Origin: Pirellula sp.
GTDB lineage: Bacteria; Planctomycetota; Planctomycetia; Pirellulales; PNKZ01
Assembly: GCA_013822735.1 (NCBI GenBank)
Contig: PNKZ01000007.1
Span: 1-64,000, forward strand
Direction: 5' to 3'
DNA: 64,000 nucleotides
Shown in pieces: positions 1 through 64,000 of this stretch; within the stretch, counting starts at the first letter, position 1, and each line of letters begins with the position of its first letter. The position numbers and the translations under genes were made by a program. The notes below the pieces were generated by a model. That model saw only the letters and a program-made list of their open reading frames with translations. It was not told where the DNA came from and did not search any database.

Positions 1-239
1 AAGCAGCTCTTCTTGCAGCAGGTCGGCTTCGGGCAGCAAGCGGGCTTCGGGCAGCACTTCGGCTTGCAGCACTTCGAGAACAGGTCGCATTTCGGCTTGC
101 AGCACTTCGGCTTCGGGCAGCAAACGGGCTTGCAGGCCGGCTTGCAACAAGAAGCTTTGCGGCAACAAGCAGCTTCCGACGAGGAAGCGCCGACCGCCAA
201 CAAACACACGGCAGCGAGGGTGGAAACGATGGAACGCAT
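1..239 (-). CDS. Secreted Cys/Lys/Pro-rich repeat protein, 5' part only
   Basis: The reading frame is open from the ATG at 239 to the left edge, giving 79 residues and no stop. The first 23 residues are a clear signal peptide (MRSIVSTLAAVCLLAVGASS, then SEA) with an expected cleavage just before ACC. The mature part is built of short units such as CCKPKC, CCPKPAC and CCPKPTC, about one third cysteine, the rest mainly Lys and Pro. A GGGAG lies 11 bases before the start. I know of similar CKP-repeat secreted proteins in planctomycetes but no assigned function. Paired cysteines in an exported basic repeat suggest a disulfide-linked wall component or metal binding, which is inference. The plus-strand frame over the same bases is a Gln/Gly-rich shadow of these repeats. 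Confidence 0.75.
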   Translation of the reverse strand, partial: MRSIVSTLAAVCLLAVGASSSEAACCRKASCCKPACKPVCCPKPKCCKPKCDLFSKCCKPKCCPKPACCPKPTCCKKSC

Positions 240-727
240 GGCAGTACAAACTCCCAACAGGAAACAGGATGGAACAGGTGGCTTGTTGCCGGCGCCTCTG
301 CGGCGTGGGCAAGTTGGTCATCGTCGGGAGTTCGGAGAAATCTAAAGCATTGAGGAATATGGTGGAGATGTTCAAGCCTTGGCGCGCATGCCGACCGGCG
401 AAACCTTGCCTTGCTTGCAGATCGCGGCGAGAGCGACGCGCACGACTGTCGACGACGGTTGTTCGGGACATAGGCCCGCTAAGTCGGTCAAATGAAGCAG
501 TGACCGACCGTCGATTCGCTACAAGCGTTACTGCCGGAATCGACTAGAACCGTGGTCACCGATGCCGGTCGATGACAGTCTCCCTCAGAGTGCCCGTGCA
601 CGGCGTGCGACGACGCACGGCATTGCGCAAGATTCGCGGCAGGCGGCGCCGGATTCGACTCTGCGGAAGAGCTGCGTCGCAACGGTCAGACGTGTTGCGT
701 AATCCGCAACGAAGCCTCGCCGAGGCT
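240..727. other. Intergenic region, no gene seen
   Basis: This stretch lies upstream of the leftward Cys-rich gene and downstream of the leftward gene at 728-1216. Several short frames cross it on both strands but none has a plausible start, ribosome site or recognisable composition. It should hold the promoter of the Cys-rich gene. I cannot place boxes with confidence. Confidence 0.5.
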
Positions 728-1216
728 TTAAACTTCTTGCCCTACCAGCACCAGGCTGTCTTGGAAGTGGGCAATGGCCTGCGTCGGGTTCAGGTTGAAG
801 ATCACGCGACCTTCCGTGCTCCAATGCCCTTCGCTATAGCGAAATACGGCCGTCGCGGCGCGCAAGTTACTCACGGCCTCGACGTCTTCCATTCCGCCCC
901 CTTCGACCGCTTCGAACGACACCGTCACGGCGACCAGCGCTCGCAACTCGGCCGTCTGCTTGTCGCGCGCGTAGGCGACGCCGTCTTCGAATTCGCAATC
1001 TTTCCAACGTAGGCCGCGGGGGCGACCGCTTGATGCGGCCAGCTCGAAGAACTTCGCCTCGGCACGCTCGCGTTCGCGGTGAAAGGCCTTCCGGGCGCGT
1101 TCGAATTCTTCGGTCTCACGCTGTTCGCGAGAGGGACCGCTCGCCCGAAGATACCAAGTGTAGAGTACGATCGTCGCGACGACGACCAACGGAATCACCC
1201 AAAACAACGGCGACAT
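728..1216 (-). CDS. Single-pass membrane protein of unknown function
   Basis: 162 residues from the ATG at 1216. The frame extends upstream, but the hydrophobic segment begins right at MSPLFWVIPLVVVATIVLYT, so I chose this start. One N-terminal membrane helix (about residues 3-21) is followed by a charged, probably coiled-coil stretch rich in Arg and Glu (about 30-60) and a soluble domain with alternating beta-type sequence (about 70-160). I do not recognise the family. The arrangement suggests an anchored protein with its domain on one side of the membrane. It lies 179 bases downstream of the ABC exporter pair on the same strand and could be read with it. Confidence 0.6.
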   Translation of the reverse strand: MSPLFWVIPLVVVATIVLYTWYLRASGPSREQRETEEFERARKAFHRERERAEAKFFELAASSGRPRGLRWKDCEFEDGVAYARDKQTAELRALVAVTVSFEAVEGGGMEDVEAVSNLRAATAVFRYSEGHWSTEGRVIFNLNPTQAIAHFQDSLVLVGQEV

Positions 1217-1395
1217 ATAGCACCCGCATTTTTGCAATCGTGCCGACACTGAGACGTGCCCCGCCGAGCATCCCACAAATCATTGTAGCGCTGCAAGGCG
1301 GAAACAGGCAAATAATTCAGTGCGATTTGTTTTACTCGCACTTTCCGGCTCTCCGCGTTCCGTCGCATTCCACGACAGTTGCGGCTTACCGTACC

Positions 1396-3273
1396 TTAAG
1401 CCGCGGTGGCTTGGATGAACTGTTCGTAAAGCTCACGGTAAGTTCCCGGCTGCGAAACCAGCTGATTATGTGTTCCCCGTTGTACGATCCGGCCATTGGC
1501 AAGCACCAGCACCAGGTCCGCGTGGCGGATCGTGCTGAGTCGATGTGCGATCACAAACGCCGTCCTACCGGCCAAAAGCTTCGCCAAGGCGTGTTGCAGC
1601 CGAGCTTCCGTCAGGATGTCGATGGAGCTGGTCGCTTCGTCAAGAATCAGGATCCGCGGATCGGCTAGCATGGCGCGCGCGAAGCAGAGAAGCTGCCGTT
1701 GACCAAGCGAAAGGTTGCACCCGTTCTCGCCGACTTCCGTATCAAAGCCTCGAGGCAACGCTTCGATCAAATCTAGGCAATCGAGCTTCGCCACGGCGTC
1801 GCGCACCGCGACCTCATCGGCATCCGGCCTACCGACCCGAATGTTGTCGCGCACCGTGCCTGAAAAGAGAAAGTTCTGTTGAAGCACGATTCCCAAGTGC
1901 TTATGCAGCTGCCGGTTCGGCAACGCCCGCATGTCGGCTTCGTCGATCAACACTCGGCCGGCCGTCGGCAGGTAGAACTTCGCCACGAGATTGATAATCG
2001 ACGTCTTTCCGCTCCCCGTGTGTCCCACCAGCGCGATCGTCTGGCCCGGCTCGGCGGCGAACGACACCTCGTGCAGTACCGGCACGCCTGCATCGTATTC
2101 GAAGCCGACGTTCTCAAATCGGACCCGTCCCGCGATGTCGTTGCCTTGAGTAATGCCCGAATCCTCCCGGGGTGCGTCCTGCCAGTCGGGCTCCGTCTGC
2201 AGGAGTTCGCGAATCCGTTCGGCGCCGGCCATTGCCGTGAGCGCGGCGTTGTATTGTTCCCCGAGTGCCTGAATCGGTTGAAACAAGATGTTCGCCAAGA
2301 AGAAAAATTGAATCAGCGAACCGATCGGCATCTGGATGTCGGGGCTGAGCACGCGATACCCGCCTACGGCCAACAGCAACGCGAGGAAGATCTGATTGTT
2401 AAACTCCAAGAGCGGCAGGAAGCTGCCGGAGGTGCGCGCTGCTTTGAGCGTGTATTGCGAATGGTCGTCGATCAAGTCGCTGAAGCGCTCGGCGTTGACG
2501 TCTTGTCGCACGAAGCTCTGCGTCACTTCGATGCCGTTCACGCTTTCCGCGAGCGACGACGTGATCCGGCTGAAGCTTTCGTGTACTTCCCGATGCACCT
2601 GGCTGAGCCGCTTGCGGAACACAAGATTGACGCACCATAGTACGGGCGCGAGCAGCGACACGACCAGGAACAGCGGCAAATCATAGAGCGCCATGAGCAG
2701 CCCCGCGCCGATGATCTGCCCAGAGCCGACGATGCTCACGAAGAACACGTCCTGAATTCCCGCGCGCACCGCTTCTACGTCGCTCGTCGTCCGGCTGATA
2801 ATCCGACCGAGCTTCGTTCGATTGAAGAAGCTCATCCGCAGTTCTTGCAGGTGCGCGAAAATCGCGTTGCGCAAATCCTGCACCACCGACTCGCCGAGTT
2901 CCAAGGCGAGCCGTTGCCGAAAATGCAACGTGCCGTTGGTGAACGCCGCCAGCGCCAGATAACCGGCCACGCCCCAGGCCAACCCCGTCGCCGAACCGTG
3001 CGACACCGGCCCTTCGATCACGCGCCCCAACGTCCAAGCCATGAGCGGCAGTTGGATCGAGCGCAGCACGACGAAGGCGAACAACCGATTGCGCTTCGGA
3101 GCGTGAGGATTTGTGAACTGGTAGATCCAGGCAATGAGCGACCACTCCAGCGGCTTCGTCGCCGCTTCGTTCGGCTCGCCGTCGTGCGTCGGCGCACGCC
3201 AAGCGTTCACCATCTTCCCGGCGGTGCCGGTTGCGGCTTGCGACTCTGTCGACTTACGTGCGGAGGTCGCCAT
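1396..3273 (-). CDS. ABC exporter half-transporter with consensus catalytic site
   Basis: 625 residues: an N-terminal exporter membrane domain of six helices (about 50-350) and a C-terminal nucleotide-binding domain. Visible motifs are Walker A GHTGSGKTS, signature LSLGQ, Walker B ILILDEATS with the catalytic Glu, and the H-loop VIAHRLST. The signature departs from LSGGQ at the third position. The start codon follows the stop of the upstream half-transporter with no gap, so the two are co-translated and almost certainly form one heterodimer. In such exporters the consensus ATP site pairs this Walker B with the partner's LSGGQ. The substrate (lipid, peptide or drug) cannot be told from sequence. 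Confidence 0.9.
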   Translation of the reverse strand: MATSARKSTESQAATGTAGKMVNAWRAPTHDGEPNEAATKPLEWSLIAWIYQFTNPHAPKRNRLFAFVVLRSIQLPLMAWTLGRVIEGPVSHGSATGLAWGVAGYLALAAFTNGTLHFRQRLALELGESVVQDLRNAIFAHLQELRMSFFNRTKLGRIISRTTSDVEAVRAGIQDVFFVSIVGSGQIIGAGLLMALYDLPLFLVVSLLAPVLWCVNLVFRKRLSQVHREVHESFSRITSSLAESVNGIEVTQSFVRQDVNAERFSDLIDDHSQYTLKAARTSGSFLPLLEFNNQIFLALLLAVGGYRVLSPDIQMPIGSLIQFFFLANILFQPIQALGEQYNAALTAMAGAERIRELLQTEPDWQDAPREDSGITQGNDIAGRVRFENVGFEYDAGVPVLHEVSFAAEPGQTIALVGHTGSGKTSIINLVAKFYLPTAGRVLIDEADMRALPNRQLHKHLGIVLQQNFLFSGTVRDNIRVGRPDADEVAVRDAVAKLDCLDLIEALPRGFDTEVGENGCNLSLGQRQLLCFARAMLADPRILILDEATSSIDILTEARLQHALAKLLAGRTAFVIAHRLSTIRHADLVLVLANGRIVQRGTHNQLVSQPGTYRELYEQFIQATAA

Positions 3274-5205
3274 TTACGAAGCCCTCTCCAACGGTTCCGG
3301 CTCGTTGAAGTCGACTTGAATCCGCGCAGCCTTCCGATACGGGCCGGGCCGATGCATCAGTTCTTCGTGCGTCCCTTGGTCGACGATCTCGCCGTCGTCG
3401 AGCACCAACACGAGGTCGGCCCGTCGCAACATACTCAACCGATGCGCGACGACGATCGTCGTACGCCCCTGCATCGCGCTCTGCATCGCATCGAGAATCT
3501 CGTGCTCCGTGCGAGGGTCGACGGCCGCCGTCGGATCGTCCATCAGCAAAATCGGCGGCGAGAGCAGTAGGGCCCGAGCGATGGCGAGCCGCTGCCGTTG
3601 TCCGCCCGAGAGGTTCGAGCCTCCTTCACGCAGCTTCGTCTCATACCCCTGCGGATACTCGCAGATAAATTCATCGGCCGAAGCGATGCGGGCCGCGGCT
3701 TCCACTTGTTCCGGCGTCGCGTCGGGTCGACCGAACGCAATGTTGGCCGCGATCGTGTCGCTGAAGAGGAAGCTTTCTTGAAACACGACGCCGATGCTGC
3801 GTCGTAGTTCGTCGAGTTCAAATTGCCGCAGGTCGACGCCGTCGAGCAACACGCGGCCGGCCGTAGGATCGTAGAACCGCGGAATCAAACTCAGCAGCGA
3901 AGTCTTGCCCGCTCCCGTCGCACCGACCAGCGCCACGCACTGCCCCGGCTTAATCGTCAGCGAGACGTTGCGCAACACCGGCTTCGTCGGGTCGTAGCCG
4001 AACGACACATTTTCGAACACAAGTTCGCCGGCGATTTTCGGCAAGCGCACCGGTGACGCAGGGGAGCTGATCTCAACCGGCGCGTCGACAATCTCGAACA
4101 CGCGTCGGGCGCCGGTGAGGCTTTGCTGCACGCTATTGATGATGCCGGCCACGCGCGTCACCTGCGAGGAAAATTGTTGCAACAAGCCGGAGAAAACAAT
4201 GAGCCCGCCGCCGAGCGGCAAAGCGCCTTGAATGACGAGCCAGCCGCCGTAGCCTAGGAGCACCGCTTGATTGAGGGACGAGAGCATTTCGACGGTCGGC
4301 GTGTAGCGACTGACTTGCTCGAAAATCCAATGCTGTTGCGTTCGCACGGCGCCGCTGGCTTGATCGAACTTGGCGATTTCCTCCGGCTCGCGCCCGAAGC
4401 CTTTCACCACATGCACGCCGCGCACGTTTTCCGTGAGCGTGAGCACCATCCGATCGACAAGATCGCGATTGCGCTCGTAAGCCGGCCGGACCTTGCGCGA
4501 GAAGCGGACCGAGAGTAGCCAAGTTACCGGCATCGTCGCCAAACAGGCGAGCGTCAGACCGACGTGCAGCCGAAGCATATAGACGAAATAGAGCACGAGA
4601 GACAGCAACACCATGATCACGGGGATCACGACGCCGTCGACGAAAAGCCGGACCGATTGTACGTCGCCGGTCACGCGATTGATGATCGAGCCGGTCGTGT
4701 GACGGTCGAAAAAGCGGAAGCCGAGTCGCTGAAGTTTGTCGTACACCAGTGAGCGAAGCGCGACGACGATGCCGAGTTGCACGACGCGGGCGACCACGAT
4801 CGCCAGCCAGAAGCTGAACAGGGCTCGCACCAAACCGACGACCAGCACCGTGCCGGCGGCAACCAGCGCGACGCGATACGGAGTCCACTCCGACGGCGGC
4901 GTCCAGCCGAAGGGGAAGTTCGGCGACGGGCTCCCGGCGACGGCCGCATGCCGAATCACGTCGATCGCCGTACCGAGCATCGTCAGGCCGACGACGCTGA
5001 GCACCAACAGAACTCCCTGCAAAGCAATAATTTGCAGGCAGCCGAAGCGATACTTCCAGGCGAGCGCCAGCATCCGCCGAACGAGCGCGGCATTCGATAA
5101 ATCGGCGGACGGTTCGGCAATAGGGTCGGCGTGCGACAACTTGGGCGCGATTCCAAATGGCGACGACCGGCAAGCATCCGAGCAGCGCGAAGGTCGTCGT
5201 TTCAC
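3274..5205 (-). CDS. ABC exporter half-transporter with degenerate Walker B
   Basis: 643 residues with an exporter membrane domain (about 45-360) and an ATPase domain containing Walker A GATGAGKTS, canonical LSGGQRQRLAIARAL, Walker B ILLMDDPTAAVD and H-loop VVAHRLS. The residue after the Walker B Asp is Asp instead of the catalytic Glu. With LSLGQ in the partner this is the pattern of heterodimeric exporters such as TM287/288, which have one weak and one active ATP site. The N-terminal 35 residues are hydrophilic and the first codon is GTG, so the true start may lie further in. It is the first gene of the pair and follows a long gene-free region. Confidence 0.88.
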   Translation of the reverse strand: MKRRPSRCSDACRSSPFGIAPKLSHADPIAEPSADLSNAALVRRMLALAWKYRFGCLQIIALQGVLLVLSVVGLTMLGTAIDVIRHAAVAGSPSPNFPFGWTPPSEWTPYRVALVAAGTVLVVGLVRALFSFWLAIVVARVVQLGIVVALRSLVYDKLQRLGFRFFDRHTTGSIINRVTGDVQSVRLFVDGVVIPVIMVLLSLVLYFVYMLRLHVGLTLACLATMPVTWLLSVRFSRKVRPAYERNRDLVDRMVLTLTENVRGVHVVKGFGREPEEIAKFDQASGAVRTQQHWIFEQVSRYTPTVEMLSSLNQAVLLGYGGWLVIQGALPLGGGLIVFSGLLQQFSSQVTRVAGIINSVQQSLTGARRVFEIVDAPVEISSPASPVRLPKIAGELVFENVSFGYDPTKPVLRNVSLTIKPGQCVALVGATGAGKTSLLSLIPRFYDPTAGRVLLDGVDLRQFELDELRRSIGVVFQESFLFSDTIAANIAFGRPDATPEQVEAAARIASADEFICEYPQGYETKLREGGSNLSGGQRQRLAIARALLLSPPILLMDDPTAAVDPRTEHEILDAMQSAMQGRTTIVVAHRLSMLRRADLVLVLDDGEIVDQGTHEELMHRPGPYRKAARIQVDFNEPEPLERAS

Positions 5206-6011
5206 GAAGCCGCATCATTATAGGAACCGGGCAACTTGGGGGAAATGGCGGCGCGAAGCGACGAGCGCCGAAGCCGCAGAAAACGGCCTGTTTGCCGCAA
5301 TGCGCGTCCGATACTGCGCGCCGCCCGCATTTTGGCGCATTCTCGTGCGCGGCAGTGCGCATTTGCTGCGCGCTGCGCCCGATGGGAAAATTGCTCCCTG
5401 CGCGACTTCGATCGGTTTCGCGCACTGCGCACGGCGCGTCGATCGCCAAGACGCGCCACGGACGGCAAATCGCGCCGGTTGTCGCGTCGCCAATCGACGT
5501 AAGTCCTCGGAGCTTGCTTCGCTCCGTGCGCACTAAGTTCGCCCCCTGGTGCGCGGCCTTGTTTCCAAGCGCGCCGACGCGCACAACGGCACCCGAGATG
5601 TGCGCATTGCGCCGATTTAGTGCGCACCACTTACGTCGATTTCGCAGCGCCATAGCCAGCCGCTCCCACGAGGCGTGAACAGAAAATCACGCCGAATTCT
5701 CCCCGAAACGCCGGCCCCATTTCCAGGCGATTTTTGGCCGGCCCACATTTTCTCAGAACGTGAGATGAGGGGGATGAGAAGGGGATGCGGGAGATGAAAC
5801 GGAGACGGGCTTTGCTACCGAGTACTAGCCCCGACGCGCCAGCGAGGGGACTCTGCAAGAAAATAGGCGCTTCGTCGAGCCATCAGGCAGACGTGTGGCT
5901 GCCATCTCCGGACACGTCGGCCTGACGGCTCGACGCTCGCCGTTGTCAATAGCCCTAATCGACGAGCTTCAACGTCGGACGGCACACGGGGCGCGTATAC
6001 TTCACTACCGA
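5206..6011. other. Long intergenic region rich in TGCGCA
   Basis: About 800 bases without a convincing gene, between the leftward cysK and the leftward exporter operon. The part from 5300 to 5640 is crowded with TGCGC words. Exact TGCGCA occurs at 5356, 5426, 5527, 5601 and 5621. It also contains a nested inverted repeat listed separately. Several long overlapping frames on both strands cross it, but they are Arg/Ala-rich products of GC-rich sequence and match nothing I recognise. The exporter promoter should lie within it. Confidence 0.55.
5492..5641. repeat. Nested inverted repeat (13-bp outer and 11-bp inner arms)
   Basis: The outer arms AATCGACGTAAGT (5492-5504) and ACTTACGTCGATT (5629-5641) are exact reverse complements. 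The inner arms GTGCGCACTAA (5526-5536) and TTAGTGCGCAC (5617-5627) are too. The left side has an extra small hairpin, GGAGC (5509-5513) with GCTCC (5521-5525), between its two arms, while the right side has one base. The element looks like a cruciform or transcribed hairpin with an insertion in one arm. It could be a relic of a small non-autonomous element. Confidence 0.65.
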
Positions 6012-6959
6012 CTATTCCGGGAACAGCTTCGTCGAGAGATATCGTTCGCCGATGTCGGGAAGGATGACGACGATTAGTTTCCCCTTGTTCTCGGGGCGCT
6101 TGCCGACTTGGATCGCCGCCCAAGCTGCCGCGCCGCAACTGATGCCGCACATCAGCCCTTCCATCTTGGCCAAGTTGCGCGCGGTTTCCATCGCGTCGTC
6201 GTCGGTCACCGCCATGACTTCGTCGATCAAGTCGACGTTGAGCACGTCCGGAATGAAGCCGGCGCCGATCCCTTGGATCGTGTGGCGCCCCGGCTTGAGC
6301 GGTTGCCCCGCCTTTTTCTGCGCAATCACCGGGCTATTGGCCGGCTCGACGGCGATCGACTTAAAGCCCGGCTTCCGCTTCTTGAGTACGTCGCTCACGC
6401 CGGTAATGGTGCCCCCCGTTCCCACGCCCGCCACGAGGATGTCGACCTTGCCGTCGGTATCCCGCCAGATTTCTTCGGCGGTCGTCTGGCGATGGATCTC
6501 GGGATTCGCCGGGTTCTTAAATTGCTGGGGGATGAAGTAGTTCGGGTTCTGCGCCGCCAACTCTTCCGCCTTGCGCACGGCGCCGGGCATGCCGTCGGCG
6601 GCTGGCGTGAGCACCAGTTCCGCGCCAAGCGCCTTGAGCAAGCGGCGACGCTCCAAGCTCATGCTCTCCGGCATCGTCGCCATGAAGCGATAGCCGCGCG
6701 CCGCGCAAACGTAGGCCAAGCCGATGCCCGTGTTGCCGCTCGTCGGCTCGATGATCACCGTGTCGGCTTTGATTTTTCCGTCCCGTTCGGCGGCGTCGAT
6801 CATGGCCCGGGCGATGCGATCTTTCACGCTCCAGAGCGGATTCATGTTTTCGACTTTGGCGACGATCGTCGCTTCCGAGCCTTGCGCGATCCGGCCTAAT
6901 TTCACCAGCGGAGTGTTCCCGATGCATTCCGTGATGTTGTTATGAATTCCGGCGGCCAT
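6012..6959 (-). CDS. cysK: Cysteine synthase A (O-acetylserine sulfhydrylase)
   Basis: 315 residues, the usual length. The enzyme is PLP-dependent and makes cysteine from O-acetylserine and sulfide in the cytosol. The PLP lysine is K46 in NPLWSVKDR. The substrate loop [11 protein letters not shown] lies near residues 72-82, and GTGGTITGV is the phosphate-binding loop. The C-terminal part reads through GEGERYLST-like sequence ([11 protein letters not shown]), as in CysK. The residues just before the PLP lysine (LW) differ from the common AG/SF types but the fold motifs are intact. It stands alone, transcribed leftward, with no obvious Shine-Dalgarno. A cystathionine beta-synthase-like activity is a less likely alternative. 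Confidence 0.93.
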
Positions 6960-7122
6960 GCGAATATTCTCGAGGAGGTGAAGTCGAGCACTGCGATCCG
7001 GCCGCGCGTGCGGTCGGGAAAACGCCGCAATTATAGCGAGACTAAAATCAACGGGTCAATTCGCCGACGGCTCGCGCCATTGAATGCGGAGCGCGGCTGC
7101 GGCACGTCGTATCGAAGGTTGT

Positions 7123-7560
7123 CTATTTCGGCGCAGCGTCGGTCGGCTTCAGCGTGAACACCGGGCACTTGGCGCGACGCACGACCGCTTCGGCGACGCT
7201 TCCCATCAACATGCGGCCGATGCCGGTGCGACCATGCGTGGCCATGACGATGAGATCGACGTTCTCTTCTTCGGCGAGACGCACGATTTCATCGGCCGGG
7301 TCGCCGATCACCAAGTGACGAACGAACGGCACGGCGGGATCGGTCGGTTTCACTTGCTCCAACATGCGCCGTACTTCGGCCCGATCGGGGTCGGGAATGC
7401 CGTAATACATTTCTCCGCCGGCGTAAGCGATGGGAGGTTCTTCGACATGCACGATCACCAACGACCCGTTCCCTTCGCGCGCCAGCGTCGTGGCGTAGCG
7501 CAAAGCCGAATCGCTGAGGTGCGAATAGTCGGTCGGAAACAATACCTTTTTGACTTGCAT
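7123..7560 (-). CDS. Universal stress protein (UspA family)
   Basis: 145 residues from the ATG at 7560, chosen because AAAGGGC lies about 9 bases upstream and because the fold begins at KKVLFPTDYS. The single Usp domain has the ATP-binding pattern G-x2-G-x9-G-S visible in THGRTGIGRMLMGS and the following VVRRAKCPVF strand. Usp proteins bind ATP in the cytosol and help cells survive stress. The exact role here is unknown. It is monocistronic and reads away from the regulator gene that starts at about 7900. Confidence 0.9.
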   Translation of the reverse strand: MQVKKVLFPTDYSHLSDSALRYATTLAREGNGSLVIVHVEEPPIAYAGGEMYYGIPDPDRAEVRRMLEQVKPTDPAVPFVRHLVIGDPADEIVRLAEEENVDLIVMATHGRTGIGRMLMGSVAEAVVRRAKCPVFTLKPTDAAPK

Positions 7561-7899
7561 GTCCGATGCCCTTTCTTCACTTGAGGTGCCGAGATATGAC
7601 GAGCACTCTACCAGTCCGTCGGCCAGGGCTGAGGGGATGTCTCGCGAAATCGCCTTCATTCATCCGTTGGCATTGTTCCATTCTACGCGTCGCAAAATCG
7701 ACATGGCGCGAGGCCGCCGAAACCAAACGTCCGAAAGAACTTCCTGATCGCAAGCTGAATGGCGTGGAATAGCGCAGTCCGAATGTGGACTTCCTATTAT
7801 TGAGCCCCCCTCCAGAGTTGCGAGGGCAAAGATTTAGCCATTTTTAATGGAGGTTTGCTTGAAATCTGAGAGCAATCGACGATAAGTTAGTGCGACATC
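7561..7899. other. Divergent intergenic region
   Basis: It separates the leftward usp gene from the rightward Asp-less regulator and should carry both promoters. The stretch 7795-7870 is noticeably richer in A and T than its surroundings. A TTG codon with a good GGAGG before it (7859) leads only to an eight-codon frame. I see no other gene. Confidence 0.45.
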
Positions 7900-8646
7900 G
7901 TGACGCGTCCAAGTCCCTCCTTTGTACGAGTAGCAGGGTGCGTTCCTTGCATTTTCGTAATCTCAGAACCTAAACGCTTGGTACAGCCCTTGCCCCCGCA
8001 ACCTTGCACTCTTCTCGTCGTCGATGAAGACGCGGACTTCCTTGAAACGGTGACCCGTCGATTTATGCGACGTGGATTCACTGTTCAGCGTGCCGCATCG
8101 GCCGCCGAGGTCTCCGTTCCGGTCGATGAGCGTCGCCATAGCATCGTGCTCATACGCTTGGCGGCATCTACGGCGCAGCAATTAGAAATGCTGAAGGATT
8201 CCGGGACATTGTCGCCAAACTGCCAAGTGGTGGCCCTGGCCACGCGAGAGCAGTTGGAAAACGCCCTGGAATCAATCCCGGAAGGGATCAGCGATTGTTT
8301 CGCCAAGCCGCTGATTTGGGGCGAGCTGGATTGGCGTATCTTCAAAGCACAGCAGCGATTCCTACAATTGCGCCAAGCGGAAGCGAACGGTGCAGAGTCG
8401 GCGCGGGGAAACTTCGTTTCGACGCATACTGCCGCCGCGGCTGTTGCGGGCGGCAATTCAGCCGGCCCCGCGCAAAATGCCGACACGCTCGCAAAGGTGC
8501 AGCGGGCGCATATCCTCGAAGTGCTCCAGCGCGAGGGAGGCAACAAAGCAAGAACGGCACGCGCCCTCGGAGTAAACCGCCGCAGCCTCTACCGGCTGAT
8601 CGAAAAGTTTCAGATCGCCATGAGTACGACGGCGAGCGACAGCTAG
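7900..8646 (+). CDS. Atypical response regulator: Asp-less receiver plus Fis-type helix-turn-helix
   Basis: 248 residues from a GTG at 7900. The first 35 are poorly ordered and the true start may be further in. The receiver-like domain (about 36-160) keeps an acidic pocket (VVDEDADF), the switch Thr (VALATRE) and the Lys of CFAKPL. Where the phosphoacceptor Asp should be, the strand reads SIVLIRLAAS, so it is replaced by Arg. An Ala/Gly linker (about 165-195) leads to a C-terminal Fis-type HTH: ILEVLQREGGNKARTARALG followed by VNRRSLYRLIEKF. This is the domain order of RegA/ActR/PrrA regulators. It probably binds DNA without being switched by phosphorylation. Confidence 0.75.
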   Translation: MTRPSPSFVRVAGCVPCIFVISEPKRLVQPLPPQPCTLLVVDEDADFLETVTRRFMRRGFTVQRAASAAEVSVPVDERRHSIVLIRLAASTAQQLEMLKDSGTLSPNCQVVALATREQLENALESIPEGISDCFAKPLIWGELDWRIFKAQQRFLQLRQAEANGAESARGNFVSTHTAAAAVAGGNSAGPAQNADTLAKVQRAHILEVLQREGGNKARTARALGVNRRSLYRLIEKFQIAMSTTASDS

Positions 8647-8871
8647 GGCGAATGTCGCAACCCCTGCGCCCGATGGCAACGTTTCCGGCTTCGTGCAATA
8701 AAATCGCGAAAAAGCCCGAGAAAAAGCTACATTAGCTCATCGAATGCTAATCGATTGCTCACATTCGACTGCTATCAAGTAGGCTCGGTGCGGAGAGCGG
8801 CGCCCGGCTGATTGTGGTCGCGGTCCGGCCTTCCTCGCACCTCCCCTTCCAACGCCCCAGCGGGAGCCTGC

Positions 8872-9558
8872 ATGCCGAAGGAACGAATTCTCGTCGTCGA
8901 CGACGAAGAAGATTTGCTCGAACTCATCAAGTACAACCTCGCCAAGGAGGGCTACCGCTGTGCGGGAGTTTCCACCGGTGAGGAAGCCATACGTCGCGCA
9001 CGGAGCGACCTTCCGGACTTGATGGTGCTCGATCTCCTCCTTCCGAACGTCGACGGGCTCGAAGTGTGTCGCGTGTTGAAGAACGATGCGCGCACGAAAC
9101 ATATTCCCGTCGTCATGCTTACGGCGAAGGGAGAAGAGGCCGACATGGTGACCGGCCTCGAAATGGGTGCCGACGACTATCTGGCCAAGCCGTTTAGCCC
9201 GCGCGTGTTGATCGCCCGGATCAAGGCGGTGCTCCGACGACGCCAGACGCAGGCCACGGACAATGAGACGCCGATCACCGTCGGCGAGTTCGTCATTCAC
9301 CCGGGGCGACATGAGACGACGGTCGCCGGACAGGCCGTGGATCTGACGCTGACGGAGTTTCGGTTACTGCAATTTCTCGCGCAGCGTCCCGGTTGGGCGT
9401 TCTCGCGAGCCCAGATCGTCGACGCCGTGAAGGGGGAAGATTACCCTGTAACGGAGCGATCGGTCGACGTGCAGGTGGCAGGGCTTCGCAAGAAACTCGG
9501 AGACCATGGCGCGTTTGTCGAAACGGTCCGCGGCGTCGGTTATCGCTTCAAGGGATAA
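8872..9558 (+). CDS. OmpR/PhoB-family response regulator
   Basis: 228 residues from the ATG at 8872, which has GGGAG upstream. The receiver domain (1-120) has the acidic pair D10/D11, phosphoacceptor D54 in LMVLDLLLPNVDG, TAK and the YLAKPF lysine, so it should be phosphorylatable. The C-terminal winged helix (about 135-228) has ELTLTEF-like sequence (VDLTLTEFRLL) and the recognition part ERSVDVQVAGLRKKLG, as in PhoB. The kinase gene follows after 56 bases. The closest known pair is PhoB/PhoR, which controls phosphate starvation genes, but no pst genes are here, so the signal is unproven. Confidence 0.9.
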   Translation: MPKERILVVDDEEDLLELIKYNLAKEGYRCAGVSTGEEAIRRARSDLPDLMVLDLLLPNVDGLEVCRVLKNDARTKHIPVVMLTAKGEEADMVTGLEMGADDYLAKPFSPRVLIARIKAVLRRRQTQATDNETPITVGEFVIHPGRHETTVAGQAVDLTLTEFRLLQFLAQRPGWAFSRAQIVDAVKGEDYPVTERSVDVQVAGLRKKLGDHGAFVETVRGVGYRFKG

Positions 9559-9614
9559 CGGCCCTCGAACGTCCCCATCTAGATTGAGTCCGCGAGGTCG
9601 AAGGAAGTTTTGCC

Positions 9615-11078
9615 GTGGCGCGTCGCCGAGTATTGCAAATCATTGCGCCCGCCATGTTCGGCATCGTCCTGTTGCTCGTAGCGGGGCTCGGCTGGCAAGG
9701 GGCGAGACTCCTTTCGGCTCGGCAAGAGGCTGCCGGCTCCGAGGGCGCGCAAGCATCGCTCGCGCGCACTTGGTGGTGGTCCGTGGCTGCGGCCGGTGCG
9801 GTCGCCGCGGCGGCGACGGCGGCCGCGTCGCTCGTGGCTTCGCGCCGCATTGCCGACCCGCTCAAGAGCCTTCAAACGGCCGTAGAGGCGCAAGTCGACG
9901 GCGATTCTCATGCCCCGACGCCGGTCGTCGACGTCGAGGAAATCAGCGATCTCATCGACGTCTTTGCACGGCTCAACGAGCGGCACGGCGAGCGCATCGA
10001 AGGGATGTTGCGCATCAACAACGAGCAGGAAGCGGTGCTTGCCGGCATGGCCGAAGGGGTATTGGCGATCGACGCCGACCGCCGCGTCATTAGCCTCAAT
10101 CGCTCCGCCGGCAATCTGCTCGGCGTCGGCCCTGCTGAAATCATGGGCCGCGCGCTCCACGAAATTGTGCGCAATCCCGAACTGCTCCGCTTCGTCGATC
10201 AATTGCTCTCGACCAAAAAGCCGCTCGAGCAAGACATCGTCTTCCGCCAAGCCGACGAACGGGTGCTGCAAGTGCGCGGCACGCTCTTGGCCAATACGCA
10301 AGGTCTCGGCTTCGGCGCCGTGTTTGTGCTCAACGACGTAAGCCGGCTTCGACGCCTGGAGAACATGCGCCGCGATTTCGCCGCCAACGTCTCGCACGAA
10401 CTGAAGACCCCGATCACGTCGATCAAGGGCTTCATCGAAACCGTGCTCGACGGCGCGACTCCGGAAGACACGGAACGTTTCTTGCGCATCGTCGCTCGGC
10501 AGGCCGATCGGCTCGACGCCATTATCGACGACTTGCTCAGCCTCTCGCGCATCGAAAAGGAGGCGGAAGCTTCGGACATCGTGCTCGCCACGACCCGTCT
10601 GAAAGAAATTGCTTATGGTGCCGCGCACGATTGTTTGTTGCGAGCCGACGAGCGCGGCATCAAGTTCGACATTCAGTGCGCCGACGACGCCCAGGCTCGC
10701 GTGAACGCCCTGCTCTTGCAACAGGCGGTTCGCAACCTGTTGGAGAACGCCGTGAAGTACAGCGACTCCGGCGGCTGTGTCGTGCTCTCGGTGGAGACGC
10801 TGCCCGACGAGGTTCGCATCGCCGTAATCGACCGCGGTTGCGGCATCGCGCCGGAGCACCACGCCCGCCTCTTCGAACGATTTTATCGCGTCGATAAGGC
10901 CCGCAGTCGCAAATTGGGGGGCACGGGCCTCGGCCTCGCAATCGTCAAGCACATCGTGCTGGCACACCGCGGCCGCGTGACGGTCGAAAGTGCTTTGGGC
11001 AAAGGAAGTAAATTTACCATCCATCTGCCGACGCGGCCGTTCTCCATCGGCAGCGACGCGAAGCGTAAAACGGCTTAG
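9615..11078 (+). CDS. PhoR-like sensor histidine kinase
   Basis: 487 residues from a GTG with AAGGAAG before it. Order: membrane helix (about 10-28), a very short extracytoplasmic loop, second helix (about 50-72), HAMP-like linker, PAS domain (about 140-240), HisKA with the phospho-His in FAANVSHELKTPIT, and the HATPase domain with N-box NLLENAVKYS, DRGCGIAP and GGTGLGLAIV. The small loop between helices means signals are probably sensed inside the cell, in the membrane, or by the PAS domain, as in PhoR. It is co-transcribed with the regulator upstream and is its likely partner. Confidence 0.92.
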   Translation: MARRRVLQIIAPAMFGIVLLLVAGLGWQGARLLSARQEAAGSEGAQASLARTWWWSVAAAGAVAAAATAAASLVASRRIADPLKSLQTAVEAQVDGDSHAPTPVVDVEEISDLIDVFARLNERHGERIEGMLRINNEQEAVLAGMAEGVLAIDADRRVISLNRSAGNLLGVGPAEIMGRALHEIVRNPELLRFVDQLLSTKKPLEQDIVFRQADERVLQVRGTLLANTQGLGFGAVFVLNDVSRLRRLENMRRDFAANVSHELKTPITSIKGFIETVLDGATPEDTERFLRIVARQADRLDAIIDDLLSLSRIEKEAEASDIVLATTRLKEIAYGAAHDCLLRADERGIKFDIQCADDAQARVNALLLQQAVRNLLENAVKYSDSGGCVVLSVETLPDEVRIAVIDRGCGIAPEHHARLFERFYRVDKARSRKLGGTGLGLAIVKHIVLAHRGRVTVESALGKGSKFTIHLPTRPFSIGSDAKRKTA

Positions 11079-11195
11079 CATTCGCGCCCGGCCGGTCACC
11101 GACCGCTACACGCGCGGCGGCAATCCCTCTAGAATGTCGGGCGACCACGGTACTCGTCCCTGACAGAACTTTCCTCCGCGCGGAGAGATGCTCGT

Positions 11196-12341
11196 ATGAT
11201 TCGCAGCGCTCGCTTGATATCCGGAACATGGCTCTGCCTGCTCGCCGCCTTCGCTTGCGCCCCCGCGCAGGCCGCCGACGACGTTTCCCAGGGAATTGAA
11301 GTACTGCTCGCCGTAGGGCCGGAAGGCAAAGGTCATCGCGAGGCGCAAGCTGCCTGGAAAACAGTTTCCACGGCACCCGCGGCGCGCCTGCCGGAGCTTC
11401 TTGCAGCCCTCGACACCGCCGGGCCGCTCGCGGCCAATTGGCTTCGTTCGGCCGTCGAGACCATTGCCGACCACGTCCCCGCCGAGGAACAAAAGAACGT
11501 TGCCGGACAACTAGAACCGTTCGTCACCGACGCGAAACACGTACCGACCGCTCGCCGCCTAGCGTACGACGTGCTCGCCCGCTTCGACCCGACCGCCGCC
11601 GATCGTTTGATGCCAGGCTTTTTAAACGACCCGAGCACGGAGCTCCGTCGTGAGTCGATCGAGCGACTGCTCACGCAAGCCGCGGCCTCGAAGGATGAAG
11701 CGGCGTCGAAAAAGCTTCAGCGCCAAGCGTTCGAAGCGGCCCGCGATCTCGACCAAATCAAGTCTCTGGCGGAGAAACTCGAGAAGCTCGGCGAACCGGT
11801 CGACCTACCTTCGCACTTCGGCTTCGTGATGCAATGGAAACTCATCGGACCCTTCGACAACGCCGGCGAGAAGGGCTTCGACGTCGCTTATCCGCCCGAG
11901 ACCGAAATCAATCCCGCGGCGAAGTATCCCGGCAAGGAAGGCAAAGAAGTCGGTTGGATCGACCACACGACCACCGACAAGCACGGAGTCGTCGATCTCA
12001 ACGCGGCGCTCGGCAAGAGTAAGGGCGCCGCAGCGTACGCCTTCGCCGAGTTTCGGGCCGCAAAGGCCGGGCCGGTCGATATTCGCGTCGGCTCCAACAA
12101 CGCCGTGAAGGTGTGGATCAACGGCAAGCTTTGCGATTCGCGCCGCGTGTATCACGCCGGCTTCGAGATCGACCAGTACATCTCGCGCGCCGAACTATCG
12201 GCCGGCGAGAACCGCATCCTGGTCAAGGTTTGCGAGAACGAGCAAACCGAATCGTGGGCCCAAGATTGGAATTTCCAACTTCGAGTCTGCGATGCCGTCG
12301 GCACGGCCGTGCTTTCGGCCGATCGCGTCGCCGGCAAGTAG
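11196..12341 (+). CDS. Secreted protein with HEAT-like helices and a beta-sandwich domain
   Basis: 381 residues. The signal peptide (about 1-27) ends in AQAA. Residues about 35-195 are helical and resemble HEAT-type repeats (ARRLAYDVLARFDP, LRRESIERLLTQ). Residues about 200-375 look like a beta-sandwich of the carbohydrate-binding or glycosyl-hydrolase-associated type: WKLIGPFDNAGEKGF near the start, then VKVWINGKL and AGENRILVKVCENE. Such domains are common in planctomycete exported proteins. No catalytic residues are apparent. It lies 58 bases upstream of the PQQ-like propeller gene and may share its transcript. Function unknown. Confidence 0.7.
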   Translation: MIRSARLISGTWLCLLAAFACAPAQAADDVSQGIEVLLAVGPEGKGHREAQAAWKTVSTAPAARLPELLAALDTAGPLAANWLRSAVETIADHVPAEEQKNVAGQLEPFVTDAKHVPTARRLAYDVLARFDPTAADRLMPGFLNDPSTELRRESIERLLTQAAASKDEAASKKLQRQAFEAARDLDQIKSLAEKLEKLGEPVDLPSHFGFVMQWKLIGPFDNAGEKGFDVAYPPETEINPAAKYPGKEGKEVGWIDHTTTDKHGVVDLNAALGKSKGAAAYAFAEFRAAKAGPVDIRVGSNNAVKVWINGKLCDSRRVYHAGFEIDQYISRAELSAGENRILVKVCENEQTESWAQDWNFQLRVCDAVGTAVLSADRVAGK

Positions 12342-12399
12342 ACCTCGCACGACAAATCGCTTCGTTTCCCTCGGTTCCCCTACATCGAGTAAGCCGATC

Positions 12400-13623
12400 A
12401 TGAATGCTCTTCGATATACGTTGCTCAGCGCCGGACTCGTGGTTTGTTGCGGGGCCGACTGGCTGCAATTCCGCGGCTCCGACAACACCGGCTCGACTGG
12501 CGCGGCCAAAGTTCCGGCCACCGAGTTTCAGGTAAAGACCGCGGAGCAAGCCGCGAAGAATGTGCTCTGGTCGTCGGACTTGCCGTTTCAAGGCGTATCG
12601 AGTCCGATCATTGTCGGCGATCGCATCTACGTGACCGGCGTCACCGGCGCCCGCCAAGATCGCTTGCACGTCGCTTGTTACGCGAATGCCGACGGCAAGC
12701 TTCTCTGGCAGCGCCAATTCTGGGCGACCGGCCGGACCCTCTGCCATCCGACGAGTTCGGTCGCCGCCAACACGCCGGCCTCCGACGGCAGGCGCATCTA
12801 TGCGTTCTTTTCCTCGAACGATCTCATCTGCCTCGACCTCGACGGCAATCTGCAATGGTATCGAGGGCTCACGCTTGAGCATCCCGCGGCGGCCAACGAC
12901 GTCGGCATGGCCGCGTCGCCGTTGGTGGTCGGCGGCGCCGTCGTCGTGCAGGTGGAAAGCAAAGGGGACTCGTTCGCAACGGGCGTCGACGCAACAACCG
13001 GTGAAACGCTCTGGAGCGTCCCGCGCAAGGCCGACATGAACTGGACCTCGCCGACCCTCTTTCATCCCCCCGGCGGCGAACCGCTCGTGCTGCTGCAATC
13101 GCCCGACAAACTCACGGCCCACAACCCCAAGACCGGCGAGCAGGCCTGGTCGTACGAAGGGAAGTGCGCCGAAATTAGCTCTCCGGTTTCCAAGAGCGAC
13201 GTCGTTCTCGTTCCGGTCGACGGAATCACCGCACTGCGGGCCGGAGCCGGGAGCGCCAACTGGGAGAAGCTCTGGCAAGAGAAAGGGCTCGCGACCGGCA
13301 GCCCGAGCGCCGTGATTCACGGCAATCAGGTTTACGTGCTCAACCGCGCCGGCGTGTTAACGGCCGGCGACATGACCACCGGCAAGGTACTCTGGAAGCT
13401 CCGCGCGAAGGGCCCCTATTGGGCGACGCCGGTCGCTGTCGGCGAGTACCTGTATCTCGTCAACCAAGACGGCACCGCCAACGTCGTGAAAACCGGGGCG
13501 GAAAGCGGCGAGGTTGTGAGCACGACGGAGTTCGGCGAACAGATGCTGGCTTCTCCCGCCTACTCCGACGGCGCCCTCTACTTTCGCGGCGCGAAGCACC
13601 TTTGGAAGATTGGAACACCGTGA
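12400..13623 (+). CDS. Exported PQQ-like beta-propeller protein
   Basis: 407 residues from the ATG at 12400, chosen because a signal peptide (MNALRYTLLSAGLVVCCGA) starts there. The mature protein opens with WLQFRGSDNTGST, the usual entry of planctomycete outer-membrane-assembly-like (BamB/PQQ) propellers. Repeated blades carry signatures such as GKLLWQR, GETLWSV, GEQAWSYEG and GKVLWKLR. Most members have no enzymatic activity and act in protein interaction or ligand binding outside the cytoplasm. Its TGA stop overlaps the GTG start of aroA. Confidence 0.87.
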   Translation: MNALRYTLLSAGLVVCCGADWLQFRGSDNTGSTGAAKVPATEFQVKTAEQAAKNVLWSSDLPFQGVSSPIIVGDRIYVTGVTGARQDRLHVACYANADGKLLWQRQFWATGRTLCHPTSSVAANTPASDGRRIYAFFSSNDLICLDLDGNLQWYRGLTLEHPAAANDVGMAASPLVVGGAVVVQVESKGDSFATGVDATTGETLWSVPRKADMNWTSPTLFHPPGGEPLVLLQSPDKLTAHNPKTGEQAWSYEGKCAEISSPVSKSDVVLVPVDGITALRAGAGSANWEKLWQEKGLATGSPSAVIHGNQVYVLNRAGVLTAGDMTTGKVLWKLRAKGPYWATPVAVGEYLYLVNQDGTANVVKTGAESGEVVSTTEFGEQMLASPAYSDGALYFRGAKHLWKIGTP

Positions 13624-14912
13624 GCGAAAGCGTTCTCATTCAGCAAGTTGCCGGTCCGATCGTCGGCCGTATTCGTCCTCCCGGCTCGAAGAGCATCACG
13701 AACCGCGCACTGGTTTGCGCCGCGCTGGCGGAAGGAACGTCGCACCTCTCCGGCGCTCTCGATAGCGACGACACGCAAGTGATGGTCGCCGCGCTGAAGT
13801 CGCTCGGCTTAAACGTGGTGCACGATAAGGCTCGCCGAACAATTGCCATCGAAGGCTGCAGCGGCCGATTGCCGCAAAGTACCGGCGATCTCTACATCGG
13901 CAACAGCGGCACCACGGTCCGCTTTCTCACCGCGATGCTCGCCGTCGGCAACGGCCGCTTTCGCTTGCACGGCACTGCGCGCATGCACGAGCGTCCGATC
14001 GAAGACCTGCTCTCGGCGCTGAAGTCGCTCCACGTGCAAGTACGCGACGAAACCGGCAACGGCTGTCCGCCCGTGGTCGTCGATGCGCGCGGACTCAACG
14101 GCGGCACGGCCGAGGTGCGCAGCGGCAAGTCGAGCCAGTTTCTCAGCGGCTTATTGATGGCCGCGCCCTATGCCCGTTCGCCGCTCACGCTCGTCGTCCC
14201 CGATGCGCTCGTTTCCCAACCCTATATCACGATGACGCTCGACGTCATGCGCGCGTTCGGGGTCGCTTGTCCGGTCGAAGATCTGCGGCGCTTCGAGGTG
14301 CCGCAGGGCAAGTACCACGGCCGCCGTTACGACATCGAACCCGACGCTTCCGCTGCGAGTTACTACTTCGCGGCGGCGGCCATCACCGGCGGGCGCGTCG
14401 AAGTGGAAGGACTCACGCTCGATGCGCTGCAAGGGGACGTGAAGTTCGTCGAAGTGCTCGAGCGAATGGGCTGCCAAGTGGAGCAAACAGGCGAAGGCAT
14501 CGCCGTCACCGGCGGCAAGCTCCGCGGCGTCGAGGTCGACATGAACGCGATTAGTGATACCGTGCAAACATTGGCCCCCGTCGCCTTATTCGCCGAAGGG
14601 CCCACGACGGTTCGCGGCGTGGCCCACATTCGTCACAAAGAAACCGACCGAATCCGCGCCGTGGCGGTCGAGCTGCGCAAGCTCGGCGCTACGGTCGAAG
14701 AATTCGACGACGGCCTGCGCATCACCCCTCCCAAGCAAATGCACGGAGCAAAGATCGCGACCTACGACGACCATCGTATGGCCATGAGCTTCGCGCTCGT
14801 CGGACTCAAAGTGCCCGGCGTCGAAATTCTCGATCCGCGCTGCACGCACAAAACGTATCCGGAGTTCTTTGCCGATTTCGGTCGACTCTGCGGCGTGAAG
14901 TACGACGCCTAA
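13620..14912 (+). CDS. aroA: 3-phosphoshikimate 1-carboxyvinyltransferase (EPSP synthase)
   Basis: 430 residues from a GTG that overlaps the preceding stop (GTGA at 13620-13623). An in-frame extension further up is only a shadow of the propeller gene. The enzyme makes EPSP from shikimate-3-phosphate and PEP in the chorismate pathway. Motifs: PPGSKSITNRALV (S3P and PEP binding), LYIGNSGTTVRF, KSSQFLSGLL, SDTVQTLAPVALFA, and HKETDRIRA. The C-terminus YDDHRMAMSFALVGL is typical. Chorismate also feeds the futalosine menaquinone genes 3 kb downstream. The coupling to a propeller gene is unusual. Confidence 0.95.
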   Translation: MSESVLIQQVAGPIVGRIRPPGSKSITNRALVCAALAEGTSHLSGALDSDDTQVMVAALKSLGLNVVHDKARRTIAIEGCSGRLPQSTGDLYIGNSGTTVRFLTAMLAVGNGRFRLHGTARMHERPIEDLLSALKSLHVQVRDETGNGCPPVVVDARGLNGGTAEVRSGKSSQFLSGLLMAAPYARSPLTLVVPDALVSQPYITMTLDVMRAFGVACPVEDLRRFEVPQGKYHGRRYDIEPDASAASYYFAAAAITGGRVEVEGLTLDALQGDVKFVEVLERMGCQVEQTGEGIAVTGGKLRGVEVDMNAISDTVQTLAPVALFAEGPTTVRGVAHIRHKETDRIRAVAVELRKLGATVEEFDDGLRITPPKQMHGAKIATYDDHRMAMSFALVGLKVPGVEILDPRCTHKTYPEFFADFGRLCGVKYDA

Positions 14913-14932
14913 TCTCGTGGCGCGCGAACGAC

Positions 14933-15020
14933 GGGTGGCTGGGGCAGAACACAGTGATGCACCAGTTTGATTGCGTATCGAGATTCACTGGGGCATCTCT
15001 ACGCTCTGCCACAGCCACCC
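14933..15020. repeat. Nested palindromic repeat, copy A (between convergent genes)
   Basis: This copy begins GGGTGGCTGGGGCAG (14933-14947) and ends CTGCCACAGCCACCC (15006-15020), the reverse complement with one mismatch. Inside are GATGCACCAG and CTGGGGCATC, again complementary apart from one base. A second copy with perfect arms lies at 44365-44445. Both sit between genes that face each other, here aroA and the zinc-ribbon gene. A role as two-way terminator or as a small dispersed element fits. Confidence 0.85.
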
Positions 15021-15097
15021 AGCCAAGTACGCAAACGAAAAAAGGGCGAGTGGAATGAGCCACTCGCCCTTGAAAATCTCTTGTGCCAATCGCTCGA

Positions 15098-15409
15098 CTA
15101 GCGTGACGTCATCACGCCGACCGTATCCACGGATTCCATCTTGGCCCGAATGATGCGTGATTCAGCGATCCGCGCCTCGGCCTGCTCAATCAACTCTTGC
15201 GCCCGATCGAGAAGACGCGTTCCGGAGAGTGAAGTGTTCTCCAGCGGCGCAGCGGCGCTAATCGTCGGAGCCCCATCACTATCCCAAGCGACGAACGGCG
15301 CACGGCAATGTTGGCAAACAACCTTCTTACCGAGATATTCCACGCGCACGTTGAGCTTGCGCCCGCACGTAGGACATTCTTGCACGTAATAAGGTTTGGC
15401 TTGAGGCAT
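15098..15409 (-). CDS. Small zinc-ribbon protein
   Basis: 103 residues from the ATG at 15409, which has a perfect AAGGAG 8 bases upstream. The N-terminal half forms a zinc ribbon with cysteine pairs in ECPTCGRKL and VVCQHCRAPF. A variable middle is followed by a C-terminal amphipathic helix with repeated acidic and basic residues (LLDRAQELIEQAEARIAESR). Ribbons of this kind recur in planctomycetes, often as modules of larger proteins. It could bind nucleic acid or a protein partner, but I do not know the function. Confidence 0.8.
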   Translation of the reverse strand: MPQAKPYYVQECPTCGRKLNVRVEYLGKKVVCQHCRAPFVAWDSDGAPTISAAAPLENTSLSGTRLLDRAQELIEQAEARIAESRIIRAKMESVDTVGVMTSR

Positions 15410-15727
15410 TGCGGTAGCTCCTTCCGCGGACAAAATCCTGTGGGAAACGCTTCTTATCGTACTCATTCCTTCCATCCGTTTTCAACCAAATCCGCCCCTG
15501 TTAAGTGAAATTTAACGTTCCTCACCGGCGGCTAACCGCGACCGAATGTCGCGGCGAAAAGGCAACCGGCGTGGTAGGGGTTCGACGTTCTCTGCAATCA
15601 GAATGCCAACACGCTTCCAGTAAGAGCCGATCGGAGCGCGTTGGTTCGCATGCGGCAAGAATTGACCGGAAAAATCTAGGCGCTCGCCCGCGGCACGATC
15701 GATACAGTCGGCAGGTCTGACGAGAAA
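15410..15727. other. Intergenic region between two leftward genes
   Basis: 318 bases holding the leader and presumably the promoter of the zinc-ribbon gene. I see no gene, strong hairpin or repeat here. Confidence 0.4.
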
Positions 15728-16036
15728 TCAGCCGCCCGTGACGATTCGAATCCGCTCAATTTGGTTGTCGGCCATCCACTCCAGCCAAGCTTCTTGCTCT
15801 TCCGACAACTCGATCTCCGCTTGGCTTCCGCTATCCAATGGGGAGACGAGCCGGAAGACGCCGTCGTCTAACCAAGTTGTGATGTCTGCGGCGTGGATCC
15901 GATATTCGCCCGCCGGCAGATCGGTCTCTTCCCCGCACGGTAAGCTCATGAAGTAAGCCACTTCCGTGCGAAATCGATCCGGCATCGCAAACGGCGGCAG
16001 TTCCGGACGATCGACGGCAACTACGGAAATCGACAT
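15728..16036 (-). CDS. Small conserved-looking protein of unknown function
   Basis: 102 residues from the ATG at 16036 (MSISVVAVDRPELPPF). An in-frame ATG ten codons earlier is possible but has no better ribosome site. The sequence is acidic, without signal peptide or membrane helix, and has a strand-rich look with short motifs such as YRIHAADITTWLDDGVFRLV. The C-terminal part (EEQEAWLEWMADNQIERIRI) is likely helical. The codon choice matches neighbouring genes, which supports its being real. No family recognised. Confidence 0.6.
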   Translation of the reverse strand: MSISVVAVDRPELPPFAMPDRFRTEVAYFMSLPCGEETDLPAGEYRIHAADITTWLDDGVFRLVSPLDSGSQAEIELSEEQEAWLEWMADNQIERIRIVTGG

Positions 16037-16291
16037 GGGAACGCCTGGAGGGAAGCGGGGCTGCACGCGGGGGAGTTCTTCAGGCTACCGCACGCGAGGC
16101 AGAACGCCAATATGCCGGGAATCGCCTAGCAGACGGCCGTGGGCGGTGAAAAGCCTCCGATCGAGCGAATGCCGCCGGCGAATTGCAAGGTATCTTTTTC
16201 GTAGGCCGGCACGTTCGGTCGATGAATAGCTTCGTAGCTGCGGCACATTGGGCCCATTCCGGTTTCCGGACGATCCGTGAGTATCCCGACG

Positions 16292-16933
16292 ATGAACTTC
16301 ACGCTTTCTCCTCGCATGTTCGTCGCCGCGATCATGTCCGCGTCGTTTCTCGCCGGCGGCAATGACAGCAGCGTCACCGCCGCCGAGCGTGCCGCTCCGC
16401 TCCCGGCGATGAAGGACGTCGCCGCGGCCGTGTCGAAGCAATTGGCTCGCACGCAAGAATATCACGCCGGCGATCTGATCACGCGTTTAGAGATCGAAGG
16501 CGCACTCGAAGCCGCCGCCAAACAAACCGGTTGGCGCCTGACGACGAAGCAGCACGACGAACTCGTCGAGCGAGGCGTCGAAGATCGCTCGTTTCTGGCG
16601 AAGCAACTCACGTCGAAATCAGGCCGCGTGTTCTCACGCCATATCGCCCAATATCAGCTCGGTTACGACCAACTTGATCGGCTCTCAAAGATGCCGCAAG
16701 GGCGCAGCACCATCGAGCGCCTTGTGCGCGGGCCCGACGGTTGGAAGCTGATCGAATACATGGCCAAGGCTCCGGGGGGCCATGAACTCGGTCGCATGTT
16801 GAGCGAAACGCCGAAAGGGGGCAACTTCGAGAAGGCGACGGGCCGCATCTACACCGAGGCCGAACTTATCGACGCGCTCGCCAAGCTTCACAAGGCCGCG
16901 GCCGCCGGTTCGACGACGAAGCCGTCGCGCTAA
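16292..16933 (+). CDS. Exported protein of unknown function
   Basis: 213 residues from the ATG at 16292. A signal peptide (about 1-30, MNFTLSPRMFVAAIMSASFL) ends near VTAAERA. The mature part is mostly helical and charged, with repeats of basic and acidic residues, and no cysteines. Stretches such as GWRLTTKQHDELVERGVED and YQLGYDQLDRLSKMPQGRS do not match a family I know. The start lies in a divergent region with the small leftward gene at 15728. It is followed at once by the convergent cyclophilin gene. Confidence 0.65.
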   Translation: MNFTLSPRMFVAAIMSASFLAGGNDSSVTAAERAAPLPAMKDVAAAVSKQLARTQEYHAGDLITRLEIEGALEAAAKQTGWRLTTKQHDELVERGVEDRSFLAKQLTSKSGRVFSRHIAQYQLGYDQLDRLSKMPQGRSTIERLVRGPDGWKLIEYMAKAPGGHELGRMLSETPKGGNFEKATGRIYTEAELIDALAKLHKAAAAGSTTKPSR

Positions 16934-16959
16934 ACTCATCTCGCTACGATCGCCGTAAT

Positions 16960-17658
16960 CTACCGCACGACGCCTACCGCATTCAACTTGACGGTCTGCG
17001 TCGGCAACTTGTCGAACCCCTTCACCGAGGCGGTGCGTACCTGCGAGATCTTTTCCAGGACGTCGAGCCCTTGAACCACTTCGCCGAAGACGCAATAGCC
17101 CGCGTCTTCCGGACGATCTCCCTTGCGATCAAGCGCCGGGTTGTCGGCCAAATTGAAGAAGAACTGCGAAGTGGCACTGTTCGGGTCGGCGGCGTTACGG
17201 GCCATGGCGATCGTGCCGCGCACGTTCTTCAAACCGTTGTTCGATTCGTTGACGATCGGATAGCGCACCGGCTTCGTTTGCAGCTTTTCGTTGTAGCTAC
17301 CGCCGAGCAACACGTATCCGGTATCGATCTGGTGGAAGATCGTACCGTCGTAATGGCGCGTCAGTGCGTAGTCGACGAAGTTCGACACCGTGCGCGGCGC
17401 GCGCTTCTGATTGAGCTTGATGACGATGTCGCCCAGCGAAGTGTGCATGGTGATGACCGGGTCGGGCAGTTCCGCCGTGGCGGCCGGGCGCGGTCGCGGC
17501 AAAGCGGCGGTCGACGGCGCGCCAGGCGACGCCGGCGAAGTAACGCTGCCGGCGGCCGGCGTTGCCGAGGCGGTGTCGGGCGTCGACTCCTTGCTGCAAC
17601 CACTTAGGAGCGACAACGAACCGATAATCAAACAGATCGTTCCAGCGCGAGCCAACAT
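16960..17658 (-). CDS. Cyclophilin-type peptidyl-prolyl isomerase, lipoprotein
   Basis: 232 residues from the ATG at 17658, preceded by AAAGGAG. A lipoprotein signal ends in LLSGC (Cys21), followed by a Ser/Thr/Ala/Pro linker (about 22-70). The cyclophilin domain (about 75-232) has SLGDIVIKL, APRTVSNFVDYA, GTIAMARN, SATSQFFFNLADN and YCVFGEVVQGLDVLEKI. The strand that normally reads FHR with the catalytic Arg reads FHQI here, and the usual QGGD reads LGGS, so isomerase activity may be weak or lost. It probably sits on the outer face of the inner membrane or the inner face of the outer membrane, acting in folding. Confidence 0.88.
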   Translation of the reverse strand: MLARAGTICLIIGSLSLLSGCSKESTPDTASATPAAGSVTSPASPGAPSTAALPRPRPAATAELPDPVITMHTSLGDIVIKLNQKRAPRTVSNFVDYALTRHYDGTIFHQIDTGYVLLGGSYNEKLQTKPVRYPIVNESNNGLKNVRGTIAMARNAADPNSATSQFFFNLADNPALDRKGDRPEDAGYCVFGEVVQGLDVLEKISQVRTASVKGFDKLPTQTVKLNAVGVVR

Positions 17659-17883
17659 CCCGAGCTCCTTTGCGGCGATTCCTTGCCGTGACGTGTGCGA
17701 CGCTCCCGACGAAGAGAACGTCGTCGGGGGCCTTGATGCGCCGGTATCTTGCTCTGCACCGGAAGTTCCGGCAAGCTCAGTTACCGTCGCCTGCACGTGC
17801 TACCGGCGTACTTTCCGCAGCATTCACCGCTTTTCACGGCTCCGACCGCGTCTGCCGGGGGTTTCCGCGACGAGCCGGGCCTC

Positions 17884-17889
17884 TATAAT
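17884..17889 (+). promoter_or_regulatory. Possible -10 box of the mqnA-mqnC transcript
   Basis: A perfect TATAAT lies 51 bases before the chosen mqnA ATG. No good -35 hexamer is seen 17 bases upstream (GTTTCC). If real, transcription would start near 17896, which would exclude the GTG at 17895 as the mqnA start and favour the ATG at 17940. Confidence 0.3.
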
Positions 17890-17939
17890 GGCTTGTGAAA
17901 GGATTCACAATCAGCGCACCCTTTGCCGGCACACTCGCC

Positions 17940-18755
17940 ATGACCATAGATCGCCCTATCCGCGTCGGAGCGGTGAGCTATCTGAATACGAAGCCGTTGA
18001 TTCACGATTTTCAACGGCTGGCGCCGCACGCACGACTCATTCTCGACTACCCGAGCCGACTGGCCGACGCCCTGGCGCGCGGCGAACTCGACGTCGCCCT
18101 GATTCCGTCGATCGAGTTTTTTCAGGACCCTGCATACACGATCGTCTCCAACGCCTGCATCGCCTGTCGCGGACCGGTGCTTTCGGTCAAACTCTTTAGT
18201 CGCGTTCCCGCCGCCGAGATTCGCAGCCTGGCGCTCGACGAAGGCTCGCGCACCAGCGTGGCCCTCACGCGCGTGCTCCTCAAGCAACGCTTCGGCATCG
18301 AGCCGCAATTGGAACCGCTACCGGTCGACCATACGCTGGCCGATACGAAAGCCGACGCCGTGCTCCTGATCGGCGACCGAGCGATCCACTCCCCCATCGG
18401 AAAGTTTGCCGAGGTATGGGATCTCGGTGACGAGTGGTGCCGGTGGGCCGAGCGACCGTTTGTGTTTGCCATGTGGACGGCTCGAGCGGGGACCGACCTC
18501 TGCGGCATCGATCACGCCTTGGAGCAGTCGCGCGATGCCGGAGTGGCCGCCCTGCCGCAGATCGCCGAGCGCGAAGCGCCGCTCTTAGGATTGACGCAGC
18601 CGGAATGCCTCGCCTATTTGCGAGACAACCTTTATTTTTATCTCGGGCCGCGCGAACGAAGCGGGCTCGCGATGTTTCACCAATTGGCGCAGCAAATGAA
18701 TCTTGCTCCGCCGGGAGTCGATGTTGGTAGCCTCCATCTCGAAGGTTCTAGCTAA
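17940..18755 (+). CDS. mqnA: Chorismate dehydratase, futalosine menaquinone pathway
   Basis: 271 residues from the ATG at 17940. A GTG 15 codons upstream is an alternative. MqnA dehydrates chorismate to 3-enolpyruvyl-benzoate, the first step of the futalosine route. The family opening is clear (IRVGAVSYLNTKPLIHDF), followed by YPSRLADALARGELDVALIP. The strand RSLALDEGSRTSVALTRVLL and the segment DAVLLIGDRAI are also typical. The fold is a periplasmic-binding-protein type that has become a cytosolic enzyme. mqnC overlaps its 3' end by 35 bases. The other genes of the route (mqnB, D, E) are not in the window. Confidence 0.93.
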   Translation: MTIDRPIRVGAVSYLNTKPLIHDFQRLAPHARLILDYPSRLADALARGELDVALIPSIEFFQDPAYTIVSNACIACRGPVLSVKLFSRVPAAEIRSLALDEGSRTSVALTRVLLKQRFGIEPQLEPLPVDHTLADTKADAVLLIGDRAIHSPIGKFAEVWDLGDEWCRWAERPFVFAMWTARAGTDLCGIDHALEQSRDAGVAALPQIAEREAPLLGLTQPECLAYLRDNLYFYLGPRERSGLAMFHQLAQQMNLAPPGVDVGSLHLEGSS

Positions 18756-19824
18756 AGCCGTCGCCGGCGAGCGTCTGACCCCCGAAGAAGGCGTGTCGCT
18801 GTTGGAAAGCCACGACCTCACGGCCATCGGCCGCGCGGCGGATCTCGTCACGCGCCGACTCCATCCCGAGAGCTACCGCACCTACAACATCGACCGCAAC
18901 GTCAACTACACGAACGTCTGCAGCGCCGTTTGCGACTTCTGCGCCTTCTATCGCAAGCCGAAGAGCCATGAAGGCTACGTGCTCGACAAGGAAACGATCT
19001 ACCAGAAGATCGAAGAGACTATTGCGCTCGGCGGCGACCAGATCTTGATGCAAGGGGGCATGAACCCCGAGCTGCCGCTCGAGTGGTACGAGGATTTGCT
19101 GCGCAGCCTTAAGGAACGTTTTCCGCAGGTGAATCTGCACGCTTTTTCGCCGCCGGAAATCTACGCGCTGCACAAACTTTCGAAGTTGCCGCTGCGCACG
19201 ATTCTAGAACGACTCAAAGCGGCGGGGCTCGGCAGCTTGCCCGGCGGCGGCGGCGAGATTCTCGTCGATCGCGTGCGCAAGGAAATTACGCGAGGTAAGG
19301 CGCTCACGAACGAATGGCTCGAGGTCTGTCGCGTGTGGCACGAACTCGGCGGCATCGGCTCCGCCACGATGATGTTCGGCCACGTGGAAACGCTCGCCGA
19401 ACGGATCGAACACCTCGAACGATTGCGCCAATTGCAGGACGAGACGTCCGGTTTTACGGCCTTTATCTGCTGGACGTTTCAACCGGAAAACACCGATCTT
19501 GCCGACGTTCCGAAGCGAGGCGCTTTCGAATATTTGAAGACGCAGGCCGTCGCACGGCTCTATCTCGACAACTTCCCGAACATCCAATCGAGCTGGGTGA
19601 CGCAAGGGCTGAAAGTCGGGCAATTGGCGTTGCTCTACGGCGCAAACGACATGGGGAGCCTGATGATCGAGGAAAACGTCGTGGCCTCGGCCGGCACCGT
19701 TCACCATCTGACGCTCACGCAAATCAAAGACGCCATTCGAGAGATCGGTTTTGAACCACGCCGCCGAAACGTCGCGTACGAACTAATCGACACGCCCGGC
19801 GAACCGGTAGGCGCGGCAGGGTAA
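18721..19824 (+). CDS. mqnC: Cyclic dehypoxanthine futalosine synthase (radical SAM)
   Basis: 367 residues from the ATG at 18721, with CGGGAG just upstream. An ATG six codons earlier is possible. The enzyme cyclises dehypoxanthine futalosine with S-adenosylmethionine. The radical SAM cluster motif is in CSAVCDFCAFYR (CxxxCxxC), preceded by YNIDRNVNYTNVC. LMQGGMNPELPLEWYEDLL, GLGSLPGGGGEIL and GIGSATMMFGHVET match MqnC. MqnE is a homologue, but the SAVCDFCAFYR and GGGEIL context fit MqnC better. The 35-base overlap with mqnA points to coupled translation. Confidence 0.92.
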   Translation: MLVASISKVLAKAVAGERLTPEEGVSLLESHDLTAIGRAADLVTRRLHPESYRTYNIDRNVNYTNVCSAVCDFCAFYRKPKSHEGYVLDKETIYQKIEETIALGGDQILMQGGMNPELPLEWYEDLLRSLKERFPQVNLHAFSPPEIYALHKLSKLPLRTILERLKAAGLGSLPGGGGEILVDRVRKEITRGKALTNEWLEVCRVWHELGGIGSATMMFGHVETLAERIEHLERLRQLQDETSGFTAFICWTFQPENTDLADVPKRGAFEYLKTQAVARLYLDNFPNIQSSWVTQGLKVGQLALLYGANDMGSLMIEENVVASAGTVHHLTLTQIKDAIREIGFEPRRRNVAYELIDTPGEPVGAAG

Positions 19825-19977
19825 GTGTGACGAAATAAGCTACACTCACATGGGCTTCGTGCGTCTACGAGCGCCCGTCTGATCCTCATACGTAGCACCG
19901 TCCGACTGTCTCCTGCGACCGGCGCCCTTCTGACGCCGGCCGTGTGAATCAGCGGCCTCACGGAGTACGGCCCGTCG

Positions 19978-20793
19978 ATGATTCACGTTCGCGGTCTCGC
20001 CAAAGAGTATGCCGACTTAAAGCGGGGCAAATTTGCCGCGCTGGCCGGCATCTCTTTCGACGCGTTTCCCGGCGAGATCTACGGCCTGCTCGGTCCGAAC
20101 GGCGCGGGCAAAACCACGGCGCTGCGCATCATTAGCACCGTGCTCCGCCCGACCGCGGGAACGGCCACGGTCAACGGCTTCGACGTCCTCACGCAAGCCT
20201 CGCAAGTGCGGCACCAGATCGGCTTCATGTCGGCCAACACCGGCGTCTACGATCGGATGACGGCCTGGGAAATGGTGGAATTCTTCGGCAAGCTCTACGG
20301 CTTGAGCGACGAACTGCTCCGCACGCGGATGGAAGACCTTTTCACGCGGCTGAAGATGAACGACATTCGCGACCAACTCGGGGCGAAGATGTCGACCGGC
20401 ATGAAACAAAAGGTCTCCATCGCCCGTGCCTTGGTGCATAATCCGCCGATCCTGATCTTCGACGAAGCGACCTCCGGGCTCGACGTCCTAGTGGCGCGTG
20501 CGCTGTTAAATACCGTCGCCGAGTTGCGCGATCAAGGTAAGTGCGTGGTGTTCAGTACGCACATCATGCGCGAGGCGGAGAAACTCTGTAACCGTCTGGC
20601 CATCATGTACCGCGGCCTCATCTTGGCCGAAGGAACGCTGGAAGAACTGCGCGACAAGCATCGCGAAAACGACCTGGAAGAACTATTCTTCCGCCTGATC
20701 TCCGATCACGAACGTGCCCGCGCCGAGGCCGGCAATGCCGCCGACGACGCAGCCGCCGCCGTTCAAGACATTCAGGCGAGCGTGAAATCATGA
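19978..20793 (+). CDS. ABC transporter ATP-binding protein (NatA-like)
   Basis: 271 residues. Walker [11 protein letters not shown]-loop region [18 protein letters not shown], signature STGMKQKV, Walker [13 protein letters not shown] and H-loop FSTHIMRE are all present. The lead-in [11 protein letters not shown] and the STG signature are of the NatA/ABC-2 export class. The C-terminal 35 residues are Ala-rich and variable. The next gene, whose ATG overlaps this stop (ATGA), encodes the permease. NatAB of Bacillus extrudes sodium. Whether this pair moves sodium or another substrate cannot be told. Confidence 0.9.
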
Positions 20794-23054
20794 CCTGGTC
20801 CAACGTTCGCCGAATCCTCGTCCGCGAAGTGCGCGACCAAATGCGCGACCGGCGGACGCTGTTTATGATTTTCGTGTTGCCGCTCATGCTCTACCCGCTC
20901 TTGGGAATGAGCCTGATGCAGGTCACGCAATTTGTGCGCGAGCAGCCGACGAAGGTGCTGCTCGTCGGCTTCAAAGAGCCGCCGGACTTCCCGAAGCTCG
21001 TACGTAGCGACGCTGACGGAACGCAACACTTTGCCGACGAACTCTTTACCGAGGTCGGGCAGGTACGACTGCTGCAGCTTGAACTCCGCGCTACGGACGC
21101 CGATCCGGAGCAAGTACGAGCCGAGGCGGAAAAACTCGTGCAAGACGGAGCGTTCGAGGCAGTCGTCTACTTCCCGCCGGACTTCAACGAAAAACTGATC
21201 GAGTTCCGTAAGCAACTGCGGCTGCTCGACGAATCGAACTCGCAAGAACGGAACGAGAAAGCTCAGCCCACGGTTCCGAGTCCGAAAGTTTTCTTCAATA
21301 CGGCGAAGGAAAAGTCGCAACTTGCCTATCGTCGTCTGCGCGACGTGCTCGACAAGTGGAGCAACGACATCGGCTTGAAGAATCTGGCGAGTCGCAATCT
21401 GCCGGCGACGACGGCCCGACCGTTTGAGTATCTCAACGACGATTTTGCCGAGAAGAGTCAGCGCGAAGCGGCCATCTGGAGCAAGATCCTGCCGTTTCTA
21501 CTGTTGATTTGGGCGCTCACCGGCGCTTTCTATCCGGCCATCGATTTGTGCGCCGGCGAAAAAGAGCGAGGTACGCTCGAAACGCTGTTGAGCAGCCCCG
21601 CCGAGCGCGGCGAGATCGTCTGGGGCAAGCTCCTGACGGTGATGCTCTTCAGCGTGGTCACGGCCGTGCTGAATATCTTGAGCATGGGCATCACGGGCAC
21701 CTTTGCGTTGAGCGCCATCGACAAGATGGGAAGCGGCTTCGGAGCGCCGCCGCCCCTGGCGCCGATCTGGCTGTTCCTCGCGCTGCTGCCGATGTCGGCG
21801 ATGTTTAGCGCCTTGTGTATCGCGCTGGCTTCGATCGCGCGAAGCACCAAGGAAGGGCAGTATTATTTGATGCCGCTCGTGCTGGTGACGATGCCGCTCG
21901 TGATCCTGCCGATGGCCCCGGGCATCGAATTGAATTTGGGGATGAGCCTGATTCCGGTAAGCGGCGTGGTCTTGCTGCTGAAGCTCATGCTCGAAGGGCA
22001 ATACTGGGAAGTGCTGCGATACATTCTTCCGGTAGCCGCCGTGACGGGCGCTTGCTGCTTGCTGGCCATTCGTTGGGCCGTCGATCAATTTAATTCGGAG
22101 AACGTGCTTTTCCGCGAAAGCGAACGCGGCGGCTTAGGAACTTGGTTCCGCCATTTGCTGCGCGACCGAGAAGACACGCCGAGCGTCGCCGGCTCCGTTT
22201 TTTGCGGCGTGCTGATTCTCACAATCTATTTCTTCATGAACTTCTCGCTGCAGATGGAGCCCAGCTTCTTCGGCTTCGTCAAGGCGGTCGTCACCACGCA
22301 ATTGGTCGTCGTCTTCATGCCGACGATGATGATGACGCTCATTACGGCCCGTAGCGTCCGTCAGACGTTGTTACTCGTGCCGCCGAAGCTGCTCGCAGTG
22401 CCTGCGGCGATCGTGTTGGCGTTTGCACTGCATCCCACGGCGCTGCTCTTGCTCAAGCTGCTGAACCTGCTCTATCCGCCGAACCCGCAAGTGCTTGAAA
22501 GCTTGAAGCACATGGTCGAGTTCATGCAGTATCCGTCGGATTGGACCCCTTGGATTTTGTTCGCCGTGATGGCGGTCACTCCGGCCGTTTGCGAGGAACT
22601 CGCGTTTCGCGGCTTCATCCTCTCCGGCTTTCGCAAACTCGGCAACACTTGGCGCGCGATCATTTTCTCCGCCTTGTTCTTCGGCGCGAGCCACGGCATG
22701 GCGGTGCAACAAGCGATCTCCGCGAGCATCCTCGGACTGCTGCTCGGTTATCTCGCCGTGCAATCCGGCAGCATTTTCACCGGCATGTTCTTTCACATGA
22801 CTCACAACGGCCTGGTGCTCTTCCTCGGAGGCTGGGTAGCCGAGAAAATCGTGCGCTATCCTCGCTGGGAATGGGTAGCCGAACTTTCACCGGAGAAAGA
22901 CTCAGTGACCGGCTATCACCCGTTTATCGTCGCCACGGGAATCATCATCGCCGGCGCTATTCTGCGCTGGTTCTCGCGGTTGCCGCATCCGCTCTCGTAC
23001 GAAGAAGAATTGCAGGAAGCCATTCGCGAGCGTAGCGAACCGGCGACGGCGTAG
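20790..23054 (+). CDS. ABC-2 permease fused to a CPBP intramembrane protease
   Basis: 754 residues, about twice a NatB permease. The first half (about 1-440) is an ABC-2 type permease: N-terminal helix, large extracytoplasmic domain (about 45-225), then helices around [20 protein letters not shown], a typical ABC-2 segment. The second half (about 470-750) is a CPBP (Abi/CAAX-protease-like) domain with [13 protein letters not shown] holding the E-E-x3-R core, [10 protein letters not shown] and FFHMTHNG, which supply the remaining catalytic His and Asn. All key residues appear present. The fusion suggests that transport and membrane proteolysis are tied together. I infer this from architecture only. 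Confidence 0.9.
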
Positions 23055-23080
23055 CTGGCGTGCAATGAAGGCAGCGGGTG

Positions 23081-23851
23081 CTAGGTCATCCGTGAAAACA
23101 GTCGACGAGCGTTTGCCGTCGTTTGCGCCGCAAACTGTTCGAGCGGCGTTCCTCGAACATCGGCGAGAACTTTCGCGGTGTGCACAATGTTCGCCGGTTC
23201 GTTCCGTTTGCCGCGCAGCGGTTGCGGCGAAAGGTACGGGCTGTCCGTCTCGATGAGAATGCGATCGTCGGGGACGCTCGCGGCCGTGCGGCGGATGTCG
23301 TCCGATTTCTTGAACGTCGCCATGCCCGCAAAGCTGATGTAGAGCCCCAGTTCGACGCAGCGTGCCGCCGTTTCGGGACTACACGTAAACGAATGCATCA
23401 CGCCCGTCAGGGGGCCGTGCTTCGCGGCGTCTTCCAGCATCGCCATGACGTCGGCTTCGCAATCGCGCAGGTGTACGATGAACGGCAGACCGGTGCGGCG
23501 CGAGAGTTCGAGGTGACGGGCGAAGTAATCCTGCTGGAGTTCGAAGGGGGCGTAGTTCCAATGACGATCGAGGCCCGTCTCGCCGAGCGCGACGACGCAC
23601 GGCGCGTCGACTAACGCCTCGACTCGAGCCCAATCACCGGGCTTCGCTTCGTGCGTGTAGTTGGGATGGATGCCGACCGCCGCAAAGCAACCGGGTCGCG
23701 ATGCGATGTTGCGAACGATGTTTTCGCTGCTCGACGCCGTGACGGCGACGCAAACGAGCGATTCTACCCCCGCGGCCACGGCTCGCGCGACCACCTCATC
23801 GAGATCGGCCTGAAACTCGTCCTGATCGAGATGGCAGTGCGTGTCGATCAT
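23081..23851 (-). CDS. TatD-family metal-dependent deoxyribonuclease
   Basis: 256 residues, the normal length. Metal-binding motifs in order: DTHCHLDQ, ALGETGLDRHW, FIVHLRDCE, GVMHSFT and IETDSPYLSPQ. The C-terminus NARRLF is usual for the family. TatD proteins are cytosolic 3'-5' exonucleases linked with DNA repair, and some members act on D-aminoacyl substrates or tRNA. It converges on the permease gene with a gap of only 26 bases. The next leftward gene lies 44 bases upstream of its start, so they may be one transcript. Confidence 0.92.
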   Translation of the reverse strand: MIDTHCHLDQDEFQADLDEVVARAVAAGVESLVCVAVTASSSENIVRNIASRPGCFAAVGIHPNYTHEAKPGDWARVEALVDAPCVVALGETGLDRHWNYAPFELQQDYFARHLELSRRTGLPFIVHLRDCEADVMAMLEDAAKHGPLTGVMHSFTCSPETAARCVELGLYISFAGMATFKKSDDIRRTAASVPDDRILIETDSPYLSPQPLRGKRNEPANIVHTAKVLADVRGTPLEQFAAQTTANARRLFSRMT

Positions 23852-23895
23852 GAGAACGAGTCACCGCGGGACAAACCGGCAGCCGGCCCTAAAAC

Positions 23896-24327
23896 CTAAG
23901 CGGGCTGCTTCGCGGCGAGCGCCGTCAGAATTTCCAAATGCGCCTTGGCGGCGCCGAGCGCCTCTTGGGCCAGGGCTTTGGCCTCGGCATCGTCGCCGAG
24001 CGCGAGGACGATGCGGCGCATTTCGTCCATGTCGCGTTTCAGCAGTTCGATGATTTCGACCAACATGTAGTCGAGCGAGAGGAAGTTCGTGTCGGTGAAC
24101 TCCATCGAATACGACGTGTGCTCAACCGCGCCGGCCCGATCGAGAATGGCCGTCGCAATGCGGCTGCACGTGGCCTTGTAGTCGGAAACCAAATGCTTCA
24201 GGGCCTTCGCCAACTCGTCGTCTTGCGGAGTCGAGCTGCGCCACATGCCGGCATCGGCCAAGTACATCGGCAACGAGCGGTAGTGGATCGCCAACAGCCG
24301 ATTGAGATGAGAAACGACGTCCGCCAT
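23896..24327 (-). CDS. Small all-helical protein, possibly ferritin-like
   Basis: 143 residues predicted to be almost wholly helical with no signal peptide. The pattern of His, Glu and Asp in the helices (HLNRLLAIHYRSLPMYLADA, DMDEMRRIVLALGDDAEAK) recalls bacterioferritin or Dps-type four-helix bundles, but I cannot see a full pair of ExxH metal sites, so the family is uncertain. Conserved-looking centre: SMEFTDTNFLSLDYMLVEII. It sits between nuoN and tatD on their strand. A role in redox or metal handling would be guesswork. Confidence 0.6.
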   Translation of the reverse strand: MADVVSHLNRLLAIHYRSLPMYLADAGMWRSSTPQDDELAKALKHLVSDYKATCSRIATAILDRAGAVEHTSYSMEFTDTNFLSLDYMLVEIIELLKRDMDEMRRIVLALGDDAEAKALAQEALGAAKAHLEILTALAAKQPA

Positions 24328-24375
24328 AAAAGCGCTCGCAGCCCTAAAGAAACACGACGAAGGAGCAAAAAGCTA

Positions 24376-26154
24376 TTAGAGAAGCCCGCCGGCGGCCGCC
24401 TGGGCCCAACGAAGCAACGTATTGAACCAAATACCGAGGAGCAACACGGGGAGCGTCATCAACACCACGTAAACGCCTTCGACGGAGATCATCGAGAACG
24501 CCACGGGCGTACGATGGGCCGGTTCCGGATCGATGGTCATCGCCTTCACGACACGGAGATAATAGAACAGGCTGATTGCCGTATTCAGGCCGCCGATGAC
24601 GAGTAGCGCGAACATTTCCGCTTTGACGAGCGCCCCGAACGCGAAGAACTTCGCAGCAAAGCCTGCCAGCGGCGGCAGACCGACGAGGCTTACGAGCACC
24701 GTGGCCATGCAAATCACCAAGCCGGGCGAACTCTTAATCAGGCCCGCGTAATCGGCGATTTCTTCGCTGCGGATCGTGTTGCGAAGGAAGGCGATGATTG
24801 CAAATGCAGACAGGTTCATGAAGAGATACGTGCCGACGTAAAAGCAAACCGCGGCGATCGCCTCGTGGGAACCGGCGGTGTCGGAGCCCGACATCGCCAC
24901 GGCGGCCGCGACCGGCATCATCATGTAGCCTGCGTGGGCGATGGTGGAGTACGCCAAGAGCCGCTTGATGTTCGTCTGCCCGTAGGCGGCCAAGTTGCCG
25001 AACGTGCAGGTAACGGCGGCGAGCAAAGCGATGAGGCCGGCAATAAACTTGCGGGCCTTCGTTAGGTTGTCGGTGCCGGCGGCGATACTGTGGGCTGCGT
25101 GGCCGTGGTCCAACTCGCCGGGAGCGTGGTCGTGACCGTCGTGCTCGTGATGCGCGTGGGCCGGTTCGTCGTCGTCGGGGGAGACGACCGTGGGGGCCTT
25201 TTGCATGGCCGTGAGTTGAAACGGCGTCGACTCGGCAACGACCGCGTGTGTGTGCAGCGGAATTGGCGGTTCGCCATGCGCCGGGGCCGGAGCATGTGAG
25301 AAACCGAGCGCGACGCGAACCAACAGCGCCATGGCTCCCGCCTTGGAAGCGACGGAGAGAAACGCGTTCACTTCCGCACAGGCCCCTTCAAAAACGTCGG
25401 GCGCCCAGAAGTGGAACGGTACGGCAGAGAGCTTGAAAGCCAAACCGACGGAGACCATGAGGGCTCCGGTCATCAGCACCATTTGCCGATCGGCAAACGC
25501 TTCCGGCGAGAGCGAGGCCAGCTGCGCGGCCATGGTCGGAATGTGCGCCGAGCCGAGAGCTCCGGCGAGCAAACTGATGCCGTAGAGCATGACGCCCGCG
25601 GCACCGGCTCCGTAGACGGCGTACTTCAGCGCCGCTTCACCGGCCGTGCGGCGGCCTTTCAAGATGCCCGCCAGGGCATACGACGGCACGCTCGCCATTT
25701 CGACGCCGAGGAACACCGTGAGCATGTGGTTGGCCGAAGCCATGATGCACATGCCGAGCAAGCCGCCCAGCACGAGCGTATAGAAGTCGGGGCTATCTTC
25801 GCGGTCGGGAATGCCGGAGAGCGTGGTGAAGATGAGAAACAACACCGCAAACAGCATCAACACGCTTCGGAAATAGATCGTGAAGGTATCGAAGACGAGG
25901 AGGCCGTCGAAAATCGGCGTGCTGTGCAGTTCGACATCGCCGCCCAAATAGTGCCACGGCGCGGCTAGCCAGAGGGCCGCGACGGCGCCGGGCAGCGCGA
26001 TGCAGAACGAATTAATCTTCCGCCCGAAGCCCGGCATGCGGACCAAGAGCATGGCGACGATCGTCGCGCAGATCGCCAATTCGGGGGCGAACGCCGGCAG
26101 CGATACGTCGAGCGTATCAGTGCGGAAGCGTTCGATGAGCTGGTAGAAATTCAT
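24376..26154 (-). CDS. nuoN: NADH dehydrogenase I subunit N
   Basis: 592 residues from the ATG at 26154, well above the usual 480-500. It is an antiporter-like proton-pumping membrane subunit with about 14 helices. The conserved core is visible: GVEMASVPSYALAG with the key Glu, ALKYAVYGAGAAGVMLYG with the key Lys, KLSAVPFHFWAPDVFEGA and KRLLAYSTIAHAGYMM. The extra length is mostly an insertion at about residues 287-356, rich in His and Asp (PAHAHHEHDGHDHAPGELDH), in the loop after helix 8. Last gene of the leftward nuo cluster. Confidence 0.93.
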   Translation of the reverse strand: MNFYQLIERFRTDTLDVSLPAFAPELAICATIVAMLLVRMPGFGRKINSFCIALPGAVAALWLAAPWHYLGGDVELHSTPIFDGLLVFDTFTIYFRSVLMLFAVLFLIFTTLSGIPDREDSPDFYTLVLGGLLGMCIMASANHMLTVFLGVEMASVPSYALAGILKGRRTAGEAALKYAVYGAGAAGVMLYGISLLAGALGSAHIPTMAAQLASLSPEAFADRQMVLMTGALMVSVGLAFKLSAVPFHFWAPDVFEGACAEVNAFLSVASKAGAMALLVRVALGFSHAPAPAHGEPPIPLHTHAVVAESTPFQLTAMQKAPTVVSPDDDEPAHAHHEHDGHDHAPGELDHGHAAHSIAAGTDNLTKARKFIAGLIALLAAVTCTFGNLAAYGQTNIKRLLAYSTIAHAGYMMMPVAAAVAMSGSDTAGSHEAIAAVCFYVGTYLFMNLSAFAIIAFLRNTIRSEEIADYAGLIKSSPGLVICMATVLVSLVGLPPLAGFAAKFFAFGALVKAEMFALLVIGGLNTAISLFYYLRVVKAMTIDPEPAHRTPVAFSMISVEGVYVVLMTLPVLLLGIWFNTLLRWAQAAAGGLL

Positions 26155-26221
26155 CGTTACCGGGAGTTTCGTTGCAGGCTGAGTTCTATGTGTTGACCGG
26201 GGCGAAAGACTACCGAACGAG

Positions 26222-28042
26222 CTAACGAGCGGAAACGTGATCGGCCGCCGGGCGGACTTGTCGCCCCTCGACGGGAGCCGCGTCAGCAGGAACAATCGCG
26301 GCGGCGGCGTGCTTCGCCGCGGCTTCGGCTTCCTTGGCCTCCTTGGCCCGAGCCGCTTCCAAACGCGGCTCCTTCACGTTTTCGGTCCACGTTGCCAGCT
26401 GTTCGACGCTTTGAGTCACCGTCGGTTCCATGTACTTGAAAATCAGGTTCGGGTTCACGCCGAAGAGGATGGCAAACGCCACGAGCGGCGCGGCAATGAA
26501 CTTCTCGCGTAGATCCATGTCGTGCAGGTGGTCGCCGTGCGGGCCTTTGTATTCGGGGCCGAGATAAACGCGTTGCAACGTCCACAAGATATACGCCGCG
26601 GTGAGCACCACGACGGCCGCCGAAATCACCGCGAGCGTCTTGCTGTAGTTCCAAACGCTGAGGGTGACGAAGACTTCGCCGATGAATCCGCAAAGGCCGG
26701 GCAAACCGAGACCCGCGAAGAACACGACGTACGCCAAACCGCTATAGACCGGCATGCGAGCGAAGAGGCCGCCGAATTCGTCGAGGTTGCGATGATGGAC
26801 GCGGTCATAAACAACGCCGACCATAAAGAACATGCCGGCCGAGCTGATGCCGTGGGCGATCATTTGGAACATCGCGCCGTTCCAACCTTGGGCCATGTAG
26901 GCGGCGTTGTAGCCGTTGCCCGCCGACATGCTCCAAACGCCGATGCCGAGCACCACGTAGCCCATGTGGCTGACGGAGCTGTAGGCCACGAGACGCTTGA
27001 AGTCTTTCTGAGCCAAGGCGGCAAAGGCGCCATAGACCATGCTGACGACGCCGAGAGTGCAGACAAACCATGCGAGATCGTAGCCGGCGTCCGGGCAGAT
27101 CGGATAACAGATGCGAATGATGCCGTAGCCGCCCATCTTCAGCAGCACGCCGGCGAGGATCATGGAGATCGGCGTCGGGGCTTCCACGTGCGCGTCGGGC
27201 AACCAGGTGTGGACCGGCACGCTCGGCACCTTTACGGCGAAGCCGATGAAGAGCAGCACGAACGACCACCATTGGATCGACTTGCCGAAGAGGATCTCAC
27301 GGTCGAACTGATCCGTGGTTTGGCCGAGCGATTGCAGGGCCATGATGTTGAACGTGTGGACCGCGTTCTTTTCCGACTTAATTGCATCGACCGACTTCGC
27401 ATCGCCCGGCAACACGATGCGGGCCGTCTCCAATTGAGCGGGCGTGAGCTTGCGCACGTCGCTATTGAAGTAGAGCATCAGGATGGCGATGAGCATCAAC
27501 ACGCTGCCGAGCAACGTGTAGAGGAAGAACTTGATCGCCGCGTATTCGCGCCGCGGACCGCCCCAAACGCCGATGAGGAAGTACATCGGCAGCAGCATGA
27601 CTTCCCAGAACACGTAGAACAGGAAGAAGTCGAGCGCCAGGAACACGCCCAGCATGCCGGTTTCCAGAAGAAGAAACAGAATGCAGTAGGCCTTCACATG
27701 CTTTTGAATCGGCCAGCTGGCCCCCATCGCCACCATGCTGGTGAACGACGTGAGGACGACCAGCGGCAGGCTGATGCCGTCGAGGCCCATGAAGTAGTAA
27801 ATGTTGAACGACGGAATCCAATCGACCGAGAACGCGCTCTGCAGCGCCGCCTCACCGGCCTTGAAGCGCGCCGAGTCGCCCCCCATGAGCATCGACACGG
27901 TCATCGCGAACACGGCGACCGTGATCGCCAACGACGCGAGCTTAATGGCGTCGGGCTTGTCTTTCGGGAAGAACGCCAACAACAGCGCCCCGAGAGCGGG
28001 CAGAAACACCGTGAGGCTTAGGAAAGCGACGTCGGATTGCAT
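26222..28042 (-). CDS. nuoM: NADH dehydrogenase I subunit M
   Basis: 606 residues, somewhat longer than usual (about 500). Antiporter-like proton-pumping subunit. The core contains VFWEVMLLPMYFLIGVWGG with the conserved Glu, KFFLYTLLGSVLMLIAI with the conserved Lys, KVPSVPVHTWLPDAHVEAPT, KMGGYGIIRI and LVAYSSVSHMGYVVLGI. A 60-residue insertion follows the FNSDV region. The C-terminal 70 residues are a charged Ala/Glu/Lys tail (ARAKEAKEAEAAAKHAAAAI) beyond the last helix, probably cytosolic. It lies between nuoL (90 bases upstream) and nuoN (67 bases downstream). Confidence 0.95.
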   Translation of the reverse strand: MQSDVAFLSLTVFLPALGALLLAFFPKDKPDAIKLASLAITVAVFAMTVSMLMGGDSARFKAGEAALQSAFSVDWIPSFNIYYFMGLDGISLPLVVLTSFTSMVAMGASWPIQKHVKAYCILFLLLETGMLGVFLALDFFLFYVFWEVMLLPMYFLIGVWGGPRREYAAIKFFLYTLLGSVLMLIAILMLYFNSDVRKLTPAQLETARIVLPGDAKSVDAIKSEKNAVHTFNIMALQSLGQTTDQFDREILFGKSIQWWSFVLLFIGFAVKVPSVPVHTWLPDAHVEAPTPISMILAGVLLKMGGYGIIRICYPICPDAGYDLAWFVCTLGVVSMVYGAFAALAQKDFKRLVAYSSVSHMGYVVLGIGVWSMSAGNGYNAAYMAQGWNGAMFQMIAHGISSAGMFFMVGVVYDRVHHRNLDEFGGLFARMPVYSGLAYVVFFAGLGLPGLCGFIGEVFVTLSVWNYSKTLAVISAAVVVLTAAYILWTLQRVYLGPEYKGPHGDHLHDMDLREKFIAAPLVAFAILFGVNPNLIFKYMEPTVTQSVEQLATWTENVKEPRLEAARAKEAKEAEAAAKHAAAAIVPADAAPVEGRQVRPAADHVSAR

Positions 28043-28132
28043 AACGAACTTCTTCGGGTTGGGTAATTACTTTGAGTCGTACGAGCGTCGTGCGGCGACG
28101 CGTGAATTAGCGAACTTGCGGTGCGAACGAGT

Positions 28133-30670
28133 TCATTCGGCGGCCAGAGCCCATTGCATGATGACGGTGAGCGCCACGGTGCCGACGACGATGAACATCA
28201 CGTATTGGCGGAGCTTGCCGGTTTGCACCGCCTTGAGGGAGCGGCCGGCCGAGTAGGTCCAGTTGCCGATGACGTTGACGAATCCGTCGACCACGTAGCG
28301 GTCGATGGCGTCGTCGACTCGCGAAAGGGCTTTCACGCCCACGGCAAGCTTGTCGATAAAGACGTCGATCAGATTCTTGTCGATCTTGGAGATGATCGAC
28401 GAAACGAAGAACAACGGCTTGATGAAGATGAAGTTGTAGAGCTCGTCGAAGTACCACTTGTGCACGAGGAAGTAGTAGATCGGGTTGAATTGCCGTTTGA
28501 CGTCGGCCGCGTCGAGCTTGTGCACGCCGTAGAAGAGCGTGGCGAGCAAAAAGCCGCCGGCGGCCGTGGCCGATGCGATAAGCGTAGCGATGAGATGCAC
28601 CGAGGGGGCGTGACTCAAGTATTCCGCCGGATACGACAAGGCGGGGAGCAAAACGCCGGTGCCGATTTCGCCGGCCGGGCGGGCTTGCTCCAGCAAGTTC
28701 GTAAGCGAGAGACCGAAAAACGGCATCGTCCAGCCGACGCTGACGGCAAATACCGACAGAATCACCAACGGCACGTACATCACCTTCGGCGATTCGTGCG
28801 CGTGGTCGTACACGTGATGGTCGCGGGGCTTGCCCGAGAACGTCATGTACCAGAGGCGGAACATGTAGAAGGCGGTCATCGCGGCGCCGCCGGCGAAACC
28901 GTAGAGCAAAATGCCGTGGGCCGGGTTTTGCTTCGTGAACATCACGGCCTGCGCGACGATGGCGTCTTTCGAATAGAACCCGGAGAAGAGGGGCGTACCG
29001 ATGATCGCCAAGCAACCGGCGAGCATCGTGTAAGCGGTCCAAGGCATCTTCTTGCGAAGGCCCCCCATGCGGAACATGTCGTTCGTATGGCAGGCGTGGA
29101 TCACGGAGCCGGAACACATGAAGAGCAAGCTCTTGAAAAAGGCATGCGTAATCAGGTGGAACAAGCCGGCCGACCAACCGCCGATGCCGAGCGCCAACAT
29201 CATGTAACCGAGCTGGCTCACGGTGCTGTATGCCAGCACGCGTTTGATGTCGGACGCGGTGATGGCGATCGTGGCGGCGATGAAGAGCGTGATCAGGCCG
29301 ATGTAGGCGATGACGAGCAGCACTTCCGGCGTGAACATCGGATAGAACCGGCCGACGAGATAAACGCCGGCGGCGACCATCGTGGCAGAGTGCACGAGCG
29401 CGGAGACCGGCGTGGGGCCTTCCATGGCGTCGGGCAACCAGACGTGCAGCGGGAACTGAGCGCTCTTACCGACGCAGCCGCAGAAGATGCCGAGGCCGGC
29501 AATGACCAAAAGCCAGTAGCCGAGCTTCTCGGAACGCCACGTTTCAATCTGCTTTGCCGTCGGCTCGACGCCGCGGGCAATCTCATCCGACGCGGCCTGT
29601 AGCACCATGCCGTCGGGCGTGCGGAGTTCGTAATTATGGGCCGAGTTGCGGACTTGCGAGAAGAGCCCCTGCTGGCCGTCGACGTCGCCGAACGCGAACG
29701 TGCCGAGGCTTCCCCACAAAGCCATGAGGCCGATGATCATGCCGAAGTCGCCGACGCGATTGACGATGAATGCCTTGTTGGCCGCGTTCGAGGCGCTCTT
29801 GCGCTCGATGTAGAAGCCGATCAGGAAGTAGGAGCAGACGCCCACCAATTCCCAGAAGACGAACACCATCGCGATGTTGCCGGCGATCACCAGGCCCAAC
29901 ATGCTGAAGCAGAAGAGCGACAGGTATTGGAAAAAGCGATGGAAGCGGCCGGGGCGATGGAGATAGTCGTAGCCGGCCGGCGGCGGAGGAAGATCGGAAT
30001 GGCCGTGGCCGTGATCGTCGTGCTCCGCATCGTCATGCGCGTGGGCATGTGCATCGTGCGCCCCGTGGCCGTGGCCCGCGTGACCATGCCCGTGTCCTCG
30101 ATAGCCCTTGGTGACGAGCACTTGGGTATCGGTGATGTCGTGCAGCTCATCGTGCATGTAGCCGATGGCGTAGAAATGGATGCATGACGCGATCAGCGTC
30201 ACCATCGTGAACATGCAAACGGTCAGCGCGTCGATGTAATAGCTGATCGTGATCTTGAGGTCACCGAACTGGCCGAGCGTGTACCAAGTGCCCGTGTATG
30301 CGACCGGCTTGTGAACTTCATGTACGGCGTGTTCGTCGTGGCCGTGCGAGTCCGCGGCGTGCGTGTCGGCCAAAGATGCAAGCCGCATCGGCGACGGCGA
30401 GTTGGACGCATCAACTGGTAGCGGCGACACGGCGGCGTGCTCGTCGCCGTGATGGCCGCCGGGTGCGGCAACGCCGTTGGCGCCGATCCACGAAACGAAG
30501 GCGATCAGCGACAGAATGAACGACGTAACGATCGCACCGGCCGCCACGTACGACGCCAGAATGCCCTTCTTCCCCATGCGCGGGCCGAAGAACACGATGA
30601 GCGTGAACGACGCCAGCGGCAGGAGCCAGGCGATGCACAACAGCTTCGGTAGCAGTACGTCCAAATCCAT
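28133..30670 (-). CDS. nuoL: NADH dehydrogenase I subunit L with His-rich insertions
   Basis: 845 residues against about 610-700 for typical NuoL. It is the distal antiporter-like subunit, with a C-terminal extension that carries the long lateral helix. Core motifs: VFVFWELVGVCSYFLIGFY, NAANKAFIVNRVGDFGMII, KSAQFPLHVWLPDAMEGPTP and VLAYSTVSQLGYMMLALG. Two loops are expanded: residues about 71-122 with nine His, and about 191-225, a nearly pure His/Gly/Asp/Ala run with thirteen His (RGHGHGHAGHGHGAHDAHAH). The loops are near the N-terminus and likely face the periplasm. Their role may be metal or proton binding. Confidence 0.95.
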   Translation of the reverse strand: MDLDVLLPKLLCIAWLLPLASFTLIVFFGPRMGKKGILASYVAAGAIVTSFILSLIAFVSWIGANGVAAPGGHHGDEHAAVSPLPVDASNSPSPMRLASLADTHAADSHGHDEHAVHEVHKPVAYTGTWYTLGQFGDLKITISYYIDALTVCMFTMVTLIASCIHFYAIGYMHDELHDITDTQVLVTKGYRGHGHGHAGHGHGAHDAHAHAHDDAEHDDHGHGHSDLPPPPAGYDYLHRPGRFHRFFQYLSLFCFSMLGLVIAGNIAMVFVFWELVGVCSYFLIGFYIERKSASNAANKAFIVNRVGDFGMIIGLMALWGSLGTFAFGDVDGQQGLFSQVRNSAHNYELRTPDGMVLQAASDEIARGVEPTAKQIETWRSEKLGYWLLVIAGLGIFCGCVGKSAQFPLHVWLPDAMEGPTPVSALVHSATMVAAGVYLVGRFYPMFTPEVLLVIAYIGLITLFIAATIAITASDIKRVLAYSTVSQLGYMMLALGIGGWSAGLFHLITHAFFKSLLFMCSGSVIHACHTNDMFRMGGLRKKMPWTAYTMLAGCLAIIGTPLFSGFYSKDAIVAQAVMFTKQNPAHGILLYGFAGGAAMTAFYMFRLWYMTFSGKPRDHHVYDHAHESPKVMYVPLVILSVFAVSVGWTMPFFGLSLTNLLEQARPAGEIGTGVLLPALSYPAEYLSHAPSVHLIATLIASATAAGGFLLATLFYGVHKLDAADVKRQFNPIYYFLVHKWYFDELYNFIFIKPLFFVSSIISKIDKNLIDVFIDKLAVGVKALSRVDDAIDRYVVDGFVNVIGNWTYSAGRSLKAVQTGKLRQYVMFIVVGTVALTVIMQWALAAE

Positions 30671-30698
30671 GAGAGCGCTTGACTATTTGGTGTTTCGG

Positions 30699-31043
30699 CT
30701 ATCCCTTCAACTCGTTGGCGCGATCGACGTCGACGGTTGAGTGGTTGTTGTAGAAATTCAAAGTGATCGCGAGTGCCACGGCGGCTTCGGCGGCGGCCAG
30801 CACGATGACGAACAAGGCAATAAATTGACCGTCGAGCCCGAGCGAGAAGGCGCCGTCTTTTTGCAGGAACTTGCTGCCGAGCGCTACGAAGTTGATGTTG
30901 GCGCCGTTGAGCACCAATTCGATGCCCATGAGTACGCCGAGCGCATTGCGTTTGACGGCCATGCAGACGACGCCGCAGGCAAACATAATCGCGCCGACCA
31001 CCATGAAGTGCGCGACGCCGACGGGTTCGGTAAGCAGATTCAT
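30699..31043 (-). CDS. nuoK: NADH dehydrogenase I subunit K
   Basis: 114 residues, normal for the family. Three membrane helices are visible. GVVCMAVKRNALGVLMGIEL carries the conserved Glu of the proton path, followed by VLNGANINFVA. The third helix FVIVLAAAEAAVALAI holds the second Glu. The tail ANELKG is polar. It lies 28 bases upstream of nuoL and 54 downstream of nuoJ, within one transcript. Confidence 0.95.
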   Translation of the reverse strand: MNLLTEPVGVAHFMVVGAIMFACGVVCMAVKRNALGVLMGIELVLNGANINFVALGSKFLQKDGAFSLGLDGQFIALFVIVLAAAEAAVALAITLNFYNNHSTVDVDRANELKG

Positions 31044-31097
31044 ATCCGAGTCAAACCTTGCAGTGGCTTACAATACTGTGACTTACAACTCAGCAGC

Positions 31098-31694
31098 TTA
31101 CGATTCGATTTGCGAGGGAGACCGACGACGCTTCGTGCGAGCCAAGTAGGCCGCACCGACCAGAACGACGAGCAAGTGCATCGAGACGATTTCAAACGGC
31201 AGCAAATAACTGCTCATGCCGGGCTTGAGCGATTCGGGGCGATCGGCGTCGAGCTTGTCGACGCGCACGCCCAAGAGGCCGACGCCGATCGGCGTCGCCG
31301 TCGGTTCCATGACGGCAGGAGCAGGCTCGCCGCCGCGCCAATCGGGCACGCTGAACGCCACGGGAATGAGCAGGGCCAAAAGCGCCCCGGCTACGAGTGA
31401 CGCCAATAGCCAATCGCCGCCGCCGGTCTTCATGCTGACAAACGGCCCTTGCGCCGTGAGCATCACGCCGAACACGAGCAGCACAAGCGTGCCGCCGACG
31501 TAGATCATGATCTGCATCGCGCCGACGAAATCGGCCCCGGCCAAGAAGAACAACCCGGCCGTTGCGGCGAGCGCGACGATGAGATATAGCGCCATCCGCA
31601 CGACGCTGCTCGCGACGACGACGCCGACGGCGAACGCCGAGGCGAGTAGCCCGAAGAGCAAGAAAAAGAACGAATGCCAGTTGATCGAATCCAC
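31098..31694 (-). CDS. nuoJ: NADH dehydrogenase I subunit J
   Basis: 198 residues from a GTG start (MDSINWHSFFFLLFGLLASA) two bases after the nuoH stop. Five membrane helices are expected. The conserved segment VGAMQIMIYVGGTLVLLVFGVML, including the pi-bulge helix, is clear. A loop of about 55 residues (about 110-165) before the last helix is longer than usual. The C-terminus LVVLVGAAYLARTKRR is typical. It helps connect the quinone chamber to the antiporter arm. Confidence 0.94.
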   Translation of the reverse strand: MDSINWHSFFFLLFGLLASAFAVGVVVASSVVRMALYLIVALAATAGLFFLAGADFVGAMQIMIYVGGTLVLLVFGVMLTAQGPFVSMKTGGGDWLLASLVAGALLALLIPVAFSVPDWRGGEPAPAVMEPTATPIGVGLLGVRVDKLDADRPESLKPGMSSYLLPFEIVSMHLLVVLVGAAYLARTKRRRSPSQIES

Positions 31695-31696
31695 GC

Positions 31697-32989
31697 CTAA
31701 CTGCCTTTCGTCACACGGTGAGAAACGGACGCGGTCTTATCGGCCGACGGCTGCCCGGGAGAAGCTTCGCCGGCCGTTTTCGCCGCCGGCTTCGCGGAGT
31801 CTTTCGACTTCGCGGGGGCGGCCGTGTCCGCTTCGGTTACGACATAACGATCGCCGTAGGAAGTTTTGAGAAGCACGCCCCCCGGGAACTGACGCTGCCA
31901 GAACGTCGCTCCGAGGAACATCACGGCGGCGATCGGCACGCAGAACTTCAAGCACATCTTCATGACCTGATCGATACGAAGCCGCGGCAGCGTCCAGCGA
32001 ACCCAAATCATGACGATGACGAAGAGCGACGTCTTGCCGACGAAATTCACGAGACCGAGGAAATTACCGATGTAGCCGGCAATCGGGCCGGTTTCGTGCG
32101 TAAGTCCGAGCCAACCGGTAATCGGCACCGGGCCGTTCCAGCCGCCGAAGAAGAGAATGGTCGCGAGCCCGCTCACGGCGAACATCGAACCGTATTCGGC
32201 CATGAAGAAGTAGCTCCAGCGAATGCCGGAGTATTCCGTATGGAAGCCGGCGACGAGCTCGCTTTCGGCTTCCGCCAAGTCGAACGGAGCACGATTTACA
32301 CTGGCCAAGGCGCACGTGAAGTACACCCAAAAGATGATGAACGTAAACGGATCGTGCAGGATCAACCAGTTGGTGAACCAGCCTTCTTGAAAGGTGCCGA
32401 TTTGGACAAGGTCCATCGTGCCGGTGATGAGCACCGGAACGACCACACACATGCCGAGCGGCACTTCGTAGCTGACGACCTGAGCCGCTTCACGCATAGC
32501 GCCGAAGAGCGACCATTTCGAAGCCGAGGCGTAGCCGCCGAGGATGACGCCGAAAACTTCGAGCCCGAGCACGGCGAGAATGAAGAACACGCCGGTATTG
32601 ATGGGAATGGCAACCCAACCGTCGCTAAACGGCAGCGCCATCAGCGCCGCGAACGACGCGCAAAAGCTGATATAGGGAGCAATACGGAAGAGGAGCCCGT
32701 CGGCCCCGTCGGGCATCAAGTCTTCTTTGGTGATGAGCTTGATGCCGTCGGCCAAGCTTTGCAGCCAGCCGAACATGCCGCCGACGCGGGTCGGACCGAG
32801 GCGGTCTTGAATACGACCGGAAACCTTACGCTCGGCCCAAATGAAGAACAGCGCGCCCACCGCGCCGACTTGGATCAACAGCGCGCAGTGGATCAGGCCG
32901 GTCAGCAGATACGCCGCCCAACTCCACATGTATTGCGAAAAGAACTCAGCCACGAGTGTGTTGTTCCTCAACGAGCCCAAACCGGGCAT
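31697..32989 (-). CDS. nuoH: NADH dehydrogenase I subunit H
   Basis: 430 residues from the ATG at 32989. A GTG at 32953 with GAGGAAC about 10 bases upstream is a credible alternative start. Membrane subunit that forms the quinone tunnel with NuoB and NuoD. Signatures: ERKVSGRIQDRLGPTRVG, SLADGIKLITKED, RAPFDLAEAESELVAGFHTE and FFMAEYGSMF. The last 55 residues (after GATFWQRQFPGG) form a Lys/Ala/Ser-rich tail that is not usual and is probably cytosolic. It lies 156 bases downstream of nuoD. Confidence 0.95.
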   Translation of the reverse strand: MPGLGSLRNNTLVAEFFSQYMWSWAAYLLTGLIHCALLIQVGAVGALFFIWAERKVSGRIQDRLGPTRVGGMFGWLQSLADGIKLITKEDLMPDGADGLLFRIAPYISFCASFAALMALPFSDGWVAIPINTGVFFILAVLGLEVFGVILGGYASASKWSLFGAMREAAQVVSYEVPLGMCVVVPVLITGTMDLVQIGTFQEGWFTNWLILHDPFTFIIFWVYFTCALASVNRAPFDLAEAESELVAGFHTEYSGIRWSYFFMAEYGSMFAVSGLATILFFGGWNGPVPITGWLGLTHETGPIAGYIGNFLGLVNFVGKTSLFVIVMIWVRWTLPRLRIDQVMKMCLKFCVPIAAVMFLGATFWQRQFPGGVLLKTSYGDRYVVTEADTAAPAKSKDSAKPAAKTAGEASPGQPSADKTASVSHRVTKGS

Positions 32990-33145
32990 CTTGCCCGGCC
33001 GAGGCGGTTAGCTACTCGGCCCGACTTTTAAGACCGTGGAATATGGCACACGCCGCCGGCATTCCACAAGTACCCGACAATTTGTTTTTTGATTGCGATT
33101 CCAACGAACTAACCGGACGGCTTACGCCTCCCGTTCGCCTTTGAT

Positions 33146-34351
33146 TTAGCGATCGATTTCTCCCATCACGATATCGAGCGAACCGACGATCGCGGGAACG
33201 TCGGCGATCAGACAGCCGCGGCAAAGTTCATGCGTTACGCAGAGATTCGAGAAGCAGCTGCTCCGGGCACGAACGCGCCACGGAATCGAGGTGCCGTCGC
33301 TCACGAGATAGAAGCCCATCTGGCCGCGCGGGGCTTCCGTCTCGAGATACACTTCGCCCTTGGGTAACTTTTCGTTCAGCTTTACCGGAATACCGTGCGT
33401 GCCCGAGGCCCGGCTGTAGCGATCGATGGCTTGGCGCACGATGTCGATCGACTGCATGACTTCCAGCATACGGACGTAGAACCGGTGCCAACAATCGCCG
33501 AGCACCGCGACGCCCGGCACCGCCGGATATTTGTGGTCGTTCGGGTAGTGACCGTTCTTTTGCACGATCACTTCGAAGGCGTAGCCGTCGTAGAGTTCGG
33601 TGTACCGCTCTTCGCCGTCGCGGCGGAGATCCCAATCGACGCCGCTGCCGCGCAGCACCGGGCCGCTCGTGCCGTAGCCGATCGCTTGTTCGGCGGACAT
33701 GATGCCGATGGCGGCCGTGCGACGTACGAAGATGGCGTTGGTCGTGAGCAGCGCGTGATATTCTTCAATGATCGGCAGCAGCTGCGTGAGGAAGTCTTCA
33801 CACTCCTGCAACCAGCCCGGCGGCAGATCGTGCGTGGCGCCGCCGACGGTGAGATAGCTGTACGTGAGCCGTGCGCCGCACGCCTTCTCGAAGAGATCGA
33901 GAATCTTTTCGCGTTCGCGGAAGGCATAAAGAAACGGACTAAACGACCCGAGATCGAGACCATACGCGCCCATGCCGACCAAGTGACTGGCGATGCGCCC
34001 CATTTCGGCGATGATTACGCGCAGGTGCTTGGCCTTCTCCGGCAACTCGAGCTTAAGCAGCTTTTCGACCGTGAGCGCCCAGCCGAGGTTCATATTCATG
34101 CCGGCCAGATAATCCATCCGGTCGGTATAGGGAATGTACTGCCGCGGCGTGAGGTTCTCGCCGATCTTCTCGGCACAACGATGCAGATAGCCGATGTGCG
34201 GCGTGACTTCGGAAACAATTTCGCCGTCGGTACGCAGCACCAGGCGCAGCACGCCGTGGGTGCTCGGATGCTGCGGACCCATGTTGACGAGCATCTCGTC
34301 GGTGCGAACGTCGAATTCGATGATTCGCGGATCGCCTAAATCGGTGGCCAT
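33146..34351 (-). CDS. nuoD: NADH dehydrogenase I subunit D (49-kDa)
   Basis: 401 residues. The soluble arm subunit that lines the quinone site, related to hydrogenase large subunits. The start is at MATDLGDPRIIEFDVRTDEM, followed by VNMGPQHPSTHGVLRLVLR. Further motifs: YIPYTDRMDYLAGMNMN, RIASHLVGMGAYGLDLGSF and CEDFLTQLLP. The C-terminus DVPAIVGSLDIVMGEIDR is complete. It is a separate gene from nuoC (117 bases apart, with a palindromic repeat in the gap), not the nuoCD fusion of enterobacteria. Confidence 0.96.
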   Translation of the reverse strand: MATDLGDPRIIEFDVRTDEMLVNMGPQHPSTHGVLRLVLRTDGEIVSEVTPHIGYLHRCAEKIGENLTPRQYIPYTDRMDYLAGMNMNLGWALTVEKLLKLELPEKAKHLRVIIAEMGRIASHLVGMGAYGLDLGSFSPFLYAFREREKILDLFEKACGARLTYSYLTVGGATHDLPPGWLQECEDFLTQLLPIIEEYHALLTTNAIFVRRTAAIGIMSAEQAIGYGTSGPVLRGSGVDWDLRRDGEERYTELYDGYAFEVIVQKNGHYPNDHKYPAVPGVAVLGDCWHRFYVRMLEVMQSIDIVRQAIDRYSRASGTHGIPVKLNEKLPKGEVYLETEAPRGQMGFYLVSDGTSIPWRVRARSSCFSNLCVTHELCRGCLIADVPAIVGSLDIVMGEIDR

Positions 34352-34383
34352 AAGAGGCGCTCTTCAGTTTCTGCTGTTGAATA

Positions 34384-34469
34384 ACGAATGTCGAAATCCG
34401 AATGACGAACGAAGCACGAAGCCGGAATGACGAATCGACTTGATTCGTCATTCGAACTTCGACATTCGT
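34384..34469. repeat. Nested palindrome between nuoC and nuoD
   Basis: Outer arms ACGAATGTCGAA (34384-34395) and TTCGACATTCGT (34458-34469) are exact reverse complements. Inner arms AATGACGAAT (34426-34435) and ATTCGTCATT (34443-34452) form a second hairpin. The right arm reaches the last base of the nuoC stop codon. The short words TCGAA and GACGAA recur throughout, so the element may have grown from small tandem units. It is inside an operon, so it may modulate read-through or mRNA decay instead of ending transcription. Confidence 0.75.
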
Positions 34470-34996
34470 CATTTGCCGCGTATGCCATGGTACTCCAGCG
34501 GCATCTCGTAATCTTTGCGCAGCGGATGGCCGACCCAATCTTCCGGGCAGAGGATCCGTCGCAGCGCCGGGTGGCCGATGAAGCGAACACCGCTGAGGTC
34601 GAACACTTCGCGCTCGTGCCAATCGGCGGTCGGCCAAATGCCCGCGACCGACGGCACCTCGGGCAGTTCGCCTGCGACATCCCCTTTCCAGCGCGGCAGA
34701 ATCACCTTGAGCACCAAGCTGTGCTTGTGCGTCAAACTCCAAAGGTGATACACCACTTCCGTGTGTGGCTGCCAATCGACCTTTGCCGCCTTCTTCGGAT
34801 CGAGTTCGAGATAGTCGACGCCGGAAATACAGTTGAGGTAGTTGAAGCGCAGGTCTTTTTCATCGCGCAGGTACAAGCAAACGTCGGCGAGCGCCGGCGG
34901 GGCCACCTCAATCCACGGATCGAGATTCGTGGATTTGGCGCCCGTGATTTGGTCGCCGAACTTCTTTTTAAGGCGATCGAGAAGTGCTTGGCTCAT
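34469..34996 (-). CDS. nuoC: NADH dehydrogenase I subunit C (30-kDa)
   Basis: 175 residues. The family signature ADWHEREVFDLSGVRFIGHP followed by ALRRILCPEDWVGHPLRKDY is complete and near the C-terminus. The N-terminal half is the usual mixed domain (MSQALLDRLKKKFGDQITGA). It contacts NuoD and NuoB in the peripheral arm. nuoA lies 78 bases upstream, where nuoB normally sits, and no nuoB is present. The stop abuts a palindromic repeat. Confidence 0.95.
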   Translation of the reverse strand: MSQALLDRLKKKFGDQITGAKSTNLDPWIEVAPPALADVCLYLRDEKDLRFNYLNCISGVDYLELDPKKAAKVDWQPHTEVVYHLWSLTHKHSLVLKVILPRWKGDVAGELPEVPSVAGIWPTADWHEREVFDLSGVRFIGHPALRRILCPEDWVGHPLRKDYEMPLEYHGIRGK

Positions 34997-35074
34997 AGGA
35001 TTGTGATTCTTTTCACAAGTTGTCGGACGAAGCTATTCGCGATTCAAAATCCAAACAAGGCATCCGTGCAGACG

Positions 35075-35704
35075 CTAACCGGCGAGCACCGAATCCGAAC
35101 CTTCCAGCACGCGCGGCGTGAAGCCCGCCGGCTGGGCTCGTTCATCGGCGACGGCACGCACCCAATCCAAATCGCCGCGACTCCAGACATAGGCAAAGCC
35201 GACCATGAGCACGGCGAAAAACACGAGGATGTCGCCGATCGACGTCGTCGCCAACAACGAAGCGCTGTCACGCACGGCTTTGTCGTTTGTCGCGCGGTCG
35301 GCATTCACATCGGCAACGACCGGATGCTGCACGCCGAGCTCGCGCTGAACGGCGGCGGCATGAGGCGTGAGCACCGGCGGTCCGGAACCATCGGCCGAAG
35401 ACTGAACTACGGCGAAGTTCGGATCGGTGAGATGCGTCGCCTTACCGAAGGCCGCTGCCCACGGAAAGAAGAACGCCACTTCCACATCGAAGATGATGAA
35501 CAGCAGCGCGATCACATAGAACCGCAAGTCGAACTGCACGAAGCTCGAGCCGATCGTGGGCTCACCGCACTCGTACACCGACAACTTCTCATCGTTCGGA
35601 TTCTTCGGGCGCAAGAAGCGACCGACGAGCAAGTTGATGAAGAGAAACAGTGCGCCGATTACAAAAAACAGCGCAAGGTAACCGGCGACGATGGTCGGTG
35701 ACAT
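35075..35704 (-). CDS. nuoA: NADH dehydrogenase I subunit A, with an insertion
   Basis: 209 residues from the ATG at 35704. A GTG two codons earlier is also possible. Three membrane helices: the first at YLALFFVIGALFLFINLLVG, the second after the hallmark YECGEPTIGSSFVQFDLRFY in the region VIALLFIIFDVEVAFFFPWA, and the third at DILVFFAVLMVGFAYVW. The family is normally 118-150 residues. Here a polar stretch of about 65 residues (about 95-158) separates the second and third helices. It is the first gene of the A-C-D block and follows the DUF2203 gene by 156 bases. Confidence 0.94.
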   Translation of the reverse strand: MSPTIVAGYLALFFVIGALFLFINLLVGRFLRPKNPNDEKLSVYECGEPTIGSSFVQFDLRFYVIALLFIIFDVEVAFFFPWAAAFGKATHLTDPNFAVVQSSADGSGPPVLTPHAAAVQRELGVQHPVVADVNADRATNDKAVRDSASLLATTSIGDILVFFAVLMVGFAYVWSRGDLDWVRAVADERAQPAGFTPRVLEGSDSVLAG

Positions 35705-35860
35705 ATCCACGCAGCGCGAGAAGAGATGCTTTGCGCCGAGCGATCGCCGGTGCTAAGCCGAAAAGTCAATCCGGGCATTGTAAGAGACGCCCGATGATTT
35801 GCAAGCCGCGGAAGAGCGTATGCCGACGACGGTTGCGCGCCGTTTGCCGCGACGGTCCGA

Positions 35861-36325
35861 CTAAGCTTCCGGCTTTGCCGAAGCGGCAAATTCCGCCAAG
35901 TCTTGGCGGCCGGAAAAGCCCGCATCCAGTTCGTGCCAGAAGGCGACGTCGGACTCCCCAAGCTTCCAGCAGAGATAAACAATCCGATCGTCCTTGCGCG
36001 CCGGAAAGTCGACCAAGCCGGTCATGACGTCTTTCAACTCGACGCCGAGCGCCAAAAGCTCTTGGGCATACTCCATCAGACGCTCGCGATCGTGCTCCAG
36101 TTCGGTTTCGACTTGAGCGAGCTCGTCGGAATAGACGTTACGGTCGGATTGCTTGCGACCCGACTTGAGTACTGCGAGCCGCTCGCGGCGTTCGACGACT
36201 TCCCGAGCCAGCTCGACAACGTCTTGCACGATGGCCCGCACCAACGGCAGCGTGGCATTCGCTTCTTCTACCGTAAAAAGCTTACGTCCGGCATCCGGCG
36301 TCGCTGCGGAAGGAGAAGTCGACAT
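35861..36325 (-). CDS. DUF2203 family protein
   Basis: 154 residues from the ATG at 36325. An extension further upstream is possible but has no support. The family pattern is visible: RKLFTVEEANATLPLVRAIV at the start, then a long amphipathic helix pair (LVELAREVVERRERL, VETELEHDRERLMEYAQELL), the segment LGVELKDVMTGLVDFPARKD and the C-terminal VYLCWKLGESDVAFWHELD. The function of DUF2203 is unknown. It is soluble and sits between nuoI and nuoA, so it may be an assembly factor, but this is only positional inference. Confidence 0.85.
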   Translation of the reverse strand: MSTSPSAATPDAGRKLFTVEEANATLPLVRAIVQDVVELAREVVERRERLAVLKSGRKQSDRNVYSDELAQVETELEHDRERLMEYAQELLALGVELKDVMTGLVDFPARKDDRIVYLCWKLGESDVAFWHELDAGFSGRQDLAEFAASAKPEA

Positions 36326-36455
36326 GCAAGCGAGCCCCGAGAAAAAGCGAGCCTCTAGAACGATTTGCCGGCCCGCGTGGTCCGGCACTTCCACTCTGCA
36401 CGACCAACGCCGCAATTGCAAGGAACTGCGAGTAAGAAACGCCCGACGGCAACGC

Positions 36456-36989
36456 CTATGAAGCCGTGTTCGGTCCGCCGTGCACCGGGTCTGCAATTAC
36501 CTTCGATTGCGCGATGGCAGTCGGATTGAGCGTGGCACGCCCCCAAGCGACGTCGACCGGCAAACGGGAGAAGTCGACGATGCAACCATCGCGACTGTAG
36601 CAACTCAAGTCGTGCGTCGCACCCATAAAAATGCAATCGACCGGACACGGCTCGACGCACAACGCGCAAAACATGCACTTCGAGTAGTCGATCGTAAAGT
36701 TCGTGACCTGAAAGCCTTTGCTTCCTTCGACACGCTGCTTACCGATGTAGATGCAGTCGACCGGACACGCCTTCGCGCATTGATCGCAGGCGATGCAGGT
36801 CGTGAGATCGTAGCGATGAAAGCCGCGATAGCGCGGCGCGACGGGTACCGGAAGTTCGGGGTACTCAAACTTCTCGGTGAACGTGCGGCGCTCAGGATCG
36901 TACGTCTTGATCCAATAACGGAGCGTGATCACCAATCCTTGCGCCACCGTATAGACGGCGTCGTAGACGTCGCGAAACCACTGCCGCAT
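36456..36989 (-). CDS. nuoI: NADH dehydrogenase I subunit I (two 4Fe-4S ferredoxin)
   Basis: 177 residues. The two 4Fe-4S motifs are CIACDQCAKACPVDC and CMFCALCVEPCPVDC, carrying electrons to the N2 cluster. The N-terminal amphipathic helix region (VAQGLVITLRYWIKTYDPER) is typical. The C-terminal 55 residues (about 122-177) hold two more Cys in DLSCYSRDGC and are a variable tail. It is displaced to the upstream end of the cluster, separated from nuoA by the DUF2203 gene, instead of lying between nuoH and nuoJ. Confidence 0.95.
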   Translation of the reverse strand: MRQWFRDVYDAVYTVAQGLVITLRYWIKTYDPERRTFTEKFEYPELPVPVAPRYRGFHRYDLTTCIACDQCAKACPVDCIYIGKQRVEGSKGFQVTNFTIDYSKCMFCALCVEPCPVDCIFMGATHDLSCYSRDGCIVDFSRLPVDVAWGRATLNPTAIAQSKVIADPVHGGPNTAS

Positions 36990-37808
36990 GAATCGTACCT
37001 AAGCTAAAGATGCCAAGCACCGCCACGGAACTCGATGAATTATAGAGACGCGGCCCGAGGTCGCAAGCGGCGATTTGCTAGCGTGAAAATCGCCGCGCAA
37101 TCGCATTGCGCTGCGCCTCGACGGTGCAAGATTTTGGCCACCAACTTTTCCACAGCCGCTCGACGGACAATGCGCCGAGGAACAATCTCCGCTCCCGCAG
37201 TCACTTCGACCGACTGCCGGACTCGACACGGCGCGCCTTGGAAACAAGTGCGATCGCACATCACGACGAGAACCCAGGACGGCGCGAAGAGCGAGCAGCT
37301 GTATCGATTCTCCGGCGGTGGTCCGGGAGTTGCGACAACCTGTCCTACGACTCCCTACCTCGCCGACCGCCGGCGGCGGTGAATGCGACGCCGCGCCGAC
37401 CGATACCCTCGCCTTAAAAGTAGTCGCCACTGCTCGATCCGGTATCCGGACGGTCGGATATTGACCGCAAGTCGTTATCTGTCAGAAGCTTAACGGCAAA
37501 ACAATGCCCTCACGTCCTGACGCCGCCTCTTACGGCCCTCTTTTCCAGCGGCACCGCCTCAGTGGGGGAGCCTCCTAAAATTGCCGTGATTAACGTCGGT
37601 CGAACGAACGTAGTTGCTTGACTGACAGTAACTTGCGCGTAGAGTTGACTGTTAGGAAGTGTCTGCGAGAGCGAATCGACCTCCCAGTTCGCTCGCCTGA
37701 TGTTCGCCGGAATTCTTCGGCCGCGCATGAGTGCGGTCTGTCAACGACGGTTATAGCAAGTACGCCATACCGGGAAGCCGGGAACATTCGAAGAAGGATT
37801 TTGGAATC
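36990..37808. other. Divergent intergenic region between nuoI and csrA
   Basis: About 820 bases without a convincing gene. It should hold the nuo promoter (leftward) and the csrA promoter and leader (rightward). A 9-bp hairpin, CGGCGATTT (37068-37076) with AAATCGCCG (37087-37095), lies near the nuoI start. TTGACTG occurs twice, at about 37617 and 37644, 27 bases apart. The words AGGCGCGCC and CTTGTTTCCAAG, as complement, at 37230-37248 resemble a stretch at 5558-5575. Short frames on both strands look like GC-rich shadows. Confidence 0.5.
37773..37805 (+). promoter_or_regulatory. csrA leader with four GGA motifs
   Basis: GGA occurs at 37773, 37781, 37796 and 37803 in the 36 bases before the csrA ATG. 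CsrA binds GGA, usually in hairpin loops, and in other bacteria it represses its own translation through such sites. The AAGGA at 37794-37798 could be the ribosome site, so bound CsrA would cover it. This is inference from base content, not shown. Confidence 0.4.
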
Positions 37809-38024
37809 ATGTTGGTACTATCGCGTAAGAAGAACGAAAGTATTGTCATCAATAATGACATTACGATTGTCGTCGTCGAGATTCGCGGCGACAAAGTTCG
37901 CCTCGGCGTAGAAGCTCCCAAGGAAGTGCCGGTTCATCGTCGTGAAGTATACGACGCGATCCAGCGGAGCGAAGGCGCCCCCGGCACCACCGACTCCACG
38001 ACTAAAGAAAACGGCTCGGCCTAA
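37809..38024 (+). CDS. csrA: Carbon storage regulator CsrA
   Basis: 71 residues from the ATG at 37809. The family core starts at once: [20 protein letters not shown], then [20 protein letters not shown] and [13 protein letters not shown]. Both RNA-binding edges (LSRKKNE at the N-terminus and HRREV near residue 45) are intact. CsrA binds GGA in mRNA leaders and controls translation and stability. The tail after about residue 55 is Ser/Thr-rich and variable. It is read away from the nuo cluster, and its own leader has four GGA motifs. Confidence 0.95.
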
Positions 38025-38202
38025 GGCCGCCGATTCTGCGGCCGCGCGTAAGTTGCGGCCGATGTCGTCTATTTTCCTCGGCGGAAGCCGGCGTTCTTCT
38101 GAGAGCGTTCTTTGATTCCTCGGCCAAAAGTTTCGCCGACGAAATTCGTGACCGCTTGACGAAACTGTTTGCCGCAAGGTACAGTCCCCAATTCACTTGT
38201 TC

Positions 38203-38277
38203 GGCCCCGTCGTCTAGCCCGGTCTAGGACACCGCCCTTTCACGGCGATAACACGAGTTCAAATCTCGTCGGGGTCA
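38203..38277 (+). tRNA. tRNA-Glu (anticodon TTC)
   Basis: The 75 bases fold as a tRNA: acceptor arms GGCCCCG and CGGGGTC with a discriminator A (38277), the D-arm starting TCGTCTAG, anticodon loop CTTTCAC at 38237-38243 with anticodon TTC at 38239-38241, and T-arm ACGAG-TTCAAAT-CTCGT. The first pair of the anticodon stem (C/A) is mismatched. CCA is not encoded. A strong terminator follows 20 bases downstream. Confidence 0.93.
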
Positions 38278-38297
38278 CTTCGAGTTATTCATCCATC

Positions 38298-38336
38298 GAG
38301 CCGCATCGCTTCCCGTAAGCATGCGGCTCTTTTTTT
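38298..38336 (+). terminator. Rho-independent terminator after tRNA-Glu
   Basis: Stem GAGCCGCAT (38298-38306) with ATGCGGCTC (38321-38329), loop of 14 bases, followed by a run of seven T. It is the best intrinsic terminator in the window. Confidence 0.93.
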
Positions 38337-38469
38337 GCGCCCCGTTTGATCCCGGCTCGCGAACAGCTGCCGCGCGTCGCCGCCGCGGAGCCTTCGACTA
38401 GAATGCTGCCATGCGACTACCTCGTCGCGTTTGAACAACATCGCGTCCCGCAACCCCGTGCTCCGCAAC

Positions 38470-39504
38470 ATGCAGTCTTACGACGCCATCCTCGTAGTTT
38501 CCTTCGGCGGCCCGGAACATCCCGATCACGTCCTGCCGTTCCTGGAAAACGTGCTCCGCGGACGAAACGTGCCGCGGGAGCGGATGCTGGAAGTCGCCGA
38601 ACATTATCAACACTTCGGCGGCGTCAGCCCGATCAACGCGCAGAACCGGGCGTTGATCGAAGCCTTGCGCGTAGAACTGCCGAAGCAAGGCGTCCATCTG
38701 CCCATTTATTGGGGCAACCGCAATTGGCATCCGTTGCTCCCCGACACGCTCGCCGAAATGAAGGCGGCGGGCGTTCGCCGAGCGCTTGCCTACTTCACAT
38801 CGGCATTCAGCTCCTATTCCGGCTGCAGGCAATATCGCGAAAACATCGCGGCGGCCCAGACCGTGGTCGGCGAAGAGGCTCCCGCAGTCGACAAAGTGCG
38901 CGTGTTCTACAACCATCCCGGCTTCATCGAAGCGATGGCCGATCGCGTGCGCGACGCGCTCGAACAAGTGCCTGCCGAACGCCGCGCCGCCGCAAAGCTC
39001 GTCTTCACGGCCCACAGCATCCCGAACTCGATGGCCGTGAACTGCAAATACGAAGAGCAACTACGCGAATCCTCACGCCTCGTCACGGCAGCGGTCGGCC
39101 GTAGCGACTTCACCATCGCCTATCAAAGCCGCAGCGGGCCGCCGACCCAACCCTGGCTCGAGCCCGACATCGGCGACGTCGTGAAAAAATTCGCCGCCGA
39201 AGGAGCGAAAGATCTCGTCGTCGTGCCGATCGGATTCGTCTCCGATCATATGGAAGTAATCTACGATCTCGATCACGAAGCCCGGCACATCGCGGAAGAG
39301 GTCGGCATCCATCTCGTGCGCGCCGGAACGGTAGGCACGCATCCCCGTTTCGTACGGATGATTGGCGAACTGATCGTCGAGCGCATGAACGGAATGGTCG
39401 AACGCCCCGCCCTCGGCGTGCTCGGGCCGTGCCACGATGTTTGCCCCGTGGATTGCTGCCTGCCGCCGCCGCGACCACCAATGCCGGCCGGTCGCCCGAG
39501 CTAA
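38470..39504 (+). CDS. hemH: Ferrochelatase family protein
   Basis: 344 residues from the ATG at 38470. A TTG 13 codons earlier is in frame. The enzyme inserts iron into a porphyrin at the end of haem synthesis. The start matches the family (YDAILVVSFGGPEHPDHVLP). The catalytic His is in LVFTAHSIP, and the later acidic segment is in GFVSDHMEVIYDLDHEAR. QSRSGPPTQPWLEPDI is also typical. The C-terminus has Cys in GPCHDVCPVDCC, close to ligand patterns of [2Fe-2S] ferrochelatases, and then a Pro tail. Whether it uses protoporphyrin or coproporphyrin is open. Confidence 0.93.
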   Translation: MQSYDAILVVSFGGPEHPDHVLPFLENVLRGRNVPRERMLEVAEHYQHFGGVSPINAQNRALIEALRVELPKQGVHLPIYWGNRNWHPLLPDTLAEMKAAGVRRALAYFTSAFSSYSGCRQYRENIAAAQTVVGEEAPAVDKVRVFYNHPGFIEAMADRVRDALEQVPAERRAAAKLVFTAHSIPNSMAVNCKYEEQLRESSRLVTAAVGRSDFTIAYQSRSGPPTQPWLEPDIGDVVKKFAAEGAKDLVVVPIGFVSDHMEVIYDLDHEARHIAEEVGIHLVRAGTVGTHPRFVRMIGELIVERMNGMVERPALGVLGPCHDVCPVDCCLPPPRPPMPAGRPS

Positions 39505-39520
39505 CGCCTTCGGTAGTCGG

Positions 39521-40696
39521 CTACACGCGCTCGATACAAATGGCCACGGCGCTACCTCCGCCTAAGCAGAGCGAGGCCACGCCCCGCTTCAGGCCGCGAT
39601 CGACGAGCGCATACATCAGCGTCACCAACACGCGTGCGCCGCTCGCACCGATCGGGTGCCCCAGCGCTATCGCACCGCCGTGCACGTTCACGCGGGCCAA
39701 GTCGACCCCCAACTCGCGCACGTCCGCCAGCGCCTGCGATGCGAAGGCCTCGTTTAGTTCGAAGAGATCGATGTCGGCAAGCGTGAGCCCCGCCTTCGCC
39801 ACGCATTGCCGCACCGCGGCGACCGGCGCCATGAAAATCTCTTTGGGCGGCACGCCGCTCGTGGCCGAAGCCAAGATGCGAAAAGCCTCCTTGGTCGGAT
39901 GCGCCGCGCGAAACGCCTCGCTCGCCACCACCACGGCCGCGGCACCGTCGCTAATCTGCGACGAGTTCCCGGCCGTCACCGTGCCGTTTGCACCAAACGC
40001 CGGCTTCAAACTCGCTAAACGTTCCAGCGTCGAATCGGCCCGCGGTCCTTCATCGGCGGTCACCGTCGTCGAAGTCTTACCGCCGACGATTGCCACCGGC
40101 ACGATCTCGGCATCGAAGCGGCCTTCCTTTGCGGCCGCCACGGCCCGCATGTGGCTTTGCAGCGCAAACGCGTCTTGATCCGCACGACTCACGCCGCGCG
40201 ACTCGGCGGTGTAGTCGGCGGAATTTCCCATCGCCGTGTTTTCAAACGCACACCAAAGCCCGTCGTGAATCATCGAGTCGAGCAATCGCTCATGCCCGTA
40301 TTTAAAACCGTTGCGGCTTCCCACAATCAGATGCGGCGCGCGACTCATACTCTCCATGCCGCCGGCAACAATGCACGCCGCGTCCCCGGCGCGAATCGCC
40401 TGATCGGCCAACATCACGGCCTTCAATCCGGAGCCGCAAACTTTGTTCACCGTCACGGCGGCAACCGTCGGCGGCAGCCCGCCTAAGAGCGCTGCCTGAC
40501 GAGCCGGCGCTTGACCGACTCCGGCCTGCAAGACATTTCCGAAGATTACTTCCTCGACATCCTCCGGCGCGACGTTCGCGCGCGACACAACCTCGCGCAC
40601 CACGATCGCGCCAAGTTGCGGCGCCGCCAACGACGACAATCCGCCGAGCAACTTTCCCATCGGCGTACGACAACCGGCGATCAAATACGAATGCAT
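39521..40696 (-). CDS. Thiolase (acetyl-CoA C-acetyltransferase type)
   Basis: 391 residues from the ATG at 40696. It condenses or cleaves acyl-CoA. Catalytic residues are in order: acyl Cys in NKVCGSGLKAVMLAD, His in GGAIALGHPIGASGARVLVT and the second Cys in ASLCLGGGSAVAIC. The N-terminus (AGCRTPMGKLLGGLSSLAAP) and QAGVGQAPARQAAL are also family marks. It could act in fatty-acid oxidation, or in acetoacetyl-CoA formation. The length favours the biosynthetic acetyltransferase group but does not decide. It reads divergently from sucC. Confidence 0.93.
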   Translation of the reverse strand: MHSYLIAGCRTPMGKLLGGLSSLAAPQLGAIVVREVVSRANVAPEDVEEVIFGNVLQAGVGQAPARQAALLGGLPPTVAAVTVNKVCGSGLKAVMLADQAIRAGDAACIVAGGMESMSRAPHLIVGSRNGFKYGHERLLDSMIHDGLWCAFENTAMGNSADYTAESRGVSRADQDAFALQSHMRAVAAAKEGRFDAEIVPVAIVGGKTSTTVTADEGPRADSTLERLASLKPAFGANGTVTAGNSSQISDGAAAVVVASEAFRAAHPTKEAFRILASATSGVPPKEIFMAPVAAVRQCVAKAGLTLADIDLFELNEAFASQALADVRELGVDLARVNVHGGAIALGHPIGASGARVLVTLMYALVDRGLKRGVASLCLGGGSAVAICIERV

Positions 40697-40888
40697 AGCG
40701 AACCTCAAACGTCGTGCGATGAAACAAACGTGGGCGTGTGCGAATCCTTCGTCTTTCACGGAATTGTACGCAATTCGCGACGCGTCGGCCTCTCGGCGGC
40801 TCCTTGTGGCGCGCGATAGGCAATCCTATAATCGCCGCTTCGCGTTGTTTTGCACGTCCACACGTCTTTCGTAGCCAACGGTCGCGGC

Positions 40889-42073
40889 ATGAAAATTCAC
40901 GAATACCAGGGAAAAGAAATCTTCCGTCGCTCCGGCGTCGCGGTGCCGCAAGGCTTCGTCGCGAACACGCCCCAAGAAGCGGCCGAAGCCTTTAAGAAAC
41001 TCGGCGGCCCCATCGCCGTCGTGAAGTCGCAGATCCACGCCGGCGGACGCGGCAAGGGAACGCTCAAAGAGATTCCCACGCAACGCGGCGTGCAATTGGT
41101 GAAGAGCGCCGAAGAGGCTGCTAAGGTCGCCGAAGCCCTGCTCGGCAACACGCTCGTCACCATTCAAACGGGCGAAGAAGGCAAGAAGGTCAACCAAGTG
41201 TTGGTCGAAGCCGGTTGCAACATCGACCGCGAACTCTACCTCGGCATCGTCGTCGATCGCTCGGCCAAAGGCCCGGTCTTCATGGTTTCGCCCGAAGGGG
41301 GCATGAACATCGAAGAAGTCGCCGAGCATACGCCCGACCGCATCTTCTACGAAAAGTTCGACGTCGACACCGGTCTGCTCGGCTACCAAGCCCGCAAACT
41401 CGCGACGCTGCTCGGCATTAAAGGCAAGTCGATCGGCACGGCCGAAAAGTTCTTCCGCGCCTTGGCGAAGATGTTCGTCACGTACGATTGCAGCATGGTC
41501 GAGATCAATCCGCTGGTCGTCACGAAGGAAGGAGATCTCCTCGCTCTCGACGCCAAGGTCACCTTCGACGACAACGCCGGGTTCCGTCATCCCGACCTCG
41601 CCGAACTTCGCGACATGTCCGAAGAAGAACCGGCCGAAGTGCGGGCCGCCGAATCGGGCCTGAGCTACGTGAAGCTGTCCGGCAACATCGGCTGCCTCGT
41701 CAACGGCGCCGGCTTGGCCATGAGCACGATGGACATCATCAAGCTCCACGGCGGTTTCCCGGCCAACTTCCTCGACGTCGGCGGCGGCGCCAACGTGGAG
41801 CAAGTCACCGAAGCGTTCCGCATTCTGTTGGCCGACAAGAACGTGAAGGCGGTGCTCGTCAACATCTTCGGCGGCATCATGCGTTGCACGACGATCGCCG
41901 GCGCCGTGATCGAAGCGTATAAGCAAGTCGGCTTCAACGTGCCGCTGGTCGTCCGGCTCGAAGGCACCGAAGTCGCCGAAGGCCGCAGAATGCTGGCCGA
42001 GAGCGGGGTCGACATCATCGCCGCCGAAGGACTCACCGACGCCGCGAAAAAGGTCGTCGCCGCCGCAGGCTAA
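40889..42073 (+). CDS. sucC: Succinyl-CoA synthetase beta subunit
   Basis: 394 residues from the ATG at 40889 ([20 protein letters not shown]), the normal family start. The TCA-cycle enzyme couples succinyl-CoA cleavage to ATP or GTP synthesis. The ATP-grasp domain is first ([12 protein letters not shown]), then [20 protein letters not shown]. The C-terminal ligase domain has [20 protein letters not shown] and NFLDVGGGA followed by [10 protein letters not shown]. sucD follows after 57 bases. An AT-rich repeat-like segment lies in the gap. Confidence 0.96.
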
Positions 42074-42084
42074 TCGCTGATTGC

Positions 42085-42119
42085 TCAGCATTCATAACTC
42101 ATAATTCTTAACTCATAAC
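42085..42119. repeat. AT-rich direct repeats between sucC and sucD
   Basis: The words CATAACTCATAA, TTAACTCATAA and similar follow each other in about 35 bases, making an AT-rich patch in a GC-rich operon. No long palindrome is seen. It resembles the small-unit repeats of the nuoC-nuoD gap in being low in complexity and placed inside an operon. Confidence 0.5.
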
Positions 42120-42130
42120 TGCAGTTCGTC

Positions 42131-43009
42131 ATGAGCATTCTGATCAATCGCGATACGAAGGTTATCTGCCAAGGCATCACCGGCAAGGTGGGCCAGTTTC
42201 ACACCAAGGGTTGCCTCGAATACGGCAGCAAGATGGTCGGCGGCGTGACGCCGGGCCGCGGCGGCGAGCAAGTGCTCGGCCTGCCGGTGTTCGACACGGT
42301 GCGCGATGCGGTGAAGCAAACCGGCGCGAACGCCACGATGATCTTCGTCCCGCCGGCAGGTGCCGCGGATGCGATCCTCGAAGCCGCCGACGCCGGCATC
42401 CAGGTGATCATCGCCATCACCGAAGGGGTGCCGGTCCTCGATATGGCTCGGGCCTACAAAATCGTGAAGCAAACGGGCTCCGTGCTCATCGGCCCCAACT
42501 GCCCGGGCGTCATCACGCCGGAAGAATGCAAGATCGGCATCATGCCCGGCTTCATTCACAAGAAGGGCCCCGTCGGACTCTTGAGCCGTTCCGGCACGCT
42601 CACGTATGAAGCCGCCTGGCAACTCACGAACCTCGGCCTGGGGCAATCGACGTGCGTCGGGCTCGGCGGCGATCCGATCGTCGGCACCTCGCAAATCGAA
42701 CTGCTCGCCATGTTCGAAAAAGATCCGGCCACGGAAGCGATCATGATGATCGGCGAAATCGGCGGCTCGGCCGAAGAAGAAGCCGCGGCCTACATCAAGG
42801 AACATGTCACGAAGCCGGTCGCCGCGTTCATCGCCGGCTCGGCCGCGCCGCCCGGCAAGCGCATGGGCCACGCCGGTGCGATCATCTCCGGCGGTAAAGG
42901 TACCGCCGCCGAGAAGTTTGCCGCCCTCGAAGCGGCCGGCATCGAAACGGCCCGCAGCCCGGCCGACATGGGCGCCGCGATCCAACGCGCGATCGCTAAG
43001 AAGAAGTAA
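42131..43009 (+). CDS. sucD: Succinyl-CoA synthetase alpha subunit
   Basis: 292 residues, standard length. N-terminal CoA-binding domain ([29 protein letters not shown]), then [15 protein letters not shown]. The ligase part has [20 protein letters not shown]. The phosphorylated His lies in [16 protein letters not shown], complete. It forms a heterotetramer with SucC. The DUF1080 lipoprotein gene follows after 24 bases on the same strand. Confidence 0.97.
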
Positions 43010-43033
43010 TTTAACATCTTTGGACTTCGCACC

Positions 43034-43705
43034 ATGACGCACGCCGCCCGTTGGTTCTCGCTTGCCTTCTTCGCGTCGATCGCCATTGTCGCCGGTTGCG
43101 ATAACGGCTCCGGCAAAGGTGGCGCATCGTCTTCCGGCGGGACTCTTGGTTCCGCTGCAACTACGGCTTCGGCAGCGGCTCCATTGGCTGCCGATATCGG
43201 CGTCGAGAAGACGCTCTTCAACGGCAAGGATCTCACCGGCTGGGTAAAGACCGAGTGCGAAACGGAGATCAAAGACGGCGTGCTGTTGCTCAAGTCGGGC
43301 GAAGGTTGGATTCGCACCGAACGGCCCTACACGAACTTCGAGCTCACCTGGGAATGCCGCAACCTGAAGAAGGAAGCATACGATTCCGGCGTTCACTTCC
43401 GCGCCGAACTTCCGGCCGGCAAGGCGCACTGGCCGAAGAAGTTTCAGGTCAACTTGAAGACGAACGAAGAAGGCAATCTCACGTCGATCAAGTCGGCGGC
43501 GAGCACCGGCCTTTACAAGAACGGCGAGTGGAACAAGTTTGATCTGAAGGTCACGGGCAACACGGCCGAACTCGCCATCAACGGCAAACCGGCCTGGAAG
43601 ACCGACGGCATCGACACGCCCACGGGCTACATCGGCCTGCAATCGGAAGTGACGCTCGGCGGCCAATTCGAATTTCGCAACATCAAGCTCACCGAGCTGA
43701 AATAA
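43034..43705 (+). CDS. DUF1080 lipoprotein
   Basis: 223 residues. The lipoprotein signal ends in IVAGC (Cys22), then a Gly/Ser/Ala linker to about residue 55. The DUF1080 (3-keto-disaccharide hydrolase family) domain fills the rest: [52 protein letters not shown] and [20 protein letters not shown], ending IKLTEL. This beta-sandwich is very common in planctomycetes and in some cases binds or cleaves sugars. It lies just behind sucD and may share its transcript, though no functional link is obvious. Confidence 0.9.
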
Positions 43706-43734
43706 TTCGAGCGCTTGCAGCGGTCTCTCTGTAG

Positions 43735-43756
43735 GGAACGCCCTCCGCGGCGTTCC
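43735..43756. repeat. Gene-end hairpin after the DUF1080 gene
   Basis: GGAACGCC (43735-43742) pairs with GGCGTTCC (43749-43756) across a six-base loop. No run of T follows. It is in the gap before ndk and may be a processed or partly terminating hairpin, or another dispersed palindrome. Confidence 0.6.
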
Positions 43757-43876
43757 GCGCGTTGCGTAACGGCGTCGCCATCGGCGAAAACCGCCCTTTT
43801 GCAAGCCGCGCGTTCAATTTAGAATGCCTAGCTCAATTCTTTCGAATCTCTCGCTGTTTGTAGGAGTGTCGGTGCC

Positions 43877-44338
43877 ATGGAGCGTACGCTGATTTTGTTT
43901 AAGCCGGATTGCGTGCAACGTCGCTTGGTCGGTCGCATTCTGAGCCGGTTTGAAGACAAGGGTCTGAACGTCGTCGCGATGAAGCTCATGCACATCACGC
44001 CCGACCTCGCCAAGCAGCACTACGCCGAGCACGTGCAAAAGGGCTGGTACCCGACACTGGAAGCGTTCATCACCGGCGGCCCGGTCGTCGCCGCGGTGCT
44101 CGAAGGCTTGGAAGTGATTCGCGTGGTTCGCGACATGCTCGGCGCCACCAGCGGCTTGAAGGCCGCCGCCGGGACGATCCGCGGCGACTTCAGCTCCAGC
44201 CGTCAAATGAACTTGGTGCACGCCTCCGACGGCCCGGAAGCGGCCGCTCGCGAAATCGGCCTCTACTTCAAGAAGGAAGAGATCGTCGAGAACACGCTGA
44301 CGATTACGCCATGGCTCCGCGCGGGCGACGAAGCGTAG
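43877..44338 (+). CDS. ndk: Nucleoside diphosphate kinase
   Basis: 153 residues. It moves the gamma phosphate between nucleotides to balance the NTP pools. MERTLILFKPDCVQRRLVGR is the usual start. The phospho-His motif is in NLVHASDGPEAAAREI, and the GPVVAAVLEG segment and the RGDF after the Kpn-loop region (AAAGTIRGDFSSSRQMN) are complete. It converges on pyrF, with a palindromic repeat (44365-44445) between them. Confidence 0.96.
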   Translation: MERTLILFKPDCVQRRLVGRILSRFEDKGLNVVAMKLMHITPDLAKQHYAEHVQKGWYPTLEAFITGGPVVAAVLEGLEVIRVVRDMLGATSGLKAAAGTIRGDFSSSRQMNLVHASDGPEAAAREIGLYFKKEEIVENTLTITPWLRAGDEA

Positions 44339-44364
44339 AAGTTTCTACTTTGGTTGGCAATGCA

Positions 44365-44445
44365 GGGTGGCTGGGGCAGAACGAAGTGATGCCCCAGTAC
44401 TCATCACGCACCTGGGGCATCGCGTCCGCACTGCCCCAGCCACCC
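44365..44445. repeat. Nested palindromic repeat, copy B (between convergent genes)
   Basis: Perfect outer arms GGGTGGCTGGGGCAG (44365-44379) and CTGCCCCAGCCACCC (44431-44445), and inner arms GATGCCCCAG (44389-44398) and CTGGGGCATC (44412-44421). It shares arm sequence and spacing with copy A at 14933-15020, while the loops differ. It lies between the ends of ndk and pyrF. Confidence 0.9.
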
Positions 44446-44466
44446 ATCGACGACGAAATCAAGCGA

Positions 44467-45411
44467 CTACGAGACAAGCTTTCCTACGGTCGTCTCGGCT
44501 CGAAGCTCCGCGATCATGTCTTGCGTAGCCGCATCGACGGCTTGCTGCCAATGCCGTGCGCCGAACTTTTCGGCGTACGGCTTCCGACTGTGCGCAAAGA
44601 TCACCCCGCGCGAATTGTTGATCACGGCGCCGAGCCCGTTGGCATCGAATGCCGCGGCGCAGTCTTTCGCCGTGCCCCCTTGGCTGCCGTAGCCGGGAAC
44701 CAAGAAAATGGTGTGCGGCATCGCGGCCCGGAGCTCCGTCATCTGCTGCGGATACGTCGCGCCGACCACCGCTCCCACGGCTCCATAGCCGCTCGCCGTG
44801 ACGCTCGCCGCCGACATTTTTTCGACCTCGGCCGCCACGAGGCCGTACAGCGTTGTTGATTTACCGGTGACGTCGTCGCTCGTAAACACGCGATCTTGAA
44901 ACTGTCCGCTGCCCGGATTCGACGTCTTCACGAGCACGAACAAGCCTGCGTCGCGGGACACGGCCGTCTTCACGAACGGCTCTAGGCTGTCGTTGCCGAG
45001 ATAAGGACTGACGGTCAGCGCATCACCTCCCCACGGGCTCTCGGCGCCGAGCAAGCCGTCGGCGTACGCTTCCGCCGTCGTGCCGATATCGTTCCGCTTG
45101 CCGTCGAGAATCACGAGCAGGCCGGCGCTACGGGCACGGTCGACGATCGTCTTCAGGGCCTGCATTCCTTCGAGGCCCAGTTGCTCGTAGAACGCCATCT
45201 GCGGCTTTACGGCGGGCACCAGCGGTGCGACGACGTCGATAATTTCGCAGCCGAATTTCGCGTACGCCGCAGCGACGGCGGCGCGATTCTTCGGATCGAC
45301 GCCGTGCGTGAGCGGCTCCGGTAATTGCTCAAAACGAGGATCAATTCCCACGACGACGGGACTAGCCAACCTGCGGCAGGCGGCGGTAAGGCGATCGGCA
45401 AACGACGTCAT
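44467..45411 (-). CDS. pyrF: Orotidine 5'-phosphate decarboxylase, type 2
   Basis: 314 residues, the long type-2 form. It makes UMP. The catalytic segment is LVILDGKRNDIGTTAEAYAD, with the Lys and Asp of the charge network. FVLVKTSNPGSGQFQ and FLVPGYGSQGGTAKDCAAAF, which closes the phosphate site, are typical for this type. The N-terminus PVVVGIDPRFEQLP is also family-like. Its start faces the cold-shock gene across 181 bases. Confidence 0.95.
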   Translation of the reverse strand: MTSFADRLTAACRRLASPVVVGIDPRFEQLPEPLTHGVDPKNRAAVAAAYAKFGCEIIDVVAPLVPAVKPQMAFYEQLGLEGMQALKTIVDRARSAGLLVILDGKRNDIGTTAEAYADGLLGAESPWGGDALTVSPYLGNDSLEPFVKTAVSRDAGLFVLVKTSNPGSGQFQDRVFTSDDVTGKSTTLYGLVAAEVEKMSAASVTASGYGAVGAVVGATYPQQMTELRAAMPHTIFLVPGYGSQGGTAKDCAAAFDANGLGAVINNSRGVIFAHSRKPYAEKFGARHWQQAVDAATQDMIAELRAETTVGKLVS

Positions 45412-45592
45412 AGCGGCTACTTCGCGAGGACTGCTGAGTTTGAGAAGCGACGACCGAGTTTAACGAAGCAATCCCCGCCTGATAAGCGGCCGAGGGTCCG
45501 GGCACTTGCCTTGGCCACTTGATGGATGCAGCGATTCGCCGTAGTTTGGGGGTTGTCGCTCGCATTTCACCGTCGCACAGAGCTCGGATCGC

Positions 45593-45823
45593 ATGCCCCA
45601 AGGCACCGTCAAGATTCTCGTCGTCGATCGGGGCTACGGCTTCGTGGCCCGGCCCGATGGCGAGGATGTCTTTTTTCACCATTCGGCGCTCCCAGGTCGG
45701 ACATTCAAGTCGCTCACCGTCGGTCAAACGGTCGAATTCGAACTGGCCGGCGGCAATTCTCGCTCTGCGAAAGGGCCGCGAGCGAAACAAATAACGATTC
45801 CCGCGACGCCCGCCGAAGCGTAG
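45593..45823 (+). CDS. Cold-shock domain protein
   Basis: 76 residues from the ATG at 45593. A single cold-shock fold: MPQGTVKILVVDRGYGFVAR holds the first RNA-binding motif (GYGFV), then EDVFFHHSALPG holds the second, and VGQTVEFELAGG follows. Such proteins bind single-stranded RNA or DNA and act as RNA chaperones. The family is usually 65-75 residues. The first lysine-tryptophan motif (KWF) of classical CspA is replaced by KILVVD, so it is a divergent member. The following 90-base gap leads to the FAD dehydrogenase. Confidence 0.85.
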   Translation: MPQGTVKILVVDRGYGFVARPDGEDVFFHHSALPGRTFKSLTVGQTVEFELAGGNSRSAKGPRAKQITIPATPAEA

Positions 45824-45915
45824 TCGCACGTGCCCCTCGCTGGCGCGTCGGGCCTCGTGTGTTATAGTAGTGCGATTCTCATCCTCTCGCCTTGCGCCCA
45901 ACTAAGCGCCGGCCC

Positions 45916-47528
45916 ATGCCTATCAGACTTTCCAACCTTCGTTTGCCCGTCGACGCGCCGGAGGCGGAGCTTCCCGCCGAGGTCGCCGGTGCGCTCTCGC
46001 TGAAGCCGGCCGATATTCGCCGCTGGCGGATCCTGCGCAAAAGCCTCGACGTGCGCGACAAACGCGATTTGGCGTTTGTGTATTCGACGGAAGTCGTGGT
46101 CGACGACGAAGTGCGCATGTTGGCGCGTGCGCAAGCCGCGCGGCGCGGGATCCAGGCCGACCTGTTCACGGAACCGCCCTTTGAAATGGCCGCCCCCGGC
46201 GGCGAGCCGCTCCGCGAACGGCCGGTGGTCATCGGCTCCGGCCCTGCAGGACTGTTCGCGGCGTACTTTCTTGCCCGGCATGGATACCGGCCGCTGATCT
46301 TGGAGCGCGGCAAAAGCGTACGCGAGCGCATCGGCGACGTGCGGGCCTTGGAAACCGAAGGGGGTCCGCACGATCCGGAGAGCAACTACCTCTTCGGCGA
46401 AGGAGGAGCCGGCACCTTCAGCGACGGCAAACTCACCTGCCGCAACACGGGCGCAGACGTGCGCCGAGTGCTAGAGTTGTTCGCCGAGTGCAAGGGCAAG
46501 GCCTCGGTGCTGTACGACCATCGCCCGCACTTGGGAAGTAATCGACTTCCGGCCGTCGTGAAGGCGATTCGACAGCGCATTCAGGAATTCGGCGGTGAGT
46601 TCCAGTTTGCCTGCCGCGTCGAAGACATGGAGCTCGCCGATGGGCGCATCGAGGCCTTGTCGACTTCGAGCGGTCGCATTGCCGCGCAGGTCGCGGTGCT
46701 CGCCATCGGCCACAGTGCCCGAGATACGTACGCCATGCTCCTGCAGCGCGGCGTGCCGATGGTGCAAAAGCCGTTTCAAATCGGCGTGCGGATCGAGCAT
46801 CCGCAAGACTTGGTGAATCGCGTGCAATACGGCGAGACTCGGCTCGAACAACGGCTCGGCTCGGCCGACTACACGCTCATCGCGCACGGGCCGTCGGATC
46901 TCTTCAGCTTCTGCATGTGCGCAGGCGGGCAGATCATCCCCAGCGTCTCCGAGCCGGGCTATTTCTCGTCGAATGGGATGAGCCTCTCCAAACGCGATAG
47001 CCCGTTTGCGAATAGCGGATTCATGATCACGCTCGAACCGAGCCAATTCGGATCGAGCGACGTGCTCGCCGGCGTCGAAGTGCAGCGGCGTTACGAAGCC
47101 TTGGCGTTTCACGCGGGCCGAGGCGAATATCGCTGCCCCATTCAATGGGCACGCGACTTCATGCACGGCCGCACCTCGAGCGGGTCGCCGCGTACGAGCT
47201 ACCAGCGGGGCGTCGTCACGGCAAACATCGCCGACTTGGTCCCGCCGCAAGTGGCAGAAGCCTTGCGCGGCGGGCTGCCGCTTCTGGATCAACGTTGGCA
47301 GGGGCGCTTCATCCCGGAGGCGACGATCGTCGGCCCGGAAGGTCGCGGCAGCGCGCCGGTGCGGATGCCGCGCGATAACGAAACCCTGGAGAGCACGGGC
47401 ATCGCTGGCCTGTACCCCATCGGCGAAGGTGCCGGATACGCCGGCGGTATTGTGAGCGCCGCGGTCGACGGGCTCCGGGCCGCACGCTCGATCATCGGTC
47501 GCTATGCGCCTTTGGAAGAGGGGCGACA

Positions 47529-47532
<4 letters not shown>
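45916..47532 (+). CDS. FAD-dependent dehydrogenase (COG2509 type)
   Basis: 538 residues from the ATG at 45916. An ATG eight codons earlier is possible. The N-terminal about 90 residues form a small leading domain (MPIRLSNLRLPVDAPEAEL). The FAD Rossmann motif GSGPAGLFAAYFLARHGYRP begins near residue 105, followed by LILERGKSV. Later: FGEGGAGTFSDGKLTCRNTG, FQIGVRIEHPQDLVNR and FSFCMCAGGQIIPS. The C-terminus GIAGLYPIGEGAGYAGGIVS is the second FAD segment. The substrate is unknown. Its stop overlaps the next start (ATGA). Confidence 0.88.
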
Positions 47533-49481
<1,949 letters not shown>

Positions 49482-49543
49482 CGTTGAATTCTCGCCGCAC
49501 CTGGCCGACAATGGGCCGAGCACTTCTCGCAAAGGAAACCGTC

Positions 49544-50770
49544 ATGCCGCAGATTCCCTCGCGCCGCGACTTCATCAAATCCGCCGCCGGTTTGTCGGCC
49601 GCGGCCCTTACCGCCGGCTTCACCTCGACGAGCCGGGGCTACTACGCGAACGAAACGATCAACGTCGCCTGCATCGGCACCGGCGGTCGCTGTCGCAAGC
49701 TGATGGAATCGCTGGTGAAGATTCCCAACGTGCGCATCGCGGCGGTGTGCGACATTTGGGACGTGAACGTCGATCTCGCCAAAAAGCTGGCCGATCCGCA
49801 AGCGATCACGTCGAAGAAGTACCGCGAGATTCTCGATCGCAAAGACATCGACGCGGTGTTGATCGGTGCGCCCGACCATTGGCACGTGCCGATGACCGTC
49901 GACGCCTGCTCGGCCGGCAAGGACGTGTACGTCGAGAAGCCGCTCACGCATGATCTGGCCGAAGGAAAAGCGGTGATCGATGCGCAAAACAACTACAAGC
50001 GCATCGTGCAGGTCGGCATGCAGCAGCGGAGCATGCCGCACTTGCAGAAGGCCCGCGAGATCATCAAAGACGGTACGTTGGGCGACATCCATAAGATTCA
50101 CCTCACCTGGAATCGCAACCAAGCGCGGCACAAGCTCGGCAAGCTGAACGTCGACCCGAGTTCGCTCGTTTGGAAAGATTTTCTCGGTAACGCGAAGGAC
50201 CAACCGTTTGACGAGTACCGCTTCCGCAATTGGCGGTGGTTCTGGGATTTCGGCGGCGGCATCCTGACGGACCTCATGGTGCATTGGATGGACGTCGCCA
50301 ATTGGTTGGCCGACCTCGACGAACCGGAATCGGCGACGACGATCGGCGACAACTTCCAAACGCAAGGCCTGTGGGAAACGCCCGACACGGTGCAAACGCT
50401 CGTGCGCTATCCCGACCGCAAGATTCAGGTCTATTTCGAAGGAACGTTCGTCAACGCCCGGAACGCTTCGATGATCGAGGTGATGGGAAAAGAGGCGACG
50501 CTCTACGCCGATCGCGGCGGGCATATCATTTTCCCGGAGCGCAACAGCAAGGTGCCGAAGAGCGAAATGATTCTCGGCGAAGGGCCGCGCGGCGCCGATT
50601 TCTACGCCCAGCCCGACGGCGAACTGCTGCACCTCACCAACTGGGTGGATTGCATGCGGAGCCGGGCCAAACCGAACGCTCCGGCCGAGGCGGGAGTGCA
50701 GGCCGTGTACGCGGCGCATCTCGGCAACCGTGCCTACCGCTCGGGCCAAGTGGCTCGTTGGGGCGGATAA
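49544..50770 (+). CDS. Tat-exported Gfo/Idh/MocA-family oxidoreductase
   Basis: 408 residues from the ATG at 49544, with AAAGGA before it. The twin-arginine signal is in PSRRDFIKSAAGLSAAALTA. The NAD(P)-binding fold starts at INVACIGTGGRC, then VCDIWDVNV, ILDRKDIDAVLIGAPDHWHV and the EKP motif (VYVEKPLTH), which carries the catalytic-type Lys. Planctomycetes have many such exported paralogues whose cofactor is bound before export. Sugars or inositols are common substrates in the family. The next gene, tsaD, starts six bases after its stop. Confidence 0.93.
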   Translation: MPQIPSRRDFIKSAAGLSAAALTAGFTSTSRGYYANETINVACIGTGGRCRKLMESLVKIPNVRIAAVCDIWDVNVDLAKKLADPQAITSKKYREILDRKDIDAVLIGAPDHWHVPMTVDACSAGKDVYVEKPLTHDLAEGKAVIDAQNNYKRIVQVGMQQRSMPHLQKAREIIKDGTLGDIHKIHLTWNRNQARHKLGKLNVDPSSLVWKDFLGNAKDQPFDEYRFRNWRWFWDFGGGILTDLMVHWMDVANWLADLDEPESATTIGDNFQTQGLWETPDTVQTLVRYPDRKIQVYFEGTFVNARNASMIEVMGKEATLYADRGGHIIFPERNSKVPKSEMILGEGPRGADFYAQPDGELLHLTNWVDCMRSRAKPNAPAEAGVQAVYAAHLGNRAYRSGQVARWGG

Positions 50771-50775
50771 CCGGC

Positions 50776-51786
50776 ATGCTGCTCGTCATCGAATCGACTT
50801 GCGACGAAACCGCGGCGGCGCTCATTGACGAGCAACTGCAGGTGCGCGGCTCCAGCGTCGCGACGCAAGATGCGCTCCATCAGCGGTTTGGCGGCGTGGT
50901 GCCGGAGATCGCCTCGCGGGCGCATGTCGAGCGCATCCTGCCGGTGATCGACGAATGCTTGCGCCGTGCGAAGGCGACGCTCCGCGACGTCACGGCCGTG
51001 GCCGTCGCGAATACGCCGGGCCTCGCGGGTTCGCTGCTCGTCGGCTTGTCGGCGGCCAAGGCGCTTTGCGTGGCGCTCGACGTGCCGCTCGTGGCCGTGA
51101 ACCATATCCATGCGCACGTGTATGCCTGCCGCGTGGCATCCGGCGTCGACATATTCCCTTGCGTCGGCTTCGTCGTCAGCGGCGGACACACGACGTTGTT
51201 CAACTGCCGGTCGCCGTTGGAGTTTACGGTGCTCGGCGGCACGATCGATGATGCGGCCGGGGAAGCTTTCGACAAGACGGCGAGCCTGCTGGGGCTGCCT
51301 TATCCGGGCGGGCCGTATATCGAGAAAGCTGCCGTCGGCGGCGACCCGAAGGCGTTTCGCTTTCCGCGCACGTTCTTAAACGAAGAGCGACTGGAGTTTA
51401 GCTTCAGCGGCATCAAGACGGCCGTGCGGTATGCCATTGCGCCGCAAGGGACCGAAGTCGTCGCGCCGCCGCCGGGCTCCAAACTGCTGGCCGATCTCGC
51501 GGCGAGCTTTCAGCAAGCGGTCGTCGATACGTTGATCGGCAAAGCGGAAGCGGCGCTAAAACGCACAGGCTACTCGACGCTTTGCGTCGGCGGCGGCGTT
51601 GCGGCCAACGGTAGTTTTCGTACGCAGTTGGAAGCGCGCATGAAGAAGCTCGGCGTGCGGCTCTTCATTGCTCCGCGGGAGCTCTGCACGGATAACGCCG
51701 TGATGGGAGCGATTGCCTGGGAGCGGCTGCGGGCCGGGCTGGTCGAATCACTGGAGCTTGACGTGGTGCCGGGGCTGGAACGGTAA
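50776..51786 (+). CDS. tsaD: tRNA N6-adenosine threonylcarbamoyltransferase
   Basis: 336 residues from the ATG at 50776. The frame stretches much further upstream, but that part overlaps the oxidoreductase and is a shadow. TsaD completes the t6A modification of ANN-decoding tRNAs with TsaB, TsaE and TsaC. Family motifs: LLVIESTCDETAAAL, metal-binding HIHAHVYACR, FVVSGGHTTL, DDAAGEAFDK and GGVAANGSFR, then FIAPRELCTDNAVMGA near the C-terminus. It is close to the usual length and complete. Confidence 0.95.
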   Translation: MLLVIESTCDETAAALIDEQLQVRGSSVATQDALHQRFGGVVPEIASRAHVERILPVIDECLRRAKATLRDVTAVAVANTPGLAGSLLVGLSAAKALCVALDVPLVAVNHIHAHVYACRVASGVDIFPCVGFVVSGGHTTLFNCRSPLEFTVLGGTIDDAAGEAFDKTASLLGLPYPGGPYIEKAAVGGDPKAFRFPRTFLNEERLEFSFSGIKTAVRYAIAPQGTEVVAPPPGSKLLADLAASFQQAVVDTLIGKAEAALKRTGYSTLCVGGGVAANGSFRTQLEARMKKLGVRLFIAPRELCTDNAVMGAIAWERLRAGLVESLELDVVPGLER

Positions 51787-51810
51787 AACACCGCGATCCG
51801 GAAACGCAGA

Positions 51811-51831
51811 CGGCGGGGATGAACCCCGCCG
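51811..51831. terminator. Hairpin between convergent tsaD and the vWA gene
   Basis: CGGCGGGG (51811-51818) and CCCCGCCG (51824-51831) form an 8-bp GC-rich stem with a 5-base loop, ATGAA. No T-run follows on either side, so it may be a weak two-way terminator or one of the dispersed gene-end palindromes. Confidence 0.5.
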
Positions 51832-51866
51832 CTCGCTGGAACTCAAATTGACGCGAAGTGTTGCGC

Positions 51867-54800
51867 TTAGGAGCCGGTACCGCCCGACGTACCGCTTGAG
51901 CCGGCCGCGTAGTTGAACGTGTTCACTTCCGGGATGGTCGAGAACATCGGCTGGGCCGTGATGCGGACATAGCGGCGATCGTGCGACACGACCGACGTGG
52001 CCGACATGTTACGACCGGTCGGCAACGTGATGATGACCGGTTGGTAACCGACGGCGCCGCGCAGGAACAGGTTCGGGTTGAGGTACGGGTTCGTCGGCGT
52101 GATGGTCGGATCGGTGGCGGAGCTCAGCTGTTGGGCCAGAATCTGGTTGCCCAAAGCCATCTGACCTTGCACGGCGTTGGCCACTTGGATGTCTTTCAAC
52201 GATTCCGTGCGGCGACCGTTTTGCATATCGAACGACGCCACGGCTTGGTCGCCGTCGAGCGGGATCTGCTTGTGGAAGGTCTTCTGCTTCGGCGAGCCCT
52301 TGTGGGCCACGATGTCGACCGTAACGGTGTCGGCGGTGACCTTGCCCCAGACGCGCTTGGCGAGCATGCGATAGTCGCCGTTGAAGCCTTGCGGGCAAAC
52401 GTAGGTTTCGGTGTGCAGATTCGTGGCCTTGTCGAAGGTGTCGCCGATCAACACGCCGCCGGCGGTCGAACGGGGATTACGGAACGAGCAGAGCGAACCG
52501 GTCGGCTCTTCGACGATGAGATCGACGTCGGCATCGCCCGACCAGGAAACGGTGATCGTGCAATCGCGGACTTGGGCCGCGGTGAGGGCCGACTGGAAGG
52601 CTTCGGCTTCGGCCGCGCGCTTCTCCGACTTGAGGCGCTCGACCAAGGCGTTGGCCGTTCGCAGACCGGCTTCGTAAATCAAGATTTGATCGTGCGGCCA
52701 AGCTTGCGACACAATGCCGAGCGACGTCCACTTCAGGCCTTCGACGTCGTCGAGGCGTTGAGCGATCCGGAGTCCGTAGACATACGGTTCCGGACGGGTC
52801 GGCTGCATCTTCGAAACTTGGCGATAGAGGTCCAAGGCTCGACCTTGCAAAGCGCCGCCGCCGAAATTCGACTTGAGCATGTAGTCGGCGACCTTGAGCA
52901 GATCGTCCGGCTGGTTGCTGAAGTCGACGGCCGAAAGCAGCGCGCGTTCGATTTCCGAAACGCGAGCGCCTTGCGACTCCATGGCCAAACCCAACGCTTC
53001 ATACATCCAGGGTTGGGCCTGACCATGACGCAGAGCGGCCATGATGACGGCCGCGGCATGCTCGGGCTTCTCGGCCTTGAACAGCTTGCGAACCGTGGCC
53101 CGCACGACGGCCGGCTCTTCACTATGGGCGGCAAAGTGAGCTTCCCAAACCTTGGTCGGGTCGGCTCCTTCTTCGAGCGTAATTTGAATCGGCTTCACTT
53201 CGGCGACCGGAGCGAACTTGGCGGCTTCGAAGCCGGGGTTCACTTGCGGAGCCGCTTGGGGAGCAACCGGAGCAGCTTGCGGAGCGACGCTGCGGCCCGA
53301 GAGACGAAGGTCGTCTTCGACGGCGAACATACCGCCGCCGCCACCGCCCATGCCGCCCATACCGCCGCCACCCATGCCGCCCATGCCGCCGCCGCCGCCC
53401 ATCATGCCGCCGGAACCGCCGCCCAAACCGCCCATGCCGGAGATGCCGCCTTGGGGAATCGGAATGACGAGATCGGCGACCGGATAGACGCGCGTCGGAG
53501 TTTTCGTTTCAGCGGCGGTCTTCGTCGTGATGACGAGCACTTCGTTTTCAATGACGTAGGTGAGGGCTTGCTCTTCCAAGATCAGGCGGAGCGCCGACTT
53601 GAGCGTGAGGTCCTTCAACTGCTTGTTGATCAACGTTTCGCTTCCCTTACCGTCGGCGGTGAGGGCGGCGTTGTCGAGTTCGATGTTGATCTTGTGACGA
53701 AGTTCCAGATCGTTCACGACGTCGCCCAGTTGCGTATCGAGGTATTGCACTTCGGTTCGCTTGTCGAGTTCGTCGAGGATTCGCGTTTCGGCATCGTTCG
53801 ACTGAGCCAGGCTGATGCGATCGAACTTCTTACGCTTTTCGGTCAGCAGTTCCCAGGTGTCTTTGGCGGGGTACAGAATCGGAGTTTCGTCGGCGAACGG
53901 AACCGCCGAACGCTCGATGGCCAAGAGATTGAGAACGAGACCTTGTCGACGTTCGTCGCGCTGCGCGATGGCGGTCTCGTAGGTGCTTACGTTAAATGCG
54001 TAGCCCATGCCCTGCGCCACGGCCGGAGCATTGGGGGTGGAGTCGAGCGCCAAGCGGGCCGTGTTTTCCGCGTCGCGATAGCGGCGTTCGTCCATCAAAT
54101 CTTCAAAGCGGGCCATCAACTGTTCGGTCTTCTGTTGATTGCCGATCAAGTCGCGATAGAGGCGATCTTGTTCTTGTTGCTTGGCCAACACCGATTCCAA
54201 TTGAATGCGTTGTTCTTCGGCAAGCTTCGCTTGGCGATCGGCCGTGCGGAGTCCGGTTTCGATTTGCTCCAGAAGTTGCGTCTTCACGGCCCCTTCGAGT
54301 TCGGGAACGCCGAGCACGCGCTCTTGAAGAGCCTTGAGAGCCGCGCGGGCCGCATCCGGGTCGCGGTCCATGATGCTGCGAGCTTGGTTCAAACCGTTTT
54401 GCACTTCGGTCGTCATGATCTGCTTAATGACCGACGTTTGCTGATTGGCTTTGTCGAGCATGCTGCCCGCAGCGACCTCGCCATCGGCGGGCGCGGCATC
54501 CGTCGGAGGAGCGGGCGGCGGAGGGACATCCGCGGCCGGGGCGCCGGGAACGGGTTCGCCGGCCGGAGGTTGGAAGTTCACGAGTTTCAGGTCGTGCGTG
54601 CCGCCGACCTTGCCTTCTTTGCGAGCCGTGAGCACGGCCGTGCGAATGGCCTTGGCTTCGCCGTTGGAAGGATCGAGACGGAGTGCTTCGGTGACCAGCT
54701 TTTCGGCCTGATCGTAGCTGCCGACCGCCACGGCTTGCTTGCCGAGTTGCAGCAGGGAGTACGCTTCGACGTTGACGAGGCGACGCATTTCTTTCAGGCC

Positions 54801-55847
54801 GTTGGAACCGACCGTCGGCAACGAAATGCCGCCGTCTTTGCGGGCCAGGCTGATGAGTTCGGGGAGATAGGAGTGATCGTCGGCCGTGGCGACGGGGGCC
54901 GTCGTCCAGGCGAGAGAGACCGGCTTGCCTTGCACCATGGCTTCGACCGTGATGCTGACTTCGGCCACCGGCTTGCCGAGGCCGACCAACACGGTGTCGC
55001 GGTTGAAGCGAAGCGGAGGGAACTGCTTCGGGTAAACTTCCGTGACCGAATCAGGCAGCGAGACTTTCGTCGGCCAAGCAACCGCGCCGACGGCGCTTTC
55101 GGCCAAGTAGCCGCCGAATTGCTTGCCGTTGAGATTCTCGCTATCGACCAGCAGCATGCCGCCGGTGTGGTTGGCCAAGACGCCGAGCAGGATGGCATCG
55201 ACACGCGGACCGACCGCGAAGCTGTTCACGGAAATCTGCTTGGCGACGAGTTGGTTGATGCCTTGTTGCATCTCGGCACTCGCCACGAGACCGCCGAGGC
55301 TCATGCCGTCGCCGATGTAGACGGCGGAGCGAGCGCGATCGGCGGTGAGTTCTTTGCCGTCGAATGAAGCAACGGTCGCCGTAACGGCTTTGTGCATGTC
55401 GGTGGTGCCGAGCGGCGTGCGCGTGCGGAGCGCCGCGACGGCGGCTTGCATTTCGGCGGAGGCCGGAGCGACGAACGTGGGCGTGAGCGCCACGGCGTCG
55501 ATATCGACGGCCATCAGGCGGACGCGGTCGTTTTCACCGAGCGAGCCCAAGAAGAAGTCCAGGGCGTCGAGCGCCTTGTCGCGGAAGTGATTGACTTGGC
55601 TGGCCGAAGTGTCGAACAGCACGACGATATCGTGCGCCCCGGGAGCGGCGGGACGTTGCTCGGCGCCCGGCAACACGGCCAAGGCGAAGTATTCGGAACC
55701 GTCGGCTGCGGCGAAGGTTTCCATCCGCGCGGCCGGGGCTTGGGCCCGGAGAGATGCACCGGGCAACGCGACGCAAATGCCCAACACGGCGCACGCCGAA
55801 GCAACGAAGCGGAGGCCCATTCGCGAGCGACGAAGGCTCATCGACAT
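51867..55847 (-). CDS. Large exported protein: vWA, helical, STN-like, Gly/Met-rich and DUF2135-like regions
   Basis: 1326 residues from the ATG at 55847, chosen because GGGAG lies 7 bases upstream. Order: signal peptide (about 1-38); vWA domain with MIDAS start DTSAS at 79-83, TTDMHK and YIGDGMS (about 70-240); a TPR-like region (about 365-420); a Pro/Ala linker; a long coiled-coil region (about 480-600); an STN/secretin-N-like domain (about 689-797, TEVQYLDTQLGDVVNDLELR); a Gly/Met-only stretch (about 798-840, GMGGMGGGGMGGMGGGGGG); a helical repeat region (about 890-1050); and a DUF2135-like domain (about 1095-1190, ITVSWSGDADVDLIVEEPTG). The mix suggests a surface or periplasmic scaffold that binds partners through the metal site. 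Role unknown. Confidence 0.8.
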   Translation of the reverse strand: MSMSLRRSRMGLRFVASACAVLGICVALPGASLRAQAPAARMETFAAADGSEYFALAVLPGAEQRPAAPGAHDIVVLFDTSASQVNHFRDKALDALDFFLGSLGENDRVRLMAVDIDAVALTPTFVAPASAEMQAAVAALRTRTPLGTTDMHKAVTATVASFDGKELTADRARSAVYIGDGMSLGGLVASAEMQQGINQLVAKQISVNSFAVGPRVDAILLGVLANHTGGMLLVDSENLNGKQFGGYLAESAVGAVAWPTKVSLPDSVTEVYPKQFPPLRFNRDTVLVGLGKPVAEVSITVEAMVQGKPVSLAWTTAPVATADDHSYLPELISLARKDGGISLPTVGSNGLKEMRRLVNVEAYSLLQLGKQAVAVGSYDQAEKLVTEALRLDPSNGEAKAIRTAVLTARKEGKVGGTHDLKLVNFQPPAGEPVPGAPAADVPPPPAPPTDAAPADGEVAAGSMLDKANQQTSVIKQIMTTEVQNGLNQARSIMDRDPDAARAALKALQERVLGVPELEGAVKTQLLEQIETGLRTADRQAKLAEEQRIQLESVLAKQQEQDRLYRDLIGNQQKTEQLMARFEDLMDERRYRDAENTARLALDSTPNAPAVAQGMGYAFNVSTYETAIAQRDERRQGLVLNLLAIERSAVPFADETPILYPAKDTWELLTEKRKKFDRISLAQSNDAETRILDELDKRTEVQYLDTQLGDVVNDLELRHKINIELDNAALTADGKGSETLINKQLKDLTLKSALRLILEEQALTYVIENEVLVITTKTAAETKTPTRVYPVADLVIPIPQGGISGMGGLGGGSGGMMGGGGGMGGMGGGGMGGMGGGGGGMFAVEDDLRLSGRSVAPQAAPVAPQAAPQVNPGFEAAKFAPVAEVKPIQITLEEGADPTKVWEAHFAAHSEEPAVVRATVRKLFKAEKPEHAAAVIMAALRHGQAQPWMYEALGLAMESQGARVSEIERALLSAVDFSNQPDDLLKVADYMLKSNFGGGALQGRALDLYRQVSKMQPTRPEPYVYGLRIAQRLDDVEGLKWTSLGIVSQAWPHDQILIYEAGLRTANALVERLKSEKRAAEAEAFQSALTAAQVRDCTITVSWSGDADVDLIVEEPTGSLCSFRNPRSTAGGVLIGDTFDKATNLHTETYVCPQGFNGDYRMLAKRVWGKVTADTVTVDIVAHKGSPKQKTFHKQIPLDGDQAVASFDMQNGRRTESLKDIQVANAVQGQMALGNQILAQQLSSATDPTITPTNPYLNPNLFLRGAVGYQPVIITLPTGRNMSATSVVSHDRRYVRITAQPMFSTIPEVNTFNYAAGSSGTSGGTGS

Positions 55848-56339
55848 TTCAAAACTCCCGGCCAAATAACTCATGGAGGTAAGCGATCACGGATTCCACA
55901 TCGCTCGGAAGAATCGCGACTACCGAAGCGTGGCCGGGATCCCTGAGAAAATCGAGGGAAAGCCGACGAAACACGGCAGATCGACATCCATCCGAACGGA
56001 GGGGACGCAACTAAGCGTAGAAATGCATCGACCCGAAGGTAGACAGATCTACTTTACGCAGCTTTCCCAGGGTGTGCCAATAAAAATCAAGGGATTTATG
56101 GCACTTAGTCGAGGTGGGCCGCCAGTTTACGTCTCTGAGATGGGATGGGAATGAGACGGGCAAAACGAAACAATAGCGCTCGTAGCGACTATAGGGAATT
56201 TCCCGCTGCGCGACGGGCTGACATGTATCAGGTTCGGTTTGCCAACCAATGAAAACGCCGGAGGTAGAGGGCCGACACCCTCATCCTCCGGCGATGCGTT
56301 GCTGACGCGACGTATTCAGTGCTGGTCCGGCCTAGCGGA
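55848..56339. other. Intergenic region upstream of the vWA gene
   Basis: 492 bases, richer in A and T than the neighbouring genes. It should hold the promoter of the leftward vWA gene. The frame 55873-56154 on the plus strand (93 codons) uses AGA, ATA and CGA codons rare in neighbours, and I do not call it a gene. The 3' end contains the terminator of the next leftward gene. Confidence 0.5.
56251..56293 (-). terminator. Terminator of the leftward gene at 56340
   Basis: On the minus strand the stem CGCCGGAGG pairs with CCTCCGGCG (plus-strand arms at 56256-56264 and 56285-56293), with an inner GGG/CCC pairing, and is followed by TTTTC. The location 47 bases past the stop fits an intrinsic terminator. 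Confidence 0.75.
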
Positions 56340-57311
56340 CTACTTTTGCGTTTTCGAGGGGAGCTTGGCGCTGAGGGTCGAAGCTTGGCTCTCGCCTTGA
56401 CCTGCGGCCCAACCGGAGACGAACAGTGCTAAGTACTGCTCAGTCGATGATTTGCGGAGGACCTGGACTCGCTCGATCAGGTCGTCGAGGGCACGGCCGG
56501 CCTGGGCCAGCACCCCTGCGTTGCCCGTGGCGGCGGCAGCGACCGGCGATTCCACGACCGGAGCGGCGTAGTACGAGCCTAGTAGCGCGGTACCGCTTTC
56601 TGCGACGTGCAAGGCCGGGGTCCAGAAACCTTGCGGGCCGATGATCCCGTGCGACTTCAGCTCGACCCCAGGCTTCGAAACCGACTTGCCGATGCGAATT
56701 TTGGTGCGCGAGACCGGCAACTTTGCGGCGGAGCCCACCGTCGGCAACCCGCCGTGAGCAATCACCTGGCCCGAGCGACCTTGCCAGCCGAACTCAGCAA
56801 CCGCCGGCGAGAGCAACGGTGAGCCGATCGGCAGGATCGAGGCCCGAACGTCCGACTGAATTGCTTGCTTCGCGGCGGGAGCGGCATCCCGCGTGATCGA
56901 GCTCGCGACCCGCGTCAGCACCGGTGCGGCAACCGCTTTGCTCGGTGCCGGCTTCTTACTTTGCTCGGCGACCAGTCGGCCGACCTTCCCGGTCGACACC
57001 CCGCGAAAGTCGGCAAACGGCGGCTTCACGGCTTGCGTCGGCAGAGCGTCGATCGACTTGGGAAGCCGTTCGATCAGGCTCAGGTACGCGCTGCGAACAT
57101 CAACCGGCTTCCAACCTGCCGCGTTCCAGGCCGGCTCGCTTTCCGCCGTCGCAAGGTACGTCACCTGCGTTACTCGTTGTTGCGAGTAGGCGGGGGAACG
57201 ATCCAGGGGGCGATGGTCGACGCCGGCGCGGCGGCTGGCGTTGCCTGCGGCAACGATCGACGAAGCGAGCGTACAAAGCAACGTGAACAACGCAAAGGGT
57301 GTGCGATTCAT
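56340..57311 (-). CDS. Exported protein of unknown function
   Basis: 323 residues. The start at 57311 has TAGGAG 7 bases upstream. A signal peptide (about 1-22, MNRTPFALFTLLCTLASSIV) is clear. The mature protein is rich in Ala, Ser and Val, lacks cysteines, and shows no domain I can name. Stretches such as YLSLIERLPKSIDALPTQAV and GPQGFWTPALHVAESGTALL do not match families I know. Low-complexity spacers suggest an extended surface or wall protein. It is a single gene with its own terminator. Confidence 0.75.
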   Translation of the reverse strand: MNRTPFALFTLLCTLASSIVAAGNASRRAGVDHRPLDRSPAYSQQRVTQVTYLATAESEPAWNAAGWKPVDVRSAYLSLIERLPKSIDALPTQAVKPPFADFRGVSTGKVGRLVAEQSKKPAPSKAVAAPVLTRVASSITRDAAPAAKQAIQSDVRASILPIGSPLLSPAVAEFGWQGRSGQVIAHGGLPTVGSAAKLPVSRTKIRIGKSVSKPGVELKSHGIIGPQGFWTPALHVAESGTALLGSYYAAPVVESPVAAAATGNAGVLAQAGRALDDLIERVQVLRKSSTEQYLALFVSGWAAGQGESQASTLSAKLPSKTQK

Positions 57312-57683
57312 CCCGCAATCTCCTACCGGGGGTCGTCATCCGTGCTCCAGCGCACGACTGCCGGGGCATCGAAGCCTGGTGGGGGGCAGCTAGCATACGG
57401 TATCGGAACCAATCAAGTTTTGCTGTTAGGCAAACTGCGAAGTTCGCGTTGTGCGTGCTGAGCGTATTGCTCGGGTTGTTTGCGGGAGATTGACGGGGAT
57501 CGGTTCCTCCGATCGTGCGTCTCATTTTCATCGTGGTCGATGTACATTCGCGGTCGACACGATCGGCAAACTCCGCCTCCCTTCGTTTCGAGATTTCAGG
57601 TATGGATTACGCCGACAAATCCGCGCGACGCTGGAGCCGCGTGCGGAATTGGAACATGTGACGCTTGAGAGAAAGAACGAGCT
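57312..57683. other. Divergent intergenic region
   Basis: 372 bases between the leftward secreted protein and the rightward protease. A small hairpin, GATCGG (57498-57503) with CCGATC (57509-57514), lies in the middle. It should hold both promoters. I see no gene. Confidence 0.4.
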
Positions 57684-58883
57684 ATGAAGTCAATGATCGT
57701 CGGCTCGCTGATCGCGGGCATGCTTGGCGCCGTGGGCGCGCTCGTCATTCGTGAAGCTTGGGAACAACGCGTAGTTCGAGCCCAAGACCTGTTCGCGCCC
57801 CCCGCGAGGCAACCCGCCATCGTCGCGGCGCCGCGTCCGATCGCGTCGCAAGAATTCGAGCAGGCGCCGGCCGGCAATTTCGAAGTCGTATCTGACGAGT
57901 TCACTCCGGAAGAAAGGGTCAATATCGCGGTCTACGAAACCTGCAACCGCGGCGTCGTCAACATCAGCACCAAGGTCGTCACGGAATCGCTATTCTTCGA
58001 TATTCCGTCCGAAGGGGCCGGTTCAGGGTCGGTAATCGACCAAGCGGGTCACGTCCTGACGAATTATCACGTCGTATCGGGAGCCGAAGAAATCCGCGTT
58101 ACGTTGTTCGACGGCGAGACTTACACGGCGTCGCTGGTCGGCAAAGACGCGGCGAACGATATTGCCGTACTTAAGATCGATGCGCCGCCGCAGTCGCTGT
58201 TTCCGATCGTCATCGGCGACTCCGCGCGACTGCGCGTCGGCCAGCTGGTGTATGCCATCGGCAATCCGTTCGGCCTCGAACGTACGCTCACCACCGGCAT
58301 CATTTCTAGCCTCAATCGTTCCTTACCCGGGCGCAGCGGGCGAACCATGAAATCGATTATCCAAATCGACGCCGCCATCAATCCCGGCAACTCCGGCGGG
58401 CCGCTCATCAGCAGCCGCGGCGTGCTCATCGGCATGAACACCGCCATTGCGAGCAAGACGGGCCAGAATACGGGCGTCGGTTTCGCGATTCCCGCGGCGA
58501 CGATCGCTCGCGTCGTCCCGCAACTAATCGAGCGCGGACAAGTCGTGCGCCCCGAAATCGGAATCTCCCGCGTTTATCAAACCGAGCGAGGTCTTTTGAT
58601 CGCAGGCCTCGTACGCGGCGGCCCCGCCGAACGTGCCGGCCTACGTGGTCCGCAACTCGTGCAGCACGGACGCAAGCAAGGTCCGTTCCAAGTCAACTCG
58701 CAGAAGCTCGACATCAGCGCCGCGGACCTGATCATCGGCGTCAACGGGGAGAAGACCAAGACTGCCGACGATTTCCTCGCCGTCATTGAAGCTCAGCCGC
58801 CTGGAAGCGAAGTGCGAATTGCGATTATTCGCGAAGGCCAAGAGTTTGAGGCACGCGTGCGGTTGGCCCTCAGCAGCGAATGA
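57684..58883 (+). CDS. HtrA/Deg-type serine protease with PDZ domain
   Basis: 399 residues. An N-terminal membrane anchor or signal (MKSMIVGSLIAGMLGAVGAL) is followed by a linker. The trypsin-like domain (about 75-285) has the triad His in VLTNYHVVSG, Asp in ANDIAVLKID and Ser in INPGNSGGPLI, all intact. A PDZ domain (about 290-395) covers RPEIGISRVYQTERGLLI and ISAADLIIGVNGEKTKTADD. Such periplasmic proteases remove misfolded proteins. A 20-residue insertion with basic residues (QHGRKQGPFQVNSQKLD) sits in the PDZ domain. Confidence 0.94.
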   Translation: MKSMIVGSLIAGMLGAVGALVIREAWEQRVVRAQDLFAPPARQPAIVAAPRPIASQEFEQAPAGNFEVVSDEFTPEERVNIAVYETCNRGVVNISTKVVTESLFFDIPSEGAGSGSVIDQAGHVLTNYHVVSGAEEIRVTLFDGETYTASLVGKDAANDIAVLKIDAPPQSLFPIVIGDSARLRVGQLVYAIGNPFGLERTLTTGIISSLNRSLPGRSGRTMKSIIQIDAAINPGNSGGPLISSRGVLIGMNTAIASKTGQNTGVGFAIPAATIARVVPQLIERGQVVRPEIGISRVYQTERGLLIAGLVRGGPAERAGLRGPQLVQHGRKQGPFQVNSQKLDISAADLIIGVNGEKTKTADDFLAVIEAQPPGSEVRIAIIREGQEFEARVRLALSSE

Positions 58884-58890
58884 CCCGAGG

Positions 58891-59247
58891 TTAGGCTTGC
58901 GACTCGGCGGCTGCCGCGCGATTTGCCGACTGTTCCAGGGCCTCGAGCCGTGCGATCCGCTCGTCGGCATCTTGCAGCAGTTGTTCGAGCAGCGCACGCT
59001 TCACGTCGAGCCGAGCTTCGATCTCACGTGCAAATTCGTAGTGCTCGACCAATTGTCGTTCGGCGGGACGTGTCGCCAATGTTGCGGAAATGCCGGCTTG
59101 TCGCGAACCGGAAGCTCGCGAGGCCGCGGCACTCGCGCCGTTTAAATTACGACGTCGATTACGAAGCCGCACCAACAGCAACAACGTCACAACCGCAACG
59201 GCGCCTGCCGATGTCCATGCTTCCGGAGTAAAAGCGGCGATCAACAT
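58891..59247 (-). CDS. Small membrane protein with coiled coil
   Basis: 118 residues. One hydrophobic segment (about 10-27, AWTSAGAVAVVTLLLLVRL) is followed by an Arg/Asn-rich patch (RNRRRN) and a Ser/Ala linker. The C-terminal half (about 62-118) is a charged helix with heptad character (EHYEFAREIEARLDVKRALL, DADERIARLEALEQSANRAA). No family recognised. It converges on the protease gene, 7 bases from its stop, and could be transcribed with larC, 41 bases downstream. Confidence 0.6.
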   Translation of the reverse strand: MLIAAFTPEAWTSAGAVAVVTLLLLVRLRNRRRNLNGASAAASRASGSRQAGISATLATRPAERQLVEHYEFAREIEARLDVKRALLEQLLQDADERIARLEALEQSANRAAAAESQA

Positions 59248-59288
59248 CCTTGTCGTCCTTCGTCGTCCGACAATCGGCTCGGCGACGT

Positions 59289-60485
59289 CTATAAGGTTGG
59301 TGCGCTCGGTGGCGCACTCGGCGGCGTTTCAAAGGCCCGATGTGCCGCCTCGTAAACGTCTTTCAGCGGCACGCCGGAGGCTTCCGCCACTTTGCGGCAG
59401 GCTTCAAACTCCGGTGAGAAGCTCGGCTCCTGGCCGGCGATCCAACCAAGCTTTCCGGCAATCGCTCCCCACTGAGTTTGAACGGTGTGCTCTTTGCGCT
59501 CCAGCTTATGCCGACTAGCAGGCCAGCGTCGCACGCCCAACGTCCCCGTTTCGCGAAACAGCGTCTTCTCGATACGCTCAAGATCCGCCGCCTGACAAAG
59601 CACGGTCAGCGTCGTGCCGGGACGATTCTTCTTCATTTGAATTGCGGTGGTGTAGACGTCGAGCGCGCCCTTCTCCCAGAGCTTCGTGGTGCAATAGCCG
59701 ATGATCTCGCCCGAAACGTCGTCGAGGTTTGTCTCGACCACCCAAATCTGATCGCTCGCAGCCGTGGCCGTGCTTTCGCCGACAAACAGCCGCAAAACGT
59801 TCGGGTGCGAGGCGAAATCCTTGTCGCCCGAACCGTAGCCGATGCGTTCGATGCGCATCGAAGGGAGCGGACCGTAGCCGTCGACGAGCGTCGCAAGAAT
59901 AGCTGCGCCGGTCGGCGTCGTGAGTTCCGCTTCGACCTGCGACTCCGCCAAGGGGACGCCTTGCAGGAGTTCTGCGGTGGCGGGCGCAGGAATGCTGCAG
60001 CGGCCATGTTCGATTTGAATGAAGCCGCGCCCCGTCGGCACGGGCGAGCAAAAAATTCGATCGACGCCGAGCAAATCCCAACCGACTGCGGCGCCGCAAA
60101 TATCGGCGATGGAATCAACCGCACCGACTTCGTGGAAGTGCACCTTGCGAATCGTCGTGCCGTGTACCTTCGCTTCCGCTTCGCCAAGTTTCGTGAAGAT
60201 GCGCTTGGCCAAGTCCTTCTGCCGCGGCGTCAGCGCCGAGGCATCGATCATATCGGTAATGTGATGCAGATGCCGATGCGCATGTTCCGGCTCATGCTCG
60301 ACGGTTACCTTCGCAGCGCGGAATCCCTTGCGCTTTACTTCCGATTGCACGAGACGGCAGGTCGGCAGCTTCAGCGAATCAATGGCCGACTGGATCGCGC
60401 CCAATTCGACGCCGGCATCCACCAGCGCCCCCAGCGTCATATCGCCGCTGATGCCGCTCAAGCAATCTAGATACGCAATCTTCAC
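59289..60485 (-). CDS. larC: Nickel-pincer cofactor biosynthesis protein LarC
   Basis: 398 residues from a GTG at 60485 (KIAYLDCLSGISGDMTLGAL). LarC uses CTP to insert nickel into the cofactor of lactate racemase and related enzymes. Motifs: YLDCLSGISGDM, HAHRHLHHITDMID (His-rich), KVHFHEVGAVDSIADICGA, PTGRGFIQIEHGRCSIPAP and ETNLDDVSGEIIGYC. In some lactobacilli larC is split by programmed frameshift, but here it is a single continuous frame. No larA, larB or larE is in the window, so its partners are elsewhere or it serves another nickel-pincer enzyme. Confidence 0.9.
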   Translation of the reverse strand: MKIAYLDCLSGISGDMTLGALVDAGVELGAIQSAIDSLKLPTCRLVQSEVKRKGFRAAKVTVEHEPEHAHRHLHHITDMIDASALTPRQKDLAKRIFTKLGEAEAKVHGTTIRKVHFHEVGAVDSIADICGAAVGWDLLGVDRIFCSPVPTGRGFIQIEHGRCSIPAPATAELLQGVPLAESQVEAELTTPTGAAILATLVDGYGPLPSMRIERIGYGSGDKDFASHPNVLRLFVGESTATAASDQIWVVETNLDDVSGEIIGYCTTKLWEKGALDVYTTAIQMKKNRPGTTLTVLCQAADLERIEKTLFRETGTLGVRRWPASRHKLERKEHTVQTQWGAIAGKLGWIAGQEPSFSPEFEACRKVAEASGVPLKDVYEAAHRAFETPPSAPPSAPTL

Positions 60486-60704
60486 GTGTTGGCGTCCGAT
60501 CCCGAAAAGCCCGGCGTGAATGCCGCCGGAATGCGGCTGTATTCTAAGATGCCGGCACCCCGGAACAAGGGCAGTCGGACGACATGGGTCCCAGAGCCGA
60601 TCACGCGACGTTGACCCGCGCGGCACCTATCGCTAAAGTCCGCCCCTGCCCCTTTACCGCGAATTCACGTTTACGAGCGGCGCGCGAGCGCCGTCGTTGC
60701 CGGC

Positions 60705-61715
60705 ATGAGCACGACGCTCGCCAACCATCGCCCGACGACTGCGATCGTTCCTCCCGGAACGCTTCCGGCCCGATTGCGTCTGCTCTTCATCACCGGCGCT
60801 CACCGCACCGGCGCTTGGCTCACGGAAGCCTTCGCGCACGACAGTGCCGTGCAAGTGCGGATCGAAGAGGCGCACGGCATCGCCAACGGCTTGGCCCGCC
60901 TTCGCGACGAAGCCTACGACGCCGTACTGGCCACGCACGAGCCGGGCCAGATCGACGGTTTGCAACTTGCCGAAGCTCTCGCCGGCGGAGGCACCGACGA
61001 ACCCCTCATTTTGCTCGGTTCGCTCAGCGAACAAGAAATGCTGGCCCCCGCCTTCGAGGCCGGCGCCGATGCCTATGTGTGCGTTAACACGGCAACGACT
61101 CGATCGCTCATTTGGATCGTATCTCGCGCCATCGAGCGACATCTTCTCCTTAGAGAAAACCGCCGCTACGCACACGCCGAACATCACCGACTCCAACAGG
61201 AGCATGTCGAAACGCAACGGCTGCTCGACGAGCAACGCTCGCTCATTCGCGACCTCGAAGCAGTAGCGGAGTCGACCCAAAATGCCGCGAACGATTCACG
61301 TCGCCGGCGCGTCGTCGACGAATCCGACGACGCAAACGTCGCGGAGCGTTGCGAGCCGCGGACGCTCAATCTGCCGCCGGCGCTCGTGGCCCACTACCAC
61401 GAACTCATGCGGGCCTACGTGATAATGGGTTCCGGAAACCTCGGCGACGACATGGCGCGGATGGCGGAGCTGATGGCCGACGCCCGCGTGACGGCTCCGG
61501 AAACCATGCAGTTGCACGTCCGTGTTCTGGAAGAAATGGTCAAGGGACTCGGCGCCCGCAGCGCTCGACACGTCATGACGCGAGCCGATCTCTTAGTGCT
61601 CGAAGTTATGGTACATCTCTCGGAAGTTTATCGCCGTCGCTATTTCGAGCGGAGCAATCCTCCGGTTCAGCTCGTGTTGCCCGGCTTCGAGAGCTTCAAC
61701 AATGCCGCTGCCTAG
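60705..61715 (+). CDS. Degenerate receiver-domain protein with coiled coil and unknown C-terminal domain
   Basis: 336 residues. Residues about 22-145 align with a response-regulator receiver fold: strand LRLLFITGAH, YDAVLATHEPGQIDGLQLAE, PLILLGSLSEQEMLAPAFEA and GADAYVCVNTATTRSLIWIV. The acidic pair is missing, the phosphoacceptor position reads Thr in VLATHEPG, and the conserved Lys is gone, so it cannot be phosphorylated in the usual way. A charged coiled coil (about 145-190) leads to a helical C-terminal domain (about 225-320, including VAHYHELMRAYVIMGSGNLG). I do not know that family. Followed 21 bases later by a MazG-like gene. Confidence 0.7.
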   Translation: MSTTLANHRPTTAIVPPGTLPARLRLLFITGAHRTGAWLTEAFAHDSAVQVRIEEAHGIANGLARLRDEAYDAVLATHEPGQIDGLQLAEALAGGGTDEPLILLGSLSEQEMLAPAFEAGADAYVCVNTATTRSLIWIVSRAIERHLLLRENRRYAHAEHHRLQQEHVETQRLLDEQRSLIRDLEAVAESTQNAANDSRRRRVVDESDDANVAERCEPRTLNLPPALVAHYHELMRAYVIMGSGNLGDDMARMAELMADARVTAPETMQLHVRVLEEMVKGLGARSARHVMTRADLLVLEVMVHLSEVYRRRYFERSNPPVQLVLPGFESFNNAAA

Positions 61716-61736
61716 CGGAATGCAACCGAGCCATCG

Positions 61737-62087
61737 ATGAACGACGCACAAACAACGGTCGCCGAACTCCGCGACTTAGTGCGTCAGTTCGTCGGCGAGC
61801 GCGATTGGGTGCAGTTTCATACGCCGAAGAATCTGGCGATGTCGGCGGCAATTGAAGCTGCGGAGCTTATGGAACATTTCCAGTGGCTCACGCCCGAAGC
61901 GTCGCTGAAGGTGGCTTCAGATGCGGATGAAAAGGCTGCCGTCGGCGAGGAGCTCGCCGACGTCGTTTGCTATCTCCTCGCATTGGCGAACGGACTTGGC
62001 CTCGATGTCGCCGATTGCGTCGAGCGTAAGATGGCAAAAAACGCCGTGAAGTACCCGGCCGACCAGTTTCGCGGGCGCTACGGGTGA
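61737..62087 (+). CDS. MazG-like nucleotide pyrophosphohydrolase
   Basis: 116 residues. All-helical NTP-pyrophosphatase of the small MazG/dCTPase class (similar to YpjD or DCTPP1). The metal-binding pattern EIAAE-type is in AAIEAAELMEHFQW and the second in VGEELADVVCYLLALANGLG, giving four acidic residues. WVQFHTPKNLAMS precedes it. The C-terminus KNAVKYPADQFRGRYG is the usual end of the family. It removes abnormal or excess nucleoside triphosphates. Confidence 0.9.
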   Translation: MNDAQTTVAELRDLVRQFVGERDWVQFHTPKNLAMSAAIEAAELMEHFQWLTPEASLKVASDADEKAAVGEELADVVCYLLALANGLGLDVADCVERKMAKNAVKYPADQFRGRYG

Positions 62088-62208
62088 GCCTGCCGGCAAG
62101 TCGGTGACTGCAAGCCGACTGCTCTTTGCCGAAGCTCGCGGTTTTGGTACTTAACCGCCCTCCAGGTCGACATTTCTCACGCTCATATCTTCCTTTCGCG
62201 AGCCACTC

Positions 62209-64000
62209 ATGGTGCTGCGCACTTCGCCGCAACGTCGCTACGTTCGCATCCTCGCCGTTTCGATCGTTTCGCTGGGTGTGGCGGGCGCGGGAATCGCAGC
62301 GGCCATTCGCGAGTCGGACGCCGAAACTCCGCAGGGCGCCGCTGCATCGCCGTACGCAACGACTAGCGCCGAGAGCGCGGCGAATACGACCGCTTCGGCC
62401 GCACCAACAACGGGCAACCGCATCCGCTTCGGTATGGCCGTATCGAGCGACCCTACCGGCGAAGCACCAGGAGGCCCAACCACGCGCGGAGCCGCGTTCG
62501 CCGATTATTACGCCGACCAACGCTCAGCAGTAACGTCGGGCGACTACCCGGTTCGCCAAGCCGCGGGCGAAGCGCCGATCGCCAAACCGACGACCGCTCT
62601 CTCCGCCGGTGATCCGTTCTCACGGAACGCGTCCACCACTTCCGGCTCCGCAAGCACCGCACCGCCGCGTTCGCCGATGCCTCCTCCGTCCAATCCGCTC
62701 CCCAGTGCCCCCCTTCCGACGGCGCCGATGGGAGCACCGCCGACAAACGCGGGCACTACCGGCGCGAATGCCGGCGATCGCTATGCAACGCCGGCCGCTA
62801 CTGCTCCCGTCCCCGCGCCCGCGGCTTCAATGATTCCCGCTGCCCCTGCGACAAGCGCGAATCGCACGACGATCCCGGAGCAAACCACGGAGCGTTACGC
62901 GCCACCGACCGCCGCCGCAACACAGCCGCAGTCGTCGCCGCGCCCGTTCCCGGCCGTTCCCGCGCCGCGCGAGCTTCCGCCCGCAGTAAGTCCTCAGGCC
63001 GCGGCTCCGCAAAGCACTCCGTCTTCCGCCGGATCGAATGGTACTCCGTCCGCCGTCGCGGCCTCCGGCTCCGGTCGCCCCGGCGAGAAGGCGCTCGAAG
63101 GAACGCAAGCGCCGACGCTGCACATTGAGAAGTTTGCCCCCCCGGAGATCCAGGTCGGAAAGCCTGCGGTGTTTGAGATCTTGGTTCGCAACACCGGCAC
63201 GACGGTCGCCAACAACGTCGAAATCCACGACCTCCTTCCGCAAGGAACGCAGCTCACGAACACTACCCCCAAAGCCTCGCAAGGTCGCAATGGCGAGCTT
63301 GTTTGGACGCTCGGAGCGATGCGTCCCGGGGACGAAGCGACGGTGCAGGTCGAAGTCATGCCGACCACGGAAGGGGAAATCGGCAGCATCGCAACGGTCC
63401 ATTTTGCCGCCGCCGCGTCGGCGCGCACGATCTGCACGAAGCCGGAGATCGCGATTGAAGTCTCCGCACCGCGCAGCGTCATGGTCGGCGATGAGGTGCC
63501 GCTCAAGATTCGCGTATTCAATTCCGGCACCGGCGCCGCGACCGGCGTCTACCTGACCGAGGTCGTGCCGCCCGGCATGGAACACGCCGCCGGCGGCGAA
63601 CTAGAATACGAAATCGGCGACCTGCAACCAAACGAAACTCGTGAACTAGAACTGTCGCTCCGCGCCGTAAAGCCGGGCCCTTGCACAAACCTGATTCAGG
63701 GCAAGGGAGACGGTCGTGTCGCGGCGGAAACCAAGACGCAGTTCGACATTGTCGCAGCCTCACTCAACGTCGAAATCGACGGCCCGAAACGACGCTTCCT
63801 CGATCGCCAAGCTACGTACACCGTATCGCTTACCAATCCCGGCACGGCGGCGGCGCGCGAGATCGAACTCGCCACCTACCTGCCGCGCGGCATGCAATTC
63901 ATCGACGCCGACAATCACGGCGAGTACGACTCCGAAACCCACAGCGTCCGCTGGATGCTCGAAGAGTTGCCGCCGCAACAGCGAGGCAGCGTGACGCTCA
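62209..64000 (+). CDS. DUF11-repeat surface protein, 5' part
   Basis: The frame is open from the ATG at 62209 to the right edge, at least 597 residues, with no stop. The start has a hydrophobic anchor (about 13-33, VRILAVSIVSLGVAGAGIAA). Residues about 40-300 form a Pro/Thr/Ala/Ser-rich linker. Three DUF11-type beta-sandwich repeats follow at about 304, 413 and 519, each with a proline- and Asn-Gly/Thr-rich core: VGKPAVFEILVRNTGTTVAN, VGDEVPLKIRVFNSGTGAAT and DRQATYTVSLTNPGTAAARE. DUF11 repeats form rod-like adhesin or wall proteins. More repeats probably lie beyond the edge. Confidence 0.85.
   Translation, partial: MVLRTSPQRRYVRILAVSIVSLGVAGAGIAAAIRESDAETPQGAAASPYATTSAESAANTTASAAPTTGNRIRFGMAVSSDPTGEAPGGPTTRGAAFADYYADQRSAVTSGDYPVRQAAGEAPIAKPTTALSAGDPFSRNASTTSGSASTAPPRSPMPPPSNPLPSAPLPTAPMGAPPTNAGTTGANAGDRYATPAATAPVPAPAASMIPAAPATSANRTTIPEQTTERYAPPTAAATQPQSSPRPFPAVPAPRELPPAVSPQAAAPQSTPSSAGSNGTPSAVAASGSGRPGEKALEGTQAPTLHIEKFAPPEIQVGKPAVFEILVRNTGTTVANNVEIHDLLPQGTQLTNTTPKASQGRNGELVWTLGAMRPGDEATVQVEVMPTTEGEIGSIATVHFAAAASARTICTKPEIAIEVSAPRSVMVGDEVPLKIRVFNSGTGAATGVYLTEVVPPGMEHAAGGELEYEIGDLQPNETRELELSLRAVKPGPCTNLIQGKGDGRVAAETKTQFDIVAASLNVEIDGPKRRFLDRQATYTVSLTNPGTAAAREIELATYLPRGMQFIDADNHGEYDSETHSVRWMLEELPPQQRGSVTL

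Follow-up and report, generated by a model that had tools for sequence, protein, structure and literature searches.

The first 239 bases of the window, a stretch of 64,000 nucleotides from Pirellula sp., cover the beginning of a gene whose product is an exported Cys/Lys/Pro repeat protein; complete copies of the gene are found in related genomes. Judged from its sequence, the window protein appears to be an extreme basic form, restricted to the genus, of a set of Cys-Pro repeat proteins that occurs across the order. We consider the chances evenly balanced that it is an exported structural protein that cross-links the cell envelope through disulfides, and this is the reading that we prefer. The window consists of bases 1-64000 of contig C7 of a 6.88-Mb genome in 38 contigs, and window base 1 is the contig's first base. 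The features of this region are:

1..239, minus strand: 5′ part of the gene for the exported Cys/Lys/Pro repeat protein; 79 codons run from 239 to 3, with bases 1-2 starting the next one, and the 3′ part lies past the contig end
171..239, minus strand: signal peptide MRSIVSTLAAVCLLAVGASSSEA, read from the sequence, with predicted type I cleavage at S-E-A/A; conserved in all four congeners
3..170, minus strand: start of the mature repeat region, with CCKP, CCPKP, CKP and CCKK units; 19 Cys in 56 aa, net charge +14
72..89, minus strand: CDLFSK non-repeat spacer interrupting the repeats; resembles the CDLFGGLKGLL, CSLFDRC and KGLFNRCKK spacers of other proteins
251..255, minus strand: GGGAG, a likely ribosome-binding site 11 nt upstream of the ATG, within a short block conserved in four congeners in the alignment
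728..1216, minus strand: upstream neighbour, encoding 162 aa with a hydrophobic segment in the N-terminal part; conserved order-wide, without a match in Pfam
1396..5205, minus strand: two consecutive ABC exporter genes (ABC_membrane plus ABC_tran), the nearer one also upstream in congeners

From the ATG at 239 the minus-strand frame is open through the left edge, and the visible share amounts to the first third of the gene. Positions 239 to 3 translate as MRSIVSTLAAVCLLAVGASSSEA followed by ACCRKASCCKPACKPVCCPKPKCCKPKCDLFSKCCKPKCCPKPACCPKPTCCKKSC, that is, a 23-aa signal peptide and 56 mature residues. The original prediction had remarked that the frame has no stop within the window; this is true, and since window base 1 begins the contig, the missing stop reflects the assembly edge and is no property of the gene. 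A 1500-base DNA query revealed no overlap with the contig start elsewhere in the genome. The missing C-terminus was not found in the same genome with a congener C-terminus as the query, which matched only a paralogue on contig C10 and weak candidates, while an N-terminal query gave weak matches at three loci (L003-L005, E 0.2-0.4). Bridging the gap via the gene downstream of the congener copy L007 was rejected, as the homologue of that gene sits inside contig C1 (at 202,993 of 1.11 Mb), away from the contig ends.

The signal peptide, claimed from the outset and supported by its retention in the four congeners, precedes the first Cys, and sequence inspection detected no lipobox ([LVI]-[AST]-[GA]-C) ahead of that residue. 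Together with the SEA-A site, this leads us to expect release by signal peptidase I. The visible mature part contains 34% Cys (16 of the 19 residues in CC pairs), 25% Lys and 18% Pro, in agreement with the earlier estimate of about 30% Cys, mostly paired. Such a Cys density is unmatched among the open frames of the window, the runner-up being a ferredoxin-type sequence with 10 Cys per 56 aa. The mature part had been described as consisting only of CCKP or CCPKP units; it does contain short Cys/Lys/Pro repeats, but the CDLFSK spacer breaks them. The segment CCKPKCDLF is identical between the window protein and the protein at locus L084.

The complete gene is present in all three other genomes of the genus that were examined, where it encodes proteins of 216, 214 and 206 aa. 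These copies are syntenic, preceded, as in the window, by the genes for the 162-aa protein and an ABC exporter; the downstream side differs among the three. An early stop or absence from close relatives had been named as outcomes that would overturn the prediction; both were looked for, and each of the three congeners was found to carry a complete, syntenic frame. Pairwise dN/dS values of about 0.2-0.35, with most changes falling on third codon positions, indicate that the frame is translated and under purifying selection. The signal peptide, the start region and the spacers are conserved, and so is the C-terminal region among the three complete copies. The other reading frames across the repeat are open too, and the Cys-rich frame could conceivably be an accident of G+C-rich repeat DNA in which another frame or none is used. 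Against this stand the conserved elements just listed, the third-position changes and a GC3 of 0.78-0.85; the conservation refutes an accidental frame in practice, and we assign it a negligible probability. On this sequence evidence the Cys-repeat frame is a genuine gene, and the original observation of an exported Cys/Lys/Pro repeat frame is confirmed by translation, composition and the complete congener copies.

A genuine gene might still be a broken remnant in the source species, with a stop or frameshift just past the contig end. Its 3′ part does lie beyond that end, and the congener C-terminus matched only the C10 paralogue and weak candidates. However, the 79 visible codons are intact, their changes are biased towards third positions, dN/dS is about 0.23-0.31 relative to the three congeners, and assemblies commonly break at repeats. 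We regard a remnant as very improbable.

The complete mature proteins contain 23-26% Cys, 16-18% Pro and 21-25% Lys and have a net charge of +36 to +43. Their repeats are broken by CDLFS, CSLFDR and KGLFNRCKK spacers, and they finish with AAAEPTCGCAAP or a similar sequence followed by an Ala/Pro/Lys tail. Inspection of the complete homologues detected no LPXTG, PEP-CTERM, C-terminal membrane segment or lipobox. The C-terminal anchor that the original prediction had suggested was thus not borne out, the tail of the homologues being soluble-looking. AlphaFold2, run on the single sequence of the complete L021 protein, gave no confident fold (mean pLDDT 48), which, as far as the weak evidence of a single-sequence model goes, would agree with a repeat that has no globular core. 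A profile of the four proteins, searched over 396 genomes of the order, showed this Lys-type to be confined to the genus, the weaker matches being proteins with CCEP units. A large Lys-type gene family within the genus was considered and rejected, as each genome yielded just one such protein.

The 162-aa upstream neighbour is present in 23 out of 25 genomes across the order. At eleven loci examined outside the genus it has no Cys-rich frame as a neighbour, and only within the genus is it followed by the Cys gene. For the ABC exporter genes, adjacency is the only tie to the Cys gene that can be shown. The neighbourhood bears on the second role that the original prediction had offered, extracytoplasmic metal capture, in which the paired Cys of a Lys-rich chain would hold Zn, Cu, Cd or Hg as thiolate clusters, comparable to cytoplasmic metallothioneins. 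The visible part with its 34% Cys has Lys adjoining the Cys pairs, Cys-Lys neighbours are usual in metallothioneins, and the Lys-type proteins share with these a Cys- and Lys-rich composition and CC motifs. That Lys-rich CC motifs also suit metal thiolates counts against the envelope-disulfide reading. On the other hand, the immediate neighbours, the 162-aa protein and the ABC exporters, include no metal-resistance genes. Metallothioneins are cytoplasmic, short, Pro-poor and devoid of a signal peptide, and proline in nearly every unit together with export to an oxidising space would be unusual for them. In the Pfam scan (E<=1), the complete proteins matched keratin models alone, with no metallothionein profile among the hits. 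We therefore consider metal capture unlikely.

The original prediction had proposed a comparison with secreted CKP proteins of other planctomycetes. When run, it uncovered an order-wide, mostly acidic set of Cys-Pro repeat proteins, and the planctomycete setting assumed for the protein holds, as the relatives belong to Planctomycetota/Planctomycetaceae. The same genome encodes two further exported proteins of this kind:

L012:1450-1863, equivalent to C10 about 145,300-145,713, plus strand: second exported Cys-rich protein, 137 aa, AGLLDRMMG...CCEATCAAAEPTC
L018:1222-2439, on contig C29, minus strand: third exported Cys-rich repeat protein, 406 aa, beginning AGLLDRMVGGGCCSPSCCEPSCC

With the 137-aa protein as the query (E<=1e-4), matches were obtained in at least 54 of the 246 genomes and 33 of the 114 genera of the order, these counts being lower bounds given the strict thresholds and the low-complexity sequences. 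A profile of eleven such proteins also matches members of a different family within the class. The order-wide set shares a signal peptide, CCEPxC or CCAPxC units and spacers such as GLFGGLKGLFxKC; often FxLLDRMLG is present, and often a tail such as APMPPAPxxDPSAS. The tail of the 406-aa protein is likewise Pro-rich (PMPPPPMVDPSATIRSGRSIAHAY), as in other members of the order. The 137-aa protein has orthologues in the whole genus and, beyond it, in one further genus of the family. Eight loci scattered over genera of the order (L032, L036, L039, L042, L047, L090, L093 and L097) encode short exported proteins made nearly entirely of CCEPxC/CCAPEPSCC units, with 22-34% Cys in the mature part. Apart from keratin-associated matches, no Pfam or NCBIfam family describes the Cys-Pro repeat proteins, and no publication on small proteins of this type from planctomycetes was found in a literature search that stopped short of the main wall-proteome work, so they may have been detected earlier as hypothetical proteins. 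The Cys-Pro repeat proteins are thus widespread in the order and apparently undescribed.

The Lys-type proteins and the CCEP/CCAP proteins have in common a signal peptide, CCxP units with CC-to-CC distances of 5 and 6 residues, non-repeat spacers of the GLF/DLF type that carry basic residues and, often, an Ala/Pro tail. They differ in charge: the net charge per residue of 61 CCEP/CCAP relatives averages -0.017 (SD 0.040), a mean biased by the acidic query used to pick them, in contrast to +0.19 to +0.25 in the Lys-type. The most basic of the 61 relatives reaches +0.10 per residue, and no comparably basic protein was found outside the genus, also when the Lys-type profile itself was used for the search. 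An LLDRMLG-type motif after the signal peptide is absent from the four Lys-type proteins, while 36 of the 61 relatives have it in a loose form. The order of units and spacers was scored on a profile built outside the genus and compared with that of unit-shuffled copies. The observed score was reached by 0 of 1000 shuffles for L006, 19 of 1000 for L007 and 230 of 1000 for L008; in a run of 200 shuffles the corresponding numbers were 2, 1 and 4, and 157 for the partial window protein. The CC spacings, the CCKPKCDLF segment and the unit order, which exceeds the shuffles for L006 and L007 but not for L008, make a common descent of the Lys-type and the CCEP/CCAP proteins likely, though unproven.

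The charge itself invites another explanation, namely a cationic secreted matrix protein that would bind acidic polysaccharide or holdfast material at the cell surface, with the disulfides merely stiffening it. The net charge of +36 to +43 and the Ala/Pro/Lys tail without an anchor would suit such a role. However, no polysaccharide or adhesin genes adjoin on the upstream side, and the relatives keep the Cys-Pro units and not the positive charge, which suggests that what unites the proteins is Cys and not charge. A matrix protein of this kind seems distinctly doubtful to us.

In the Pfam scan of the complete homologues (E<=1), the only matches were to Keratin_B2 models. Keratin_B2_2 scored 31.3 bits for L007, 25.8 for L006 and 15.7 for L008 against a curated cut-off of 27, and the partial window protein had no match; the CCEP protein L039 scored 63.6 bits with the same cut-off. 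Keratin-associated proteins belong to the intracellular hair matrix of animals, are rich in Ser, Thr and Gln and have no signal peptide, whereas the planctomycete proteins are bacterial, rich in Lys or Glu and equipped with one. What they share with the mammalian high-sulfur members (Keratin_B2, PF13885/PF01500) are the CCxPx/CEPTC pentapeptides and a 5-residue CC period. Keratin-associated proteins, with their CEPTC pentapeptides, constitute a matrix that is disulfide-cross-linked to keratin (PMC8143586). We interpret the match as convergence towards one shared cross-linking unit and not as descent; the hair-protein pentapeptide CCxPx is in use in bacteria, apparently by this convergence.

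For the preferred reading as a cross-linking envelope protein, the following course of events can be proposed. The general secretory route would export the protein and signal peptidase I would release it, yielding an unfolded or loosely folded, low-complexity chain of CCKP-type units that is broken by prolines and strongly cationic. Once outside the cytoplasm, the paired cysteines would oxidise and form disulfides within and between chains. Cross-linked in this way to the cell's acidic or neutral CCEP/CCAP proteins and its YTV proteins, the chains might become part of the insoluble protein layer of the envelope. The Planctomyces envelope has been reported as SDS-resistant, Pro- and Cys-rich and stabilised by disulfides (PMC3035269), and the 23-26% Cys and 16-18% Pro of the complete proteins fit this description. 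A protein sacculus holding disulfide bonds has been described in Rhodopirellula (PMC2754498), while the wall protein of Isosphaera pallida is an exception, reported to contain neither cysteine nor proline (PMC3072084). Of the candidate roles offered by the original prediction, cross-linked envelope material is the one that stands as the leading hypothesis, supported by the Cys-Pro composition, the YTV genes, the two additional Cys-Pro repeat proteins of the genome and the relatives across the order. Neither VKOR nor DsbB was detected in the same genome, although the controls were positive, which counts against this reading.

Cysteine-rich YTV proteins have been reported in planctomycete wall preparations (PMC8567305; PMC5287468), and the high cysteine content of the YTV domain has led to the suggestion that it influences the rigidity of the wall (PMC10632474). 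One such gene lies on the window's contig, and further ones are present on contigs C5 and C10 of the same genome:

C7:220,152-221,951 (locus L067), minus strand: YTV-domain wall protein, 752-aa frame

This frame has 110 Cys, arranged in CYTVCKPVYET repeats, and its mature part contains 15.4% Cys and 6.5% Pro. Identity of the window protein as a YTV protein (PF07639) was rejected, as the complete homologues had no YTV match in the Pfam scan (E<=1). Both kinds are exported, Cys-rich, repetitive, basic and restricted to planctomycetes, but the YTV proteins are long and rich in Tyr, Thr and Val, with 15% Cys and 6.5% Pro as opposed to 23-26% Cys and 16-18% Pro in the Lys-type. Chlamydial OmcA and OmcB are also Cys-rich envelope proteins of the PVC superphylum, but no sequence match links them to the complete homologues in the Pfam scan. 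The two differ from the Lys-type in that OmcA is a lipoprotein and OmcB a large protein containing few repeats. The chlamydial cysteine-rich envelope proteins are thought to replace peptidoglycan as a structural element (PMC2811131).

The YTV proteins, the named constituents of the envelope, are Cys-rich, yet the one examined is low in Pro, while the reported envelope is rich in both. Direct candidates for this missing share are the exported Cys-Pro proteins (about 13-34% Cys and 5-18% Pro), which are found order-wide and to which neither Pfam nor NCBIfam devotes a family. Cys-rich envelope proteins of planctomycetes are already known; what is apparently new, as far as the sequences tell, are the cationic CCKP form and its CCEP/CCAP relatives. 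As a speculation to which we give a rather low probability, the insoluble envelope of the order could in part be a two-component, keratin-matrix-like material, in which the genus adds a cationic CCKP partner to the common neutral-to-acidic CCEP/CCAP proteins, opposite charges gather the chains and disulfides lock them. If true, these proteins together with the YTV proteins would explain the Pro- and Cys-rich planctomycete envelope. As a separate observation, a genome without detectable VKOR or DsbB still encodes several very Cys-rich exported proteins.
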